64,000 nt of DNA, taken from Oscillospiraceae bacterium (GTDB lineage: Bacteria > Bacillota > Clostridia > Oscillospirales > Acutalibacteraceae). Every line of letters starts with the position of its first letter. Position 1 is the first letter of the stretch. The DNA lies in NCBI GenBank assembly GCA_012520505.1, contig JAAYOC010000040.1, positions 1 to 64,000 on the forward strand. The letters run 5' to 3'. The notes under the pieces are model-generated. The model did not search any database, was not told where the DNA came from, and saw nothing but the letters and a program-made list of their open reading frames with translations. Shown here in pieces: positions 1 through 64,000 of the stretch. The translations under genes and the position numbers were made by a program.

Positions 1-328
1 CAATACCATCAGCTTTTTCACCGGTCACTCTATCAAAAATTGAAAATGTCACTGCACCACCAATAGAAATATCGTTGATGGTAAGCTGAGCTGTATAACG
101 TTCGTTTGAAACTTGATGAAAATTCCATTCCTTAATTCTCCAAGCCGGAGCTTTAATATCTTCTCGCCTATAATCATAGAGCATCTTTCTAGCCCAACCG
201 GGTTCAGCTACATTTCCATCATTATCAAGCAACGGAATTAAAGTCTTAATTTCATTTTGCTCATAATCTAAAGAGCTCTTTCGTGTTTTGACAGGTAATA
301 TCTGCCACTTCTTGTCCCTTAATACCAC
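1..328 (-). CDS. DUF2804 family protein, N-terminal fragment cut by the window edge
   Basis: The minus-strand frame stays open from the window edge and translates to motifs such as LLDNDGNVAEPGWARK, RRED and RIKEWNF, which I recognise from the N-terminus of DUF2804 proteins. This family is uncharacterised and sometimes linked to lipid-like ligands. No ATG precedes the conserved block. The best start is GTG at 328-326, about six bases after an AGGTG Shine-Dalgarno, which makes the gene overlap the tatD 3' end by 68 bases in another frame. The rest lies before base 1. The family call is from memory of the motif and the start is inferred. Confidence 0.6.
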   Translation of the reverse strand, partial: MVLRDKKWQILPVKTRKSSLDYEQNEIKTLIPLLDNDGNVAEPGWARKMLYDYRREDIKAPAWRIKEWNFHQVSNERYTAQLTINDISIGGAVTFSIFDRVTGEKADGI

Positions 329-1028
329 GGATTTCACCTATCCTTTCGGCAATAAATAAAATGAGCGATGAGTCATTTCTTTTTCCCCTATAAGGCACGG
401 GCGCAAGATACGGACAATCCGTTTCAAGGAGAAGCTTCTCTATCGGGATATCCGCTACTACGTCTACTGCCTTTCTTGCGTTTTTAAATGTAACCACTCC
501 ACCCATGCCAATATACATTCCAAGTTTTACAACTTCTCTAGCCATTTCAACAGAACCGGAAAAACAATGTAGAACACCTTGTGGTCTGTATTTTTTCAAA
601 ATATTTAAAGTATCCTCATGGGCTTCCCTATTATGCACAATTACAGGTAAATCTAATTCTTTTGCAAGTTCAAGCTGACGCTCAAACAAATCTATTTGCG
701 TCTCCCTTGGAGCTGCATCCTCATAATAATAATCAAGACCTATCTCACCTACTGCAATTGCCTTTTTTTCTGTCCTTAAAAATCTGACAATTGCATCCAA
801 GTCATCGCTTCTCTCTTCTCTTGCGTCCTCCGGATGAATACCAAGGGCTGCATAAACAAAATCATATTCATTTGCCAGCTTAAGAGTTTTATATGAAGAT
901 AAAAGATTTATGCCACAGGAGATAACTCCTGTGACACCCTTCTTTGGAAGTGACGATAAAACCTCATCCCTATCTAAAGAAAAGGCTTCATCATCATAAT
1001 GTGCATGTGAATCAAAAATATTATTCAT
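261..1028 (-). CDS. tatD: TatD family metal-dependent DNase/hydrolase
   Basis: A 255-residue TatD-type amidohydrolase that acts as a Mg-dependent DNase in DNA turnover and repair. The N-terminal metal motif DSHAHYDD has histidines at about residues 8 and 10. GEIGLDYY, VIVHNREA, LHCFSGS and ETDCPYLAP follow in the usual order. I start it at the ATG at 1028, inside the last codons of metG (overlap of eight bases); the frame is open further upstream only because it runs through metG. The metG-tatD pairing is common in Firmicutes and supports co-transcription. Length and motifs look intact. Confidence 0.95.
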   Translation of the reverse strand: MNNIFDSHAHYDDEAFSLDRDEVLSSLPKKGVTGVISCGINLLSSYKTLKLANEYDFVYAALGIHPEDAREERSDDLDAIVRFLRTEKKAIAVGEIGLDYYYEDAAPRETQIDLFERQLELAKELDLPVIVHNREAHEDTLNILKKYRPQGVLHCFSGSVEMAREVVKLGMYIGMGGVVTFKNARKAVDVVADIPIEKLLLETDCPYLAPVPYRGKRNDSSLILFIAERIGEIRGIKGQEVADITCQNTKELFRL

Positions 1029-2640
1029 CTGCATATACCTTTGCGTTATTTGCTTTTTCTGCGTCAGCTGTCGCTTTCGCACGTTCTTCAATTTTCTTTG
1101 CAATTTCTTCTTTATCTATTCTTGCAAAAAGTGGTGTCGGATCGCCTACCTTAGTACCGGCTTTAAGAGCACCAAATTCACTAAGACTATCGTAATCTTT
1201 AATATCTACATTTGTCTGAGTAAATATAGCCTCCGCCGTATCCGGCATAAATGGTTTTAACATTACGGCAAGGAAACGGATTGCTTCAAGCAAATTATAA
1301 AGAACTGTACCGAGGCGTTCCTTTTGCGATTCATCCTTTGCAAGAACCCAAGGTGTTGTCTCATCAATATATTTGTTGGCACGCTTTGCAATACCGATTA
1401 TTACATCAAGTGAATCGGCCATTCTGTACTCAGCAATTAAATCTTCAACCTTTTTGATGGCATCAACACAAATTTTCTTCAAACTATCGTCAAAATCACC
1501 TGCACAAATCGGTTCCTGAACAATACCATCAAAATACTTGTTAGTCATTGCAATAGTTCTATTCACAAGATTCCCAATTGTGTTAGCAAGGTCTGAATTA
1601 TAACGTTCAATTATCGTTTCATATGTGATTGAACCGTCAGTAGCATAAGGCATTTCTGAAAGAAGATAGTAACGAACTGCATCTACTCCAAAAAGTTCAA
1701 TTAAATCATCCGCATAAATTACGTTACCCTTAGATTTTGACATCTTATCTTCACCAAAAAGAAGCCAAGGATGACCAAAGACCTGTTTTGGTAACGGTTC
1801 ACCAAGTGCCATAAGCATAATCGGCCAATAAATTGTGTGAAATCTTACAATATCTTTTCCAATGATATGGACATCTGCCGGCCAATACTTCTTATACAAA
1901 TCAGAAGAACCATCCGGATCATACCCTAAAGCAGTAATATAGTTTGAAAGTGCGTCAATCCAAACATAAATAACATGCTTCTCATCAAATGTTACAGGAA
2001 CTCCCCATTTGAAAGAAGTGCGAGATACACAAAGGTCCTGAAGACCCGGTCTTATAAAATTATTAAGCATCTCTTTTTTACGAGCTTCCGGATAAATAAA
2101 CTTCTCATTTGACTCAATATATTCTTCAAGTTGCTTTTGATATTTTGAAAGGCGTAAGAAATATGCCTCTTCTTTTGTATGCTTTACTTCTCCACCACAG
2201 TCCGGACATTTACCATCGGAAAGTTGTCCTTCAGTCCAAAATGATTCACAAGGCGTACAATAAAGTCCTTCATATTCACTCTTATATATGTCGTCTTGGT
2301 CATAAAGCTTCTTAAAAATCTTCTGAACACATGCTTCATGATAGTCGTCTGTTGTTCGAATAAACTTGTCATATGTAGTGTTAAGAGCATCACAAATATC
2401 TCTAATTTCACCAGCTACCTTATCCACATATTTTTGTGGTTCAAGCCCTGCTACCTTTGCATATTCTTCAATTTTTTGTCCATGCTCATCTGTACCTGTA
2501 AGGAAGAAAACATCATAGCCCTGCATTTGCTTGTACCTCGCAAGTGCGTCGGTCAAAACGATTTCATAGGAATTTCCTATGTGTGGCTTACGTGATGTGT
2601 AAGCAATAGCGGTAGTAATATAATATTTCCCTTTTTCCAC
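1021..2640 (-). CDS. metG: Methionine--tRNA ligase
   Basis: Class I methionyl-tRNA synthetase that charges initiator and elongator tRNA-Met in the cytoplasm. The HIGH box appears as HIGN at residues 20-23, a CxxC...CxxC zinc knuckle lies near residues 128-148, and the KMSKS loop is at 299-303. The start is GTG at 2640, eight bases after AAGGAGG. A longer in-frame extension is rejected because it would cross the promoter at 2685-2713. At 539 residues it ends after the anticodon-binding helices and lacks the C-terminal EMAP-like tRNA-binding domain of longer clostridial forms. No T-box leader fits in the roughly 40-base 5' leader. Confidence 0.97.
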   Translation of the reverse strand: MEKGKYYITTAIAYTSRKPHIGNSYEIVLTDALARYKQMQGYDVFFLTGTDEHGQKIEEYAKVAGLEPQKYVDKVAGEIRDICDALNTTYDKFIRTTDDYHEACVQKIFKKLYDQDDIYKSEYEGLYCTPCESFWTEGQLSDGKCPDCGGEVKHTKEEAYFLRLSKYQKQLEEYIESNEKFIYPEARKKEMLNNFIRPGLQDLCVSRTSFKWGVPVTFDEKHVIYVWIDALSNYITALGYDPDGSSDLYKKYWPADVHIIGKDIVRFHTIYWPIMLMALGEPLPKQVFGHPWLLFGEDKMSKSKGNVIYADDLIELFGVDAVRYYLLSEMPYATDGSITYETIIERYNSDLANTIGNLVNRTIAMTNKYFDGIVQEPICAGDFDDSLKKICVDAIKKVEDLIAEYRMADSLDVIIGIAKRANKYIDETTPWVLAKDESQKERLGTVLYNLLEAIRFLAVMLKPFMPDTAEAIFTQTNVDIKDYDSLSEFGALKAGTKVGDPTPLFARIDKEEIAKKIEERAKATADAEKANNAKVYADE

Positions 2641-2684
2641 AGCTATTTCCTCCTTCTTAACAGTATTGGTAAAATAATGCACAT

Positions 2685-2713
2685 ATTTTAACATAAAGTA
2701 TAATATTAGACAA
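2685..2713 (-). promoter_or_regulatory. Sigma-A-type promoter for metG-tatD
   Basis: On the minus strand TTGTCT and TAAAAT are separated by exactly 17 bases, about 45 bases before the metG GTG. This placement fixes the metG start downstream of the promoter. Pattern match only. Confidence 0.6.
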
Positions 2714-2754
2714 GAATATATTAATAGTTCAATAGTGAAAACGCAGGGATATAT

Positions 2755-2790
2755 AAAATAAACAGCTGCCATACGGCAGCTGTTTATTTT
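2755..2790 (-). terminator. Rho-independent terminator after the small membrane exporter gene
   Basis: A perfect 16-base inverted repeat (2755-2770 with 2775-2790) closes a four-base ATAC loop. The stem core is GC-rich and flanked by A/T tails, so it can work in both directions. It separates the exporter gene at 2859 from the metG promoter. Confidence 0.85.
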
Positions 2791-2858
2791 GTCAGTTTTC
2801 TCGATATTTTTCTTTCAATATTAGCAGTGAACTATGTTTTTGTTGGTTATTAAAATAA

Positions 2859-3395
2859 TCACTTAAAATATTCAATCAAAGGATTTAAAAGACCATAGGA
2901 AAAAACTGCAACAAGGATTCCGGCAATAGCTACACCAATTGTGATTACTTTAAAAGCTTTTTTATTATCCATATTTAAAAGGCTCGCTATTAGTGCACCT
3001 GTCCAACCACCGGTACCGGGAAGTGGAATTGCTACAAAAATCATGAGTGCCCATTCTTCCCATTTACTTTTTTGTATCTTTTCACCCTTCACTTTTCCTC
3101 GATTTTCAAGTTTTTCAACAAGAGAAACAAAAATATTATGCTTCTTCATAAAAGCAAAAACTCTCTTTACAAACAAAAGAATAATCGGTATCGGAAGTAT
3201 GTTTCCAATGAAACATATAACCATTGCCGGTATAAGTTCAACCTTAAGTAAAGCGGCAGCAATGAGTCCGCCACGAAGTTCCAAAATTGGAAGCATTGAG
3301 ATTATGAAAATTATAAGTTCATTTTTATAAGCAAAACCATCTGAAAACAATCCGCCAAAAAATTCAGCTAATTGCGGTGCTAAAGATTCAGCCAT
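2859..3395 (-). CDS. Small multidrug export family (COG2426) membrane protein
   Basis: A 178-residue integral membrane protein with four or five hydrophobic segments. The motifs LPILELRGGLIAAAL near residues 36-50 and PLPGTGGWTGALIASLL near 123-140 are the hallmark pair of the Sm_multidrug_ex family (PF06695). The paired helices with P/G motifs resemble half of a DedA-like reentrant fold. The transport role is a family label, not demonstrated. The gene starts ten bases after the Nudix fusion gene and ends at a strong terminator, so the two form an operon. Confidence 0.85.
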   Translation of the reverse strand: MAESLAPQLAEFFGGLFSDGFAYKNELIIFIISMLPILELRGGLIAAALLKVELIPAMVICFIGNILPIPIILLFVKRVFAFMKKHNIFVSLVEKLENRGKVKGEKIQKSKWEEWALMIFVAIPLPGTGGWTGALIASLLNMDNKKAFKVITIGVAIAGILVAVFSYGLLNPLIEYFK

Positions 3396-3405
3396 AATAT
3401 CTCCT

Positions 3406-4125
3406 TTATTTTACAAGACCTTTCGAAATAAGAAAATTGTGAGCTTCTGTAACAATATCCTTATCATTATCAAAGTGAAGACGATTAAGAAGCTCTGAAA
3501 AAGTAAGCCAAGCATAATCTTCAATTTCTTCTTCCTGAATCACAGTATTAACATCTACTGTAGAGGCAACAAAAATTTTAACTGTTTTTTCTACCCTGTT
3601 TTGAATCATATACTCAGAAATTTTCGAAAACTCAGGAATAATTTCAATACTAATTCCTGTTTCTTCAAAAACCTCTCTTTTTGCAGTCTCTTCTTCTGTT
3701 TCTCCAATTTCAATATGCCCTTTTGGAAAACTCCAATGCGTACTGCGCCTATTTTTAACTATGAGATAACGATATTCTTCATTTATCTTTCGAAAAACAA
3801 TTGCTCCGCAAGAGCGTTCATAATAACACACAATATCTCCATCAAAAAAGAATGAAATTGCTGGAGCAATATCGTTTATAATGAACTTCTTACTCTTAGG
3901 AGCAACGATATAATAAGTTTCTGCATCTTTTACAAAACTTGCAACAATGCGTCCGTCAAAAATTGTGACGGGACGCGAAATGCCGAGTACAAAAGCCTTA
4001 AGCTTTACTCGTTCCCTAGAGGTAACAAAATCGATCTCCCCAAAATTTAACTTATAAATTAAACCATCATTATCCTGTGAGTTAATCGGAGTTGTCACCT
4101 TTACTCTGACAAACTTGCCAAGCAT
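3406..4125 (-). CDS. Pyrophosphatase-like domain fused to a Nudix hydrolase
   Basis: Residues 100-239 form a Nudix hydrolase with a perfect box (G136, E142, R150-E151, E154-E155, G157) and surrounding sequence like diadenosine tetraphosphate hydrolases (CGAIVF near the domain start, WSFPKGH). Residues 1-98 resemble the short clostridial proteins labelled inorganic pyrophosphatase: GKFVRVKVTTPI, a KLNFGEID strand and AFVLGISRPV match that pattern. The acidic QDAY-type residues of the pyrophosphatase site are replaced (KLKAF), so this half is probably not catalytic. It is the first gene of a two-gene operon with its own promoter. Hydrolysis of a nucleotide polyphosphate is the likely role; substrate unknown. 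Confidence 0.85.
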   Translation of the reverse strand: MLGKFVRVKVTTPINSQDNDGLIYKLNFGEIDFVTSRERVKLKAFVLGISRPVTIFDGRIVASFVKDAETYYIVAPKSKKFIINDIAPAISFFFDGDIVCYYERSCGAIVFRKINEEYRYLIVKNRRSTHWSFPKGHIEIGETEEETAKREVFEETGISIEIIPEFSKISEYMIQNRVEKTVKIFVASTVDVNTVIQEEEIEDYAWLTFSELLNRLHFDNDKDIVTEAHNFLISKGLVK

Positions 4126-4171
4126 ATTTTACCTCCGAAATGGTGCTACGCACCGTAGACAATATGGAAAT

Positions 4172-4200
4172 ATTATATACCTTTTATACATATGTATCAA
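4172..4200 (-). promoter_or_regulatory. Promoter for the Nudix fusion operon, with a hairpin leader
   Basis: TTGATA and TATAAT with a 17-base spacer on the minus strand. The leader then holds two overlapping five-base-stem hairpins (4142-4154 and 4146-4158) that cannot form together, directly before the GGAGG ribosome binding site. Confidence 0.7.
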
Positions 4201-4221
4201 GTGTAAACAGGTACAAAAAAC

Positions 4222-4250
4222 AAAAGGCATTGTAGATTACAATGCCTTTT
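4222..4250 (-). terminator. Rho-independent terminator after the polyprenyl synthase gene
   Basis: A 13-base perfect stem (4222-4234 with 4238-4250) and a three-base loop, followed on the minus strand by TTTTGTTTTTTG. It begins six bases after the stop codon of the synthase. Confidence 0.9.
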
Positions 4251-4255
4251 ATATT

Positions 4256-5398
4256 TTATTTTTTCCTTTGCTCAAGATAAAGAATGAAACCTAAGATAAG
4301 AGATTTTCCTTCTTCATCAAGAAAATCAATTTTTAAAAGATTTTCCTTAGCTCTGTTGTAGTGAAAATTCATCTTATCAACTGCAAATTTATATGCTCCT
4401 GTTTCTTTAAAAATTTCTTGAACTCTCTCAACATCTTTAAGTGTGATATCAGAGTTACCATAGTAATTTTGAAGTTCATCAAGTGCCTTTTCATCATTCT
4501 CTTTTACGTATGTGTAAAGGAAAGTCTGTTTATATTCAATAACATCTGCACCTACATCCTTACCAAGAACCTTTTCATCAGCATAAATACCAAGAAGATC
4601 ATCTTGAATTTGAAACGCAAGTCCCGTATCAAGCATAATATCAGCAACACGTGAAGTCTGTTCAGCAGGTGCCCCTTTAAGTACCATTCCTAAAATAAGT
4701 GGACCCATCGTCGTATAATAAGCAGTTTTAAGAAGAGCAAGATTTTCAATCAATTCAAACTGATTAATATTCTCCGGAATCTGGTAAGGAAGTTCTTCTT
4801 TAAAACGTTCTTGAAAAGGAACAATAACATCCATAATTCCACCTTCAACAGTTTTTATAACCATATCGTTATATTCATGAAGAAGACGAATAAGATTAGG
4901 ATTATCCTTATAGGTAACAACAAGCTTTTCATATGCCATGTAAAGACCTATGTACCCAAGTGCAACAGATACACCGTTTACAAGGTCTTTCATAATATCC
5001 GGGCTTTCCTCCAAAACCTTGGCATTTGAAATATTGAATTCTTTAAAAATATGTACGTGAACGGTATCTTTACCACGTCTCGTATTACCATGATCCAGCA
5101 AATCATCATGTACAAGTATTGCTGACTGGAAAATTTCAAGCGAGAGTGCTAAATCATCCGAATATTCAACATCTTCCCCTCCACAAATATAGTACCCCAT
5201 ATTTGCGAGGACACCTCTGAGCATTTTCCCCCCGGAATTGAGATGTGTAAAATAAGACATTGCTTTCGCAAAACCTTCCGGAGCCATCTCAACTGAATCC
5301 TCATTAAATGCTGCTATCTTCTGTTGAAGACGAGGATAGTTGTTATCTAAAAATTCTTTGAAATCTGCCAAAGAGTCACGCTGTAATGCAGCTGTCAT
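4256..5398 (-). CDS. Polyprenyl (isoprenyl) diphosphate synthase
   Basis: A 380-residue trans-isoprenyl diphosphate synthase that condenses isopentenyl diphosphate onto allylic primers. The first Asp-rich motif is HDDLLD (D98, D99, D102) followed by RRG; the second is QIQDDLLG (D266, D267), where the last Asp is replaced by Gly as in many geranylgeranyl-type enzymes. GGKMLRG near 56-62 binds the substrate diphosphate. It is longer than IspA (about 290 residues), so a long-chain or Actinobacteria-like GGPP-type product is possible. It lies two bases after the upstream small gene. It would use the IPP/DMAPP made with help of dxr and ispG in this window. Confidence 0.88.
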   Translation of the reverse strand: MTAALQRDSLADFKEFLDNNYPRLQQKIAAFNEDSVEMAPEGFAKAMSYFTHLNSGGKMLRGVLANMGYYICGGEDVEYSDDLALSLEIFQSAILVHDDLLDHGNTRRGKDTVHVHIFKEFNISNAKVLEESPDIMKDLVNGVSVALGYIGLYMAYEKLVVTYKDNPNLIRLLHEYNDMVIKTVEGGIMDVIVPFQERFKEELPYQIPENINQFELIENLALLKTAYYTTMGPLILGMVLKGAPAEQTSRVADIMLDTGLAFQIQDDLLGIYADEKVLGKDVGADVIEYKQTFLYTYVKENDEKALDELQNYYGNSDITLKDVERVQEIFKETGAYKFAVDKMNFHYNRAKENLLKIDFLDEEGKSLILGFILYLEQRKK

Positions 5399-5400
5399 TT

Positions 5401-5712
5401 TTAGCCCACCTTTACACCTTTCACGGTAACTTTACCAAACATTGGAACATTTACTTCACCTATACAAGTCACTTCGTCAAAATTAAGGCGAGCTTCTACA
5501 TCGCCGGTATTAAGCATTGGAAGTTGTGCCTTAATGACAAGTGAATTTTCATCTTCCTTTGCTTCAAGAAGATGTATTTCCGGAGAAATTCCAAAACCGC
5601 TTGCATCAACTGTAAAAGCATATTGTCCATTTTTATCTTCAATTGTAAGTACAGGTTGTACTCTAAGAAGAGGGAGAGAAACATCAAGTTTCCATTTTCC
5701 AAGTCCTACCAT
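5401..5712 (-). CDS. Small conserved-looking protein of unknown function
   Basis: 103 residues, not recognised. It has a strong AGGAGG ribosome binding site nine bases before ATG, no signal peptide or membrane segment, and alternating hydrophobic stretches (WKLDVSLPLL, PVLTIED, SLVIKAQLPML, GKVTVKGVKVG) that suggest an all-beta fold of two similar halves. A single Cys lies near residue 88. It sits two bases before the polyprenyl synthase and shares its promoter and terminator, so a link to isoprenoid metabolism is possible but only inferred from context. Confidence 0.75.
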   Translation of the reverse strand: MVGLGKWKLDVSLPLLRVQPVLTIEDKNGQYAFTVDASGFGISPEIHLLEAKEDENSLVIKAQLPMLNTGDVEARLNFDEVTCIGEVNVPMFGKVTVKGVKVG

Positions 5713-5792
5713 TTGTTATCCTCCTAAAGATATATACAGAAAACATAAAAATATGTAAAATACGAAACAAAAAAAGTACGATACAGTTTCTC

Positions 5793-5821
5793 ATTATATA
5801 TTAACGACTATCAACATACAA
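5793..5821 (-). promoter_or_regulatory. Possible promoter for the 5712-4256 gene pair
   Basis: TATAAT preceded by a weak TTGTAT at exactly 17 bases, in the gap after polC. It would let the pair be transcribed apart from the long pyrH-polC operon. No terminator was seen between polC and this site. Confidence 0.45.
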
Positions 5822-5828
5822 GATTTAT

Positions 5829-8800
5829 TTAAAAGAACGATATTTGCGAGGTTTCAGGAATACCCTCAAGAACACCAAGTTCGCTAAGACTTTCTACAAC
5901 AGCACTTGAAATTCCAGAACGACGTTTTAAATCTTCAACTGAAATATATGCACCTTCACCATCATCTTTTGCTTCTTCAAGTGCCGTAGCTGCCGTGATA
6001 CCTAATCCTTTCACACATAAAAATGCCGGACGAATTTTTCCATCTTCAATTGTATAAATTGTACCCTTTGATTTATAAAGGTCTATTGGGAGAAATTCTA
6101 TTCCTCTAGCCTTCATTTCAAGAAGTACTTGAAGCGCGGTAATTTCACTCTTTTCTAAAGCCGTTAACTTTTCACCATTTGTAGTTTTATTGCCATTTGA
6201 TTCCTTTGCAGAAAGCAAATTAATTCGTGCCTTATTTTCTTCTTTAGTTGACATAATTGCATTGGCATCTAAATCTTGACCACGAACCGTTAAATAGGCC
6301 GTGTAATACTCAAGTGGTTTATAAATTTTATACCACGCAAGACGAAGAGCTGCACTTACATATGCCGCAGCATGTGCTTTTGGAAACATATATTTGATTT
6401 TATAACAAGAATTTATATACCATTCCGGGACATTGTTTTCTCTCATTTCTGCAATAAGGTCCTTAGTAAAACCTTTTTCAGCATCGCCTTTTCGAACAAT
6501 TTCCATAATTTTAAATGCCGTTGTAGGTTCAAGGCCATAATGCATAAGAGCTACCATAATATTATCTCTCGTTCCTATAACTTCAGAAATTATACAGGTA
6601 CCACTATTAATAAGTTCCTGTGCATTTCCAAGCCAAACATCCGTGCCATGTGACAAACCTGAAATCTGAAGAAGGTCGGAAAAATTCTTTGGTTTACACT
6701 CAACTATCATTCCACGAACAAAATCTGTTCCCATTTCAGGAATTGAAAGTGTTCCTGTTTTACAATCAATATCATTTTCAGTGATACCAAGTACTTCAGG
6801 GCCCTCAAATAGTTCGTAAATTTTAGGATCACAAATATCTACATCCATCACGGAAATACCGGTTAAATCTTCCAGATACTTATAAAATGTTGGAACAATA
6901 TGTCCAAGATTATCAAGCTTTAAAATTGTTTCATGAAGAAAATCAAAGTCAAAGTGAGTTGTCATCATTCCCTTATCAGGATCATCTGCAGGATACTGAA
7001 CAGGAGTAAAATCATATATGTCATAAGAGGAAGGTACAACTACCATTCCTCCCGGATGTTGACCGGTAGTTCTTTTAACACCTGTACAGCCAAGAGTCAA
7101 TCGATTAATTTCAGCATTATTACACATTATGCCATGCTCATCAAGATATTTTCTAACGTATCCATAGGCAGTTTTGTCAGCAACTGTCGATACGGTTCCT
7201 GCCTTAAAAACATTGTCCTGACCAAAAAGGTCAATTGTATACCTATGAGCAGATGCTTGATATTCATCTGAAAAATTAAGGTCAATATCAGGCGATTTAT
7301 CTCCTTTAAAACCAAGAAAGGTTTCAAATGGAATATCATGACCATCACGCCACATTAAAGTACCACAATAAGGACACTTTTTCGGTGGAAGATCGTATCC
7401 TGACTTAACTTCACCTTTCAAGAAAAACTCTGAATATTTACAATCTTTACTTGTACAACGGTAGTGTGGTGCTAATGGATTTACTTCTGAAATACCGGCA
7501 GCATGTGCCACAAAGGAGGAACCTACCGAACCTCTTGAGCCTACGTAGTATCCATTATCCTCAGAGTCTTTCACTAATTTTTGGGCAATTATATAAAGAA
7601 CGGAAAAACCATGTTTGATAATTAGATTTAGTTCCTTTGAAAGACGTTCTGAAACATAATTTGGAACTTCATCACCAAACCATTCATTTACCTTATTCCA
7701 GCAAAGTTCTTGAAGTTTCTGTTCTGAGCCTTCAATTTTAGGTGGAAAAGTACCCTTTGGAACCGGACGAACTTCCTCTATCATATCAGCAATCTTATTC
7801 GTGTTTGTAATAACTACTTCATACGCTCGCTCACCTAAATATGAAAAATCAGAAAGCATTTCGTCAGTTGTCTTAAAATATAGCGGTGGCTGATGTTCAG
7901 CATCCGGGTAACCTTGACCATACATAAGTATTTCTCTAAACTTTGCATCTTCCGGTTCCAAGAAATGCACATCTCCTGTTGCAACACAAAGTTTTCCGGC
8001 TTCATCTGCAAGAGCTAAAATTTTCTCATTTATTTTTTGTAAAACTTTTTCATTCGGAAACTGTTTAGGGTTTTCCCGAAGCTTAAATGCATTATTCCCA
8101 TTAGGTTGAATTTCCATATAGTCGTAGAATCTAACAAGTTCATCGATTCTTTCTTCAGACTCACCATTCTCAATAGCCCTATAAAGTTCACCTGCCTCAC
8201 AGGCAGAGCCGATAATAAGCCCTTCCCTATATTTAACAAGATCAGACTTTAAAGTTATAGGTCTTCTATAAAAATGCTCTGTGTGAGCAATTGATACAAG
8301 TCTATAAAGATTCTTAAGACCAACATTATTCTTAACAAGAATTATTTGATGATAAGTTTGAGCTTTCTTTTCCTTAAGTTTTAAAAGAGCTTCTTCCCAA
8401 GAATTTCCCGCTCCCTCTCTAAGGTCATCATAAATATATGACTCCACACCATATATAAGTTTTATCCCTTTTGCAGCAGTAAAGGCTTCCGGATAGCCTT
8501 GAAGTACACCATGGTCAGTAATTGCTATTGCCTTATGCCCCCAATCTATTGCTCGCTTAACAAGTTCTCCTGCAGGTGTCATAGCATCAAGTTGAGACAT
8601 ATTTGTATGAAGATGAAGTTCAACACGTTTTTCCTTTGCCTCATCTTTTCTTATAATCTTTTCAACTCTAACAATAGCCTTAGCATCAATAATATAATCA
8701 CTTTTATATCTGTCGTAAACTACATCGCCACGTAATATAAAAGTTAAATTTTTTTTGCCGTCTCTTTCAAGCACCGTGCATAACTTTTTACAATCTTCAT

Positions 8801-9503
8801 TTCTTGAAAATACTTTCACTGAATATGAACCGGTACCGTCATAAACATCGAAAGTGATAATTTTACTTCTTTTATCCCTTGTTTCTCTAATTTCAAAACC
8901 GAATACAGTACCCCAAATTGCAACCTGTCCATCGTCATAGCGAACTTCAGAAATAGGCTTTGGTTTTCTTGCTACCTTTCCTCCATAAATAGTTCTTGCA
9001 GTTTCAAGATTGAGAGGTGCATCCTCAATTATTTCACTAGGAGACGATTCAAGTTCTACTGCCATCTTTTCTTTTGCTTCGCGCATTATTGCTTCTTCTG
9101 CTGCTCTTTGTAAATTTTCGAGTTCTGTTTCGTTTGAATCAGTAAATTCTATATACTCAAATTTAGAAAAATTTGTTTCATCAAAATTAGAAAAATTTGT
9201 TTCATCAAAGTTAGAAAACTCTTCTTCGTTAAAATCAGAAAGCTCCATAACATTAAAATCCGGAAGTTCATACTGAAAATTTAATTTTTCAAGATTTAAA
9301 AATTTCTCTACAACCTGAGAAAAGTTTGAAATAAAAATTTCTTTGTTTTCAAAATCAACATCAAAAGATACAAGCAAATCCATAGTCCTTGCTTGTTTGT
9401 TTACGGTCATCTCCTTTATAACCGCATTTTTCAATTCATCCGGGTAGTTGTTATTTAACATCTTCCCAAAATAATCATTTATCGTCCTTAAAACGTCTGG
9501 CAC
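5829..9503 (-). CDS. polC: DNA polymerase III alpha subunit, PolC type, without the exonuclease domain
   Basis: The replicative polymerase of Firmicutes. In order: an N-terminal domain (about 1-80), acidic octapeptide repeats (about 82-129), an OB fold (about 185-285), the PHP domain starting with HLHTNMSQLDA near 295, a zinc module (CTSKDC...CPYC) and the polymerase with PDIDLNFS (D739, D741). At 1224 residues it is about 210 shorter than typical PolC. The gap is specific: YGVESYIYDD of PHP joins through about 20 residues to GLKNLYRLVS, so the proofreading exonuclease normally inserted there (with its DVETTGL motif) is absent. The end QISFF resembles the beta-clamp motif. It is last in the pyrH operon. 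Confidence 0.95.
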   Translation of the reverse strand: MPDVLRTINDYFGKMLNNNYPDELKNAVIKEMTVNKQARTMDLLVSFDVDFENKEIFISNFSQVVEKFLNLEKLNFQYELPDFNVMELSDFNEEEFSNFDETNFSNFDETNFSKFEYIEFTDSNETELENLQRAAEEAIMREAKEKMAVELESSPSEIIEDAPLNLETARTIYGGKVARKPKPISEVRYDDGQVAIWGTVFGFEIRETRDKRSKIITFDVYDGTGSYSVKVFSRNEDCKKLCTVLERDGKKNLTFILRGDVVYDRYKSDYIIDAKAIVRVEKIIRKDEAKEKRVELHLHTNMSQLDAMTPAGELVKRAIDWGHKAIAITDHGVLQGYPEAFTAAKGIKLIYGVESYIYDDLREGAGNSWEEALLKLKEKKAQTYHQIILVKNNVGLKNLYRLVSIAHTEHFYRRPITLKSDLVKYREGLIIGSACEAGELYRAIENGESEERIDELVRFYDYMEIQPNGNNAFKLRENPKQFPNEKVLQKINEKILALADEAGKLCVATGDVHFLEPEDAKFREILMYGQGYPDAEHQPPLYFKTTDEMLSDFSYLGERAYEVVITNTNKIADMIEEVRPVPKGTFPPKIEGSEQKLQELCWNKVNEWFGDEVPNYVSERLSKELNLIIKHGFSVLYIIAQKLVKDSEDNGYYVGSRGSVGSSFVAHAAGISEVNPLAPHYRCTSKDCKYSEFFLKGEVKSGYDLPPKKCPYCGTLMWRDGHDIPFETFLGFKGDKSPDIDLNFSDEYQASAHRYTIDLFGQDNVFKAGTVSTVADKTAYGYVRKYLDEHGIMCNNAEINRLTLGCTGVKRTTGQHPGGMVVVPSSYDIYDFTPVQYPADDPDKGMMTTHFDFDFLHETILKLDNLGHIVPTFYKYLEDLTGISVMDVDICDPKIYELFEGPEVLGITENDIDCKTGTLSIPEMGTDFVRGMIVECKPKNFSDLLQISGLSHGTDVWLGNAQELINSGTCIISEVIGTRDNIMVALMHYGLEPTTAFKIMEIVRKGDAEKGFTKDLIAEMRENNVPEWYINSCYKIKYMFPKAHAAAYVSAALRLAWYKIYKPLEYYTAYLTVRGQDLDANAIMSTKEENKARINLLSAKESNGNKTTNGEKLTALEKSEITALQVLLEMKARGIEFLPIDLYKSKGTIYTIEDGKIRPAFLCVKGLGITAATALEEAKDDGEGAYISVEDLKRRSGISSAVVESLSELGVLEGIPETSQISFF
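9117..9260 (-). repeat. Six 24-bp (octapeptide) tandem repeats inside polC
   Basis: Six in-frame 24-base units encode DFNVMELS, DFNEEEFS, NFDETNFS, NFDETNFS, KFEYIEFT and DSNETELE. The two middle units (9165-9188 and 9189-9212) are nearly identical in DNA, which points to recent slippage. The repeats form an acidic Phe-spaced linker between the N-terminal and OB domains. Confidence 0.9.
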
Positions 9504-9505
9504 GT

Positions 9506-10570
9506 TTACATCCTCTCAATCTCCATAAATAATTCGTCAATAAGGCTCTCTTCAGGCACCTTACGCAAAATTTCACCTTTCTTAAAAAGGAGTCCGCAAC
9601 CTTTTCCTCCTGCAATACCAATGTCCGCATTTTTAGCTTCACCGGGACCGTTAATAGGACATCCCATTACTGCAACTTTAATTGGCTTATGTACTTTACG
9701 AAGACGATCTTCAACTTCATTTGCAATGGAAATTAAATCAATCTGTGTTCTACCGCATGTTGGACAAGAAATAAGTTGAGGTTCATTTGGTAAAAGATCA
9801 AGGCTTTGTAAAAGATCATATGCTGCATAAATTTCTTCTACAGGATTTGCTGTTAAAGATACACGAATGGTGTCTCCAATGCCATCTGCGAGCAACGAAC
9901 CTATACCAACCGAAGATTTGATAAGCCCCATTCTGGAAGTTCCTGCCTCAGTTACACCAAGGTGCAATGGATAATCACACTCATTTGCGACTATTCGATA
10001 TGCCTTAATTGTATTTCTAACATCCGAAGACTTAATTGAAATTACTATATCTTTAAAACCACAATCTTCTAAAATAAAAGAATGTTCAAGCGCTGAAAGT
10101 GCCATCGCTGTAGGTGTTGGTCCGTTATATTTCTCAACAAGATGCTTTTCAACTGAACCTGAATTTACACCTATTCTAATTGGAAGTCCCTTTGATTTAC
10201 ATACGTCTACAACCTTTTCAACATTCTCTCTGCTTCCAATATAGCCAGGATTTATACGAATCTTATCAACACCTGCATCAATAGATGCAAGTGCTATTTT
10301 ATAGTCAAAATGTATATCTGCAACAAGAGGTGCCTTTACACCTTCATCTTTAAGTTTTGCAATTAACTCAACGTCAACCATTGACGAAACTGCAAGACGA
10401 ATAATATGACAACCAGCTTCTTCTAAATCTTTGGCTTGTTTAATATTTGCATCAAAATCACCTGACGGTGCATTAAGCATTGATTGCACAGCAATCGGTG
10501 CATTCCCGCCAATTTGAATTCCACCAACATTTACAAAGCGGCATTCTCTTCTGGGTTTTTCAAATAACAT
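9506..10570 (-). CDS. ispG: 4-hydroxy-3-methylbut-2-en-1-yl diphosphate synthase (MEP pathway)
   Basis: The [4Fe-4S] enzyme that reduces MEcPP to HMBPP, the penultimate step of the MEP isoprenoid pathway. Visible are the TIM-barrel start with IGGNAPIAVQSM, VADIHFDYKIAL and KIRINPGYIG, and the cluster cysteines in SCPTCGRTQ and MGCPINGPGEA. I use the ATG at 10570, eight bases after AAGGAG, rather than the GTG three codons earlier that lies within the Shine-Dalgarno. 354 residues is normal for the short bacterial type. It follows rseP by 13 bases and precedes polC by two. Confidence 0.97.
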   Translation of the reverse strand: MLFEKPRRECRFVNVGGIQIGGNAPIAVQSMLNAPSGDFDANIKQAKDLEEAGCHIIRLAVSSMVDVELIAKLKDEGVKAPLVADIHFDYKIALASIDAGVDKIRINPGYIGSRENVEKVVDVCKSKGLPIRIGVNSGSVEKHLVEKYNGPTPTAMALSALEHSFILEDCGFKDIVISIKSSDVRNTIKAYRIVANECDYPLHLGVTEAGTSRMGLIKSSVGIGSLLADGIGDTIRVSLTANPVEEIYAAYDLLQSLDLLPNEPQLISCPTCGRTQIDLISIANEVEDRLRKVHKPIKVAVMGCPINGPGEAKNADIGIAGGKGCGLLFKKGEILRKVPEESLIDELFMEIERM

Positions 10571-10583
10571 AACTACCACTCCT

Positions 10584-11621
10584 TTAGAAGAATTTTATTA
10601 TGTCGTTTATTGTCACAACAAGCATCAAACCAAGCAAAAACAAAAGTCCTGCTCTGTTAATTGCAGCTTCAACCTTAGCCGGGATTTTTTTACCTGTAAT
10701 TCCTTCAATGAGAATGAGGATAAATCGCCCACCATCAAGTGCCGGAAAAGGAATTAAGTTAAATACACCAACATTGATTGCTATAAATGCCATAATAGTC
10801 AAAAGCGATGTAAAATCCATTGTATTTACAGCTTCTGTCGTAGTATCTGCAATAATATCTACTGTACCTATAGGACCTGCAATATCGTTTAAATCGAAAT
10901 CTAACGTAACAATATCAAAAAGACTTATCCACACAATTCTTGCAATTGAAAAAGATTCTAAAATTGCATATTTTGAAACATTTAAAAATGTAGGTTCCAG
11001 ACCTAAAATTGAAAAATCGTAAACAATTACAGTTCGCCCATCAATTTCCTTTGTATCAAAAGCAACATGCTTTACATTTATAAGTTCACCGTCACGCTCA
11101 ACAACAAAATCAATGACAGCATCCTTATCTCTCATCATAAAGAACGAAAGGTCAAACTCTGTATAGATTTTATCATTTCCTATCGCAACAATCTTGTCGC
11201 CTTCTCTAAGACCGCCTGCTTGTGAAGATGCATTTTCTTCAAAACCGGAAATTTCCGGTGCACCTATGAGAGTAGCTGAATTTAAAATTATTGCCATTAT
11301 GATAATGCCTGTAATAATGTTTACGGTTGCACCGGCAATGATAATTATTGCTCTTTGCCAAGTTGTTTTTTTATTGAAAGCACTCTCATCATTACTATCT
11401 TCATCTTCACCTTCCATTGCAACATATCCACCAAAAGGAAAAATCCTTAAAGCATATTCTGTATCTCCCCATTTTTTCTTAAAAAATGCGGGACCCATTC
11501 CTATTGAAAATTCATTAACTTTAACTTTAAAAATTTTTGCAAATGTAAAATGTCCAAGTTCATGTGTCATGATTATAAGGCCAAAAAAGAAAATGGCCAC
11601 AAATATGCTTAAAATATGCAC
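10584..11621 (-). CDS. rseP: Site-2 membrane metalloprotease RseP/RasP
   Basis: Intramembrane zinc protease of family M50 that cleaves membrane anchors such as anti-sigma factors and leftover signal peptides. HELGH at residues 20-24 in the first membrane helix gives two zinc ligands and the catalytic Glu. A single PDZ domain with EGDKIVAIG follows, then NLIPFPALDGGRF with the third ligand Asp. 345 residues fits the Gram-positive form. The start is GTG at 11621, ten bases after AGGAGG. Standard position between dxr and ispG. Confidence 0.96.
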   Translation of the reverse strand: MHILSIFVAIFFFGLIIMTHELGHFTFAKIFKVKVNEFSIGMGPAFFKKKWGDTEYALRIFPFGGYVAMEGEDEDSNDESAFNKKTTWQRAIIIIAGATVNIITGIIIMAIILNSATLIGAPEISGFEENASSQAGGLREGDKIVAIGNDKIYTEFDLSFFMMRDKDAVIDFVVERDGELINVKHVAFDTKEIDGRTVIVYDFSILGLEPTFLNVSKYAILESFSIARIVWISLFDIVTLDFDLNDIAGPIGTVDIIADTTTEAVNTMDFTSLLTIMAFIAINVGVFNLIPFPALDGGRFILILIEGITGKKIPAKVEAAINRAGLLFLLGLMLVVTINDIIKFF

Positions 11622-11624
11622 CTA

Positions 11625-12791
11625 TTAAAATCCTCCTATTTCATTGCCCGATTTTTTCATAACAATTTCACGGGCTTCTCTGTCAGCTGCCATAACATCT
11701 GTCAACGTATAATTTTCTATATTATTACATGCTTCCATAGCTTCACCCACAAGTTCACCTATTTCAAGGAAGCCAATTTTTCCATTTCTAAAGAGCATGT
11801 TAGCCTGCTCATTTGCTGAGTTTGCAGCACAAGGATAAAGACCACCACGTCTAATTGCCTCCCTACAAACTGAAAGGCAATCAAAGGTATCATAATCCGG
11901 GTCAAAAAATGTGAGAGTTCCAAGAGCCGCTAAATCAATCTCATCCGTCAGCGATTCATACCTATTTGGATAAGTCAAAGCATATTGAATTGGAATTTTC
12001 ATGTCCGGATGTCCAAGTTGAGCAATCATTGAATTGTCATCAAAGACAACGGCACTATGAATAATACTTTCTCTATGAATAACAACCTTTATCTTATCTT
12101 CAGGAACAGCAAAAAGCCAACAAGCCTCAATAATCTCTAATCCCTTATTCATCATGGTTGCAGAGTCAATCGTAATTTTGGCGCCCATCTCCCAATTAGG
12201 ATGCTTAAGCGCCTGTTCGACTGTTACATCTTCGAGCTCAGCCCTCGTTTTACCAAAAAACGGACCACCTGAAGCTGTAAGAATAATGCGCTTAAGTGCT
12301 CTATCTTTTGGGGTGCCACGAAGGCACTGGAAAATTGCAGAATGCTCACTATCAACCGGATAAATATTTACACCTTTGGCACGGGCAGCATTCATTACGA
12401 GCCTACCGCCTGCAACCAATGTTTCCTTATTTGCGAGTGCTATATTTTTACCCTCTTCAATTGCATCTAAAGTTGGAAGAAGTCCTGCCATACCAACAAT
12501 TGAATTTAAAACAGTATCAGCCGTTTCCTCTTTTGCGCACTCGCAAACACCGCCTATGCCTGAGAGAACTTTTATATCTGTATCGGCAAGGCGCACTTTG
12601 AGATCAGCTGCCGCTTCTTCTGATAGAAGTGCAACCTTTCTTGGCAAAAATTCTCTCGCCTGTTCTTCAATAATATCCACATTACTGTTTGCTGTAAGAG
12701 CTACTATTTTTATTCCACGTGCTCTGGCGACTTCAATCGCCTGAGCACCAATAGAACCCGTAGATCCTAAAATAGTAAGTCTATCTGTCAT
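11625..12791 (-). CDS. dxr: 1-deoxy-D-xylulose 5-phosphate reductoisomerase
   Basis: NADPH-dependent enzyme that makes MEP, the first committed step of the pathway continued by ispG. The Rossmann motif LGSTGSIGAQA is at residues 8-18, with ANKETLVAGG, metal/substrate residues in DSEHSAIFQ, ASGGPF, and TMMNKGLE. 388 residues is the usual length. The ATG follows directly after the cdsA TAA with only a weak Shine-Dalgarno, so translation is probably coupled to cdsA. Confidence 0.97.
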   Translation of the reverse strand: MTDRLTILGSTGSIGAQAIEVARARGIKIVALTANSNVDIIEEQAREFLPRKVALLSEEAAADLKVRLADTDIKVLSGIGGVCECAKEETADTVLNSIVGMAGLLPTLDAIEEGKNIALANKETLVAGGRLVMNAARAKGVNIYPVDSEHSAIFQCLRGTPKDRALKRIILTASGGPFFGKTRAELEDVTVEQALKHPNWEMGAKITIDSATMMNKGLEIIEACWLFAVPEDKIKVVIHRESIIHSAVVFDDNSMIAQLGHPDMKIPIQYALTYPNRYESLTDEIDLAALGTLTFFDPDYDTFDCLSVCREAIRRGGLYPCAANSANEQANMLFRNGKIGFLEIGELVGEAMEACNNIENYTLTDVMAADREAREIVMKKSGNEIGGF

Positions 12792-13640
12792 TTAACCCAC
12801 AACCAATCCGTAAATTGTAATGAGAACGTACATAGTTGGAAGAACTAAAGCTACACTATCAAACCTGTCCATTACTCCACCATGCCCGGGAATTAAATTT
12901 GAATAATCCTTAATGTCACACTTTCTCTTTATAAATGATGCAATAAGGTCTCCATAAATCCCTGCGATAGATATAACCGGTGAAAGCAAAATATAAAATC
13001 CAAATGGAAGTGCAAATTCCTTGAGAGCAAAACATTTTGTGTATATAAAATACCAAGCACAATTTAAAAGAATTACCGTAGATATACCACCGACAGCTCC
13101 TTCTATTGTTTTTTTAGGACTAAGTATTGGAGTCATTTTATGTTTTCCAAATGCCATCCCTGAAAGCTGTGAAAATACATCGGTAAAGAGCGATGTAGAA
13201 ACTGCAAACCAAATAAAAAATTGGCACTCACGTTCATCTATAAAATCGTAAACCTTATAAAGATCTGCTATAAGATTTCCCATTGAAAATGCTACCGGTA
13301 TAATAAATGATGCATATATTGTTCCGGTAAGATGTGAAAAATCAACTTCCTGATTATGTATAACACACATAACGATAAGAAACATCACATAAAGTATACA
13401 AAGAAGTCCAACAGGAATTCTTGTAGGATATGTCAAAGCTAGTGGCAATATAAATGAGAATATAATTGCAACTGCCTGAATTTGCTTGTTCTTAAGACCG
13501 ATTGCTCTTGTAACTTCAAAACAAGCTACAGCAGAAAGCAATGCAAAGAAAATATCATATACCGGTGTAAAAAACAGAAAGAGCCATATTGAAATTAATA
13601 CTACTCCAATTACTATCGCTGAAAGTATTCTTTTCTTCAT
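12792..13640 (-). CDS. cdsA: Phosphatidate cytidylyltransferase
   Basis: Multi-pass membrane enzyme that makes CDP-diacylglycerol for phospholipid synthesis. About eight hydrophobic segments are present, and the family signature near the C-terminus is clear (KRKCDIKDYSNLIPGHGG then MDRFDS). I start it at MKKRILSAIV, ATG 13640, with GGAGG upstream; a 13-residue longer form would overlap uppS. 282 residues. It lies four bases after uppS. Confidence 0.95.
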   Translation of the reverse strand: MKKRILSAIVIGVVLISIWLFLFFTPVYDIFFALLSAVACFEVTRAIGLKNKQIQAVAIIFSFILPLALTYPTRIPVGLLCILYVMFLIVMCVIHNQEVDFSHLTGTIYASFIIPVAFSMGNLIADLYKVYDFIDERECQFFIWFAVSTSLFTDVFSQLSGMAFGKHKMTPILSPKKTIEGAVGGISTVILLNCAWYFIYTKCFALKEFALPFGFYILLSPVISIAGIYGDLIASFIKRKCDIKDYSNLIPGHGGVMDRFDSVALVLPTMYVLITIYGLVVG

Positions 13641-13644
13641 CTTA

Positions 13645-14373
13645 TTATCTACCTCCAAAACGTCTATGTCTTTTTGCATATTCTATAATCGCCCTATCAA
13701 GATCATCAGTAGTAAAATCCGGCCAAAGCACATCCGTAAACCAAAGTTCCGAATATGCCGACTGCCAAGTTAGAAAGTTTGAAAGTCTATATTCGCCTGA
13801 CATCCTAATAATTAAATCCGGTTCTGGCATTCCGGCAGTATAAAGACCGGCTGAAATATCATCCTCAGTAATTTTCTTAGGATTTAGCTTTCCGGATTTC
13901 ACTTGTTCTGCAAGTTTTTTTACAGATTGTACTATTTCAGCACGACCACCATAATTTAACGCAATATTAACTATTGTCGTATTTTCAACTGTGCTATCAA
14001 GCTGAGTTTTATCAATCAAATGATGAAGTTCTTTTGGTACACCCTTAATGTCGCCGAGAAAACGAAGAATATAACCTTGCTTTTGACGCTCATATTTAAT
14101 TTCATCAGCTTCAACTAAATATTCCTTAAAGAGCTTCATTATTGCTGTTACTTCATCTATAGGGCGTTTCCAATTTTCCGTAGAAAACGCATAAAATGTG
14201 ACTACTTCAATTCCAATCTCATGACAATAATCACTGATAGTACGGAAAACCTTAGCGCCCGCCACATGTCCTTCCGAGCGAGAAAGTCCTCGACTTTCCG
14301 CCCATCTACCGTTTCCATCCATTATTATACCAATGTGTCTCGGCATAAGTTCTTTAGGTGGTAAATTACCCAT
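13645..14373 (-). CDS. uppS: Undecaprenyl diphosphate synthase
   Basis: cis-prenyltransferase that makes the C55 carrier for peptidoglycan and wall polymers from farnesyl diphosphate and IPP. The catalytic start IGIIMDGNGRWA at about residues 14-25, VVTFYAFSTENWKRP and the C-terminal substrate motif EYRLSNFLTWQSAYSELWF near 192-210 are all present. 242 residues, AGAGGT six bases before ATG. A hairpin separates it from frr. Confidence 0.97.
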   Translation of the reverse strand: MGNLPPKELMPRHIGIIMDGNGRWAESRGLSRSEGHVAGAKVFRTISDYCHEIGIEVVTFYAFSTENWKRPIDEVTAIMKLFKEYLVEADEIKYERQKQGYILRFLGDIKGVPKELHHLIDKTQLDSTVENTTIVNIALNYGGRAEIVQSVKKLAEQVKSGKLNPKKITEDDISAGLYTAGMPEPDLIIRMSGEYRLSNFLTWQSAYSELWFTDVLWPDFTTDDLDRAIIEYAKRHRRFGGR

Positions 14374-14417
14374 TACTGTACCTCTTTATACATTAGAATA
14401 CACTAAAGACAAATTTT

Positions 14418-14443
14418 TGGTGCCGAAGAAATCTACGGCACCA
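14418..14443. other. Intergenic hairpin between frr and uppS
   Basis: An eight-base perfect stem (14418-14425 with 14436-14443) around a ten-base loop. It lacks a U-tract on the minus strand, so it may be an RNA processing or stability element rather than a terminator. Function inferred from shape only. Confidence 0.5.
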
Positions 14444-14465
14444 CTTATACAAGCTCTAATGCATC

Positions 14466-15020
14466 TTAAACTGACATTACTTCTTTTTCTTTTGCAGAAG
14501 CAATCTCTTCAATTTCTTTAACCTTTTTATCTGTGATTTTTTGAAGCTTTTCTTCGCCTTGTTTTACGATATCTTCAGAAAGATCTTCATCCTTCTTAAG
14601 CTTTTTAAGTTCATCCATACCATCTCGACGAATATTTCTAATTGCAATTTTGGCTTCTTCGGCACGCTTTGAAATATCCTTCGCTATTTCACGACGCCTA
14701 TCCTCTGTAAGTGGTGGAAACACAAGACGTATTACATTACCATCATTTATAGGATTTATACCAATATCAGATGCCTGAATTGCTTTTTCAATAACCTGAA
14801 TCAAAGATTTATCCCATGGCTGAATAACAAGTACACGAGCTTCGGAAACACTTATTGCAGCAATCTGCTGTATTGGTGTTGGCGTTCCATAGTAGTCAAC
14901 TTCAATCCTATCAAGAACGTTTGGGTTTGCACGTCCTGCACGAATAGATGCATAATCAACTTGAATTGAATTTATAGTTTTTTCCATTCTTTCTTCCGTT
15001 TTAACAAAAATAGTATCCAT
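14466..15020 (-). CDS. frr: Ribosome recycling factor
   Basis: Splits the post-termination ribosome together with EF-G, whose gene is also in this window. The sequence shows the three-helix bundle pattern, with SIRAGRANPNVLDRI near residues 25-39, YYGTPTPIQQIA, and a charged C-terminal helix with the conserved IRNIRRD. 184 residues is exact for the family. AGAGGTGG precedes ATG. Twelve bases after pyrH, in the normal order. Confidence 0.97.
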   Translation of the reverse strand: MDTIFVKTEERMEKTINSIQVDYASIRAGRANPNVLDRIEVDYYGTPTPIQQIAAISVSEARVLVIQPWDKSLIQVIEKAIQASDIGINPINDGNVIRLVFPPLTEDRRREIAKDISKRAEEAKIAIRNIRRDGMDELKKLKKDEDLSEDIVKQGEEKLQKITDKKVKEIEEIASAKEKEVMSV

Positions 15021-15032
15021 AATCCCACCTCT

Positions 15033-15743
15033 TTATTTACTGGAAACAAGTGTTCCTATATTTTCTCCGTTTACTGCACGCATAATATTCTTTGGATCAG
15101 TTAAATTAAACACAAATATATCAATACCATTATCCCTACAAAGACTTGCAGCAGCAGCATCCATTACAGTAAGCCCTTTACTTAAAAGATCAGTTTGAGT
15201 GAGTGAATCAAATTTAATAGCGTCACTAAACTTGTTAGGGTCTTTATCATATACTCCGTCAACATTTGTTGCTTTAAAAATTATTTCAGCTTCTATTTCC
15301 GCCGCCCTAAGTGCTGCAGTCGTATCGGTTGAGAAAAAAGGACTTCCTGTACCACCGCCAAAAATTACAACTTTACCGGCAGATAAATCTTCACGAGCAG
15401 AATCAGTATCAAAAAATTTTGCCAGCGGAGTCATCTCTATTGATGTGTAAACTTCTGCATCTACTCCCATATTAATGAGGGTATCACAAAGAGCAATTGA
15501 ATTCATTACTGTTCCAAGCATTCCAATTGAATCCGCTCGAACACGATCCATATCTCCACTTGTGCAACCTCTCCAGAAATTTCCACCACCGATTACAATG
15601 CCAACCTCAACACCTACTGCGTTAATTTCTTTTATTGCTTCACAAATTTTAGTAATGACATTAAAATCAAAACCGTGACCCCTGTCACCTGCCAAACCTT
15701 CGCCCGAAAGCTTAAGTAAAATTCGTTTAAATTTAGGTGTCAT
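15033..15743 (-). CDS. pyrH: UMP kinase
   Basis: Hexameric amino-acid-kinase-fold enzyme that phosphorylates UMP to UDP. KRILLKLSGEGLAGD near the start, IVIGGGNFWRG, RVRADSIGMLGTVMN, GGGTGSPFFSTDT and KATNVDGVYDKDP are all present. I start it at ATG 15743 (MTPKFKR), 236 residues, because the longer open frame runs into the promoter at 15779-15807. First gene of the long operon. The usual upstream rpsB-tsf pair is not here. Confidence 0.97.
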   Translation of the reverse strand: MTPKFKRILLKLSGEGLAGDRGHGFDFNVITKICEAIKEINAVGVEVGIVIGGGNFWRGCTSGDMDRVRADSIGMLGTVMNSIALCDTLINMGVDAEVYTSIEMTPLAKFFDTDSAREDLSAGKVVIFGGGTGSPFFSTDTTAALRAAEIEAEIIFKATNVDGVYDKDPNKFSDAIKFDSLTQTDLLSKGLTVMDAAAASLCRDNGIDIFVFNLTDPKNIMRAVNGENIGTLVSSK

Positions 15744-15778
15744 ATTTTCTTCGTCCTTTCCAAACCAAATACTCTTAT

Positions 15779-15807
15779 ATTCTACTGTAATTTTCAAAAA
15801 GTGTAAA
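15779..15807 (-). promoter_or_regulatory. Promoter of the pyrH-to-polC operon
   Basis: TTTACA and TAGAAT on the minus strand with a 17-base spacer, about 35 bases before the pyrH ATG. It is the only good promoter seen ahead of the eight-gene operon. Confidence 0.7.
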
Positions 15808-15883
15808 GACATTTATAAGGTATATTACCTATATTAATTGCAAATTATTTATTAAGGTGTTATTTTATAAGTAGGTGATGTAA

Positions 15884-17083
15884 ATGATTAAAAGAATTAT
15901 TTCTACTCTGCTTTGCTTTGTAATACTACTTTCTTTTACTTCTTGTAATAAGTCAAAAAAAGAAAAGAAGAATAACATTATAAATCCGACAGCTACTACA
16001 CCTGAATCATCTTCAACTGAAGATAAATCAGAAGTAGAAGCTTCTAAAGTTAAGCCTGCAAAAAAGGAAACAACTACTCAAGCAGTAAAAAAACCATCTT
16101 CAACTAATGTTCCGCTTGATTCCGGACTAAATAACAAACCGGGCGATGTTGAAAATGCTGCTTCAAAAGAGGATCTTGCAAATATAAATCCTGAACAAGC
16201 TGCAAACCAAAGTTATGGTACCGAGGCAACAGTAACTCAGGATGAAACAATAATCATTAATCCGGCGGAGTATACCTACGTTCCAAGAGAACAATTTACA
16301 TCGCACGTAAATTCAGTATGGAGAAACTTTACTATTAATGAAAAAATTGTAGTCGATGCACCATATTGGCAGGAATATTTAAACCAAGTTTGTTTGCCTC
16401 TAAAAGAATCAATTTATGCTATCAACTGTAATGGTTATTCTGTCAGCTACGGAATTGATAACATAAATGATCTCTACTATATGAACATCAATTGGGTGTA
16501 CTACATGAACGCAACTGAATTTAATACGACAAAAACAAAAGTTCAGCAAATCTGTTCAGGACTTTCCGGTAGTACGACAGACAAAATTAAAGCTATACAT
16601 GACTATATTGGAATAAACACCACCTATGTTGCGAATATTGATGGGGCTTATAACTGTCTAATTAATAGACGTTCCGACTGCGATGGATACACTGCTGCAT
16701 TTCAAATGTGTATGGATTATTTAGGAATTCCTTGTAAAGCTTATGCAACTTCAAACCATATTTTCAACTGTGTTTGTGTAGATGGAAAATGGTATATAGT
16801 TGATGCAACCTATGATGACCAAGATGATGGTGGCTACATTTACGCAAGATTCTTCCTTGTTGGAACAGAAATGTACAAAAGCTATCCTATCCTTACCAGT
16901 TTTATATCAACAACTGACTACCCATATAGTAAAAAACTTGTAATTGCAGATGATACAAAATTCAGGGCACTATTAGATAAACTCTGTCAACAATATAACA
17001 TAACTACCCCATATACAAACTACACACTAAAAGATGATGGCAGTGTCCATCTTGATAATGGGTACGCATTCAGCTTTAAGTAA
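15884..17083 (+). CDS. Lipoprotein with a transglutaminase-like domain
   Basis: Exported lipoprotein: hydrophobic signal then FTSC with the lipid-modified Cys near residue 21, followed by a long Ser/Thr/Lys-rich spacer (about 22-130). The C-terminal part (about 230-335) is a transglutaminase-like cysteine-protease fold: Cys266 in [10 protein letters not shown], His292 in SNHIFN and Asp307 in VDATYDD form the expected triad. Such proteins probably crosslink or cleave peptides at the cell surface; the substrate is unknown. It faces away from pyrH and ends at a shared terminator with the next gene. Confidence 0.85.
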
Positions 17084-17147
17084 AAGTTATTTAAACTCTT
17101 TAATTAAACTGATAAAATTAAACTCGAAAAAAATAAACAAAAACAAA

Positions 17148-17169
17148 AAGCGCTACTTTTGTAGCGCTT
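17148..17169. terminator. Bidirectional terminator between two convergent lipoprotein genes
   Basis: Nine-base stem AAGCGCTAC (17148-17156 with 17161-17169) and a TTTT loop. It has ATTTTT after it on the plus strand and a long T-rich run after it on the minus strand, so it serves both genes. Confidence 0.85.
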
Positions 17170-17174
17170 CATTT

Positions 17175-18242
17175 TTAATGAAAATGCAAAGTTCCAGGTG
17201 AAATTACAATTATTTCATATGTATTAGAAAACTCGATTGTTTTGTAATAATTATCTACATCTTCCTCATAAATTAATTTCTCAAAAAAACTATCAAACGA
17301 CGCAGATATAGGGAAAAACACCTTTCCAATTTTTACAATAAAGTTTCCATCATCGTAATTTTCCTCTACTGTAAAGGTTTCTACCTTGTCAGTAGCCTTT
17401 AAAAATTTTTCTGCCTGCTTTTTTGTTGCAAAAACTAACGTAGTTTCAGCAAATATTGCACTTGCTTTTTCATTTCTATACAACTCATGATTGCCTATTA
17501 ATATCTCAACACTCATTGGAGTTTTGGCAGTCAAAACAGCATCTAAAACTGAACGAATTTTCTCATTTGGCTTATCAGGAAAAATAGATTTTAAAACTAC
17601 TATATCCATTTCGTACGGCTTACCGTCTTCTTCAAAATTATACTCATATCTATATTTATGAAGATCATTATTTTCATCTTTGTAATATGCTGAACTTACA
17701 AAATAATTTCCATCAGCTAAAATTGTATAAGTTATATTATCTTTAAAAGTCACATAAATAAATTCCGCACCTGTTTTATATTTTTCATTTACATTTGAAA
17801 AAAACAATTCATAATCTTCAAATTTAATTTTACAATTTTTAAAATCTTTACCTTCATCCCAATAATGAACCTCTATATTTTTACCGGATTTAGAAGTAGT
17901 ATAATGTACCCAAGTATTTTCTCCATATCCATTATAAACCGCGTAGACAAGGGTTTCTCCACTGTAATAATAATCAATTGAAGTAGCAGTAGCTTCATCC
18001 TCTTTAGTCTCTTTTTTAAGCCCTGAAACTGAACCCATCTTCATATTAAGATCTACATTTTTACAATCTTTTAAAATAGATTTTATTTCAGCAGATTCCG
18101 TAAAAATATCTAACATCTGTTTGTTTCCAACATAATTAAGAGTCAGTGAAGAAGATGGAAAATAATTTCCATTGTTATTTTGACACGAAGTCAATATAAA
18201 CATCACCGCTAATATAATAAAAAAAGATAAAAATCTTTTCAT
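17175..18242 (-). CDS. Lipoprotein of unknown function
   Basis: 355 residues with a clear lipoprotein signal: MKRF, a hydrophobic core and ILTSC with the acylated Cys at residue 20. The mature part is acidic, rich in Tyr, Lys and Asn, with many short beta-like stretches and no motif I know. A segment near 255-310 (PMSVEILIGNHE, ATTLVFATKKQAEKFL) has an alpha/beta look. It is convergent with the transglutaminase lipoprotein. AAGGGG precedes ATG. No function is assigned. Confidence 0.8.
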   Translation of the reverse strand: MKRFLSFFIILAVMFILTSCQNNNGNYFPSSSLTLNYVGNKQMLDIFTESAEIKSILKDCKNVDLNMKMGSVSGLKKETKEDEATATSIDYYYSGETLVYAVYNGYGENTWVHYTTSKSGKNIEVHYWDEGKDFKNCKIKFEDYELFFSNVNEKYKTGAEFIYVTFKDNITYTILADGNYFVSSAYYKDENNDLHKYRYEYNFEEDGKPYEMDIVVLKSIFPDKPNEKIRSVLDAVLTAKTPMSVEILIGNHELYRNEKASAIFAETTLVFATKKQAEKFLKATDKVETFTVEENYDDGNFIVKIGKVFFPISASFDSFFEKLIYEEDVDNYYKTIEFSNTYEIIVISPGTLHFH

Positions 18243-18340
18243 AAAAAATCAACCCCTTGCGTTTTAATATATCACAAGGAGTTTTTACATACAATATATC
18301 CTGTTTACTTGTAATTATAATGTAATAAATTTACAAGGCA

Positions 18341-18384
18341 TAGTACATTGAATTAATCAAGACATAATAGTACATTAAATTAAT
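18341..18384. repeat. Pair of 17-bp direct repeats in the lipoprotein/tuf intergenic gap
   Basis: Two 17-base copies (18341-18357 and 18368-18384) begin TAGTACATT and differ at one position, 27 bases apart start to start. They lie about 100-140 bases upstream of the lipoprotein gene at 18242 and after the tuf terminator. They could be an operator; nothing else is seen in this gap. Confidence 0.5.
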
Positions 18385-18455
18385 ATAAATCCAAAATAGC
18401 GTAAAACTCTGCTATAAAACATTATACTACTATACTAAAAATTGATACAAAATAA

Positions 18456-18483
18456 AAAGCTCGAAGCAAATGCTTCGAGCTTT
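18456..18483 (-). terminator. Terminator of the str/tuf operon
   Basis: Thirteen-base perfect stem (18456-18468 with 18471-18483) and an AA loop, followed on the minus strand by TTTTATTTTG. It lies about 40 bases after the tuf stop. Confidence 0.9.
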
Positions 18484-18521
18484 AAATAATTAAAGATTAA
18501 ATCCCTTAAATTAAAGAACCA

Positions 18522-19724
18522 TTAGTCCTTAACAGCAATAACAACACCTGAACCTACTGTACGTCCGCCTTCACGGATAGCAAAGCGAAGTCCTTCTTCA
18601 ATAGCGATAGGAGTGATGAGTTCAACGTCCATCTCTACATTATCACCAGGCATACACATTTCAACACCTGCTGGAAGAGTAATTACACCTGTAACATCAG
18701 TTGTTCTAAAGTAAAACTGTGGTCTATAGTTGTTAAAAAATGGTGTATGACGACCACCTTCGTCCTTTGAAAGTACATAAACTTGACCACGGAATTTTGT
18801 GTATGGATGAATTGAACCTGGCTTTGCGAGAACCTGTCCACGCTCAATGCCTGTACGTTCAATACCACGAAGAAGAGCACCAATGTTGTCGCCTGCTTCA
18901 GCATAGTCAAGAATCTTTCTGAACATTTCAATACCTGTGCAAGTAGTCTTTTTCTTTTCATCTCTAAGACCAACTATTTCAACTTCCTCACCTGTTCTAA
19001 GCTGTCCACGTTCTACCTTACCTGTAGCAACTGTACCACGACCTGTAATTGTAAATACGTCCTCAACTGGCATAAGGAATGGAAGATCAGCTTTACGATC
19101 TGGTGTTGGGATGTATGTATCAACTGCTTCCATAAGTTCCCAAATTGGAGCAAGTTCAGCAGCATCAAGGTCAGTACCACTATATTCAAGAGCCTTAAGA
19201 GCAGAGCCCTTGATAATTGGTGTATCGTCACCCGGGAACTCGTACTCATCAAGAGTTTCACGAATTTCCATTTCTACAAGCTCAAGAAGCTCTGGGTCAT
19301 CAACTTGATCAACTTTATTCATAAATACGATGATATAAGGTACTCCTACTTGACGAGCAAGAAGAAGGTGTTCCTTTGTTTGAGCCATAGGACCATCTGT
19401 AGATGAAATAACAAGAATAGCACCATCCATCTGTGCAGCACCTGTAATCATATTTTTAATATAGTCTGCGTGACCCGGGCAGTCAACATGAGCATAGTGA
19501 CGCGCTTCTGTCTCATACTCAACGTGAGCTGTGTTAATTGTAATTCCACGTTCTCTCTCTTCCGGGGCTTTATCAATTGCTGCATAATCTTCAAATTTCG
19601 CATAATTCTTCATTGCGAGAGTTTTTGTGATAGCAGCTGTAAGAGTTGTCTTACCATGGTCAACATGACCAATTGTACCAATATTTACATGGGGTTTGGT
19701 TCTTTCAAATTTTTCCTTTGCCAT
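18522..19724 (-). CDS. tuf: Elongation factor Tu
   Basis: GTPase that carries aminoacyl-tRNA to the ribosome. All G motifs are present: GHVDHGKTT near residues 19-27, DCPGHADY near 80, NKVD near 137, SALKA near 175, plus the two beta-barrel domains. 400 residues is normal. AGGAGG lies before ATG. It is last in the rpoB-to-tuf block but has its own promoter in the gap after fusA. Confidence 0.99.
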
Positions 19725-19768
19725 TGGATTTTCCTCCTTTTAATTAACAAGAATAGAATGTCTTAAAT

Positions 19769-19797
19769 ATTCTAGCAAAACTTTAATATCTTTGCAA
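19769..19797 (-). promoter_or_regulatory. Internal promoter for tuf
   Basis: TTGCAA and TAGAAT with a 17-base spacer in the fusA-tuf gap, about 45 bases before tuf. It would boost EF-Tu over the rest of the operon. Confidence 0.6.
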
Positions 19798-19809
19798 GTT
19801 TTATTAGTT

Positions 19810-21891
19810 TTAATTGTCCTTCTTTGAGCGTTCAAAAATAATGCCCTCAGAAATTGATTTAGATACCTCTGTATAGTGGCTTGGCTCCATTACGTATGAT
19901 GCACGTCCCTGCGTCTTAGAACGAAGGTCTGTTGCGTAACCGAACATTGAAGCAAGCGGAACTTCAGCATTTACCTGAGTTGCACCACTTCTTGGTTCCA
20001 TACCCTTAATCAAGCCCCGACGAGCATTGATATCTCCAATTACGTCTCCAACGTAATCATCTGGTGTTATTACAGAAACCTTCATCATTGGTTCAAGAAG
20101 AACCGGAGAAGCTTTCTTCATAGCATTTTTCAATGCCATTGAGCCACAAATCTTAAATGCCATTTCAGATGAGTCAACCTCATGGTATGAACCATCATAA
20201 AGAGTAATTTTAACATCTTCAACGTTGTAGCCTGCAAGTACACCATTTAAAAGTGCACCTTTCATACCTGCTTCAACTGCTGGGATATATTCCTTAGGAA
20301 TAGATCCACCTACTACAGCATTAACAAACTCATAACCCTTTTCAGGATTAGGTTCAATCCTAATCTTAACATGAGCATACTGACCTGCACCACCAGACTG
20401 TCTCTTGTATCTGCAGTCTTCCTCTGCCATAGCAGTAATGGTCTCACGATAAGCAACTTGAGGCTTACCTACATTTGCTTCAATCCTAAATTCACGTAGA
20501 AGCCTATCTACAATGATCTCGAGGTGAAGCTCACCCATTCCTGCGATGATTGTCTGCCCTGTTTCTTCATCCGTATAACACTTGAAAGTTGGATCTTCCT
20601 CTGCAAGTTTTGCAAGAGCAATGCCCATCTTTTCTTGACCTGCCTTAGTTTTAGGCTCAATAGCTACACGAATAACCGGATCCGGAAAACTCATTGATTC
20701 AAGAATAATAGGTCTTCTAGGATCACATAATGTATCTCCTGTCGTCGTATTTTTTACACCAACACATGCTGCGATATCACCGGCATAACAAGTATTAAGA
20801 TCTTGTCTATGGTTAGCATGCATTTGAAGAATACGACCCATACGCTCGTTCTTACCTTTTATTGAGTTAAGAACTGTAGCGCCTGCATCAACTGTACCTG
20901 AATAAACACGGAAGAAACAAAGCTTTCCTACAAATGGGTCAGTTGCAATCTTAAATGCAAGGGCCGAAAATGGCTCGTCATCAGATGAATGTCTTTCTTC
21001 TTCCTTACCTGTTTTAGGATTAATACCCTTGATAGAGGCTACATCAGTTGGTGCCGGCATATAATCAACAATTGCATCGAGAAGTGGCTGAACACCCTTA
21101 TTACGGTATGAAGTACCGCAACATACCGGTATCATCTCGTTGCTAATGGTTGCTTTTCTGATAACCCTCTTTATTTCTTCTATTGAGAGTTCCTCTCCTT
21201 CGAAGTATTTTTCCATAAGGTCATCATCACATGATGCTACTGATTTTATAAGTTCATTTCTATATTTTTCAGCAAGTTCCATCATGTCTGCAGGAATGTC
21301 CTCATCACGAACATCCTTACCAAGGTCATCATAGTAAACTTCAGCTCTCATACAAACAAGGTCAATAATTCCCTTGAATGTTGATTCAGCGCCGATTGGG
21401 AGCTGGATTGGCACAGCATTACACTTAAAACGATCTCTAACCATCTCAAGTACATTGTAAAAATCTGCACCCATAATATCCATCTTGTTAATGTAGATCA
21501 TCCTTGGAACTGCATACTCGTCTGCTTGGCGCCATACGGTCTCAGACTGAGGTTCGACACCACCTTTTGCACAAAGGATTGTTACAGAACCGTCAAGTAC
21601 ACGCAGTGAACGTTGTACTTCAACTGTAAAATCCACGTGCCCAGGAGTGTCAATAATATTGATTCTATGATTATTCCAAAAACATGTCGTTGCAGCAGAA
21701 GTGATTGTAATACCACGTTCTTGTTCTTGTGCCATCCAGTCCATAGTTGCAGCACCATCATGCGTTTCACCAAGTTTATGGTTAACACCCGTATAATAAA
21801 GAATACGTTCTGAAGTTGTAGTCTTACCTGCATCTATGTGCGCCATAATACCAATGTTTCTGGTCATTTCCAAAGAAACCTGTCTAGGCAT
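19810..21891 (-). CDS. fusA: Elongation factor G
   Basis: Translocation and ribosome-recycling GTPase. [15 protein letters not shown] gives the P-loop near residues 17-31, DTPGHVDF is near 82, NKMD near 136, and domains II-V follow to the typical acidic-basic C-terminus. 693 residues matches the canonical bacterial form. GGGAGGT lies five bases before ATG. It is 41 bases after rpsG in the standard str operon. Confidence 0.99.
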
Positions 21892-21932
21892 TATTTACCT
21901 CCCTATTTATCTGCAAAATGTTAAGCATATGC

Positions 21933-22403
21933 TTACCATCTGAAGTGGGCAAACGCCTTGTTTGCCTCTGCCATTCTATGCATTTCTTCACGTCTCTTGA
22001 ATGCTCCACCTGCTTCATTCGTTGCGTCAAGAATTTCATTAGCGAGTCTTTCCTTCATTGTTCTTTCAGAACGTTGACGTGCATAGAGAGTAATCCAACG
22101 AAGACCTAACGTAAGTCTTCTTTCCGGACGTACCTCGACTGGTACTTGATATGTAGCACCACCAATTCTACGAGCTTTAACTTCGAGGAGTGGCATTACA
22201 TTTTCCATAGCCTCATCGAATACATCAAGTGGCTCTTTTCCTGTTTTTTCCTTAATGATATCAAAAGCGTCATAGACAATTCTTTGTGCTATACCCTTTT
22301 TTCCATCATACATAACATTGTTTATTAAACGTGTTACGATTTTTGAATTGTAAAGCGGATCTGGCAAAACATCACGTTTCGCTATCTGGCCTCTTCTTGG
22401 CAC
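21933..22403 (-). CDS. rpsG: 30S ribosomal protein S7
   Basis: Primary 16S rRNA binding protein of the 30S head. [16 protein letters not shown] is the family start, [12 protein letters not shown] and the C-terminal [15 protein letters not shown] fit. The start is GTG at 22403, seven bases after AAGGAGGG; the longer ATG frame upstream is not S7-like. 156 residues is exact. The 168-base gap before it is long for this operon and could hold a leader for S7 autoregulation, but I see no defined structure. Confidence 0.97.
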
Positions 22404-22571
22404 TTCGCTTCCCTCCTTCATATTAATGATATCATCGGTACTCGAGTGACAAATTCCCGTGGCGCCAATGAAAGAGGCATATAAATATATATACACCCTT
22501 ACATTGTTGCATAATCATCAAAAGTTATTGAATAATTACACAGCCTGCAAGAAGATTTGTCTGTACGAATT

Positions 22572-22997
22572 TTAGGCTTTTTTAGCAGCCTTTGGCTTTT
22601 TAGCGCCGTACTTTGATCTGGACTGCATACGATCTGTTACACCCTGTGTATCAAGTGTACCACGAACAATGTGATAACGTACACCCGGAAGATCCTTTAC
22701 ACGTCCACCTCTAATAAGCACAACACTATGCTCTTGAAGGTTATGACCTACGCCTGGAATGTAAGCTGATACCTCAAGACCATTTGTAAGACGAACTCTG
22801 GCAATCTTACGAAGAGCTGAATTAGGCTTCTTTGGCGTAGCAGTTTTAACAGCTGTACATACGCCTCTCTTCTGTGGCGAGTTATGATTTGTCATAACAT
22901 TTTTCTTGGAATTAAAGTTCTTTCCAAGAGCAAGAGACTTAGACTTGTACTCAGGTGCTTTTCTACCATGACGAACAAGCTGGTTAACGGTTGGCAA
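22572..22997 (-). CDS. rpsL: 30S ribosomal protein S12
   Basis: Decoding-centre protein. [37 protein letters not shown] and [11 protein letters not shown] are all canonical, and the lysines linked to streptomycin resistance are wild type. A 13-residue insert ([13 protein letters not shown]) as in Bacillus is present. The start is most likely TTG at 22997, six bases after GGAGGTG; an ATG 15 bases upstream overlaps the Shine-Dalgarno itself. Its own strong promoter lies just upstream. Confidence 0.96.
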
Positions 22998-23063
22998 TCT
23001 GTTCACCTCCATAATAGTAATATATACCTATATACATATTATTGCATATCTAGGCAAGATAGA

Positions 23064-23092
23064 ATTTTACCCTATCGGCATTGCTTTGTCAA
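23064..23092 (-). promoter_or_regulatory. Strong internal promoter for rpsL-rpsG-fusA
   Basis: TTGACA and TAAAAT with a 17-base spacer on the minus strand, between rpoC and rpsL. It lets the ribosomal genes be expressed apart from RNA polymerase. Confidence 0.8.
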
Positions 23093-23100
23093 TAGGGTAA
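23067..23100. repeat. Inverted repeat covering the rpsL promoter
   Basis: Nine-base arms TTACCCTAT (23067-23075) and ATAGGGTAA (23092-23100) enclose the spacer and -35 box of the rpsL promoter, and one arm overlaps the -10 box. It may be a partial terminator after rpoC or a protein-binding operator. Confidence 0.6.
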
Positions 23101-23110
23101 ATTTAACAAC

Positions 23111-26100
23111 TTATTCAGTATCTAAAGCATCTTCAGTATCATTTTTGAAGAATGCGCTAAGATCCATTGGGTTAAATTCCGAGCCTTGTTTTTTGACCTC
23201 AACCTGTGAATAACACTTCATACCTGTGCCGGAAGGAAGAAGCTTGCCTATAATTACGTTTTCCTTAAGACCATGAAGTCCATCAACCTTTCCCTTAATT
23301 GCAGCATCGGTGAGAACTCTTGTTGTCTCTTGGAACGATGCAGCTGAAAGGAAAGACTCTGTAGCAAGTGAAGCCTTCGTTATACCAAGAAGAATTTGAT
23401 CTCCTGTAGCAAAATCCGGTTCTCGACCCTCTACCTTTGCGTCCTTTTTAGCCTTACGATTAGCCCTAAAGAACTTAGATTTTTCAATAACTGTTCCCGG
23501 GACAAGATCTGTCTCACCTGCATCTCGAACCTTAATCTTCTTCATCATTTGACGAATGATAACCTCTATATGCTTATCATTGATATCAACACCTTGGGTT
23601 CTATATGCTGATTGTACTTCCCGAATAAGATAATCATATACGGCATTGACACCCATAATGGAAAGAAGATCTTGTGGATAAAGAGAACCTTCTGTTAAAG
23701 CTTCGCCCTTTGCAATTTCAGCACCATCAACAATGCGTTGACGAAGGCGAAGTCCATAAGGAATAAGATACTGTTTTTCAATACCTTCTTCTTCGTTAGT
23801 AACTATGACATACTTGCTCTTTTTAATGTCTGTAAGTGTCGCTTTACCACTAATTTCAGAAAGAATTGCAAGCGTCTTTGGCTTACGTGCTTCAAAAAGT
23901 TCTTCAACCCTTGGAAGACCTTGTGTAATATCTGCAACAGACGCAACACCACCTGTATGGAAAGTACGCATCGTAAGCTGTGTACCAGGTTCACCGATAG
24001 ATTGAGCAGCAATAATTCCTACTGCTTCACCAACCTTAACCGGACCTGCTGTTACAAGGTTTCTTCCATAACATCTTACACATACTCCGCGTGTTGCCTG
24101 GCAAGTAAGAAGTGAACGAATTTTGATTTCCGGACGAGTTCCTTCCGGTGCATTTTCATGTACATATTTAGAAACTTTTTCAGCATCGTCTTTATGCATC
24201 ATCTCATTTGCAGGCCAAACAACTTCGCCGGTCTTTTCATCAACAAGATCATCAAGAAGATATCTTCCTTCAAGACGCTCAGCGAGTTCTTCAATTACGC
24301 GTCCATCCGCCTCAATATCATAAACTGCAATACCATCTGTGCATCCGCAATCAGCCTCATGAACAATAACTTCTTGAGAAACGTCTACAAGACGACGGGT
24401 AAGATAACCTGAGTCAGCTGTACGAAGAGCTGTATCTGCAAGACCTTTACGAGCACCACGAGACGAAATAAAGTATTCAATGATATTAAGACCTTCACGA
24501 TAATTTGAACGGATAGGAACATCAATAGTTTTACCGGCTGTAGTTGCGATAAGACCACGCATACCAGCGAGCTGACGAAGCTGTGAGTCAGAACCACGAG
24601 CTCCTGAATCTATCATCATAAAAATCGGATTATATTTACCAAGATTCTCTTTAAGACCGTCAGACACCTTATCTGTACATTTACTCCATTGGTTAAGACG
24701 AAGTCGTCTACACTCCTCATAAGAAAGAAATCCGCGTTCATAAAGTGATTCGAGTTCGGAAATTCTTGCTTCTGTTTCAGCAATGTTTTCTTTTTTACTT
24801 TTAGGGATTCTTGCGTCAGAAACTGCAACAGTGATGCCTGAAAGTGTTGAATATTTATAACCCAGTGCCTTGATTGCATCAAGCACCTCAGAAGTCTTAG
24901 CTGTACCATGCAGCTCAATACAACGATCTATTACTTTGCCAAGTGAATTTTTTGTAATAAGCATATCACATTCAAGAAGGCATTCTTGACCTTCTACTGT
25001 TCTGTCGACAAAACCTAAATCCTGTGGAATTGGCTCGTTAAAGATAATCTTACCAAGAGTTGTGTCTATGATAGCGGTATGTACTTTACCATTTACCTCT
25101 CTTGTTAGACGAACTCTAATTTTTGAGTGAAGAGTAATTGCACCTTCATCAAATGCCATGCGAGCTTCATTTTCATCACGGAAAACTTTGCCTTCACCCG
25201 GTTCGCCCTCTTTGTCGAGAGTTAAATAATATGAACCTAGAACCATGTCCTGTGTTGGAACAGTAACAGGGCGTCCATCGGATGGCTTAAGCAAGTTGTT
25301 TGCTGCAAGCATAAGAAAACGTGCTTCCGCCTGTGCTTCAGCTGAAAGTGGTACGTGTACAGCCATTTGGTCACCGTCAAAATCGGCATTAAATGCTGTA
25401 CATGAAAGAGGGTGAAGCTTAATAGCACGACCGTCAACAAGCACCGGTTCAAAGGCTTGGATACCAAGTCTGTGAAGTGTAGGAGCACGGTTTAGCATTA
25501 CCGGATGGTCCTTAATTACAACTTCAAGTGCGTCCCAAACTTCTTCTTTTTGACGTTCAACCATCTTACGAGCAGACTTGATGTTTCCGGCAACACCGGT
25601 CTCTACGAGACGTTTCATAACAAATGGTTTGAAAAGTTCAAGTGCCATCTCTTTAGGAAGTCCACACTGATATATTTTAAGTTCAGGACCTACGACAATA
25701 ACTGAACGTCCTGAGTAGTCAACACGCTTACCAAGAAGATTCTGTCTAAAACGACCCTGCTTACCTTTAAGCATATCTGAAAGAGATTTTAGCGGTCTAT
25801 TGTTTGGTCCGGTTACAGGACGTCCACGACGACCATTATCTATAAGTGCATCAACTGCTTCCTGAAGCATTCTCTTCTCGTTACGCACAATAATTTCAGG
25901 TGCACCTAATTCAATAAGTCTGGCAAGACGATTGTTTCTATTAATAACCCTTCTATAAAGGTCATTTAAATCTGATGTTGCAAATCTACCACCGTCAAGT
26001 TGCACCATAGGACGAATATCCGGTGGAATTACAGGAATTACATCGAGAATCATCCACTCAGGTTCATTGTCAGAATTGTTGAATGCTTCAACAACTTCTA

Positions 26101-26749
26101 ATCGCTTTAAAAGTTTCTGTTTTTTCTGACCCGTCGCCTTTTCAAGTTCTTCACGAAGCTGTTCTGCAAGTGCCGGAACATCAATTTCAGCAAGGAGCTT
26201 TTTAATTGCCTCCGCACCCATTCCTGCGTCAAACTCATCCTCATATTTTTCTCTCATATCTTCATACTCTTTTTCAGAGAGGATTTGATACTTTTCAAGT
26301 GGAGTATTTCCCGGATCTGTAACAATATAGAGAGCGAAATAAAGAACTTTTTCAAGATTTCTAGGTGTTAAATCAAGCATGAGACCCATTCTTGATGGTA
26401 TGCCCTTAAAATACCAGATATGTGAAACCGGAGCGGCAAGTTCAATGTGACCCATACGCTCACGACGAACCTTTGCGCGTGTAATTTCTACACCACAACG
26501 TTCACAGATTTTACCATTGAAACGAGCTTTTTTATATCTACCACAACCGCATTCCCAGTCCTTTGTAGGACCAAAGATTTTCTCACAATAAAGACCATCT
26601 TTTTCCGGTTTTAGTGTTCTGTAATTTATAGTTTCAGGCTTCTTAACTTCACCGTATGACCATTTGCGAATTTCTTCCGGAGAAGCTAGGCCTATCTTTA
26701 TAGATTCAAATTCCAATTCATTAGTATTGGTTGTCTGAATATCTGTCAT
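23111..26749 (-). CDS. rpoC: RNA polymerase beta' subunit
   Basis: Catalytic large subunit of RNA polymerase. The N-terminal zinc site (CGCGRYKK...CERCGVE), the [14 protein letters not shown] lid/switch region, the catalytic [12 protein letters not shown] with three Asp for Mg, the trigger loop region ([20 protein letters not shown]) and the second zinc site (CGC...CVRCYG) are visible. 1212 residues is normal for Clostridia, without the large insert of proteobacteria. AGAGGT lies before ATG. Confidence 0.99.
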
Positions 26750-26855
26750 TTGGCGACCTCTTTTCTTAAATTAAACTCTGCTTTCAAATATATCTTCTTT
26801 CCATTTCCAACTTAAAATCAGTTGGTTCTTCAATGGCATCGATGTCCTCATCGAC

Positions 26856-29800
26856 TTATGTGATGTCTTCAATCTCTTCCTCATTTTCGATATCTTCTAC
26901 ATCTTGGATGTCTTCTCTATCGTAAATGTCTTCTGCATCTTCAGGGTCCTCTGCTTCTTCTCTTATGGTTTCTGCTTCAAGTTCTGCTTCAAGAGCAACC
27001 TGATACGCATTTTCACGTTCAACGCTACTAAATCTAACATCACGATCATCATCAAAGTTTTGTTTAAGGTCTATTTCGTTATCATATTTATCAAGAACCT
27101 TCACATCAAGACCCAAAGCCTGAAGTTCTTTAATAAGTACCTTAAAAGATTCCGGAACTCCTGATTTTGGAACACTCTGGTCCTTAACGATTGCTTCATA
27201 TGTCTTAACACGTCCAACAATGTCATCTGACTTAATGGTAAGAATTTCTTGAAGAGTATAAGCTGCACCATAAGCTTCAAGAGCCCAAACTTCCATTTCA
27301 CCGAAACGCTGACCGCCAAACTGAGCTTTTCCGCCAAGTGGCTGTTGAGTTACAAGTGAGTAAGGACCATTTGAACGCGCATGAATCTTATCATCAACAA
27401 GGTGATGAAGCTTAAGAAAATACATAATTCCAACTGTTACCGGGTTATCAAATGGTTTTCCTGTACGTCCGTCATAAAGTATTGTCTTACCATCGCGGTA
27501 TGCATATGCTTCATCAATAAATGCAAGTTCTGTCTTATCTTTTGTCTTAGATTTAAGAAACTTGATCAGTTCTTCAAGTGAAAAACCGGTTTTCTCATTC
27601 TTCTTTTCATATTCAAGAACTAAATCGCGCAGATTTTCAGAACCTTCTGCAAGAATTTTAGATTCAACAAGGAAGTATTTAATATCATCTTCATGTGCAC
27701 CGTCAAATACAGGTGTCATAATTTTCCAACCCTTTGAGCGAGCTGCCATACCGATATTCACTTCAAGAACCTGACCTATATTCATTCTAGAAGGAACACC
27801 TAATGGATTAAGTACTATATCAAGCGGGGTGCCATCCGGTAAAAACGGCATATCTTCCTGAGGAAGAACACGAGATACAACACCCTTATTACCATGACGC
27901 CCAGCCATTTTATCGCCTGCTTGAATCTTTCTTTTCTGAGCGATGTAGCAACGAACAACTTCATGAACACCTGGTGAAAGGTCATCAGAATTCTCTCTGG
28001 TAAACACTTCAACACTTACAACGATACCATATTCACCATGCGGAACCTTGAGAGATGTATCACGAACTTCACGTGCTTTATCACCAAAAATAGCACGAAG
28101 AAGTCTTTCTTCCGCTGTCTGATCGGTATCTCCCTTTGGAGTAACCTTACCTACAAGAATATCTCCTGAATGTACCTCTGCACCAATACGAATAATTCCT
28201 CTTTCATCAAGGTTAGCAAGAGCATCCTCACCTACGTTTGGAATATCTCTTGTAATTTCTTCAGGTCCAAGTTTAGTATCACGTGCTTCAAGTTCGTATT
28301 CTTCAATGTGTATAGATGTATATATATCATCACGAACAACTTTTTCATTTATGAGAACTGCGTCCTCATAGTTATATCCTTCCCAAGTCATAAAACCGAT
28401 GAGAGCATTTTTCCCAAGTGAAATTTCACCATGGTCAGTTGCCGGGCCATCAGCAATAACTTGGTCTTTTTCAACTTTTTCACCCAAAGATACAATCGGT
28501 CTCTGGTTTACACATGTACCCTGGTTTGAACGCATAAACTTAACAAGATCATACCTTTCAACCTTTTTATCTGCCTGTGTAATTTCAATTGAGGTTGCAT
28601 CAACTCTTGTTACAGTACCGGCTTCTTTAGCAAGTACAACAACTCCCGAATCAAGTGCGACTTTATATTCCATACCTGTTCCTACATATGGGGCAGTTGT
28701 TCTCATAAGAGGAACTGCCTGACGTTGCATGTTTGAACCCATGAGTGCACGGTTAGCATCATCATTTTCAAGGAATGGGATCATTGCTGTAGCAACAGAT
28801 ACAAGCATTTTCGGAGATACGTCCATAAAATCCGGAATTGACTTATCAACTTCCAAGAACTCATCACGATATCTAACCGTTGCTCTATCGGCAAGAATTC
28901 TACCTTCCTCATCAAGAGGAGTATTAGCTTGCGCTACCATATACTCATCCTCAATATCAGCTGTCATATAAACAACATCATCGAGAACTTTACTTTCTAT
29001 CACATTACCCTTTTTATCATATGTCTTTTTAATTTTACGGAATGGAGCTTCAATAAAACCATATTTATTGATTCTCGCGAATGTAGCAAGATATGAGATA
29101 AGACCGATGTTAGATCCTTCCGGAGTCTCAATAGGACACATTCGACCATAATGCGAATAATGTACGTCACGAACTTCAAATCCAGCACGGTCACGTGAAA
29201 GTCCACCGGGACCAAGAGCTGAAAGACGTCTCTTATGAGTAAGTTCCGCAAGAGGATTTGTCTGGTCCATAAATTGAGACAATGGAGATGAGCCGAAAAA
29301 TTCTTTAACAGCTGCAACAACAGGTCTAATATTAATGAGCGATTGAGGAGTTGTCTTTTCAGGCTCACTTGCAACTTGAACAGCCATGCGTTCTCTTACA
29401 ACTCTCTCCATACGAGTAAAGCCTATTCTAAATTGATTTTGAAGCAATTCACCAACTGAACGAATGCGGCGATTACCGAGATGATCAATATCATCTGTAA
29501 AACCTACATCAGCTGCAAGACAGTTCATGTAGTTAATAGATGCATAAATATCGTCTACAACAATATGCTTTGGAATGAGATCATCACAACGCTCTTCGAG
29601 AACCGCAAGAATATCATCCTTCTTTTTATTTTCCTCAAGTATTTCCATAAGAACGTTGAAAGAAACTTTTTCATTAATTGCAATCTTTTCAAGTTCTTCT
29701 TCAGTAATTTTCTTATTTGTAAGGTACGGAAGTGCATCTACCATACCATTTGAAACAACTTTAACTTCTTTGCCGGCCATATCAAGCACAGCAGACATAA

Positions 29801-30770
29801 TACCGGCTTGTTCAATTTTATATGCTTTTTCTGCTGTAATAACTTCACCTGCATCAGCAAGAACTTCTCCTGTGTAATTTGAAACAGCAGGTTGAGCGAG
29901 TTTATGTCCAACTAAACGACTGGAAATAGCAAGTTTTTGATTATATTTGTAACGACCAACCCTGGAAAGGTCATATCTATGCGCATCAAAGAATAGACCG
30001 TCAAGGTGACCCTGGGCAGTTTCAAGTGTTGGTGGCTCACCGGGACGAAGTTTTTTGTAAACTTCAAGAAGTGCTTCTGCAGCATTCTTTGTTGTGTCCT
30101 TTTCAAGTGTTGCCATAATTCTTTCATCAGCACCAAAAAAATCGAGAATATCCTGGTTAGATGAAAGACCAAGTGCACGAATAAATGTTGTGATTAAAAT
30201 TTTTCTATTCTTGTCAATACGAACATAAAACAAATCGTTTTGATCTGATTCATATTCAAGCCAAGCACCACGATTTGGAATTATGGTAGTTGAATAAAGT
30301 TCCTTACCTGTTTTGTCATATGTTACACCAAAATATACCCCTGGAGAGCGAACAAGTTGAGATACTATTGCACGTTCTGCACCGTTGATCACAAAGGTGC
30401 CACTTTCCGTCATAAGAGGAAAATCACCCATGTAAACATCAGATTCTTTCACTTCCCCTGTTTCTTTGTTATAAAGCCGAGCTTTAACTCGGAGAGGAGC
30501 AGCATAAGTGGCATCTCTTTCCTTACATTCTTTTACTGTATACTTTGGCTGTTCGTCCATCCTATAATCAACAAACTCAAGCACTAAGTTGCCAGTATAA
30601 TCTGTAATTTCCGAAATATCTCTAAAAACTTCTTTTAAACCGACATCAAGAAACCACCTATATGAATTCTTTTGTACCTCGATAAGATTAGGCATCTCCA
30701 TAATCTCATTGATTTTCGAAAAATTCATTCGAGTGGTTGTTCCGCGCTGGGTAGGTTTAACTTTTACCAT
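26856..30770 (-). CDS. rpoB: RNA polymerase beta subunit
   Basis: Second catalytic subunit of RNA polymerase, 1304 residues. The rifampicin pocket [20 protein letters not shown] and [11 protein letters not shown] is wild type, so sensitivity is expected. The C-terminal [20 protein letters not shown] clamp segment is canonical. It ends in an unusual acidic tail rich in EDIxD repeats. The in-frame TAA at 26858 is followed by 23 more codons of the same acidic character before TGA (26784-26786), suggesting that the tail was once longer. It heads the rpoB-rpoC-rpsL-rpsG-fusA-tuf cluster. Confidence 0.99.
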
Positions 30771-30892
30771 AAGGCTTTAATCACTCCGTTCAAATTCTTT
30801 GCACTATCCCTTAAAAATCCTTTAATTACAAGGTTTTCAAACCCCTAAAAACCAAAAAAAGGCGATAAATTTCCATAATAATGCAAGTTAAC

Positions 30893-30921
30893 ATTATAAT
30901 ATCATTAAGTACAGTAGTCAA
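30893..30921 (-). promoter_or_regulatory. Promoter of the rpoB operon
   Basis: TTGACT and TATAAT with a 17-base spacer, giving a leader of about 115 bases before rpoB. The leader has a weak hairpin but no recognised riboswitch. The rest of the 30771-31106 gap shows nothing else except the ndk promoter. Confidence 0.8.
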
Positions 30922-31045
30922 GCTAAATTTTCAACAAAATTAAACAATATACAAAAATAAGTCTCACACGGATCCTAGCGTTTTGAATTGATGTATGTTT
31001 ACAATTCTTATTTTTTCTAAAAGTTGTTCTACATTTATCTCAAGT

Positions 31046-31074
31046 TTGCCTTTGCCTCCGCTTTCTGTTACAAT
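31046..31074 (+). promoter_or_regulatory. Promoter for ndk
   Basis: TTGCCT and TACAAT with a 17-base spacer on the plus strand, about 30 bases before the ndk ATG at 31107. Confidence 0.55.
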
Positions 31075-31106
31075 TCAAAGGTAGTAAAAAAATGGAGGTA
31101 TCCAAT

Positions 31107-31505
31107 ATGGAAAGAACTTATATCATGCTAAAACCAGATTGTGTAAAACGTGGTCTAATTGGTGAAGTGATTTCTCGAATTGAGAAAAAAGGTTTCACTA
31201 TTTCCGACATAAAAATGATTAATCTTTCAGAAGACATTTTAAGAGAACATTACGCACACATAACAGACAAACCATTCTTTCCAAGTGTTCTCGAATACAT
31301 GACAAGTGGTCCTGTTGTAGCTATGATCGTTGAAGGTGAAAATGCTGTTTTCGGCATGAGAAGCATCATGGGACCAACAAAATATGAAGAAAACACAGGT
31401 GGTACAATTCGTGGCGACTTTGCTACTTCAACAAGCTTCAACATCATCCACGGTTCTGACTCGGTAGAGAATGCTGAAATTGAGATAAAGCGTTTCTTTG
31501 GTTGA
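31107..31505 (+). CDS. ndk: Nucleoside diphosphate kinase
   Basis: Balances NTP pools by phosphate transfer through a phosphohistidine. The family is clear from ERTYIMLKPDCVKRGLIGE at the start, SGPVVAMIVEG, the Kpn loop MGPTKYEENTGGTIRGDF, and the catalytic His115 in NIIHGSDS. I start it at ATG 31107 after GGAGGT, five codons below an earlier ATG that is too close to the promoter. 132 residues is a little shorter than E. coli Ndk; it ends EIEIKRFFG. The last 26 bases of the gene region are repeated just downstream. Confidence 0.97.
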   Translation: MERTYIMLKPDCVKRGLIGEVISRIEKKGFTISDIKMINLSEDILREHYAHITDKPFFPSVLEYMTSGPVVAMIVEGENAVFGMRSIMGPTKYEENTGGTIRGDFATSTSFNIIHGSDSVENAEIEIKRFFG

Positions 31506-31583
31506 AGTTGAGCGGAAGCCAAACAAATGCTTATTTTTTGAGATAATGCTCATTTTTTGAGATAAAATGTTTCTTTGGTTGAA
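31481..31583 (+). repeat. Duplicated ndk 3' end with tandem repeats
   Basis: The 26 bases at 31481-31506, covering the ndk stop, recur at 31558-31583 with two mismatches. Between them two 19-base tandem copies (31527-31545 and 31546-31564) differ at one base and resemble the ndk sequence ATGCT...TGAGATA. The region looks like a scar of repeated slippage or recombination at the gene end. Confidence 0.85.
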
Positions 31584-31638
31584 AATTCAGCTCCTCACCA
31601 CTAAACAAAATAATCTTATTTATAAAACAAAAAGCTTA

Positions 31639-31674
31639 AAACAAAAGCTCGGCTTAAAAGCCGAGCTTTTGTTT
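31639..31674. terminator. Bidirectional terminator between ndk and the Arc-like gene
   Basis: Perfect 17-base stem (31639-31655 with 31658-31674) and a two-base loop, A-rich on the left and T-rich on the right. The stop codon of the Arc-like gene lies at its right edge. Confidence 0.9.
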
Positions 31675-31873
31675 ATTCAATTTCAATATCAAGCGGTGCA
31701 TCAATATTCTGCCCGACATATTTGCCATTCTTTTTGCGTTGCCTTACACATTCGGTCAGAAGATATTCAATTTGTCCGTTCACGGAACGAAAATCATCTT
31801 CTGCCCAAGCAGCAACCGCATTATAGAGCTTCGTTGACAAACGAAGCGGCACTTGTTTTTTTTCTTCTGCCAT
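31673..31873 (-). CDS. Arc-like ribbon-helix-helix protein
   Basis: 66-residue small protein. The stretch [20 protein letters not shown] then [18 protein letters not shown] fits the ribbon-helix-helix fold of Arc/MetJ DNA-binding proteins: one beta strand with alternating polar residues, then two helices. A short acidic tail (DAPLDIEIE) follows. Start at ATG 31873 after AAGGGTGAT. It is 12 bases downstream of the SPFH gene, a pairing I recall from other Clostridia. It may regulate that operon or mark its membrane complex; this is inferred. Confidence 0.8.
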
Positions 31874-31885
31874 GGATATCACCCT

Positions 31886-32890
31886 TTAATAAAGGCTTCC
31901 GGAATTTACTATTGGCTGTGCATCTTTGTTTCCACAAAGTACTACTAGAAGATTTGAAACCATTGCAGCCTTACGCTCTTCGTCGAGGTTGCAAATGTCA
32001 TTTTCACTGAGCTTTTCAAGAGCCATTTGAACCATTCCAACTGCGCCTTCAACAATCATCTTTCTAGCATCAATAATTGCTGAAGCCTGTTGACGTTGAA
32101 GCATAACAGCGGCAATTTCTGTAGCATAAGCAAGATATGTAGTTCTTGCTTCAAGAATTTCAAGACCCGCATTTTCAACTTTAGACTGAATTTCTTCTTT
32201 AATTCTATTTGCAACTACTTCTGCTGAACCACGAAGTGAGCCTTCATCTGGAATCCCATCCCCAGTAGTATCAATATTGGGTGCAACATCATAAGGGTAA
32301 ATTCTAACAATATTTCTAAGCGCACTATCACACTGAAGTGAAAGATATTCTTTGTAGTTATCAACATTGAATACAGCCTTTGCTGTATCATTTACCTTCC
32401 ACATTACGGCAATACCAATTTCAACCGGATTACCAAGACAATCATTAACCTTCTGACGGTTGTTACTAAGTGTCATAATTTTAAGAGAAATTTTTTTACT
32501 TGACACTGCAGCTACTTCAGCATTCACAGCGGCAGCTTCTTTAGGTGATGCATTTAAAGTTACCAATCCGGAAACATCTCCGCTCTGACTAAGTTTTGTA
32601 CCTGATGCAGGGTTTACGGCAGTACAAAACGGGTTAACAAAATAAAATCCTTCTTCCCTGATAGTACCAACATATTTACCAAAGAGAGTAAGTACAAGAG
32701 CCTCCTGTGGCTTTAGAACTTTTAAGCCTGCAAAAAGAATCCATGCTGTACACATATAAATGCCTGCAATAACTATAGTAACCGTACTTTCAAAAAGAAC
32801 AGCAGCCAATGGGAAAGCAATATAACCTAAGATGATTAGGCAAAGAACGAGCAAACCATATTTTTTATTTGTTAAAATTTTTTCCTCCAT
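31886..32890 (-). CDS. SPFH/Band 7 (flotillin-stomatin-like) membrane protein
   Basis: 334 residues with two N-terminal membrane segments (about 8-58) followed by an SPFH domain: LKPQEALVLTLFGKYVGT, EEGFYFVNPF, a long core with YLSLQCDSALRNIVR, then an Ala/Glu-rich helical part (IKEEIQSKVENAGLEILEAR). Such proteins oligomerise in the membrane and organise microdomains. The C-terminus DAQPIVNSGSLY is typical of this clostridial subgroup. ATG at 32890 follows GGAGGC by eight bases, close to a near-consensus promoter. Confidence 0.88.
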   Translation of the reverse strand: MEEKILTNKKYGLLVLCLIILGYIAFPLAAVLFESTVTIVIAGIYMCTAWILFAGLKVLKPQEALVLTLFGKYVGTIREEGFYFVNPFCTAVNPASGTKLSQSGDVSGLVTLNASPKEAAAVNAEVAAVSSKKISLKIMTLSNNRQKVNDCLGNPVEIGIAVMWKVNDTAKAVFNVDNYKEYLSLQCDSALRNIVRIYPYDVAPNIDTTGDGIPDEGSLRGSAEVVANRIKEEIQSKVENAGLEILEARTTYLAYATEIAAVMLQRQQASAIIDARKMIVEGAVGMVQMALEKLSENDICNLDEERKAAMVSNLLVVLCGNKDAQPIVNSGSLY

Positions 32891-32918
32891 AATAACAGCC
32901 TCCTTCACTGATATCAAA

Positions 32919-32947
32919 ATCATATCAAACTAATTTCAAAATGTCAA
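32919..32947 (-). promoter_or_regulatory. Promoter for the SPFH-Arc operon
   Basis: TTGACA and TATGAT with a 17-base spacer, about 28 bases before the SPFH ATG. Near consensus. Confidence 0.8.
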
Positions 32948-33018
32948 TACATTTTACAAAGATTTTTCAACAATTTCTAACGATTTCTAATATTGAAATT
33001 TCACATCAAAACAAAAAA

Positions 33019-33044
33019 GAGGAAATGGGTTTCCCCATTTCCTC
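33019..33044 (-). terminator. Terminator after der
   Basis: Eleven-base stem GAGGAAATGGG (33019-33029 with 33034-33044), four-base loop, then TTTTTTGTTTT on the minus strand. It isolates der from the SPFH promoter. Confidence 0.88.
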
Positions 33045-33110
33045 CCATCTTATTTTCTTATCTTATTTTCGCTCATCTTTTTTTCCTCGCGCTCACGGGT
33101 TATAACATCT

Positions 33111-34460
33111 TTAACCCCTCTGATTTTTTCTACCAGAATTTTTTTCCTGACGTTCACGAATCATAAAGCGAGTCGGTGTACCCTCAAGACCAAACACCTC
33201 ACGAATTTGATTATCTAAATAGCGCTGATAACTATAGTGAAAAAGCTCTTTTGAATTAACAAAACACACAAAGGTTGGTGGTCTGGTTGAAGCCTGTGTA
33301 ATATAGTAAATCTTCAAGCGCCTTCCCCTGTCTGTTGGTGGTTGGACTCTTGCTGTTGCATTTGCAAGTACATCGTTAAGTTTACCTGTTGAAATTCTCA
33401 TTGCATTTTGTTCGTCTACAAATTTAATCAGTTTCAATAATTTATCAAGCCGCTGTCCTATCTTCGCAGAAATAAATATGATTGGAGCATAGGACATAAA
33501 AGCAAAATCATTCATTAGTTTTTTGCGTTTTTTTTGCATTGTTTCGTCATCTTTCTCAATAGCATCCCATTTATTAACTGCAATTATCGAGGCTTTACCC
33601 AGTTCATGTGCAATACCTGCAATCTTTGAATCTTGCTCAGTAAAACCTTCTGTTGCATCAATCATAATAACACAGACATTTGCACGTTCTATTGCCATTC
33701 GAGCACGAATCACACTGTACTTTTCAATAGAATCATCCACCTTAGATTTGCGACGAAGGCCGGCTGTATCAATAAAAACAAATTTTCCCTCTTCATTTTC
33801 TACTTCAGTATCTGTAGCATCTCTTGTCGTACCTGCAATATCGGAAACAATTACTCTATTTTCACCGCAAAGTTTATTTACAAGTGAAGATTTACCAACA
33901 TTTGGTTTACCTATTATCGCAACTTTAATTCTGTCATCTTCATAATCTTCTCCTGCATCCTTTGGAAGATGCTCAAGTACTGCATCAAGAAGGTCACCTG
34001 TCCCTATACCGTGTGTAGCTGATACGGCAATTGGATCTCCTATACCTAAGTTATAAAACTCATAAAAATCAGCAGGTAAATCTCCTATACTGTCCACTTT
34101 GTTTACGCAAAGAACAACCGGTTTGCCACTCTTTTGAAGCATTGTTGCAACTTCGTGATCATTCGCTACTACACCATCTCTAATGTCAGTTACAAGAATA
34201 ATAACGTCAGCACTATCAATTGCAAGTTGTGCCTGTCTTCGCATCTGAGAGAGAATAATGTCATCTGAATATGGTTCAATTCCACCGGTATCTACAAGGA
34301 GCATATTTCTATTTAACCACTCACAATCGCCGTAAACTCGGTCACGAGTAACACCGGGAGTATCATCCACTATTGAAAGACGCTTTCCTATCAATTTGTT
34401 AAAAAGAGTCGATTTACCAACATTTGGTCTGCCAACAATTGCAACTACCGGTCTTGACAT
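33111..34460 (-). CDS. der: Ribosome assembly GTPase Der (EngA)
   Basis: Essential double GTPase for 50S subunit maturation. Two complete G domains are visible: GRPNVGKSTLFNKL at 10-23 with DTPGVTRD and NKVD, and GKPNVGKSSLVNKL near 183 with AGTTRDATD and NKWD. A KH-like C-terminal domain with RGRRLKIYYITQAS and TRFMIRERQEK follows. 449 residues is usual. The ATG overlaps the TAA of the upstream DUF512 gene by one base, a conserved pair. After its stop a +1 frame continues in charged codons, see findings. Confidence 0.97.
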   Translation of the reverse strand: MSRPVVAIVGRPNVGKSTLFNKLIGKRLSIVDDTPGVTRDRVYGDCEWLNRNMLLVDTGGIEPYSDDIILSQMRRQAQLAIDSADVIILVTDIRDGVVANDHEVATMLQKSGKPVVLCVNKVDSIGDLPADFYEFYNLGIGDPIAVSATHGIGTGDLLDAVLEHLPKDAGEDYEDDRIKVAIIGKPNVGKSSLVNKLCGENRVIVSDIAGTTRDATDTEVENEEGKFVFIDTAGLRRKSKVDDSIEKYSVIRARMAIERANVCVIMIDATEGFTEQDSKIAGIAHELGKASIIAVNKWDAIEKDDETMQKKRKKLMNDFAFMSYAPIIFISAKIGQRLDKLLKLIKFVDEQNAMRISTGKLNDVLANATARVQPPTDRGRRLKIYYITQASTRPPTFVCFVNSKELFHYSYQRYLDNQIREVFGLEGTPTRFMIRERQEKNSGRKNQRG

Positions 34461-35812
34461 TACCTCACCTCCATTATCTTTTCTACAAATGAATATCCAC
34501 CGCTCGGGACTTTAACCACTTTTACATTAAGTTCTTTTTCAAGGTCTGCGATTGATACATCGTCAAGTAAAATATCTTCATCAGCCTTAAACATTTCTTC
34601 AGTTAAGAGCAATGCTTTACCAAGAGGCTTACCCTTCAACTGCTTTATTATATCATATCCTGTTAAAAGGCCGGTAACTGTTATATTCTGACCAAAAAAA
34701 GTGTTTTCAATTGGATAAATATGTACTGTGACAAGGTCTTTTACTTTACAGCAAAGCCTTTTTATAAAATTTTCAGCCGCATATCCTGTTGCAATAGAAA
34801 TTTCCGGTAAGTCTATTTGATCACTTTGACCCTCATATTCTTTATATCTTTTCTCCCAAACACCCTCGCTGTTTTCATTATATTCATAACCTTTGAGCGC
34901 CTCTTCTACTTCCATTTCAAGAAGTCTCAAAAGACCTACACCGTTTTCAAGTTGAGGATATCCATCGTACATTTCTTCAGTTGGAATTTCTCTTTCTGCT
35001 TTTAAATAAAATTCATCTGCTGCATAGCAAAAACTTTTTCCAATTTCTAATCTAAATTCCCTTTGTAAATTTTCTATAACATCAATTGTTTCTCCAGCAG
35101 TAATTTTTGTATATGGCTTAAGTTCTGTCAAATTTTCTCTATGATCAGTAAGTCCAACCGGGACACAAGCAACACTTTGGACTGCCGGATAAAACTTTTT
35201 AAGTCCTCTAATTGAAAATTCAAGTTCTTTTCCGTCATTAATTCCGGGACAAAGAACCAGCTGAGTATTCATTGTAATATTATTCTTTGCCAGCTGTTCA
35301 ATATATTTAAGACTTTCACCCGCTCTTCTGTTACGCATCATCTTTTCTCGGAGTTCCGGATTCATTGTATGAACAGAAATATTAATAGGACTTATATGCA
35401 TCTCTATGATTCTATCTATATCTTTTTGTTTTAAGTTTGTAAGCGTAATATAATTTCCAAAAAGAAAACACATTCTTGAATCGTCATCCTTAAAGTAAAG
35501 AGAATCTCTCATTCCTTCCGGAAGCTGATCTACAAAACAAAATATACATTTATTTTGACATGAATGCTGTTTATCCATAAGGTAGGTTTCAAACTCAAGA
35601 CCAATATCAGCATATTCATCTTTTACAATCTTAGTCATTTTAAATTTTTCATCTTTAAAGAGGACAATAAGTTCTTCATCTACAATGAAGAATCTGTAAT
35701 CCAGGACATCATTTATCTCATGCCCGTTTATTTTTAGAAGCATAGAACCGGGTTTTATTCCATGCTTTTCCGCAATAGAACCTGCCTCTACTCCACTAAT
35801 CTGTACAGACAT
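34460..35812 (-). CDS. DUF512 family radical SAM/PDZ protein
   Basis: 450 residues. A PDZ-like N-terminus (SGVEAGSIAEKHGIKPGSML) leads to a radical-SAM-like [4Fe-4S] motif CQNKCIFC followed by FVDQLP near residues 83-96, then a barrel and the C-terminal DUF512 domain (PEISIATGYAA, ITVTGLLTGYDI). The family is widespread in Clostridia next to der and its reaction is unknown; a role in ribosome or tRNA maturation is only guessed from neighbours. AGGGAGGTG precedes ATG. Confidence 0.9.
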   Translation of the reverse strand: MSVQISGVEAGSIAEKHGIKPGSMLLKINGHEINDVLDYRFFIVDEELIVLFKDEKFKMTKIVKDEYADIGLEFETYLMDKQHSCQNKCIFCFVDQLPEGMRDSLYFKDDDSRMCFLFGNYITLTNLKQKDIDRIIEMHISPINISVHTMNPELREKMMRNRRAGESLKYIEQLAKNNITMNTQLVLCPGINDGKELEFSIRGLKKFYPAVQSVACVPVGLTDHRENLTELKPYTKITAGETIDVIENLQREFRLEIGKSFCYAADEFYLKAEREIPTEEMYDGYPQLENGVGLLRLLEMEVEEALKGYEYNENSEGVWEKRYKEYEGQSDQIDLPEISIATGYAAENFIKRLCCKVKDLVTVHIYPIENTFFGQNITVTGLLTGYDIIKQLKGKPLGKALLLTEEMFKADEDILLDDVSIADLEKELNVKVVKVPSGGYSFVEKIMEVR

Positions 35813-35837
35813 ACTTACACCTCCCTAAAATGACTAA

Positions 35838-35867
35838 AAGGTGGGGAAGGTTCTCCTTCTCCACCTT
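35838..35867 (-). terminator. Terminator after rpmF
   Basis: Thirteen-base stem with one G-T wobble (35838-35850 with 35855-35867) and a four-base loop. It is followed by a modest T-rich run on the minus strand and lies just before the DUF512-der operon. Confidence 0.75.
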
Positions 35868-35884
35868 AAACTCAAAAGAATTTA

Positions 35885-36064
35885 TTAGTCCTTTGCGATT
35901 ATCTGTTTGCCATTGTAATAACCACATTCTTGGCAAACTCTATGTGGTCTCTTGTATTCGCCACACTGTGGACATTTTACAAGTTCAGGAGCGTTCATCT
36001 TCCATACGCTTGAACGTCTTTTATCGCGACGTGTTTTTGACACTCTTCTAACCGGTACTGCCAT
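35885..36064 (-). CDS. rpmF: 50S ribosomal protein L32
   Basis: 59-residue zinc-ribbon ribosomal protein. It begins MAVPVRRVSKTRRDKRRS and carries CPQC and CQEC knuckles at residues 31-34 and 44-47, so it is the zinc-containing form. GGAGGG lies eight bases before ATG. It directly follows yceD on the same transcript, the usual bacterial pair, and ends at a terminator. Confidence 0.97.
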   Translation of the reverse strand: MAVPVRRVSKTRRDKRRSSVWKMNAPELVKCPQCGEYKRPHRVCQECGYYNGKQIIAKD

Positions 36065-36133
36065 TTATAAAACCCTCCCTTAAAAATCGTTGAATTAATA
36101 ATATAGTAATCGTGGTTAGTAACACGATAATCG

Positions 36134-36616
36134 TTATTTATCTTCCAATAATGAAAGAAGTGGAGCCATTCTGGGGTCTATTTCCTCTTCGCAATTACAA
36201 GAACCCTCATTTAAATTCTTACCACATTTTAAACAGATTCCCTTACAGTCATCTTTACATAAAAACTTATATGGTAATGCAAATATCACATCTTCTTTGA
36301 CCAATTCTTCTAAATCAAAACGATTATTTTGTACAAGTAAAAACTCATCATTAGTTTCGTCCTGTAACTCGGCAACAAAGGTATGTTCCATATCTATGGA
36401 ATAATGCCTTTTTACTTCTTTAGCACAACGATCACAAATTGCAAAATAATCAGCTTCTATTTTACCATTGAGCGATACAATCCCTGTATTATTAGAAATG
36501 GTACATTTAACCTTGATAGGATTTTCTATTCCATCCTCCAAAAGTTCAAACTCTTTTTCAAAAGTTTTACTCATTCCATAGTTGTCAAAGAGCGCCTCTA
36601 AATTGATTTCAAACAT
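36134..36616 (-). CDS. yceD: YceD/DUF177 family protein (23S rRNA accumulation)
   Basis: 160 residues. FAICDRCAKEV near the middle and the C-terminal CKDDCKGICLKCGKNLN zinc-like motif with DPRMAPLLSLL are the DUF177 signature. The family is needed for 23S rRNA accumulation and pairs with rpmF. The start is ATG 36616 after GGGAG; a longer frame upstream crosses the perfect promoter and is not real. Confidence 0.93.
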   Translation of the reverse strand: MFEINLEALFDNYGMSKTFEKEFELLEDGIENPIKVKCTISNNTGIVSLNGKIEADYFAICDRCAKEVKRHYSIDMEHTFVAELQDETNDEFLLVQNNRFDLEELVKEDVIFALPYKFLCKDDCKGICLKCGKNLNEGSCNCEEEIDPRMAPLLSLLEDK

Positions 36617-36653
36617 AGCTTCACTCCCTATCAACCGCGACACACGCACGAGA

Positions 36654-36682
36654 ATTATAATACTTATATATATCTTTGTCAA
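36654..36682 (-). promoter_or_regulatory. Consensus promoter for yceD-rpmF
   Basis: Exact TTGACA and exact TATAAT separated by 17 bases, about 38 bases upstream of yceD. This is the best match to the sigma-A consensus in the window. Confidence 0.9.
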
Positions 36683-36692
36683 TAAAATTTTT

Positions 36693-36716
36693 CGGCGGAG
36701 AAATATCTCTCCGCCG
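36693..36716 (-). terminator. Hairpin terminator after the P-loop gene
   Basis: Nine-base GC-rich stem CGGCGGAGA (36693-36701 with 36708-36716). It is followed on the minus strand by AAAAATTTTATT, so the U-tract is delayed and activity may be partial. Confidence 0.65.
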
Positions 36717-36735
36717 CCGATATATTTTAATGTTT

Positions 36736-37152
36736 TTAAATTTTTATGCAAGAATAAAATAGGTCCTTTGGAAGTTCAGATTCATCTGCAGAAATTGTAA
36801 AAGTAAACTTTACGTCAAAAGTTTCGCCAAGCCTATTGATCTTCTCAAAAAACTCTACCATTTCCGGTCCAATTGGCCCACCAATTTTTAATGTACCGTC
36901 TGCAAGAATATCTGTAATATCATTATCACCAGCGCATATACCTGCTAAAAAGCCATAATACGCATCATATCCACTAATTGCGAACTCATCTGCCCTAATG
37001 AGACGTACTCTTGAATTTATACTATAGTTAAGCTTACTGCCCCTCTCAATACAAATAACATTTCCTTTTGATTCTTCCATTGCAGCATTTACAGCTTCAA
37101 TAAGGTGTTTTGTTTTACCTGTGCCTTTACGACCAACAATTAAAGATATCAT
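36736..37152 (-). CDS. Small P-loop ATP-binding protein
   Basis: 138 residues beginning MISLIVGRKGTGKTKH, with a Walker A motif at residues 7-14 (GRKGTGKT). Later stretches NVICIERGSKL, GYDAYYGFLAG, DITDILADGTLKI and KFTFTISADES are like a small clostridial protein often mislabelled twitching motility protein PilT. The start ATG 37152 is nine bases after AAGGAGG. It follows pgi. It probably binds ATP as a single-domain KAP/AAA-like protein; the role is unknown. Confidence 0.82.
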   Translation of the reverse strand: MISLIVGRKGTGKTKHLIEAVNAAMEESKGNVICIERGSKLNYSINSRVRLIRADEFAISGYDAYYGFLAGICAGDNDITDILADGTLKIGGPIGPEMVEFFEKINRLGETFDVKFTFTISADESELPKDLFYSCIKI

Positions 37153-37213
37153 ATCTTTCATCCTCCTTATATTTTCCACTAGGTGGATTGATTACTTAAC
37201 ATTGATTTCTAAA

Positions 37214-38554
37214 CTATTTCCTTATGCGCCTTTCCAGTACCTCACGCTCGTTTTCATAACCCGGTTTGCCAAGAAGTGCAAACATATTACGCTTATAACT
37301 TTCTACTCCTGGTTGATCAAACGGGTTTACACCCAAAATATAACCGGAAATTCCACAAGCCTTTTCAAAAAAATAAATCATATATCCCAGTTCATATTCA
37401 TTCATACATTCAGCTTCAAGAACGATATTTGGAACCCCACCGTCATTATGTGCAAGTGCAGTTCCTTCAAATGCTTTTCTGTTGACATAAGACATTTCTT
37501 TACCTGCAAGAAAATTAAGTCCGTCAACATCATCAGGATCCATTTTAATCATATGTTCCTTGTTTGGTTTTTTAAAAATTACAACTGTTTCAAACAAAAT
37601 ACGTTGTCCGTCTTGAATGTATTGACCAAGCGAATGTAAGTCAGTTGAAAAAATTGCAGAAGCCGGGAAAATACCCTTCCCATTTTTACCTTCCGACTCA
37701 CCATATAGCTGTTTAAACCATTCATTCATCATTGCAAAAGAAGGTTCGTATGAAACCATCATCTCTACGGTTTTCCCTTTTCTTGCAAGAACATTTCTAA
37801 TTGCGGCATATTTATAACAATCGTTACTTTTAATATCAGAATTTTTGAATGCATTTCTAGCATCCCGTGCACCCTGCATAAGTTTATCAATGTCAATACC
37901 TGCAACTGCAATTGGTAGAAGACCTACTGCAGTAAGTACACTATAACGACCACCTACATTATCCGGTACAACAAAAGTTTCATATCCTTCTGAATCGGCT
38001 AGTTTTTTTAAAGTGCCTTTTTCTTTATCAGTTGTGACAAAAATACGCTCGGCTGCGCCATCCTTACCATATTTCGAAATAAGCATTTCACGAAATACGC
38101 GGAATGAAATGGCAGGCTCTGTGGTAGTTCCGGATTTTGAAATTACATTAACTGCAAAATCTTTTCCTTCTACCATATCTACCACTTCAGACAGTGCAGT
38201 AGAGCTTATGCTGTTGCCTGAAAAGATAATTTTAGGAGTATCTTTACAAAGCAAATTATAATTTTGCGATTTAACAAATTCTATTGCCGCTCGAGCGCCA
38301 AGATAAGAGCCGCCAATTCCTATTACAACAAGAATTTCAGCCTTTTCTCTAATTTTCTTTGCCACAACTTTGATATGCTCAAATTCATCTTTATCATAAG
38401 CTTCCGGAAGATCTATCCAGCCTAAATAATCTGAACCCTCACCGGTTCCATTATGCAACTTTTCATGTGCTTTATTTACCTCTGGTTGAAGCTCTAAAAT
38501 TTCATTTTCAGTTATAAAATCCTCTATGTAATTTGTATAAAGTTTAAGTGGCAA
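37214..38554 (-). CDS. pgi: Glucose-6-phosphate isomerase
   Basis: Interconverts glucose 6-phosphate and fructose 6-phosphate. [15 protein letters not shown] near residues 80-94, [28 protein letters not shown] and the signature [10 protein letters not shown] are present. 446 residues matches the short Gram-positive form. Translation starts at TTG 38554, nine bases after AAAAGGAG. Its promoter lies just upstream, and the P-loop gene follows on the same strand. Confidence 0.97.
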
Positions 38555-38590
38555 AATGTTCGACTCCTTTTCATAAATCGGCTTGCTTTT

Positions 38591-38619
38591 ATTTTAAACT
38601 AAACACAATATGTTTTCAA
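38591..38619 (-). promoter_or_regulatory. Promoter for pgi
   Basis: TTGAAA and TAAAAT with a 17-base spacer on the minus strand, about 37 bases before the pgi TTG start. Confidence 0.65.
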
Positions 38620-38657
38620 GTAATACGAGTCAGGTTTAAACAATTTTAATATTTACA

Positions 38658-38686
38658 TTGAAAATATGAGAGAAAATGCATATAAT
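38658..38686 (+). promoter_or_regulatory. Promoter for glnN
   Basis: TTGAAA and TATAAT with a 17-base spacer on the plus strand. The roughly 75-base leader before glnN shows no clear glutamine riboswitch fold to me. Confidence 0.7.
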
Positions 38687-38765
38687 TAGGTATCAATATT
38701 GTACGACTTAAGTGTCAACTTACTGTCTACTTAAATTTCTATTTAAATGAAAGGACAAAAATACA

Positions 38766-40868
38766 ATGCGTGATTTAGCAATTCCTGAAATCTTTGGCAG
38801 TCTTGTTTTTAACGAAGAAGTAATGCATACAAGACTACCAAAACAAGTTCACGCTGCACTTCGTGAATGCATCGAAAATGACAAACCTTTATCTTTCGAA
38901 ATTGCACAATCAGTTGCATCCGCAATGAAGACCTGGGCAGTTGAGAAAGGAGCCACACACTTCACACATTGGTTCCAGCCAATGACCGGAATTACTGCTG
39001 AAAAGCATGACAGTTTTATAAAACCAATTGGTGAAGGAAAAATAATTATGCACTTTTCAGGAAAAGAACTTATTCGTTCTGAACCTGACGCATCTGCATT
39101 TCCATCCGGTGGACTCCGCGCTACTTTTGAAGCACGTGGATATACAGCATGGGATCCAACCTCTTATGCTTTTATTAAAGATAAGACTCTTTGCATTCCT
39201 TCAATTTTTTGTTCTTATGGTGGACAAGTTTTAGATAAAAAAACCCCTCTTCTACGTTCACTACAAGCTGTTAATAAACAATCGTTAAGAATCCTTAATC
39301 TACTCGGCAACCCAACCGGTGCAACACATGTATATGCAGAAGTTGGAGGAGAACAAGAATATTTTCTTATTGATCGTGACCTTTATAACCAAAGAGAAGA
39401 TTTATGCTTAACAGGACGCACACTCTTTGGAGCAAGACCTCCAAAAGGTCAAGAAATGGAAAACCATTATTTTGGAAATATAAAGCCTAGAGTAAAAGCC
39501 TTTATGGAAGATCTTGACATTGAGCTTTGGAAACTTGGTGTCTATGCAAAAACAGAACATAATGAAGTTGCTCCGGCTCAGCATGAGCTCGCACCAATCT
39601 ATTCTGATTCCAATACAGCAGTTGACCACAACCAACTTACAATGGAAATTATGCGAAATGTTGCAATAAAGCACAATCTTGCATGTCTTCTCCATGAAAA
39701 ACCTTTTGCCGGTATAAATGGTTCAGGTAAACATAACAACTGGTCTCTTAAAACCAATACCGGAATTAATCTTTTCAAACCGGGAAAAACTCCGGCTGAA
39801 AATCTCCAGTTTTTACTTTTCCTTGCTGCAGTTATTAAAGGAACTGATGAGTATCAGGACTTGCTTAGAGCGTCCTGTGCATCTCCTTCTAACGACCATC
39901 GTCTTGGTGGAAATGAAGCACCTCCTGCAATCGTCTCACTCTATCTTGGTGACGAGCTCGGTTCTGTAGTTGAGGCGCTTGAACACGATGAGCATGTTGA
40001 GCCGATAGAACGTGCAGTAATGAAATCCGGCGTTAAAGTTATTCCGAGATTTAATAAAGATACTTCTGACAGAAACAGAACTGCTCCATTTGCATTCACA
40101 GGAAACAAATTTGAGTTTCGTATGGTTGGTTCATCTGCATCACTCAGTACACCAAATGTTGTGCTCAACACTATTCTTGCAGAAGAACTCTGTCAGTTTG
40201 CTGATGAGCTTGAAGGTGCAAGTGATTTTGATGTTGCGGCTCATGCTCTCATTGCAAGGGTTTTAAAGAACCATGGAAAAATAATTTTCAACGGCAATAA
40301 CTATTCTCCGGCATGGATTAAAGAGGCTGAGCGTCGTGGACTTTTAAATTTAAAAACCTGCATTGATGCTCTTCCGGCATATATCGCAGAAAAAAACGTC
40401 GAACTTTTTAGAAAACATAAAATTTTCAATGGCGAAGAACTTGCTGCCCGTTATGAAATAAGCCTTGAAAATTATTGTAAAGTTCTTCAAATTGAAGCAT
40501 TAACAATGATAGATATGGTAAAGAAAAGCATCTATCCTTCCGTATGTGAATATATGGGGACGGTTGCAGATACCATTTGTTCAAAACGTGCTGTAGCAGC
40601 AAACTTTGCCTGCGAAATGGAAGTTTCACTTTTAACAAAACTCTCTGATTATTCCGACAATCTCTTTAAGGCTTGTGTAAAGTTAGAAAAAGATTTAAAG
40701 AGAGCTGCTGATATTACAGACCTCGTAGAATGTGCTCATTTTTACAGGGATGCCATTACAAAAGATATGGAAGAAACTCGTCACTTTGCTGATGAACTTG
40801 AACTTATCACAGCAAAAAATTATTGGCCGTTCCCAACATACACAGACCTTACTAATAGTGTGGTGTAA
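38766..40868 (+). CDS. glnN: Glutamine synthetase type III
   Basis: ATP-dependent synthesis of glutamine from glutamate and ammonia. At 700 residues, with FGSLVFNEEVM at the start, FPSGGLRATFEARGYTAWD, AEVGGEQEYFLID, EVAPAQHELAPI, the HEKPFAGINGSGKHNNWSL substrate loop and NDHRLGGNEAPPAIVS, it is clearly the GSIII (GlnN) class common in gut Clostridia and Bacteroides. AAAGGAC precedes ATG. It is joined to queT by a three-base gap. Confidence 0.97.
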   Translation: MRDLAIPEIFGSLVFNEEVMHTRLPKQVHAALRECIENDKPLSFEIAQSVASAMKTWAVEKGATHFTHWFQPMTGITAEKHDSFIKPIGEGKIIMHFSGKELIRSEPDASAFPSGGLRATFEARGYTAWDPTSYAFIKDKTLCIPSIFCSYGGQVLDKKTPLLRSLQAVNKQSLRILNLLGNPTGATHVYAEVGGEQEYFLIDRDLYNQREDLCLTGRTLFGARPPKGQEMENHYFGNIKPRVKAFMEDLDIELWKLGVYAKTEHNEVAPAQHELAPIYSDSNTAVDHNQLTMEIMRNVAIKHNLACLLHEKPFAGINGSGKHNNWSLKTNTGINLFKPGKTPAENLQFLLFLAAVIKGTDEYQDLLRASCASPSNDHRLGGNEAPPAIVSLYLGDELGSVVEALEHDEHVEPIERAVMKSGVKVIPRFNKDTSDRNRTAPFAFTGNKFEFRMVGSSASLSTPNVVLNTILAEELCQFADELEGASDFDVAAHALIARVLKNHGKIIFNGNNYSPAWIKEAERRGLLNLKTCIDALPAYIAEKNVELFRKHKIFNGEELAARYEISLENYCKVLQIEALTMIDMVKKSIYPSVCEYMGTVADTICSKRAVAANFACEMEVSLLTKLSDYSDNLFKACVKLEKDLKRAADITDLVECAHFYRDAITKDMEETRHFADELELITAKNYWPFPTYTDLTNSVV

Positions 40869-40871
40869 AAT

Positions 40872-41399
40872 GTGACAAAAAACTCAAAACAAGTTTCATA
40901 TGTGGTTACAGCCGGTGTCATAGCAGCCCTATACTTTGCGTTGACATTAATCTCATCTGCAATGGGGCTTGCCTTTGGTCCTATTCAACTTAGACTTTCA
41001 GAAATTCTATGTATATTGCCAATATTTACACCGGCTGCAATTCCGGGACTTGTTATTGGCTGTATTCTTTCTAATCTATCTAGCCCATACGGACTTCTTG
41101 ATGTCATTGTAGGCTCAAGTGCCACACTTCTTGCAGCACTTCTAACTAGACAATTTAGAAACATAAAAACAAAAGGATTTCCATTCTTATCAGCAATAAT
41201 GCCCGTTTTTTTTAATGCTATTTTTATAGGTGCTGAAATTGCGTATATCACCGCAGATGAAGATACATTTTGGAAAATATTTTTTGTATCTTTCGCACAG
41301 ATTGGTATCGGAGAGTTTATATCCATAGTATTAATTGGCTTGCTCTTTTTCTACAAATCACTCAAAAAGATAAGTTTCGAAAAACTTCCTGAGAACTAA
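40872..41399 (+). CDS. queT: QueT-type ECF transporter substrate-binding protein
   Basis: 175-residue membrane protein with five or six hydrophobic helices. GPIQLRLSEILCILPIFTPAAIPGL near residues 32-56, GCILSNL and DVIVGSSATLLAALLT are the hallmark of the QueT family, an S component that imports queuosine precursors with a shared ECF energising module. It starts at GTG 40872, three bases after the glnN stop, with poor Shine-Dalgarno, so coupling is likely. No preQ1 riboswitch is seen. ECF components are not in the window. Confidence 0.85.
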   Translation: MTKNSKQVSYVVTAGVIAALYFALTLISSAMGLAFGPIQLRLSEILCILPIFTPAAIPGLVIGCILSNLSSPYGLLDVIVGSSATLLAALLTRQFRNIKTKGFPFLSAIMPVFFNAIFIGAEIAYITADEDTFWKIFFVSFAQIGIGEFISIVLIGLLFFYKSLKKISFEKLPEN

Positions 41400-41428
41400 C
41401 AAATCTACAATCAAAAAACACAATTAAC

Positions 41429-41458
41429 AAAGCTCAAATGCAATTGCATTTGAGCTTT
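41429..41458 (+). terminator. Terminator after queT (dispersed hairpin, copy 1)
   Basis: Fourteen-base stem (41429-41442 with 41445-41458) with an AT loop. It is nearly identical to hairpins at 42588 and 45937. Confidence 0.85.
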
Positions 41459-41505
41459 TAGTTATTTTGCACAAAACTATTCCCTTTAATTTTAAAAAAC
41501 ATTAA

Positions 41506-41534
41506 TTTACAAATGCATTCGAAAATTATATAAT
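41506..41534 (+). promoter_or_regulatory. Promoter for the E2-like gene
   Basis: TTTACA and TATAAT with a 17-base spacer, about 38 bases before the ATG at 41573. Confidence 0.7.
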
Positions 41535-41572
41535 GCTTCTTAATTGTTTTATTATCTTGGGGTGAAAATATT

Positions 41573-42514
41573 ATGAAATACACTTTAAAACACGTAGCAA
41601 TGTCTGACTTAAAACCTAAGGAGACTATTCTTTTCGATATGAACAGAAAAGTTGTTGCTAATATGACATTACAAGCTTGGGATGAAATTCCACACGCTGC
41701 AATCATTCATAATGCTAACGTTTCTAAATTTATGGATATTTTAAAAGAAATAAATAATTCAAGGGATTCTGAAAAAAAAATTACATTAAACACAGCTCTA
41801 CTTAGAATTTTTGTAGAAGGCTTAAAGGCTGCTCCTCACATGAACTCTCATATGGAATTTAACAGATGGAAAGTTCAAGGCACTTTAAAAATTTATGACA
41901 CAATCAACGTTACAATGCCTATCACTTTACCTGATGGCTCAATGATGAGCTTTAATGTCCGCGACGTCGACAAAAAATCCATGAGTGAAATTGGCGACAC
42001 TATCAATGACATAATAAGACGAGGCGCAAAAACTAACCTAAAAGAAGTTTTAATGGAAGTTTCTCTTGACAACACAATCGGCTACTTTAGAAAAGGTAAA
42101 ATTCTTAAAGTAATTGGTAGAATGATTGGCGTCACTACCGGAAAACATAAACTCAAAGCTATGAGCCTCAAAGAAAAAAGAGAATATTTAAAGATTCCTG
42201 AGTCTGATCGTCTGACAATGAAAGATATTGAGCAAGGGACAATTACAATTTCTAATGTAGGTTCACTCTACAAAGACTGGCATGGAGCTTGTACTCTACT
42301 TGAAGTAATTCCACCACAAACTGTTGCAATTGGAATTGGCAGTGCTACAAAAGCTCCTGTTGTTGACAAAAACGACAAGATTATTGTTGAGAGAGTTTTA
42401 CCAATTACAATTGCTTTCGATCACAAGGCTCTTGACGCAAACGAAATAATGCCTTTCATAGAACGCTTAGACGAAATTTTTGAAAATCCGGAAGTTATCA
42501 AAGAATGGGTATAA
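41573..42514 (+). CDS. Stand-alone 2-oxo acid dehydrogenase acyltransferase (E2) catalytic domain
   Basis: 313 residues with the chloramphenicol-acetyltransferase-like fold of E2 subunits: TLNTALLRIFVEGLKAAP, TITISNVGSL near 236-245, PPQTVAIGIGSA and the catalytic FDHKALDANE with His284 and Asp288. The usual DHRxxDG is DHKALDA. It has no lipoyl or E1/E3-binding domain and no E1 or E3 gene nearby, so it cannot be a normal complex E2. A free acyltransferase role is inferred. GGGGTG precedes ATG. Confidence 0.85.
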   Translation: MKYTLKHVAMSDLKPKETILFDMNRKVVANMTLQAWDEIPHAAIIHNANVSKFMDILKEINNSRDSEKKITLNTALLRIFVEGLKAAPHMNSHMEFNRWKVQGTLKIYDTINVTMPITLPDGSMMSFNVRDVDKKSMSEIGDTINDIIRRGAKTNLKEVLMEVSLDNTIGYFRKGKILKVIGRMIGVTTGKHKLKAMSLKEKREYLKIPESDRLTMKDIEQGTITISNVGSLYKDWHGACTLLEVIPPQTVAIGIGSATKAPVVDKNDKIIVERVLPITIAFDHKALDANEIMPFIERLDEIFENPEVIKEWV

Positions 42515-42587
42515 AACTAATATTAAATACGTCAAATCAACAAAAATAAAAACCGAAGTTTGATTTTAAAATATGAACACGATAAAC

Positions 42588-42617
42588 AAAGCTCAAATGC
42601 AACAGCATTTGAGCTTT
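42588..42617. terminator. Hairpin terminator (dispersed hairpin, copy 2)
   Basis: Thirteen-base stem (42588-42600 with 42605-42617) with an AACA loop, between the E2-like gene and the convergent DUF1667 gene. It carries T-rich runs on both sides. Confidence 0.85.
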
Positions 42618-42706
42618 TATTTTTATTATTTCTTAGTTTTATTATTTCATCTTCACTTTTATTAACCGTTTAGTTTAATTATATAACCATCTAATTATGT
42701 TACTGT

Positions 42707-43075
42707 TTAATCTAAAACATTGTTTGTTGCTACTATATCCACTTTTGTTCCCAGTACATTAGAAATTAATACATCGCCTATTTTCACAGGAACTTTTGCA
42801 ACGACCTTATTTATTTCTTTCATACACTCAAAAATCTTATCTTTCGGGATCTCACTTGAAGTTTTTACAGGAACAACGTTATGAACTTTTGAGCCCTCAA
42901 TTCTAACAGTGGAACAGATATTTCTTCTTGGATCAGTTATCTCATTCTCTGCATAAGTTTCACCGCGCTTACAAGTGTTTCCGGTTACAGAAATAATTTT
43001 GTCATTATCATCAAGTTCTATTTGCATAAGACAACCAAAAGGACAAACAACACAGGTTAAATCAATCTTTTTCAT
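42707..43075 (-). CDS. DUF1667 protein, probable Fe-S subunit of a GlpAB-like oxidoreductase
   Basis: 122 residues. N-terminal LTCVVCPFGCLMQIE and CKRGETYAENE give four Cys near residues 8, 11, 15 and 35, a likely [4Fe-4S] site; TDPRRNICSTVRI is the DUF1667 core. The family is almost always found with GlpA-like and FAD-dependent oxidoreductases, as here. It follows the FAD gene by two bases after AAGGAG. The likely role is electron transfer for the two flavoproteins. Confidence 0.9.
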   Translation of the reverse strand: MKKIDLTCVVCPFGCLMQIELDDNDKIISVTGNTCKRGETYAENEITDPRRNICSTVRIEGSKVHNVVPVKTSSEIPKDKIFECMKEINKVVAKVPVKIGDVLISNVLGTKVDIVATNNVLD

Positions 43076-43077
43076 TT

Positions 43078-44322
43078 TTATTTCTCCTTAACCTTAATTT
43101 CTATTACATCATCACTTGTAAGATTTTCAAATAGTTCAGTTTTTATTTTTAAGTTTTCCATTTCGCCGGGTGCAAGCTTTCTTTTTTTCTTAGAATAAAT
43201 CTCTTTATCGTTTACTGAAAGAGAAACAATCATATTGTCAAACTCATTTGTAACTCTAAAATAGAACGTGAGCTCCTCTGTGACCGGAAGTGAAACCTTC
43301 TGTGGAACAATATATCTAACTCGCTCGCCCGGGACAACTTTTGCAAATTCGTTTTTTAAATTTCTATTTTTAATAAATTCAGCGGCAGCTTTTCCGGCAA
43401 CCTGACTTTCTAAAGTAACAAAATCAACTAAATCATGCACTTGCAAAACATTTCCACAAGCAAAAATACCAGAAATAGATGTCTCTCTTGTGTCAGAAAC
43501 AACAGGGCCTTTGGTTACAGGATCAATTTTAATTCCTGCAAGCTGGCTGAGTTCGTTCTCAGGAATAAGTCCAACGGATAAAAGAAGAGTATCACATTCA
43601 ATATATTCCTCCGTATCTGGGATTGGCTGTAACTTATCATCAACTTTAGCAATCGTAACACCTTCAAGTCTTTCTTTTCCATGAACACAAACAACGGTAG
43701 TTGAAAGACGAAGTGGAATGCCGTAGTCGTCGAGACACTGAACGATATTTCTTTTAAGACCGCCTGAAAATGGAAGTAGTTCGCAAACAGCTTCAACCTT
43801 AGCGCCTTCAAGGGTCATTCTTCTTGCCATGATAAGACCAATATCACCACTGCCTAGGATAACACATTTTTTACCGGGCATATAGCCTTTGATGTTGATA
43901 TATTCTTGAGCTGCACCGGCAGTCATTATACCCGATGGACGAGTACCATAAATATTCAACGCACCACGTGGACGTTCTCTGCAACCCATAGCCAAAATAA
44001 TTGCATCAGCTTTGAATTTCATAAGCCCGTCTTTTTTATTCATTGCAATAATTTCTAAATCTTTGGAAATAGAAGTTACCATTGTATCGCAAATAAGTTT
44101 GATATCAGTGTCCTTAATCGCCTCACTAAAACGCGCAGCATATTCAGGACCGGAAATTTCTTCATTAAAATAATGAAGCCCAAATCCCGTATGAATGCAT
44201 TGCAAAAGAATACCGCCCGGTTCTTTTGCACGCTCAAATATAACTATATCTTTTATTCCTTCCTTATGAGCCTCCAGTGCTGCTGCCAGTCCGGCAGGTC
44301 CGGCTCCAATAATTGCTAACAT
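43078..44322 (-). CDS. FAD/NAD(P)-dependent oxidoreductase of a GlpAB-like complex
   Basis: 414 residues with the dinucleotide-binding start IIGAGPAGLAAAL, FERAKEPGGILLQCIHTGFG, a second Rossmann motif CVILGSGDIGLIMARR near 155-171, and GIFACGNVLQVHDLVDFV near the C-terminus, the NAD(P)H:acceptor disulphide-reductase-like fold. A C-terminal beta domain of about 80 residues follows. The ATG overlaps the TAA of the GlpA-like gene. It probably passes electrons between G3P-type oxidation and an NAD(P) or hydride pool. Substrate not proved. Confidence 0.9.
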   Translation of the reverse strand: MLAIIGAGPAGLAAALEAHKEGIKDIVIFERAKEPGGILLQCIHTGFGLHYFNEEISGPEYAARFSEAIKDTDIKLICDTMVTSISKDLEIIAMNKKDGLMKFKADAIILAMGCRERPRGALNIYGTRPSGIMTAGAAQEYINIKGYMPGKKCVILGSGDIGLIMARRMTLEGAKVEAVCELLPFSGGLKRNIVQCLDDYGIPLRLSTTVVCVHGKERLEGVTIAKVDDKLQPIPDTEEYIECDTLLLSVGLIPENELSQLAGIKIDPVTKGPVVSDTRETSISGIFACGNVLQVHDLVDFVTLESQVAGKAAAEFIKNRNLKNEFAKVVPGERVRYIVPQKVSLPVTEELTFYFRVTNEFDNMIVSLSVNDKEIYSKKKRKLAPGEMENLKIKTELFENLTSDDVIEIKVKEK

Positions 44323-45758
44323 TATTTCGTCCTCTCAAAAATAATTTTGGAGTTTTTTCCAAATTTAGTGACTGAATTTACAGGTATATCAAGCTCTTCA
44401 GAAAGAATATCCATAACTTTAGAGCCGCAAAATCCGCCTTGACATCTTCCCATTCCTGCGCGAACTCTTCTTTTAACACCGTCAATATCAACTGCACCAA
44501 CAGGACGATGAATTGCGTCTTTGATTTCACCTTCAGTTACGGTTTCACATCTACAAATTACTCGTGCATAATCAGGATTTTTTGCTATTGCAACTTGCTT
44601 TTCTTCAAAAGACATTGAATTAATTCTAATAGGTCTCTTTATCGAAGGATTGTAATTTTCTTTTCTTCTTAATTCTTTAGGATATACTTCTTTTACAATA
44701 TCCGCCACATATTCCGCAATTGCCGGAGATGAAGCAAGTCCGGGGGAAGCAATGCCGGCAACATTAATAAAATTCTTATTCATTTTTGATGAACCAATAA
44801 TAAAATCGTCACCTTCTGTATGAGCCCTAATTCCTGCAAAAGAGGTAATCATCTGTCCCACCGGAAGATTTGGAACAGACTCTTTTGCTTTTTCAAAAAT
44901 TATTGGCAGTTGACCCTTTCTTATTGCATAAGACTCTTTTTCATCCGCGTCATAAGATGAAGGTCCAACAATAATATTCCCATGAGTTGTGGGAGCAACT
45001 AAAACACCTTTACCCATCTTTGACGGAGTTGTAAAAATAACTGTATTTGCAATATATCCTGCCGCTTTATCTAAAAGAGCATATTCGCCGGGACGAGGAC
45101 TGATTTTAAAAGAAAAATCTCCGACCATATTGGCAATATCATCTGAATGTGTACCGGCTACGTTAATAACAATGTTAGCTTCTATAAAACACTCACCATC
45201 TGAAATTACAAACATGTCGTCCTTCATTTCAATAGAAGAAACTTCAAAGTTTCTAATATATGTTGCTCCATTGTTAGCCGCACAGTCAGCGGCCGAGTCA
45301 GAAAGTTCATAAGGGGAAACGATTCCGGCATCAGGAGCATAAAGTGCAGAAATAGCCTTAGGAGAAATTTCCGGTTCGATTTCTCTAAGCCTTGCCTTAT
45401 TTATTATCTCCAAATTAGGAACGCTATTCGCAATTCCTCTATCATAAAGGGCCTTAATATGTTCATGCTCTTCTTCATTAAAAGCAATAACAATGGAACC
45501 GGTTTTTTTGTAAGGTACATAAAGCTTTGCACAAACATCTTCCATAAGTGCACAACCACGAACATTCAATAAAGCTTTTAAGGAGCCAGGCATTGCATCA
45601 TACCCCGCATGAACAATTCCGCTATTTGCCTTTGTTGTTTCCATTGAAATATCATGGTTCTTTTCTAAAACAACAATTCCCACATCATAAGCGGAAAGTT
45701 CCCTTGCAATCATATTACCAACAACACCGCCGCCGATAATAGCAATATCAGTTTTCAT
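44322..45758 (-). CDS. GlpA-like FAD-dependent oxidoreductase with BFD-type [2Fe-2S] domain
   Basis: 478 residues. IAIIGGGVVGNMIARELS near residues 5-22 and the DAO fold (NSGIVHAGYDA, GRPGEYALLD-like PRPGEYALLD, GIRAHTEGDDFIIG) match the glycerol-3-phosphate dehydrogenase/L-2-hydroxyglutarate oxidase group. A C-terminal bacterioferritin-ferredoxin domain carries CRCE and GRCQGGFC. The three-gene set resembles anaerobic G3P dehydrogenase, but glpK and glpF are absent here, so the substrate is open. AGGAG lies before ATG. Confidence 0.88.
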   Translation of the reverse strand: MKTDIAIIGGGVVGNMIARELSAYDVGIVVLEKNHDISMETTKANSGIVHAGYDAMPGSLKALLNVRGCALMEDVCAKLYVPYKKTGSIVIAFNEEEHEHIKALYDRGIANSVPNLEIINKARLREIEPEISPKAISALYAPDAGIVSPYELSDSAADCAANNGATYIRNFEVSSIEMKDDMFVISDGECFIEANIVINVAGTHSDDIANMVGDFSFKISPRPGEYALLDKAAGYIANTVIFTTPSKMGKGVLVAPTTHGNIIVGPSSYDADEKESYAIRKGQLPIIFEKAKESVPNLPVGQMITSFAGIRAHTEGDDFIIGSSKMNKNFINVAGIASPGLASSPAIAEYVADIVKEVYPKELRRKENYNPSIKRPIRINSMSFEEKQVAIAKNPDYARVICRCETVTEGEIKDAIHRPVGAVDIDGVKRRVRAGMGRCQGGFCGSKVMDILSEELDIPVNSVTKFGKNSKIIFERTK

Positions 45759-45810
45759 TTTAAGAACTCCTAATTTTTAATCGTTAAAATTAAATAATTC
45801 ATTTGTTAAA

Positions 45811-45839
45811 ATTATATCACTGAGCTACTTTCCCCGCAA
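45811..45839 (-). promoter_or_regulatory. Extended -10 promoter for the GlpA-like operon
   Basis: TGATATAAT (extended -10) with a weak TTGCGG at 17 bases, about 52 bases before the gene. The rest of the 45759-45936 gap shows nothing more. Confidence 0.6.
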
Positions 45840-45936
45840 TCTGTACAATGACCAAATTTCGCTCATTTACACTTAAGTTTTTATAAACTTTTGAAATTTG
45901 ATTATATAGCTCACAAAATTTATAACATAAATTAAC

Positions 45937-45966
45937 AAAGCTCAAATGCAACTGCATTTGAGCCTT
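45937..45966 (-). terminator. Terminator (dispersed hairpin, copy 3)
   Basis: Eleven-base core stem GCTCAAATGCA (45940-45950 with 45953-45963) extended by A-T pairs around one mismatch. It lies just after the stop of the small gene at 45975 and ends the miaB-to-mutL operon. Confidence 0.8.
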
Positions 45967-45974
45967 TAACTTTT

Positions 45975-46205
45975 TTAACTAGCTGTGATATACATTGCAA
46001 TAATAGCCTTTTTATAATCACATTTTTTTACATAAATATTGAACCAAAATATACTTTTAACAGAAGAAACAGCTTTATAAAAAGGTATACCTTTTACTTT
46101 ACAGTCAAATTCAATACCTGCATTTTTCAAATTATTCAAAATTATATTTTTTTCAGAGACAGATCTACTCTTGCATAACAGCCGTCTATTAAAAAACGTT
46201 ATCAC
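45975..46205 (-). CDS. Small DUF2007-like protein of unknown function
   Basis: 76 residues. ILNNLKNAGIEFDCKVKG followed by FNIYVKKCDYKKAI has the pattern of small Firmicute proteins of the DUF2007-like type (a short alpha/beta module that ends in a VYVKKxDY strand). It starts at GTG 46205 after AAGGTG and sits between mutL and a clear terminator, which supports a real gene. The first 20 residues are less typical. Function unknown. Confidence 0.6.
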   Translation of the reverse strand: MITFFNRRLLCKSRSVSEKNIILNNLKNAGIEFDCKVKGIPFYKAVSSVKSIFWFNIYVKKCDYKKAIIAMYITAS

Positions 46206-46236
46206 CTTTTCACCTTCTCAATGATAAGTCTTATTA

Positions 46237-48059
46237 TTACTGTATCCGGCCAAATTGCTTTTCAAGGTCGGATCTTGTCATTTCAATAAGGACTGGTCTA
46301 CCGTGTGGGCAGTAGCGGATATCTGGGTTTGAGATAAGTTTCTCAACGAACTTATTGAGTTCATACTCTGTCGTTTTGTCGCCCGCTTTTATTGCAGCCC
46401 TACAAGCAGTGTTATGGAATATCCAGTCAAGTTTTTCTGGGGTTGGGTCAGATGAAGTTAAGAGATAACTTGCCATTTCTTCAACTATTGTTTTAAGGTC
46501 TGAATCAATAAGCATTGTTGGGCATTCACGAACAACTATTGTTCCTGTGCCAAAATCATCTATATCCCAGCCTGCTTTTTTAATGTTTCTCTTTCATTTA
46601 AAAGTGCTGAATATTCTTTCTTTGAGAGTGTAATTGTAAGTGGTGAAAGAAGCATTTGAGAAGAAACTTCTGTTTCTTCTTTTAATTTTTCAAAAAGCAT
46701 TCTTTCATGCGCTGCATGTTTGTCTATTAAAAGAATTTTACCTTCAAATTCAACGAGAATATATGTCTTGAAAGCTTCGCCAATTATCCTATATTCTAAA
46801 ATTGGTTCTGTTGCTGTTTCTTCAGCTTGCTCCTCTTTTACCGGTTCAGTCTTTAGTTGCTCCTCAACTGGTGCTTGTATCGCTGGTTCTGCTTTTGTTG
46901 TTCCTTCTTCCATTTTCCTTTTCTTATATTCTTTTGGAAGTTCAGTTTGCCAAAAATCTGAATTCCTTTTTGGAAGGGCTGGAATGGTAAGTTGTTCCGG
47001 GGTTGGTTCTTCTTTGAAGATTGTTTGTTTTGTTGCTTCAAGCTTTGCAAAATCCAGTTTTGTAGGTTTGTCTTTTTCTTGAAGAGCAGATTTTACGGCA
47101 TAATAAACTGCGTCGAAAATCATTTTTTCATTTTCAAAGCGAACCTCTGTTTTTGCAGGGTGAACGTTTACGTCTACTGCTTCAAGAGGAACGTAAATAT
47201 TTAAGACGCAGGCAGGAAATCTGCCGACCATAATTGCATTTTTGTATGCCTGTTCAAGTGCTGCTTGAGCGGTAATGCTTTTTACAAAACGACCATTAAG
47301 AAAGAAGAACTGCATTGCTCTGTTGCCTCGAGATAAAACAGGGAGTGAGATTAGACCATCTATTTTAATTCCGTTTAATTCATATTTTGTAGGAATAAGA
47401 CTGTCTTTAAAATCTTTACCAAAAACTGAATAAACAGTAGTTAATAAATCGCCATTACCGGGCGTTACAAGTTGCTGTTTATCATCTCGAATAAAGCGAA
47501 TAGAAATTTTAGGATGAGAAAGTGCAATACGGTCTACTACACCTGCAACTGAATTACCTTCGGTCACATCTTTTTTGAGAAACTTCATCCTAGCCGGTGT
47601 GTTAAAAAATATGTCTCTCACAATAACAGTTGTTCCCACCGGACAACCGGCATCTAAAAGTTCAACTTCTGCTGAACCGGAAATTTTATAAGCTGTTCCT
47701 ATATCTGAATCCCTAGTTCTTGTAAGAATTTCTACCTTTGCTACAGCTGCGATTGAAGCAAGTGCCTCACCTCTAAAACCTAAAGTACCTATTGCAGCAA
47801 GGTCTTTCTCAGTTACAATTTTTGAAGTTGCATGGCTTAAAAAAGCTTTTTTTACATCTTCTCTCTCAATGCCACAACCATTATCTGTGACACGCATATA
47901 TGTTATACCGCCACGCTTTATTTCTACTGTAATATCTGTTGCACCTGCATCAATTGAATTTTCAATAAGTTCTTTTATGACAGATGCCGGTCTTTCAACC
48001 ACCTCACCTGCTGCGATTAAATCTGCTATGTGCTTTGGTAATACATTAATTTTGTTCAC
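46237..48059 (-). pseudogene. mutL: DNA mismatch repair protein MutL, split by a -1 frameshift
   Basis: MutL couples mismatch recognition to strand removal. The GHKL ATPase is intact (ENSIDAGA, DNGCGI, GFRGEALASIA), as is the endonuclease motif DKHAAHERMLFE. At 46575-46581 the zero frame reads A-AAA-AAG and stops at TAG 46560. In the -1 frame the protein continues AGWDIDDFGTG, then ACRAAIKAG and CPHGRP, both needed for the metal site. Joined, it is 607 residues, normal for MutL. I take GTG 48059 as start after GGGTG; ATG 48065 is possible. It is either a mutation, a sequencing error in an A run, or programmed frameshifting. Confidence 0.9.
46518..46581 (-). promoter_or_regulatory. dnaX-like slippery heptamer and downstream hairpin in mutL
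   Basis: AAAAAAG (46581-46575 on the minus strand) is in phase as A-AAA-AAG. Slippage back by one base gives exactly the frame that completes MutL. A hairpin with inner stem GAACAA/TTGTTC (46544-46530) and an outer bulged stem (46553-46518) begins 22 bases after the heptamer, further than in dnaX. The functional role is inference. Confidence 0.5.
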
Positions 48060-50657
48060 GTACATCACCCACTTTTTTCTTAAGCTCATAGAGATATTGC
48101 ATCGCCTCAATTGGAGTCAATGTATTTACATCAAGTGTAGCAAGTTCATCTATTATTTCTGATCCTCTCGCACTTTCAAATGAAATTTGAAAATCTTCTT
48201 CTGGAAGTTCACGAGTAACTGTTGAAATTACAACTCCAGCTTCTTCCATATTTTCAAGAATTTCTCTTGCGCGTTTCACAACTGAACTTGGAACACCGGC
48301 AAGTTTTGCTACTTCAATACCATAACTTCCATCTGCCGGTCCACTTACAATTCGTCTGAGAAAAATTATGTCATCACCACGTTTTTTACATGCAATGCTA
48401 TAATTTTTGATACCGTCTATTTTATGTTCCAAATCTGTAAGTTCATGATAATGAGTTGCAAAAAGTGTCTTTGCACCTATTTTTTTACTACACACGTATT
48501 CAAGAACTGCACGAGCAATACTCATTCCATCAAAAGTAGATGTGCCTCGTCCAATCTCATCAAGTATTATGAGACTATTTTTTGTTGCATTCTTAAGTAT
48601 GCTCGCAACTTCAGACATTTCAACCATAAACGTTGATTGACCGGAAGCTAAATCATCAGACGCACCAACCCTTGTGAAAACTGAATCACATATGCCGATT
48701 TTTGCTGATGTAGCAGGAACAAAACAACCTATTTGAGCCATAATTACGATTAATGCAACCTGACGCATATAGTAGATTTTCCTGCCATATTAGGACCTGT
48801 GATGATAGCAGCCAAATTAGCACCGCAATCAAGATATGCATCATTTGGCACAAAAGGTGCACCATCAAGCATCTTTTCAACAACAGGATGTCTACCATCT
48901 TTAATGTCAATTATACCGTTCTCATATATTTCCGGGGCGATGTAGTTATTGTCTACTGAAACTTTTGCAAACGAACAAAGCACATCAAGAGTTGAAATTG
49001 CATCCGCAGTTTTTTGTACTCTTGCAAGCTCGCCTGCTATTGTATCCCTAACTACACAGAATATTTCATACTCCAACTTTGTAATTCGCTCTTGTGCGCC
49101 AAGAACCTTAGCTTCAAGTTCTTTAAGTTCTTCAGTAATATATCTCTCACAGTTTGCAAGCGTCTGTTTTCTAATATATGTTTCCGGGACAAGGTCCTTA
49201 AAAGAATTTGTAACTTCAATGTAATAACCGAAGACTCTGTTATAACCTATTTTTAGTTTCTTAATTCCTGTTTTTTCCTGTTCCTCCGCTTCAATTTTTG
49301 CAAGATAGTTTTTACCGCCTTTTACAATTTCACGAAGAGAATCAAGTTCTTCATTATATCCATCGCAAATCATCTCACCTTCTCTTATTGAGAAAGGAGG
49401 TTCAGCTACAATTGCATCTTCTATTAGTGAAATAATATCTTCAAGCGGATCTATATCATTCTCTATTTGAATTAACAGTTGTTCCTTTATTTCTTTGCTT
49501 TTCAAAAGTCCTTTTATAGGGCCAAGCATAGTAAGTGTATCGTGAAGACTTACAAGTTCCTTAGCATTAGCAGTACCATACGAAATTCTTGTCATAAGAC
49601 GCTCCATATCATAAATATTTGTCATTAGACTCGCAATTTCATCTCTAATTTCCATATTTGATACAAGCCAAGATACAGCATTTTGTCTTCTTAAAATAAT
49701 TGCCGGTGAAATTAATGGTTGTTCTATGAAAGCTCTGAGCATTCTTTTACCCATTGCTGTTTTTGTTTTATCTAAAATCCAAAGAAGTGAACCTACTCGT
49801 TCACCATTTCTCATTGTAGCTGTAAGTTCTAAATTACGTCTTGCCGCAAAATCTAGACGCATAAATTTTTCATCTGTATAGTAATTTACATTTCTAATAT
49901 TTGAAAGGTTGTTTTTTTGAGTTTCTTTGAGATACGACAAAGCAGCACCCAAAGCACAAAGAGCAGGTTTTGTTGGAATTTCCGGTTCTTTCTCAAACTG
50001 AGATTTGACTGTAGAAACCGCATCATTATAAGAAAATCGCAAATCATCTTCATTAAATAATATTGCTTCTGATACACGTTTTTTGTATTCTGTCAAGGCT
50101 TTAACCTTTACAGCTCGCTCATTTGCAATGATTTCGACTGGTGAAAAACGGCCAAGCTCAGATAAAACCTCTGCGCCTCCAAATTCTAAAGAGCACGTAG
50201 TTACAAAGACCGCACCAGTTGACACGTCGATAAAACAAAGACCACATTCACCATTTTCGTCAGCACAAACTGATGCAAGATAATTATTCTTTGTCTCATC
50301 AAGCATTGAATTTTCAATCACTGTACCCGGAGTCACAATTCTAACAACTCCACGGTCAACAATTCCCTTGGCCTCAGCCGGATCTTCAAGTTGTTCACAA
50401 ATTGCAACCTTATATCCTTTCGAAACAAGTTTTGCAATATAACCATCTGCACTATGAAAAGGAACACCGCACATCGGTGCTCGCTTCCCCTTACCGCAAT
50501 CTCTACCTGTAAGTACTAATTCAAGTTCTTTTGAAGCGATTTTTGCATCATCAAAGAACATCTCGTAGAAATCTCCGAGACGATAAAACAATATTTCATT
50601 TTTATGTTGCTCCTTAACAGAAAAATACTGTTGCATCATAGGAGTGTATTCAGACAT
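48046..50657 (-). pseudogene. mutS: DNA mismatch recognition protein MutS, split by a one-base deletion
   Basis: MutS binds mismatches and signals through its ATPase. The N-terminal part is complete (YFSVKEQH, DFYEMFFDDA, RAPMCGVPFHS) and runs to Walker [10 protein letters not shown] at residues 621-629. It then shifts frame: ICVRLH and TAA at 48750. The other frame resumes immediately as [12 protein letters not shown] and carries [18 protein letters not shown] and the DNA-linked C-terminus to 48046. One missing base near 48770 (expected ACT-TAT-ATG) explains it. Joined length is 870, normal. The site is not a homopolymer or slippery heptamer. Confidence 0.9.
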
Positions 50658-50741
50658 ACAGTTTCACCCTCTCCAAGATTTCTCTAAAATTTCCAAAAGC
50701 AGAGCCGGAAATCCACATTCAAGCTCTGCTAGGAAAACATT

Positions 50742-51146
50742 TTAGCAGCCGGCACAGCTTGAGCAATCAGGTCCACAATTATGAGCTGCAGGATCACATG
50801 TAGCCGGGTCTTCACCGTTTACTGAAAGGTAAAGTATCTGCATAATAAAATTCATCATATCATCGAGTTCTTTTCTAGCCCCTTCGTAAACTGACATACC
50901 TTCTGTCACCATAAGTGCTGTATAAACATTTTGAAAATCCTTATCAAGCTTATCCATAAGCTTTTCGTCAGGTGTTTCAGATGTTGCAGCAGCCTGATAC
51001 TGCACACGAAGTTCTTCAATTTTAGCCATCATATCCTGAATTTCTGCATCATTATCTATAGCTACCTTTGCTTCATGAAGCTTTTTATATTTTTCATCTT
51101 CCTGAATTGCGGCTCCAAGCTGTCTGGCAATAGCAATTACATCCAT
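50742..51146 (-). CDS. YlbF/YmcA family protein with a cysteine-rich tail
   Basis: 134 residues. The helical core (VIAIARQLGAAIQEDEKYKKL, EIQDMMAKIEELRVQYQ) is the YlbF/YmcA family, whose Bacillus members form a complex that steers RNase Y and competence or sporulation. The C-terminus CDPAAHNCGPDCSSCAGC adds five cysteines that could bind an Fe-S cluster or zinc. AAGGAGG lies seven bases before ATG. Position between miaB and mutS is the same as Bacillus ymcA. Confidence 0.88.
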   Translation of the reverse strand: MDVIAIARQLGAAIQEDEKYKKLHEAKVAIDNDAEIQDMMAKIEELRVQYQAAATSETPDEKLMDKLDKDFQNVYTALMVTEGMSVYEGARKELDDMMNFIMQILYLSVNGEDPATCDPAAHNCGPDCSSCAGC

Positions 51147-51168
51147 TTATATACCTCCTTCAAATAAT

Positions 51169-52563
51169 TTATATATTAAAAAGTGTGCCTTTTAATATCC
51201 AAGTAAGCGGTTCTTCTACCTTCACATTTTGAAATGTACCTATAAGTTCATCGTCTCCATCAAAATCTATCATAATATTCTGCGATGTACGACCAAATAA
51301 TTTTCCGGACTTATTTCTTCCTTCAACAAGAGCTCTATATACCTTTCCCTTCATTTTTTGGGATCGTTCGTATGCAACCTCTTCTTGAGCCTTTTGCAAC
51401 TCTGAAAACCAAGCAGATTTTTCTTTATCTGAAATAGGGTTCTTCATTAGAGCAGCCTTTGTGCCCTCTCTTGGTGAGAAAATAAACATATAAAGAGATG
51501 AAAATTTTACTTCACGGATAAGTTTAATAGTATCTAAAAACTCTTCATAAGTTTCTCCGGGAAAACCAACAATTACGTCTGATGTAATTGCAATATCCGG
51601 CATTTTTTCTTTCGCATAATTTACAATTTCTAAATAGTGTGCTCTGTCATAATGTCTATTCATTGCAGACAAAATCCTATCATTTCCTGATTGAAATGGA
51701 AGGTGTAAATGCCTTTCCACTTTCTCACATTCTGCAATTGTATCTATCAAAGACTTTGAGCAATCCTTTGGATGAGAAGTCATAAATCGAATAATAAAAT
51801 CTCCGGAAATTGCGTTTATTTCTTTAAGCAGTTTTGAAAATAAATTTTCTTCACCAAAGTCATTTCCATATGAATTCACATTTTGACCTAAAAGCATAAT
51901 TTCTTTATAACCGGCAGCTACAATTTCTTTTGCTTCTTTCAAAATATCCTCATATGCACGGCTTCTTTCTCTTCCTCTAACAAGTGGTACTACACAATAT
52001 GTGCAAAAATTATTACATCCATAAGAGATTGGGAGGAAGGCCTTAAGCTTATTTGTTCTTTTTATAGGAAGCCCTTCTGCAATTATACCGTCCGAAGAAG
52101 GAGTAGAAAAAACTCTTTTTCCAGAAGTCAAATGGTTGTAAATAAGTTCCGGTAAAGTATGTAACACATGTGTTCCAAAAATTATATCAACATAAGGGTA
52201 ACTTTTTTTAATATGTTTTAGCACATGCTCCTGTTGCACCATACAACCACAAAGACAAATTATAAGGTCCGAATTTATTTCCTTAAACTTTTTTAGTAAA
52301 CCCACATTTCCAAAAACTCTGTTTTCAGCATTTTCACGTACAGCACACGTATTGAAAAGAATAAAATCGGCTTTTGATGGGTCAGTAACAAAAGTATAAC
52401 CCATCATTTGAAGCAATCCATTAATATGCTCTCCATCAGCCACATTACCCTGACAACCATAAGTGTGGGTAAATGCTTTCTTATCATTCCCTAAAAGTTC
52501 TCTTACTTTTGTAGCATAATCGAACTGAATATTGAGTTCATTTATAGAAACTTTTTCAGCCAC
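51169..52563 (-). CDS. miaB: tRNA-2-methylthio-N6-dimethylallyladenosine synthase
   Basis: Radical-SAM methylthiotransferase that completes ms2i6A37 in tRNA. The N-terminal cluster uses THTYGCQGN, NTCAVRENAE and LCGCMVQQE; the radical-SAM motif is CNNFCTYC, followed by RGRERSR; a TRAM domain ends the protein (GRNKSGKLFGRT). I start it at GTG 52563, six bases after GGAGGGG, giving 464 residues. First gene of the miaB-ylbF-mutS-mutL operon. It needs i6A37 from MiaA, encoded elsewhere. Confidence 0.96.
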   Translation of the reverse strand: MAEKVSINELNIQFDYATKVRELLGNDKKAFTHTYGCQGNVADGEHINGLLQMMGYTFVTDPSKADFILFNTCAVRENAENRVFGNVGLLKKFKEINSDLIICLCGCMVQQEHVLKHIKKSYPYVDIIFGTHVLHTLPELIYNHLTSGKRVFSTPSSDGIIAEGLPIKRTNKLKAFLPISYGCNNFCTYCVVPLVRGRERSRAYEDILKEAKEIVAAGYKEIMLLGQNVNSYGNDFGEENLFSKLLKEINAISGDFIIRFMTSHPKDCSKSLIDTIAECEKVERHLHLPFQSGNDRILSAMNRHYDRAHYLEIVNYAKEKMPDIAITSDVIVGFPGETYEEFLDTIKLIREVKFSSLYMFIFSPREGTKAALMKNPISDKEKSAWFSELQKAQEEVAYERSQKMKGKVYRALVEGRNKSGKLFGRTSQNIMIDFDGDDELIGTFQNVKVEEPLTWILKGTLFNI

Positions 52564-52600
52564 AAAAGTCCCCTCCAAAAGTTTAAAGTTACAGTTGCAT

Positions 52601-52629
52601 ATTCTAACATAATTTGTTATTAGTGTAAA
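52601..52629 (-). promoter_or_regulatory. Promoter of the miaB-mutL operon
   Basis: TTTACA and TAGAAT with a 17-base spacer on the minus strand, about 38 bases before the miaB GTG. Confidence 0.7.
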
Positions 52630-52680
52630 CCTATTAAAACATATAAAAGTTTATTTTAAAATATAATATTAACTGCAAAA

Positions 52681-52709
52681 TTGACAAGGAAAACATAAAA
52701 ATATAAAAT
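52681..52709 (+). promoter_or_regulatory. Promoter for the PAP2 gene
   Basis: Exact TTGACA with TAAAAT at 17 bases on the plus strand, about 30 bases before ATG. Confidence 0.8.
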
Positions 52710-52737
52710 TATTCTATAAGCTTTTAGGAGGTAAAAA

Positions 52738-53352
52738 ATGAGTGCTTTTCTAGATACATATTTTTATAATTTTGATGTAACTATACTTTCATTATTTGGA
52801 AAACTGGAACATCCCATTTTTACAAGCATAGCAGAATTCGTTTCAAAATTTGGAACCTATAATGCCTTCTATTCTTACTGTGCCATTGCAATTTTTCTCT
52901 GTCTCTTTAAAAAGACCAGAAAATTTGGAGTTCCTATGACAATTTCAATCGCCATAGGAAGTATCTTAACAAATAAAATTTTAAAGCCATGTGTTGGACG
53001 GCTCCGGCCCTATGAAGGTCTTATAGACACTGAATTCTTTGCCAACTTTAAAGCGATGTATGAAGCAGTGGGTTCACCAATTGTTGCAGAAAAATCTTGG
53101 CCTTCGGGGCATACCACCTTACTCTTCGATGTAACAGTGCCATTAGCATTCATCTTTTGGCACGAAAACAAAAAATACATTTCTGCGATACTGCTGGCCT
53201 TTGCAACCACAGTTGCTCTCAGTAGAATCTATCTAATGGTTCACTATCCAACCGATGTTTTAGCCGGATTCATCATAGGAGCTTTTGCCGGAATAATTGG
53301 ATATTACTCAACAAAAAGAAAATTTGAAACAACAAAAAACAAGCTGCATTAA
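52738..53352 (+). CDS. PAP2 superfamily membrane phosphatase
   Basis: 204-residue multi-pass membrane protein with the complete three-part active site: KPCVGRLRP (K83, R90-P91), PSGH at 122-125 and SRIYLMVHYPTD (R163, H169, D173). Members remove phosphate from undecaprenyl diphosphate, phosphatidate or related lipids on the outer face. A role in recycling the C55 carrier made by uppS is plausible. AGGAGG precedes ATG. It ends at a terminator whose loop holds the stop codon. Confidence 0.92.
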   Translation: MSAFLDTYFYNFDVTILSLFGKLEHPIFTSIAEFVSKFGTYNAFYSYCAIAIFLCLFKKTRKFGVPMTISIAIGSILTNKILKPCVGRLRPYEGLIDTEFFANFKAMYEAVGSPIVAEKSWPSGHTTLLFDVTVPLAFIFWHENKKYISAILLAFATTVALSRIYLMVHYPTDVLAGFIIGAFAGIIGYYSTKRKFETTKNKLH

Positions 53353-53365
53353 GCAGCTTGTTTTT
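53335..53365. terminator. Bidirectional terminator between PAP2 and GtrA-like genes
   Basis: Thirteen-base stem (53335-53347 with 53353-53365) with A-rich and T-rich shoulders. The PAP2 stop codon lies in its loop. Confidence 0.88.
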
Positions 53366-53424
53366 CTTTCACTTTTTTTTAATACTTTTAAATATGTTTC
53401 TTCAAATATATTCTTCCTTAAATA

Positions 53425-53988
53425 CTATTCAGATTTTTCTTCTTTTATATCCGCTTTTGTATCATCTTTTTTATCCTCTTTAAATACATAAAATTTCTGC
53501 CAAAGGAATTCAAGTATTAAATTGGTTACCATTGTGATAAATAGAACTAAATACTCTATGAAAGGAAACTCTTTTGCCGCATTTACCGCTGCTTGTCCAG
53601 CAATAGTTGAAGCTGGCGCAAAGAAAATATAGAAAGCAAAAGCCTTAGCCATTGCTATTGGAACGTTTACAGCACTCTTAAAAGTAAACTTTCTGTTAAA
53701 TGTAAAATTCCAAATGATTGAAAGTATAAGAGCAACTATATAACAAAAACCATATTTACCCGTCATAATTTTTGCAAAGAGCTCGTTACTTTCAAGTAAC
53801 GGTTGCATAAAATCGGCTTTAACGAACACTTCCAAAAGAAATGTAAATGACGCAACCTGAACTATACCTGCTGAAACTGAGAAAAAGAAGAATTTTATTG
53901 CCTGAATCAAATTTTCATTCTTTTCTTTTTTACCCTTTTTTTCATTCTTAAGCTCATTTGTGAGCTCGTTTTTGTTTTCTTTTTCCAT
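53425..53988 (-). CDS. GtrA-like family membrane protein
   Basis: 187 residues with a charged Lys/Glu/Asn-rich N-terminus (1-28), four hydrophobic segments and a charged tail. FFFSVSAGIVQVASFTFLLE, WNFTFNRKFTFKS and ILEFLWQKFYVFK match the GtrA/DPMS family, which helps flip or hold lipid-linked sugars. AGGAGG is before ATG. It follows the polyferredoxin gene by 88 bases; I see no terminator there, but a functional tie to the oxidoreductase is unlikely. Confidence 0.85.
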   Translation of the reverse strand: MEKENKNELTNELKNEKKGKKEKNENLIQAIKFFFFSVSAGIVQVASFTFLLEVFVKADFMQPLLESNELFAKIMTGKYGFCYIVALILSIIWNFTFNRKFTFKSAVNVPIAMAKAFAFYIFFAPASTIAGQAAVNAAKEFPFIEYLVLFITMVTNLILEFLWQKFYVFKEDKKDDTKADIKEEKSE

Positions 53989-54076
53989 TTAATTCCTCCT
54001 ATTTAATATGAATTAAGCGCCTGCATAAGATAATCACTTATTTACTTTTTTAGCTCGTGAAAGAATTCTAATACGT

Positions 54077-54457
54077 TTACGGTAAATATTCTACAATAAC
54101 TGCATCCTTCTTACACTTAATGGCGCAATATCCACACTTAATACAAAGTGTTTGGTCAATTTTATGAACCTGCTTAACTTCACCTGAAATAGCATCGTTA
54201 GGACAATTTTTTTTACAAAGTGTACAACCAATGCAATTTTCTTCATTAATTGTGACCATTCGAATTTTCTTTTGACCGGGACCGGGGCTAATTGCAGATA
54301 CAGGACAAATGTCCTGACATTGACCACAGCCTATACATTTTTCTTCTGGAATGTCAAATCTTTTTTCCTCTACAATTTCTACTATAACATCAAAAGGACA
54401 TGCAAAAGCACAACCTCCGCATCCTACACATTCATTTTTATCAATAATATAAGCCAT
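54077..54457 (-). CDS. Four-cluster [4Fe-4S] polyferredoxin
   Basis: 126 residues with four complete CxxCxxCxxxC motifs: Cys10-13-16-20, 41-44-47-51, 75-78-81-85 and 105-108-111-115. This makes it an eight-iron pair of double-cluster ferredoxins. The start is ATG 54457 after AGAGGT; the longer frame overlaps the MoaD-like gene and is not ferredoxin-like. It lies in an operon with an aldehyde ferredoxin oxidoreductase, so it is the likely electron acceptor or small subunit of that enzyme. Confidence 0.93.
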   Translation of the reverse strand: MAYIIDKNECVGCGGCAFACPFDVIVEIVEEKRFDIPEEKCIGCGQCQDICPVSAISPGPGQKKIRMVTINEENCIGCTLCKKNCPNDAISGEVKQVHKIDQTLCIKCGYCAIKCKKDAVIVEYLP

Positions 54458-54470
54458 TTTATGTACCTCT

Positions 54471-54713
54471 TCATCCGCCAGAAGCCGGAGACATAAGCCA
54501 TACTTCGTCCCCGTCTTGAAGGTCATATTTTGCTTTTGTAACACGAGTACCATTTATAAAAACAATTGCATCATTAAATGAAAATTTTTCAGCACCAGGA
54601 GCACTCTTTATGTTAAGCAAATCAAATGTTTCCTGAAGAGTCTTAGCCTCGCAATCAAACTCTTTAACGCCAGAGCCGAGTCTAATTACACCAAACATTT
54701 TAACTTTTACCAT
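54471..54713 (-). CDS. MoaD/ThiS-like sulfur carrier protein
   Basis: 80 residues with the ubiquitin-like beta-grasp pattern: VKVKMFGVIRLG, FNDAIVFINGTRVTK, DLQDGDEVWLMSPASGG, ending in the diglycine that is thiocarboxylated in MoaD and ThiS. Placement directly after the aldehyde oxidoreductase suggests service to its tungsto- or molybdopterin cofactor. Its ribosome binding site contains a run of eight G residues (54730-54723), unusual and slippage-prone. Confidence 0.9.
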   Translation of the reverse strand: MVKVKMFGVIRLGSGVKEFDCEAKTLQETFDLLNIKSAPGAEKFSFNDAIVFINGTRVTKAKYDLQDGDEVWLMSPASGG

Positions 54714-54722
54714 AATCGCTCT

Positions 54723-54730
54723 CCCCCCCC
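54723..54730 (-). promoter_or_regulatory. G8 tract in the MoaD-like ribosome binding site
   Basis: AAGGGGGGGGAGAG precedes the MoaD-like ATG by about seven bases and abuts the TAA of the oxidoreductase gene. Length changes of this run would alter Shine-Dalgarno spacing. Confidence 0.8.
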
Positions 54731-56650
54731 TTAATATGCATATGGATAATCCTCAACCGGAGGAATATCAATTTTAAGTCTCTCAAGAACCTTTCTTGTT
54801 GGTGCACCATTTTTCCATTGTCTGTTTTTATAGTAAGAATTAAGCATTACATCAAGTGGCACTTTAGTCATTGGATTGTTAGGGTCCTGAAGAGTTTCTG
54901 TAAGTTTCTTTGGTAGTTTATCAGCACCTGGTTTTTGACCAAGCACCATATTAGCAACACGTTCAATATTATAACCACGCTCACCAGCTACAAGGAATTT
55001 ACCAAGATTCATTTTCATACCGGTAGCAAGCTTAATTGCTCTCGTATGAGGAATCAAAGGAATATATAGCTGAAGTGCGATACCATAGAGGTTCATAAGT
55101 TTAACAATAGGACCAAGGTATGGCATTACCCAAGTTACAACCTTGGTAATTATTGCATTAGGATGATCAAATACATATCCTGGGAATATAGGATATGATG
55201 TGAACAGGCAAAGACCTGCTGCTGAAATTGCTTCCATAAGGTTCTGGAACATTACGCAAAGAGCACCCTTACCTCTTGGTGTAAGTGAATCAATATCAAG
55301 TCCAAGACCCTCAACAAACACAAGATAACCTGCGTTAAGGTGACAACCACCGCGGTTAGAAGTCGCATAGCCAAGACCCTGTCCTACTGCACGACGCGGT
55401 TCGTAAGCTGAAAGTTCCATACCTTTTGATTGAATAGCAAATTCCATTCCACCAAATTTTTCAGCCATTTTCTTTGAACCGTTAGCAAGTTCATCACCTA
55501 CACCTCTACGGTGTGCAATATCATGAATCATTTGAGTAATATTATCATTCTTTCCAAATTCAAGACCACTATCAAAAAATCCCTTTTCATTTAGTTCCAT
55601 TGCAAAAGCAATAGTACCTGCTGTTGAAATGGTATCCATTCCCATTTCATCAATTTCATAGTTCCATTCAATAATTTTTTGAAGATCATTGTTCATAAGG
55701 TTTGGACCCATAAGCCCAATAACCTCAAGTTCAGGACCTTTAATTTCTTTGCCTTCGTGCATACAACGACGAGTGCATTGCATTACGCAAGTTGTACATC
55801 CGCTATTACGAACAAGTTTTTCTTCGGCTAAAGTTTCACCGGATACCATATCAAAATCATCAAACTTGCCATATTCAAAGTTCTTTGTAGCAAGAAGACC
55901 ACGAGCTTGCATCGGGCTTACAAGACCAGCCGTACCAAGAACTGATAACTGTCTACCTGAAATTGGATGCTTTCTCATATTTTTAGTCCATTTTTTACTG
56001 AGCTTTCTAAGTTCCTCTTCATATGCAATCATAGGATGTTTAAAGCCTTTTGCAGTAATTGCTTTAATCATCTTATCACCGAATACTGCACCGACACCAC
56101 CACGACCGGAACAACGTTCACCTGATAATACTGCTGCATAAAGAACTTTATTTTCACCTGCAGGTCCAATTACAAGTTTTGCGGTACCTTTTGGAAGTGC
56201 CTCCTGTGCAGGAGAACATTCCATACCCCAAATATCTGAGGCGTCCAAGAATTCTACATTTTTCTGCGTAATGTGAATTCTTGTTGGGGTAGTCGCTCTA
56301 CCGGTAATAACTGCACCATCATATCCGCAACGTTTTAACATTAAACCAAAATCGCCACCACTGTTACTTGAAGTAATAAGACCAGTTAAAGGTGAAATTG
56401 TTGAGATGTTGAAACGTGAAGATGATGGAACACCACAGCCTGTCAAAGGACCGGTTGTAATAACAATCCAGTTATCCTCATCAAAAGCTGTCATTCCCTT
56501 CTTGATATGACGATAAAGAATTTCGCCGGCCATAATTTTACCGCCGATAGTTCTTTCTCTATCTTCATCAGACCATGGGAATTCTCCAAACGTCTTATTT
56601 GTAAGATCAATCTTTAAAACCTTACCCATGTAACCAAAATAACGAGACAT
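54731..56650 (-). CDS. Tungsten/molybdenum aldehyde ferredoxin oxidoreductase
   Basis: 639-residue member of the AOR family, which oxidises aldehydes to acids with a bis-pterin W (or Mo) centre and one [4Fe-4S] cluster. It begins YMGKVLKIDLTNKT; pterin-binding stretches SGGDFGLMLKRCGYDGAVITG-like (split at 110-130) and GRGGVGAVFGDKMIKAI are present; cluster cysteines are in GCTTCVMQC near residues 288-296 with a later Cys in GLCLF. A downstream MoaD-like protein and polyferredoxin complete a likely AOR module. It may detoxify or ferment aldehydes with ferredoxin as acceptor. Confidence 0.93.
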   Translation of the reverse strand: MSRYFGYMGKVLKIDLTNKTFGEFPWSDEDRERTIGGKIMAGEILYRHIKKGMTAFDEDNWIVITTGPLTGCGVPSSSRFNISTISPLTGLITSSNSGGDFGLMLKRCGYDGAVITGRATTPTRIHITQKNVEFLDASDIWGMECSPAQEALPKGTAKLVIGPAGENKVLYAAVLSGERCSGRGGVGAVFGDKMIKAITAKGFKHPMIAYEEELRKLSKKWTKNMRKHPISGRQLSVLGTAGLVSPMQARGLLATKNFEYGKFDDFDMVSGETLAEEKLVRNSGCTTCVMQCTRRCMHEGKEIKGPELEVIGLMGPNLMNNDLQKIIEWNYEIDEMGMDTISTAGTIAFAMELNEKGFFDSGLEFGKNDNITQMIHDIAHRRGVGDELANGSKKMAEKFGGMEFAIQSKGMELSAYEPRRAVGQGLGYATSNRGGCHLNAGYLVFVEGLGLDIDSLTPRGKGALCVMFQNLMEAISAAGLCLFTSYPIFPGYVFDHPNAIITKVVTWVMPYLGPIVKLMNLYGIALQLYIPLIPHTRAIKLATGMKMNLGKFLVAGERGYNIERVANMVLGQKPGADKLPKKLTETLQDPNNPMTKVPLDVMLNSYYKNRQWKNGAPTRKVLERLKIDIPPVEDYPYAY

Positions 56651-56712
56651 AATTTTTTTTATCTCCCTCTATATAAAATTTGCCTCAAAACTGATAACAG
56701 TCAATCATTAAC

Positions 56713-56741
56713 ATTCTATAACTATGTCAAAGTTTTATCAA
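56713..56741 (-). promoter_or_regulatory. Promoter for the aldehyde oxidoreductase operon
   Basis: TTGATA and TAGAAT with a 17-base spacer, about 63 bases before the ATG at 56650. Confidence 0.55.
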
Positions 56742-56795
56742 TGTTTTTAGTGCCTTAATTAGAAAGTATGTATATTGTAACAAAGACCAACATGT

Positions 56796-57614
56796 TCATA
56801 TTGTGGAAAAGCAACAATTAAATTCCTTAACCAATGCTTCTATATAATCCGGAGTAGTTCCACAACAACCACCAATAATGGAGGCCCCTGCTGACACTAA
56901 AGCTTTAACACCTAAAACAAATCCATCTATATCTACATCATAAACTGCTTGTCCATCTTCTGTACGTGGAAGTCCTGCATTAGGTTGTGCAATAATTGGC
57001 AAAGATGTCAAAGAAGCAAATGCCTCCACTACAGGTAACATCTTATCCGGTCCAAAACTACAATTGGTTCCGACTGCATCAATACCATATTTTTCTGCCA
57101 AAGCTACTACGTCTGCCGGGCGTGCACCTGTTGTCAAAAGTCTCCCTCTTTGATTAAATGCACAAGTTGCAAAAATTGGTAGCGATGAACTGTCCTTTGC
57201 TGCTTTAATTGCACACTCAAGTTCATTTTCGTCTATCATTGTTTCAATAATAATTAAATCAGCTGAATTGCCCGCACGAACAATTTTACTAAACATCTCA
57301 TATGCTTCTTCCGGTTTTAAAAGTCCCATAGGATACATAAGTTGTCCAATAGGACCAATATCAAGTACAATCTTACAACCGGTCTTACGTGCCAGTTTTA
57401 TGGCAGCATCAATAATTTCTTCATAATTCGAATACTTTAAAGGATTAACATCAAAGGTATTGGTTGTAATATATTCCGCACCGGCTAAAGCATATTTTTG
57501 ATGAACCTCGCTAATGATTTCAGGATGAGTTAAATTAAGCAATGCCGGATCTTTGCCACTGTATTCCGGATACTTAATGAGCATTGAGCCCATTCCACCG
57601 TCAAAAATTTTCAT
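56796..57614 (-). CDS. Homocysteine S-methyltransferase family protein
   Basis: 272 residues forming the zinc-dependent homocysteine-binding barrel. FDGGMGSML opens it, TTNTFDVNPLK is the family core, and the zinc cysteines are Cys185 in GTNCSFGP and Cys250-251 in GGCCGTTP. It could be a stand-alone MmuM-type enzyme or the first domain of a split cobalamin-dependent MetH; no partner domain is nearby. GAGG lies eight bases before ATG. A SAM riboswitch is excluded by the short leader. Confidence 0.92.
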   Translation of the reverse strand: MKIFDGGMGSMLIKYPEYSGKDPALLNLTHPEIISEVHQKYALAGAEYITTNTFDVNPLKYSNYEEIIDAAIKLARKTGCKIVLDIGPIGQLMYPMGLLKPEEAYEMFSKIVRAGNSADLIIIETMIDENELECAIKAAKDSSSLPIFATCAFNQRGRLLTTGARPADVVALAEKYGIDAVGTNCSFGPDKMLPVVEAFASLTSLPIIAQPNAGLPRTEDGQAVYDVDIDGFVLGVKALVSAGASIIGGCCGTTPDYIEALVKEFNCCFSTI

Positions 57615-57647
57615 ATTTTAAACCTCGACACTCATTTAATAGCAAGA

Positions 57648-57676
57648 ATTATATCATTTTCGCACCTTGTTGTAAA
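57648..57676 (-). promoter_or_regulatory. Promoter for the homocysteine methyltransferase gene
   Basis: TTTACA and TATAAT with a 17-base spacer on the minus strand, about 34 bases before the ATG. Confidence 0.75.
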
Positions 57677-57734
57677 ATTATTATTGTGTTAATATCTGTA
57701 TTGGATAACTTGATTGAATCAAAGGAGAACCGGT

Positions 57735-58397
57735 ATGTTTTCAAGAACCGAACTTCTGCTAGGTAAGAACAATTTAAATAACAAAAACGTCATCGTCTTT
57801 GGACTTGGTGGCGTTGGTGGTCATGCCACCGAAGCTCTGGTTAGGACTGGAATTGGCAACATTACAATCGTAGACAACGACACCGTCAACGAAAGCAATT
57901 TAAACAGACAAATAATAGCAACTAGAGACGTCATAGGTATGAAGAAAACAGACGTTATGGAAACAAGAATTAAGAGCATAAACCCTGACTGTAAAGTAAA
58001 AAAACTTGACATCTTCTTTTTACCAGAGACAAATCTTGATTTAAGCCTCTATGATTATGTCATAGATGCCATAGATACAATAACTTCAAAGATTGAACTT
58101 GCGGTCCGAGCAAATCAAAGTAACACAAAAATCATAAGTGCCATGGGAACCGGAAATAAACTCGACCCTACTAAACTTATTGTAACAGACATCTATAAAA
58201 CAGATACCTGTCCATTAGCTCGAGTGATGCGAAAAGAACTAAAAAGCCGAAACATTAAAAAACTTAAAGTTGTCTGTTCAACCGAAAAACCAATAAAAAC
58301 AAACAGTAGCACAATTGGAAATGTGGCATATGTACCATCCGTTGCCGGACTAATAATTGCAAGTGAAGTAGTAAAGGATTTATTAAATGAAACGTGA
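57735..58397 (+). CDS. tcdA: TcdA/ThiF-family E1-like protein (probable tRNA t6A dehydratase)
   Basis: 220 residues of the ubiquitin-activating-like fold. GLGGVGGHATEALVRTG near 24-40 binds ATP, NLNRQI follows, and DAIDTITSK is the later metal/adenylate site. TCPLARVMRKELK with CSTEKP is typical of TcdA (CsdL), which cyclises t6A37 in tRNA. Start at ATG 57735 after AAAGGAG. It overlaps the TtcA-like gene by 11 bases, so both are tRNA modification genes in one unit. Confidence 0.88.
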   Translation: MFSRTELLLGKNNLNNKNVIVFGLGGVGGHATEALVRTGIGNITIVDNDTVNESNLNRQIIATRDVIGMKKTDVMETRIKSINPDCKVKKLDIFFLPETNLDLSLYDYVIDAIDTITSKIELAVRANQSNTKIISAMGTGNKLDPTKLIVTDIYKTDTCPLARVMRKELKSRNIKKLKVVCSTEKPIKTNSSTIGNVAYVPSVAGLIIASEVVKDLLNET

Positions 58398-59211
58398 ACT
58401 TACGAATGCTCAGACAATTGAGCGTTCAACTATAAAAAAATATCGCAAAGAACTTTGGAATCCGTTCATTGCAGCCGTAAAAAGATATGAATTAATTCAG
58501 GAAAACGATAAAGTAGCAGTATGTGTTTCAGGTGGTAAAGATTCTTGGCTCCTTGCTGTTTTAATGAAACATCTTCAAACACATTCAGAGGTTCCTTTTG
58601 AATTAAAATTTATAAGTATGGACCCGGGCTACAACAAAGAAAATCGACAGCTAATTGAAAAAAACGCAAAGCTCTTTGACATCCCACTCAAAATATTTGA
58701 AACAGACATCTTCAGCACAGTAGACAAGACAGAAAAGAATCCTTGCTACCTCTGTGCGCGAATGAGACGAGGGCACCTCTATTCAAAAGCTAAGGAGCTC
58801 GGCTGCAACAAAATAGCACTTGGTCACCACATGTCAGATGTCATTGAAACCACCGTGCTCGCCATGCTTTATGGTTCTCAATTACAAGCAATGCCTCCAA
58901 AACTTCATTCAACAAACTTTGAAGGTATGGAACTTATCCGTCCTCTCTACTGTGTCAATGAAGAAGACATAATTAAATGGCGTGATTACAACAATCTAAA
59001 CTTTTTAAACTGTGCTTGTAAATTTGCAAAAGAAAAAGAAGAAGATTCGAAAAGAGAAGAAATAAAACAACTTATAAAAGACTTAAAAGAAACTAACCCA
59101 AACATCGAAAACAGTATCTTTTCAAGTATTCACAATCTTCACTTTGACACCTTTCCTGCCTACCGCACCAAAGGTGAAGATCATACGTTTTTAGAAAATT
59201 ACTATACCTAA
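58387..59211 (+). CDS. TtcA-like tRNA thiolation protein (PP-loop ATPase)
   Basis: 274 residues. The PP-loop SGGKDS is at 48-53, followed by FISMDPGYN and CYLCARMRRG (CxxC for an Fe-S cluster), HHMSDVIETT and a third Cys in NCAC. This is the TtcA/TmcA-type pattern for 2-thiocytidine or related thiolation of tRNA. It is shorter in the C-terminus than E. coli TtcA (about 310). It begins inside the 3' end of tcdA and ends at a strong terminator. Confidence 0.88.
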   Translation: MKRELTNAQTIERSTIKKYRKELWNPFIAAVKRYELIQENDKVAVCVSGGKDSWLLAVLMKHLQTHSEVPFELKFISMDPGYNKENRQLIEKNAKLFDIPLKIFETDIFSTVDKTEKNPCYLCARMRRGHLYSKAKELGCNKIALGHHMSDVIETTVLAMLYGSQLQAMPPKLHSTNFEGMELIRPLYCVNEEDIIKWRDYNNLNFLNCACKFAKEKEEDSKREEIKQLIKDLKETNPNIENSIFSSIHNLHFDTFPAYRTKGEDHTFLENYYT

Positions 59212-59217
59212 AAAACA

Positions 59218-59246
59218 AAAGCTGTCCTTTTTGAAAGGACAGCTTT
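59218..59246. terminator. Bidirectional terminator after the TtcA-like gene
   Basis: Thirteen-base perfect stem (59218-59230 with 59234-59246), a TTG loop and a T-rich end on both strands. It also ends the convergent gene at 59320. Confidence 0.9.
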
Positions 59247-59319
59247 CTTATTATTTTTAATTTATTCCTAAATTTATTTTTAGGTCATCCTTTATTTACC
59301 CTTTGACTTATTTTCAAAT

Positions 59320-59862
59320 CTATCTTCTAGGGTCTACCGGTTGAACATAATCACTACCATATGAAGGTGGTGTTACAGGAGGAGCATGAGTTCCGGAAAC
59401 TCCGGCAGGAGCAATCGGTTTAGAAACAGCTTGACGTTGAACTTGAGTCGCCTGCTGAGCAGGAACAGCCTGCTGTTGGACAGATGCAGTTTGATAAGCC
59501 GTTGTAGTCTGACGAGAAACTGGAGCTGTAGCTTGATATGAAGTAGGAGCAGTAATTCTGCCACCTTCACTGTTATTTCTAATTGCTTGAATATTACTAA
59601 AATATTCAAGTCCTAAATTAACAATTGCACATGCCCATGAAAAAATTAGCGCCCAACAATAGCTTACAGGAAGTGCCATAAAAATAACAATAATTCCATA
59701 AGGCAAAGCCTCAAAAGCTAATATAACACCAACTACAAAAATACAAAGTGTGGAAAACACAAAAAATATTCTTGAACCGTAATAACCACACCACTTACAA
59801 AAGGTAATTAATTTATTAAGTGTACCATCAAAAGCACTATCAAATGGTGCAAAAATTCTCAT
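59320..59862 (-). CDS. Membrane protein with a Gln/Thr/Pro-rich tail, unknown
   Basis: 180 residues. Two hydrophobic segments (about 28-50 and 54-85) form a hairpin, followed by a disordered tail rich in Gln, Thr, Ala and Pro (about 103-180, for example AYQTASVQQQAVPAQQATQ). GGAGG is before ATG. The tail may be cytoplasmic or external; topology is unclear. Not recognised. Its promoter overlaps that of the divergent DUF5058 operon. Confidence 0.75.
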   Translation of the reverse strand: MRIFAPFDSAFDGTLNKLITFCKWCGYYGSRIFFVFSTLCIFVVGVILAFEALPYGIIVIFMALPVSYCWALIFSWACAIVNLGLEYFSNIQAIRNNSEGGRITAPTSYQATAPVSRQTTTAYQTASVQQQAVPAQQATQVQRQAVSKPIAPAGVSGTHAPPVTPPSYGSDYVQPVDPRR

Positions 59863-59894
59863 AAAATTTCCTCCAACAAAAAATTAATGAAATT

Positions 59895-59923
59895 ATTATA
59901 CTCTATTTTGCAATAGTATGCAA
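59895..59923 (-). promoter_or_regulatory. Promoter for the Gln-rich membrane protein gene
   Basis: TTGCAT and TATAAT with a 17-base spacer on the minus strand. It overlaps the plus-strand promoter at 59908-59936. Confidence 0.7.
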
Positions 59924-59936
59924 AACCATATATAAT
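59908..59936 (+). promoter_or_regulatory. Promoter for the DUF5058-M20 operon
   Basis: TTGCAA and TATAAT with a 17-base spacer on the plus strand, overlapping the divergent minus-strand promoter. Confidence 0.75.
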
Positions 59937-59974
59937 TGTCTCATAAAAAATTTTTATAAAAGGAGAATATGAAT

Positions 59975-60703
59975 ATGTTAGCTCAACTTAATAGTGCTCC
60001 CGTATACTTAATTTGCGGTGGCATAATAGCCTTTGTTGCGGCAGTGTGCGTCGTGTTTATGATACGCGCTTACCGCGCCGGAATTAAAATTGGAATGGAT
60101 AAAACTTTGCTTAAAAGAGCAGTTGTTTCCAGCGCAACCTTTTCGGTTCTTCCCAGTATAGGAATATTACTCGGTGTAATTGCACTTTCAGGAAGTCTGG
60201 GAACACCATGGCCATGGCTTCGACTCTCCGTTGTAGGTGCATTATACTATGAAGCACAGGTAGCACAAGCTGCCGCAGAACAAGTGGGCATGTCTAGCCT
60301 TTCTGCAGCAGAAATGACTGCAAGTGGTTTCTCGACAATTGCTTTTTTGATGAGTGTCTGCATTATGTGGGGAATGGTACTCTCAATCTTTTTTAACAAA
60401 AGATATCTCAAAAAGCTTGGTAGTGGAACCAAAAAAGCATCTGGCGGAGGCTTCGCTGACACCGCAATGACCGCTATGTTTATTGGTCTCGTTTCTACAT
60501 ATATAGGAAGCTATATAGGTAATTTCACATCATCCGGTAACTGGATACCTCTTTTAGTCGTTGTCGTTTCCGGTTTTGCTATGGCCATTTTTATTTTCCT
60601 TTCGGAAAAGAAAGGATATGCTTGGCTTGAAAGTTTTTCAATCGCAGGAAGTATGATTTTTGGAATGGCAAGTGCCGTACTTGTCTCCATTTTTATACAA
60701 TAG
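59975..60703 (+). CDS. DUF5058 family membrane protein
   Basis: 242 residues with six or so hydrophobic segments. LLKRAVVSSATFSVLPSIGILLG and PWPWLRLSVVGALYYE are characteristic of DUF5058, a clostridial family of unknown function often next to a second membrane protein and a peptidase. I use ATG 59975, nine bases after AGGAG; an ATG two codons earlier is too close to it. First of three genes that look like a transport and hydrolysis unit. Confidence 0.8.
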   Translation: MLAQLNSAPVYLICGGIIAFVAAVCVVFMIRAYRAGIKIGMDKTLLKRAVVSSATFSVLPSIGILLGVIALSGSLGTPWPWLRLSVVGALYYEAQVAQAAAEQVGMSSLSAAEMTASGFSTIAFLMSVCIMWGMVLSIFFNKRYLKKLGSGTKKASGGGFADTAMTAMFIGLVSTYIGSYIGNFTSSGNWIPLLVVVVSGFAMAIFIFLSEKKGYAWLESFSIAGSMIFGMASAVLVSIFIQ

Positions 60704-60715
60704 GAGGGCACAACA

Positions 60716-61483
60716 ATGGATAAATATAATTTTTTTGAAAAATATAATAATCGCACCCACACCATCGGTAAAATTACTACAAGCATTGCACTTATTCTGT
60801 TTGTCACAGCTCCTTTCATGATAGGTGCATATCTCGGTGCAATGCCGGACCTCAAAGCAGCTGCAAAAGCTTTCATTTCTGTTGGTCTTGTTTGGACTAT
60901 CAGTTGCGTAGTTGAGTTTTTTATTTACACACCAATGCTTGGTACCGGCGGATATATAGCTTTTATCACAGGCAACCTTCTTAATATGAAAATTCCTTGT
61001 GCTGTAAATGCACGAGATATAGTAGGTGCAAAAACGGGCACACCTGAAAATGAAATAGTATCCACTCTTTCAATTGCTACATCTTCTTTAGTAACAATTT
61101 TAGTGCTTGCTATTGGTGTGCTTCTTCTGGCACCACTTCAACCTGTTCTTCAAAGTCCGGTGCTTACACCTGCTTTTGAAAATGTAATTCCTGCACTTTT
61201 CGGTGCAATGGCGTATAAATATTTTAGGAAGAATATGAAAGTTGCTGTTTTCCCTCTTTTCACTATGAGTCTTCTTTTCATACTTGTACCTTCACTAACC
61301 GGTTCAACAAGTATGATGATTATTCCATCAGGTGCAATCGCAATTGGTATTGCATTTCTCTTCTACAAAAAGATGAACAAAAATAAAAAATCAGATAAAA
61401 AAGGCAATATAGCAGAAAATAAAACTGAATCAACAGAAGCTATAGGTACTTCAACAGTTGAAAAAACTGAAGTTGAAAAGTAA
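60716..61483 (+). CDS. Multi-pass membrane protein, partner of DUF5058
   Basis: 255 residues with about six hydrophobic segments and a Lys/Glu/Thr-rich cytoplasmic tail (about 222-255). LGTGGYIAFITGNLLNMKIPCAVNA near 80-104 is a likely conserved pore-like stretch. AGGAGG is before ATG and only 12 bases separate it from the DUF5058 gene. Together they may form a two-component permease. No family name is assigned with confidence. Confidence 0.75.
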   Translation: MDKYNFFEKYNNRTHTIGKITTSIALILFVTAPFMIGAYLGAMPDLKAAAKAFISVGLVWTISCVVEFFIYTPMLGTGGYIAFITGNLLNMKIPCAVNARDIVGAKTGTPENEIVSTLSIATSSLVTILVLAIGVLLLAPLQPVLQSPVLTPAFENVIPALFGAMAYKYFRKNMKVAVFPLFTMSLLFILVPSLTGSTSMMIIPSGAIAIGIAFLFYKKMNKNKKSDKKGNIAENKTESTEAIGTSTVEKTEVEK

Positions 61484-61501
61484 AAAACAAGGGGGCATAA
61501 A

Positions 61502-62860
61502 ATGAGTAAAAAAGTTTCAAGTTATAATCCGGAAATAAACGAAAAATATGCACTTGAGTTAGCTCAAAAACTTTCTAAAATGATACAGTGTGATACTACA
61601 TCGCACAATGGGCAAGAGGATATTAGTAGCTATCTTGAGTTCCATAAGGTGCTAGAAAAACTATTCCCTCTTGTACATAAAAATCTTAAAAAAACTATAA
61701 TAGACGGTAGTCTCCTTTTTAAATGGAATGGCAAAACAAACGATAAACCAATCCTTTTAATGAGTCATCAAGATGTAGTTCCTGCCGAAGGGGAATGGAT
61801 ACATGAACCTTTTTCAGGAGAAATTATAGATGGTAAAATTTGGGGGCGCGGTGCTGCAGACACAAAAGGTTCTTTAATGGCTTTTTTTCAAGCTGTAGAA
61901 GAACTTCTCAGTGAAGGTTTTAACCCGGAATGTGACGTATATCTCGCGTCTTCTTGTACAGAAGAATGGGCAGGTCCCGGTGCTCCAAAAACAGTAGAAG
62001 AACTCAAAAAAAGAGGTGTCGAACTCTTTTTGTTATGTGATGAAGGCGGAGCAATAATTGAAGAACCGGTAGGTGGAATTAAAGGACACTATGCTATGGT
62101 TGGTATCTCTGAAAAAGGTAGAGCAAATATTAAGTTTACTGCTAAAAGTAATGGTGGTCATGCAAGTGCTCCTCCAAAAAACTCACCAATCGCAAGACTT
62201 AGTGCTTTTGTAACCGATATAGAAAAAAAATCTCCTTTTAAAAAGAAGTTCTCACCTGGCGTTTCTGCAATGTTCAAAGCTCTCTCAAAATATGCTGATT
62301 TTCCACTGAACTTCATCCTTGGAAATCTCTGGCTTTTTGGACCAATCCTTAAAGTTGTAATGCCAAGCATTAGTCCACAGGGCGCAGCTATGCTCCAAAC
62401 AACAATGGCATTTACGATGCAGTCCGGATCTGATGCTTTCAACGTTTTACCACAAGAAGCATCTGTCAATGCAAATCTTCGCTACGTTCCACATCAAGGC
62501 GAAAAAGAAACCTTAGAACTTTTAAGAGACAAAGCAAAAAAATATGACCTTGAAATGGAAATTATATTATCTGATGAATATTCTGATTCAGTCGACATAA
62601 ACGGCGAAGCATATAAAATTGTAGAAGAAACTATCAAAAAAACTTTTCCTGGTCTGGCAGTAAGTCCTTATGTAATGACTGCTGGTACAGATGCCTACTT
62701 CTATGAGGAAATCTGTAAGAATTGCATTCGTTTTGCACCAATCCTTTTAAATCCGGAACAAATGAAAGGCATACACGGTCTCAATGAAAATATAGACGTA
62801 AACTGTCTTCCGGGTGCGGTCTCCTTCTACAAAAATCTAATCAAAGCACAAAAAAGGTAA
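61502..62860 (+). CDS. M20 family zinc peptidase/carboxypeptidase
   Basis: 452 residues. Zinc ligands and catalytic residues appear in order: LLMSHQDVVPAEGEWIHEPF, GRGAADTKGSLMA, SCTEEW, LCDEGGA and the dimerisation lid NGGHASAPPKNSP; GIHGLNEN is near the C-terminus. It fits the carboxypeptidase S/PM20D1-like M20 branch that cleaves dipeptides or N-acyl amino acids. AGGGGG lies before ATG. Last gene of an operon with two membrane proteins, so imported peptides are the likely substrate. Confidence 0.92.
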   Translation: MSKKVSSYNPEINEKYALELAQKLSKMIQCDTTSHNGQEDISSYLEFHKVLEKLFPLVHKNLKKTIIDGSLLFKWNGKTNDKPILLMSHQDVVPAEGEWIHEPFSGEIIDGKIWGRGAADTKGSLMAFFQAVEELLSEGFNPECDVYLASSCTEEWAGPGAPKTVEELKKRGVELFLLCDEGGAIIEEPVGGIKGHYAMVGISEKGRANIKFTAKSNGGHASAPPKNSPIARLSAFVTDIEKKSPFKKKFSPGVSAMFKALSKYADFPLNFILGNLWLFGPILKVVMPSISPQGAAMLQTTMAFTMQSGSDAFNVLPQEASVNANLRYVPHQGEKETLELLRDKAKKYDLEMEIILSDEYSDSVDINGEAYKIVEETIKKTFPGLAVSPYVMTAGTDAYFYEEICKNCIRFAPILLNPEQMKGIHGLNENIDVNCLPGAVSFYKNLIKAQKR

Positions 62861-62932
62861 TTGCAAAACTAACGAGTTTAAATAATGTAAAATCAATAAA
62901 GATTAAAATTAAGGCAAAAGAAAAACATACAG

Positions 62933-62960
62933 AAAAGCCGGTTCAATTGAACCGGCTTTT
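62933..62960. terminator. Bidirectional terminator after the M20 gene
   Basis: A perfect 28-base palindrome with an A4 start and T4 end, between the M20 gene and the convergent DUF1653 gene. Confidence 0.9.
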
Positions 62961-63005
62961 TATTATCTCTTTTACTTTTTAATACACTTAATAACCTATC
63001 ATAGC

Positions 63006-63245
63006 CTATCGAACACTTTTGATATCGACAAGTTCAAACCTGCGCTCTTGCAAAATATTTGGATACTTTTCCTTATCCAAAACATCTAAAAACAGCGATG
63101 CCGGTCTAACCCATACCTCATAAGGCGCATAAAGTTCTCTATATACAACGTACTTCTCATCCGTCTCCGAATGTCTTGCCAATGCCAACACCAAATAATG
63201 GTCACCTTTAAAGTGTTTATATATTCTGTTAACTAAAATTTCCAT
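63006..63245 (-). CDS. DUF1653 family protein
   Basis: 79 residues. IYKHFKGDHYLVLALARHSET, VVYRELYAPYEVWVRPASLF and a C-terminal RFELV fit DUF1653, a small SH3-like family of unknown function. AGAGGT lies before ATG. Confidence 0.9.
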   Translation of the reverse strand: MEILVNRIYKHFKGDHYLVLALARHSETDEKYVVYRELYAPYEVWVRPASLFLDVLDKEKYPNILQERRFELVDIKSVR

Positions 63246-63288
63246 AAATATACCTCTTTTACCTCTTTGCGATTTATATTTCTTCTAA

Positions 63289-63316
63289 ATTATATCATTT
63301 AAAAATTTCAAATCAA
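63289..63316 (-). promoter_or_regulatory. Possible promoter for the DUF1653 gene
   Basis: TATAAT preceded by TTGATT at 16 bases on the minus strand, about 45 bases before the gene. Confidence 0.45.
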
Positions 63317-63370
63317 AGTCTTAATAAGGCATAAATCGCCAAAGGAAGCGACAAACCTAAACCACAAAAA

Positions 63371-63395
63371 AAGAGGCAGGAAAATCCTGCCTCTT
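63371..63395 (-). terminator. Terminator after the M28 peptidase gene
   Basis: Eleven-base stem AAGAGGCAGGA (63371-63381 with 63385-63395) and an AAA loop, followed on the minus strand by TTTTTTTG-like sequence. Confidence 0.88.
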
Positions 63396-63421
63396 AGTTA
63401 TACTGATAAAGCTAATAAATA

Positions 63422-64000
63422 TTAATCGCATTCACCGTTATTGATTTTTTCTAAAACTTTAACAGAAGTTGCGTAGCAATTTCCAAGACCTTCAGCATTC
63501 ATATTGTCATATGTGTCACGACGAGTGTGGTAGTAGTCCTCGAGTTTATGGTCAAGTCCTGTAATACCTGCTGAACGGAAACCAGCTTGACAGAAAGCTG
63601 CATTATCTGTTGAGCCACCAAGAGGAGGAACCATTCCTTTTCTAACAGGAAGACCAAGTTCTTTTGCGGAATTTAGGAAAAGGTCAGATAACTCTTTGTC
63701 AGATTTAACTGTAGCATTCAAGTCACGATAGTTTACCATAAGATGTTTTGGATCATGAATAGTATCGTACGCATAGATAAAAGTAGGAACATCACTGAAT
63801 TCATCCTTATACTTTTCAGCCCATGCGTAAGCACCACGGAGACCTGCTTCTTCAGAACCGGAAAGAATAACACCAACTTCAGTATTTTCAAGTTCAATAC
63901 CCTGTTCTTTCATTTCTTTTAAGATTGCAATTCCCATATAACAACCTGAAAGGTTGTCGTTTGCACCGTCAACAACTATTCTTAAGTCTCTAATGCACAT
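63422..64000 (-). CDS. M28 family aminopeptidase, C-terminal part cut by the window edge
   Basis: 192 residues visible. DGANDNLSGCYMGIAIL and LSGSEEAGLRGAYAW give the second zinc ligands and catalytic Glu, and DHKLEDYYHTRRDTYDNM gives the last His ligand, all typical of M28 peptidases. The frame is open to the edge, so the ATG at 64000 is probably not the true start and the N-terminus with the first zinc ligand lies outside. No signal can be judged. It ends at a clear terminator. Confidence 0.85.
   Translation of the reverse strand: MCIRDLRIVVDGANDNLSGCYMGIAILKEMKEQGIELENTEVGVILSGSEEAGLRGAYAWAEKYKDEFSDVPTFIYAYDTIHDPKHLMVNYRDLNATVKSDKELSDLFLNSAKELGLPVRKGMVPPLGGSTDNAAFCQAGFRSAGITGLDHKLEDYYHTRRDTYDNMNAEGLGNCYATSVKVLEKINNGECD

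Follow-up and report, generated by a model that had tools for sequence, protein, structure and literature searches.

A predicted operon for a tungsten-dependent aldehyde:ferredoxin oxidoreductase and a linked sulfur carrier in a poorly characterised clade of gut bacteria

The minus strand of the window (the whole 64,000-nt stretch of Oscillospiraceae DNA analysed here) carries, from 56650 to 54077, three tightly packed genes that encode an AOR-family enzyme, a MoaD/ThiS-like protein and a ferredoxin. We conclude, with a probability of about 0.8, that these genes specify a tungsten-dependent aldehyde:ferredoxin oxidoreductase of WOR Class II (WorL + WorS) and, linked to it, the sulfur carrier WorX. 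The gene set is not new: Iyer et al. (2006; PMC1779556) reported MoaD genes lying strictly next to AOR, in many cases together with MoeB, listed a 4Fe-4S ferredoxin as a further neighbour and proposed a role in tungsten-cofactor synthesis, and a WOR classification of 2026 defines Class II as WorL plus a four-cluster WorS and names the ThiS-like gene WorX (PMC13328260). Tungsten enzymes of the WOR type are widespread among gut anaerobes, but a role is known for few of the clades. It is well supported that the system is ordinary in kind and belongs to a poorly characterised gut-bacterial clade with a distinctive insertion.

Gene arrangement, catalytic residues and fold

The features of the locus are as follows.

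54731..56650, minus strand: WorL, AOR-family catalytic subunit, 639 aa (Pfam AFOR_N and AFOR_C)
55028..55189, minus strand: hydrophobic insertion in WorL, about residues 488-541, clade-specific
54471..54713, minus strand: WorX, MoaD/ThiS-like sulfur carrier, 80 aa, C-terminus SPASGG (PF02597)
54077..54457, minus strand: WorS, 4x[4Fe-4S] polyferredoxin, 126 aa from the likely ATG, with four Fer4 stretches

The initial annotation had placed an AOR, a diglycine MoaD-like protein and a four-cluster ferredoxin between 54077 and 56650, and all three lie there, on the minus strand. The intergenic spacers are 17 nt (AOR to MoaD) and 13 nt (MoaD to ferredoxin), and a Shine-Dalgarno-like AGAGG for the ferredoxin gene lies directly 3' of the MoaD stop codon; the three genes are therefore likely to form one operon and to be co-transcribed. 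The longest ferredoxin open reading frame begins within the MoaD gene, at 54553, and probably extends too far upstream; the ATG at 54457 is the likely start. A search for promoter-like sites returned 13, vs. 14.5 in shuffles. The operon is flanked by genes for a GtrA-like membrane protein, a PAP2 phosphatase and a homocysteine methyltransferase-like protein; it contains neither an E1 gene nor a membrane-subunit gene, and the E1-like gene near the window AOR is TcdA-like and on the opposite strand.

WorL matches AFOR_N (4.8e-60) and AFOR_C (1.8e-104), both above cut-off. Its [4Fe-4S] ligands are C285, C288, C292 and C481, assigned by correspondence to the cluster ligands of Pyrococcus furiosus AOR. 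Alignment pairs residues T243, E313, Y427 and H448 of the P. furiosus enzyme with T240, E309, Y416 and H437 of WorL, and all 54 aligned rows, among them two AOR2 rows and a copy of the window protein, conserve E313, H448 (P. furiosus numbering) and the four cluster cysteines without exception. These four second-shell residues are typical of most aldehyde-oxidising members of the family (PMC13328260). An AlphaFold2 model of WorL built from 24 sequences (pLDDT 80.5, pTM 0.87) is closest among solved structures to 9mqx, an electron-bifurcating AOR (Z 42.9), followed by 1aor of P. furiosus (42.6) and 9g7j of Clostridium autoethanogenum (42.2). The chains of 1aor and 9g7j share the fold and cofactor residues of WorL, but align without its insertion.

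WorX is a beta-grasp ThiS/MoaD domain with a C-terminal GG, above cut-off for PF02597 (2.4e-07) and below it for NCBIfam moaD_arch (35.7 vs. 49.5); the MoaD-like protein had no match among solved structures at E 0.1. WorS has four CxxCxxCxxxC motifs in 126 aa and ends 11 residues past its last cysteine. Its sequence, read by eye, starts MAYIIDKN with no N-terminal extension and offers no Tat signal or transmembrane part, in contrast to the membrane-associated Class V WOR.

The subunit set, cluster count and linked ThiS-like gene are those of Class II WOR; WorX is mentioned for Classes I and IV in the available portions of that classification (PMC13328260), and in the window it lies between WorL and WorS. 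The MoaD-AOR-MoeB-ferredoxin neighbourhoods of PMC1779556 show the same gene association and carry the same proposed role in tungsten-cofactor synthesis, but with an E1 that the window operon lacks. P. furiosus AOR, according to PMC10413684, has no polyferredoxin subunit, unlike the window module. The AorABC complex of Aromatoleum aromaticum (8c0z) resembles the window module in pairing a catalytic subunit with a four-cluster polyferredoxin, but no FAD-subunit gene occurs among the operon neighbours searched, and the C-terminal helix of about 20 residues by which AorA builds filaments, as described in PMC10413684, seems to be missing from WorS.

According to the reading that we favour, WorL would hold a W-bis-pterin and one [4Fe-4S] cluster and would interconvert an aldehyde and its carboxylate, and electrons would cross the four clusters of WorS, in complex with WorL, to or from cellular ferredoxin. 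The MoeB/ThiF-like E1 encoded on another contig of the genome (C36) would activate WorX, whose thiocarboxylate sulfur would pass to the dithiolene of the cofactor, so that WorX probably helps to build the cofactor of the tungsten enzyme.

A clade-marking insertion and conservation of the module

WorL differs from the AORs compared outside its own clade by an insertion of about 42 aa. In an alignment reduced from 121 to 89 rows by removal of AOR frames <520 aa and near-identical copies, 53 rows have 58-61 residues between positions 486 and 543, vs. 15-16 residues in the other 36 (28 in one row). In a quick maximum-likelihood tree the 53 rows form a single clade (SH-aLRT 100), within which L066 is a long branch. 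The insertion is thus a genuine clade-marking feature of WorL. In the model it sits after the fourth cluster cysteine and consists of a helix (500-521), a low-confidence loop and a second helix (534-543).

The initial annotation had reported a hydrophobic stretch near residues 505-545 that might dock on a membrane or partner. The stretch exists, at about 488-541, but it contains no clear transmembrane segment: its best 19-residue Kyte-Doolittle mean is 1.55, which is nearly equalled by WorL residues 464-482 (1.54), and the corresponding maximum across 24 aligned members is 0.79-1.63. A transmembrane role is therefore unlikely, since the hydrophobicity is only moderate. That the segment docks the enzyme on a membrane is very improbable. 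The segment is hydrophobic, includes the predicted helix 500-521 and has a net positive charge, between 1 and 7, in every one of the 24 aligned members, but the same moderate hydrophobicity, and an operon free of membrane-subunit genes, argue against docking. The insertion may serve as a lid, as part of the pocket wall or as a face for docking.

The insertion could instead shape a pocket for a large apolar substrate, in which case the enzyme would act on something other than simple aldehydes. We regard this as distinctly unlikely. The insertion marks a deep clade for which we identified no characterised member, and the WOR family includes sulfonate and benzoyl-CoA enzymes (PMC13328260), such as ASOR and benzoyl-CoA reductase, but WorL has all four of the second-shell residues typical of aldehyde-oxidising members, and its best fold matches are aldehyde-oxidising AORs. 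The window enzyme may belong to clade 81 of the 92-clade WOR tree; according to PMC13328260, characterised physiological functions are lacking throughout clade 81. Eubacterium limosum, a tungstate-using organism that has served as a laboratory host for a WOR, has both WOR87 and WOR81 (PMC13328260).

A scan of named genomes yielded 47 loci. Nearly all carry titles that name uncultured Clostridia or families within them, and many come from samples taken from goats, sheep, buffalo, yaks or horses; the nearest relatives, 'Candidatus Limimonas' among them, have about 80-82% identity. In a sample of the family, an AOR match was found in 12 of 100 genomes and was of the window kind (E <1e-100) in 11 of these 12. 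In a sample of the class, 51 of 391 genomes have any AOR match; among the matches that were retrieved, those of G407, G393, G283 (two copies) and G481 fall in the insertion clade, G481 being a single contig of 4,422,837 bp with two AOR genes, one of which is in the clade.

The initial annotation's view of the genes as a tightly linked, compact redox module holds not only for the short spacers of the window but also across the clade. A MoaD-like frame lies beside the AOR in 48 of 53 clade members, the window included (three of the 53 loci end <50 bp downstream of the AOR, and MoaD is present in 48 of the other 50), and all 48 frames end in GG. A ferredoxin is nearby in 42 of 53 loci, with four motifs in 41 and two in L083. 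The arrangement is therefore not due to chance. These counts leave out loci with broken or missed AOR frames, such as L018/L122, L050, L055, L063 and L064. No nearby WorS was found at L053, L058, L060, L062 and L081/L114, and no MoaD in the available flank of L062 and L066. An E1-like gene is present in 29 of 53 loci, on the AOR strand in 27 and on the opposite strand in two, the TcdA-like gene of the window being one of the latter; MogA is present in 29 loci and TupA near the module in 27. In many family members these genes form a tungsten island: MoaA, MoaC, MoeA-PBP, MoeA and TupCBA share a strand, and the opposite strand carries MogA, E1, AOR, MoaD and ferredoxin. The Mo/W riboswitch RF01055 lies between the two gene sets in all four islands scanned (L117, L118, L119 and L120); it was not found in L036, where TupA is present in another arrangement.

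Cofactor synthesis, metal and the distribution of MoaE

The initial annotation had named a lack of W/Mo cofactor genes in the genome as grounds for rejecting its reading, but the window assembly (1.69 Mb, 94.8% complete) contains such genes. Contig C36 encodes MoaA, MogA, MoeA, MoaC, a MoeA-PBP fusion (MoeA and MoeA-PBP being the two moeA-type genes of the genome), a MoaE-family protein, an XdhC-like protein and a MoeB-like E1, together with a second MoaD-AOR-polyferredoxin cluster. MoaE scores 34 bits, above cut-off, and lies beside that second cluster; both of the expected partners of WorX, MoaE and a MoeB-type E1, are thus encoded in the genome. A tungstate transporter, also suggested as a thing to look for, is represented by TupABC-type genes on contig C67, in which TupA is the sole NCBIfam match at E 1e-20, with a score of 139, below the NCBIfam cut-off of 400. 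The cofactor genes of C36 and the transporter genes of C67 therefore dispose of that objection. At gathering threshold, no riboswitch was found in the window or in L004, L005 and L009, which include the genome's own cofactor and Tup loci.

The AORs may not be the only enzymes served. No molybdopterin oxidoreductase (PF00384) or xanthine-oxidase-type (PF20256) domain was found in the genome, but upstream of the C36 cofactor genes lies a gene for a 1010-aa protein (L004:2965-5997) with a predicted sulfite-oxidase-type Oxidored_molyb domain (PF00174, 58.2 bits, profile positions 62-164 of 169). The Oxidored_molyb fold is best known from molybdenum enzymes. Because this protein adjoins the cofactor genes, we dropped the idea that the AORs are the sole Mo/W-pterin enzymes of the genome, and enzymes other than the AORs may also draw on the cofactor genes and the two MoaDs. 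The genome has only two ThiS/MoaD genes that we found, one per AOR cluster, so each MoaD may serve both AORs, and, given the location of the Oxidored_molyb protein, perhaps that protein as well. The description of the partners as dedicated hence stands as far as linkage of MoaD to the AOR goes, and is qualified by possible sharing: dedication of WorX to the window AOR is plausible, and shared use of the two MoaDs is possible.

The predicted Oxidored_molyb domain beside the cofactor genes also led us to raise our estimate for the alternative that the enzyme uses molybdenum instead of tungsten, as Class V WORs such as YdhV prefer to do (PMC13328260). Even so, we hold molybdenum to be very unlikely: a TupA-type transporter gene is present in the genome and recurs near the module in about half of the clade loci, and WorL is not a YdhV-type sequence (160.7 bits vs. 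a cut-off of 868 for PRK09849). Tungsten is presumably the metal.

MoaE (PF02391) was found in four of 15 genomes with the window-type enzyme and was not found in the other 11. Eight of these have a completeness of 95% or more, and the assembly of one, G481, consists of a single contig. A profile built from the four MoaE proteins, meant to catch a divergent form that Pfam would miss, gave only one 25-residue match, at E 0.62, across the 11 genomes. In these genomes MoaE may have been replaced or may have diverged past recognition. If MoaE is truly dispensable in most such genomes, then a step of a near-universal cofactor pathway is accomplished by another route. A broader reading, which we offer tentatively and consider doubtful, is that WorX and E1 of the clade form a tungsten-specific dithiolene-sulfur system that is MoaE-free in most members, with an unrecognised protein (or WorX together with an island protein, e.g. 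MOSC or MogA) carrying out the second half of molybdopterin synthesis; that the enzyme so served is a carboxylate-aldehyde-alcohol module whose polyferredoxin is sometimes fused to an alcohol dehydrogenase (ADH); and that the window genome, with MoaE beside its second AOR cluster, represents a different or older state.

Association with alcohol dehydrogenases

Four relatives (L034, L036, L037 and L065) encode the ferredoxin and an iron-containing ADH as one fused protein, as checked with Pfam for L036. A separate ADH gene follows AOR and MoaD in L111 and L113 and precedes AOR in L114. These fused or adjacent iron ADHs suggest that the aldehyde is sometimes shared with an alcohol. ADH occurs in eight of 53 clade loci, with that of L060 lying 3.3 kb from the AOR and not counted as linked. 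Linkage is not significantly enriched in the clade (7/53 vs. 2/36 other AOR loci, the latter with shorter flanks, mostly 1-1.5 kb; p = 0.30), and we therefore rejected ADH linkage as a special mark of the insertion clade. ADH proximity is accordingly not clade-specific, and the ferredoxin-ADH fusion alone may be peculiar to it. No published WorS-ADH fusion was seen among the matches listed by full-text literature searches, and the term 'alcohol dehydrogenase' is absent from PMC13328260. Structure prediction for the fused protein gave a pLDDT of 38.5 from four sequences.

Reduction of acids to alcohols by AOR and ADH is known (PMC10816221), and the acid-aldehyde-alcohol chemistry of that pathway, described in Thermoanaerobacter and acetogenic clostridia, is suggested for the window kind by the ADH linkage of its relatives; in contrast to that pathway, the ADH is fused to the polyferredoxin in four relatives and the window genome has no close ADH. 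WorLS would perhaps work with ADHs. If the clade does so, tungsten may enable bacteria of the herbivore gut to convert acids to alcohols or to carry out alcohol oxidation.

The main competing account, to which we give a substantial chance somewhat short of even, is that WorLS serves detoxification only, oxidising food- or amino-acid-derived aldehydes to acids with no coupling to ADH. Aldehyde detoxification has been proposed for several characterised WORs (PMC13328260), no ADH is adjacent to the window operon or was seen in the same-family stretches L116-L125 (in L122 the AOR itself was missed by gene picking), the window genome lacks a close ADH, and, as above, linkage is not special to the clade. 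This account is opposed by the fused and adjacent ADH genes of the relatives and by the co-occurrence of the genes across the family: a close ADH is present in ten of 11 AOR1-positive genomes vs. 19 of 89 others (p = 1e-5, with kinship ignored and with a cut of 350 bits picked after a gap was seen in the scores). The sole exception among the AOR1-positive genomes is the window genome, which has only a distant ADH (264.6 bits, 37%).

Ferredoxin-ADH fusions in relatives, and genes near the AOR genes of relatives and the window

In four relatives, the AOR-linked four-cluster ferredoxin and an iron-containing alcohol dehydrogenase (ADH) form a single protein, encoded as follows:

L034:4819-6504, ferredoxin-ADH fusion gene
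L036:8181-9824, ferredoxin-ADH fusion gene
L037:8215-9825, ferredoxin-ADH fusion gene
L065:8146-9828, ferredoxin-ADH fusion gene

FAD-dependent genes lie divergent from AOR at two of these loci, and the one at L036 matches glycerol-3-phosphate oxidase type 2, with a score under that family's cut-off:

L036:3501-5869, FAD-dependent gene(s)
L037:3525-5869, FAD-dependent gene(s)

By reading, L033 and L065 each contain a gene resembling these FAD-dependent genes.

The window operon is itself adjoined by the genes given below, and a TtcA-like and MetH-like pair is likewise found upstream of AOR in the relatives' loci L026-L030 and L039:

Window 56796-59211, genes resembling those for homocysteine methyltransferase, TcdA and TtcA

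Second AOR cluster and cofactor genes of the window's genome

The window's genome (G000) carries, on contig C36, a second cluster comprising a divergent MoeB-like E1, MoaD2, AOR2 (676 aa, with His replacing the catalytic Tyr) and a polyferredoxin having a longer tail; genes for an FGGY kinase, malic enzyme and pyruvate:ferredoxin oxidoreductase lie nearby. The cofactor genes of this genome adjoin a gene for a lipoprotein-like Oxidored_molyb-domain protein:

L005:1412-5253 (G000:C36:21412-25253), second AOR cluster
L004:2965-5997 (G000:C36:2965-5997), 1010-aa Oxidored_molyb-domain protein (PF00174, 58.2 bits)

Shorter proteins of similar look are encoded upstream of the latter; for one, L004:3-563, a Pfam search returned no match.

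MoaE, TupA and the RF01055 riboswitch

No MoaE gene was detectable in 11 of the 15 genomes carrying an AOR of the window's kind (G481, G098 and G015 being among the 15), although MoaD and further cofactor genes are present in many of their tungsten-cofactor islands. RF01055, a Mo/W-cofactor riboswitch family, was not detected in the scanned loci of the window's own genome; it occurs upstream of TupA in four relatives' islands:

L117:7917-8071, RF01055
L118:7899-8049, RF01055
L119:11915-12071, RF01055
L120:11396-11542, RF01055

TupA is circularly permuted at L009:1006-2118 (window's own genome) and L036:2423-3445 (a relative): the segment that closes ordinary TupA (L040, 218-284) is located near the N-terminus, at residues 74-151, before the main domain.
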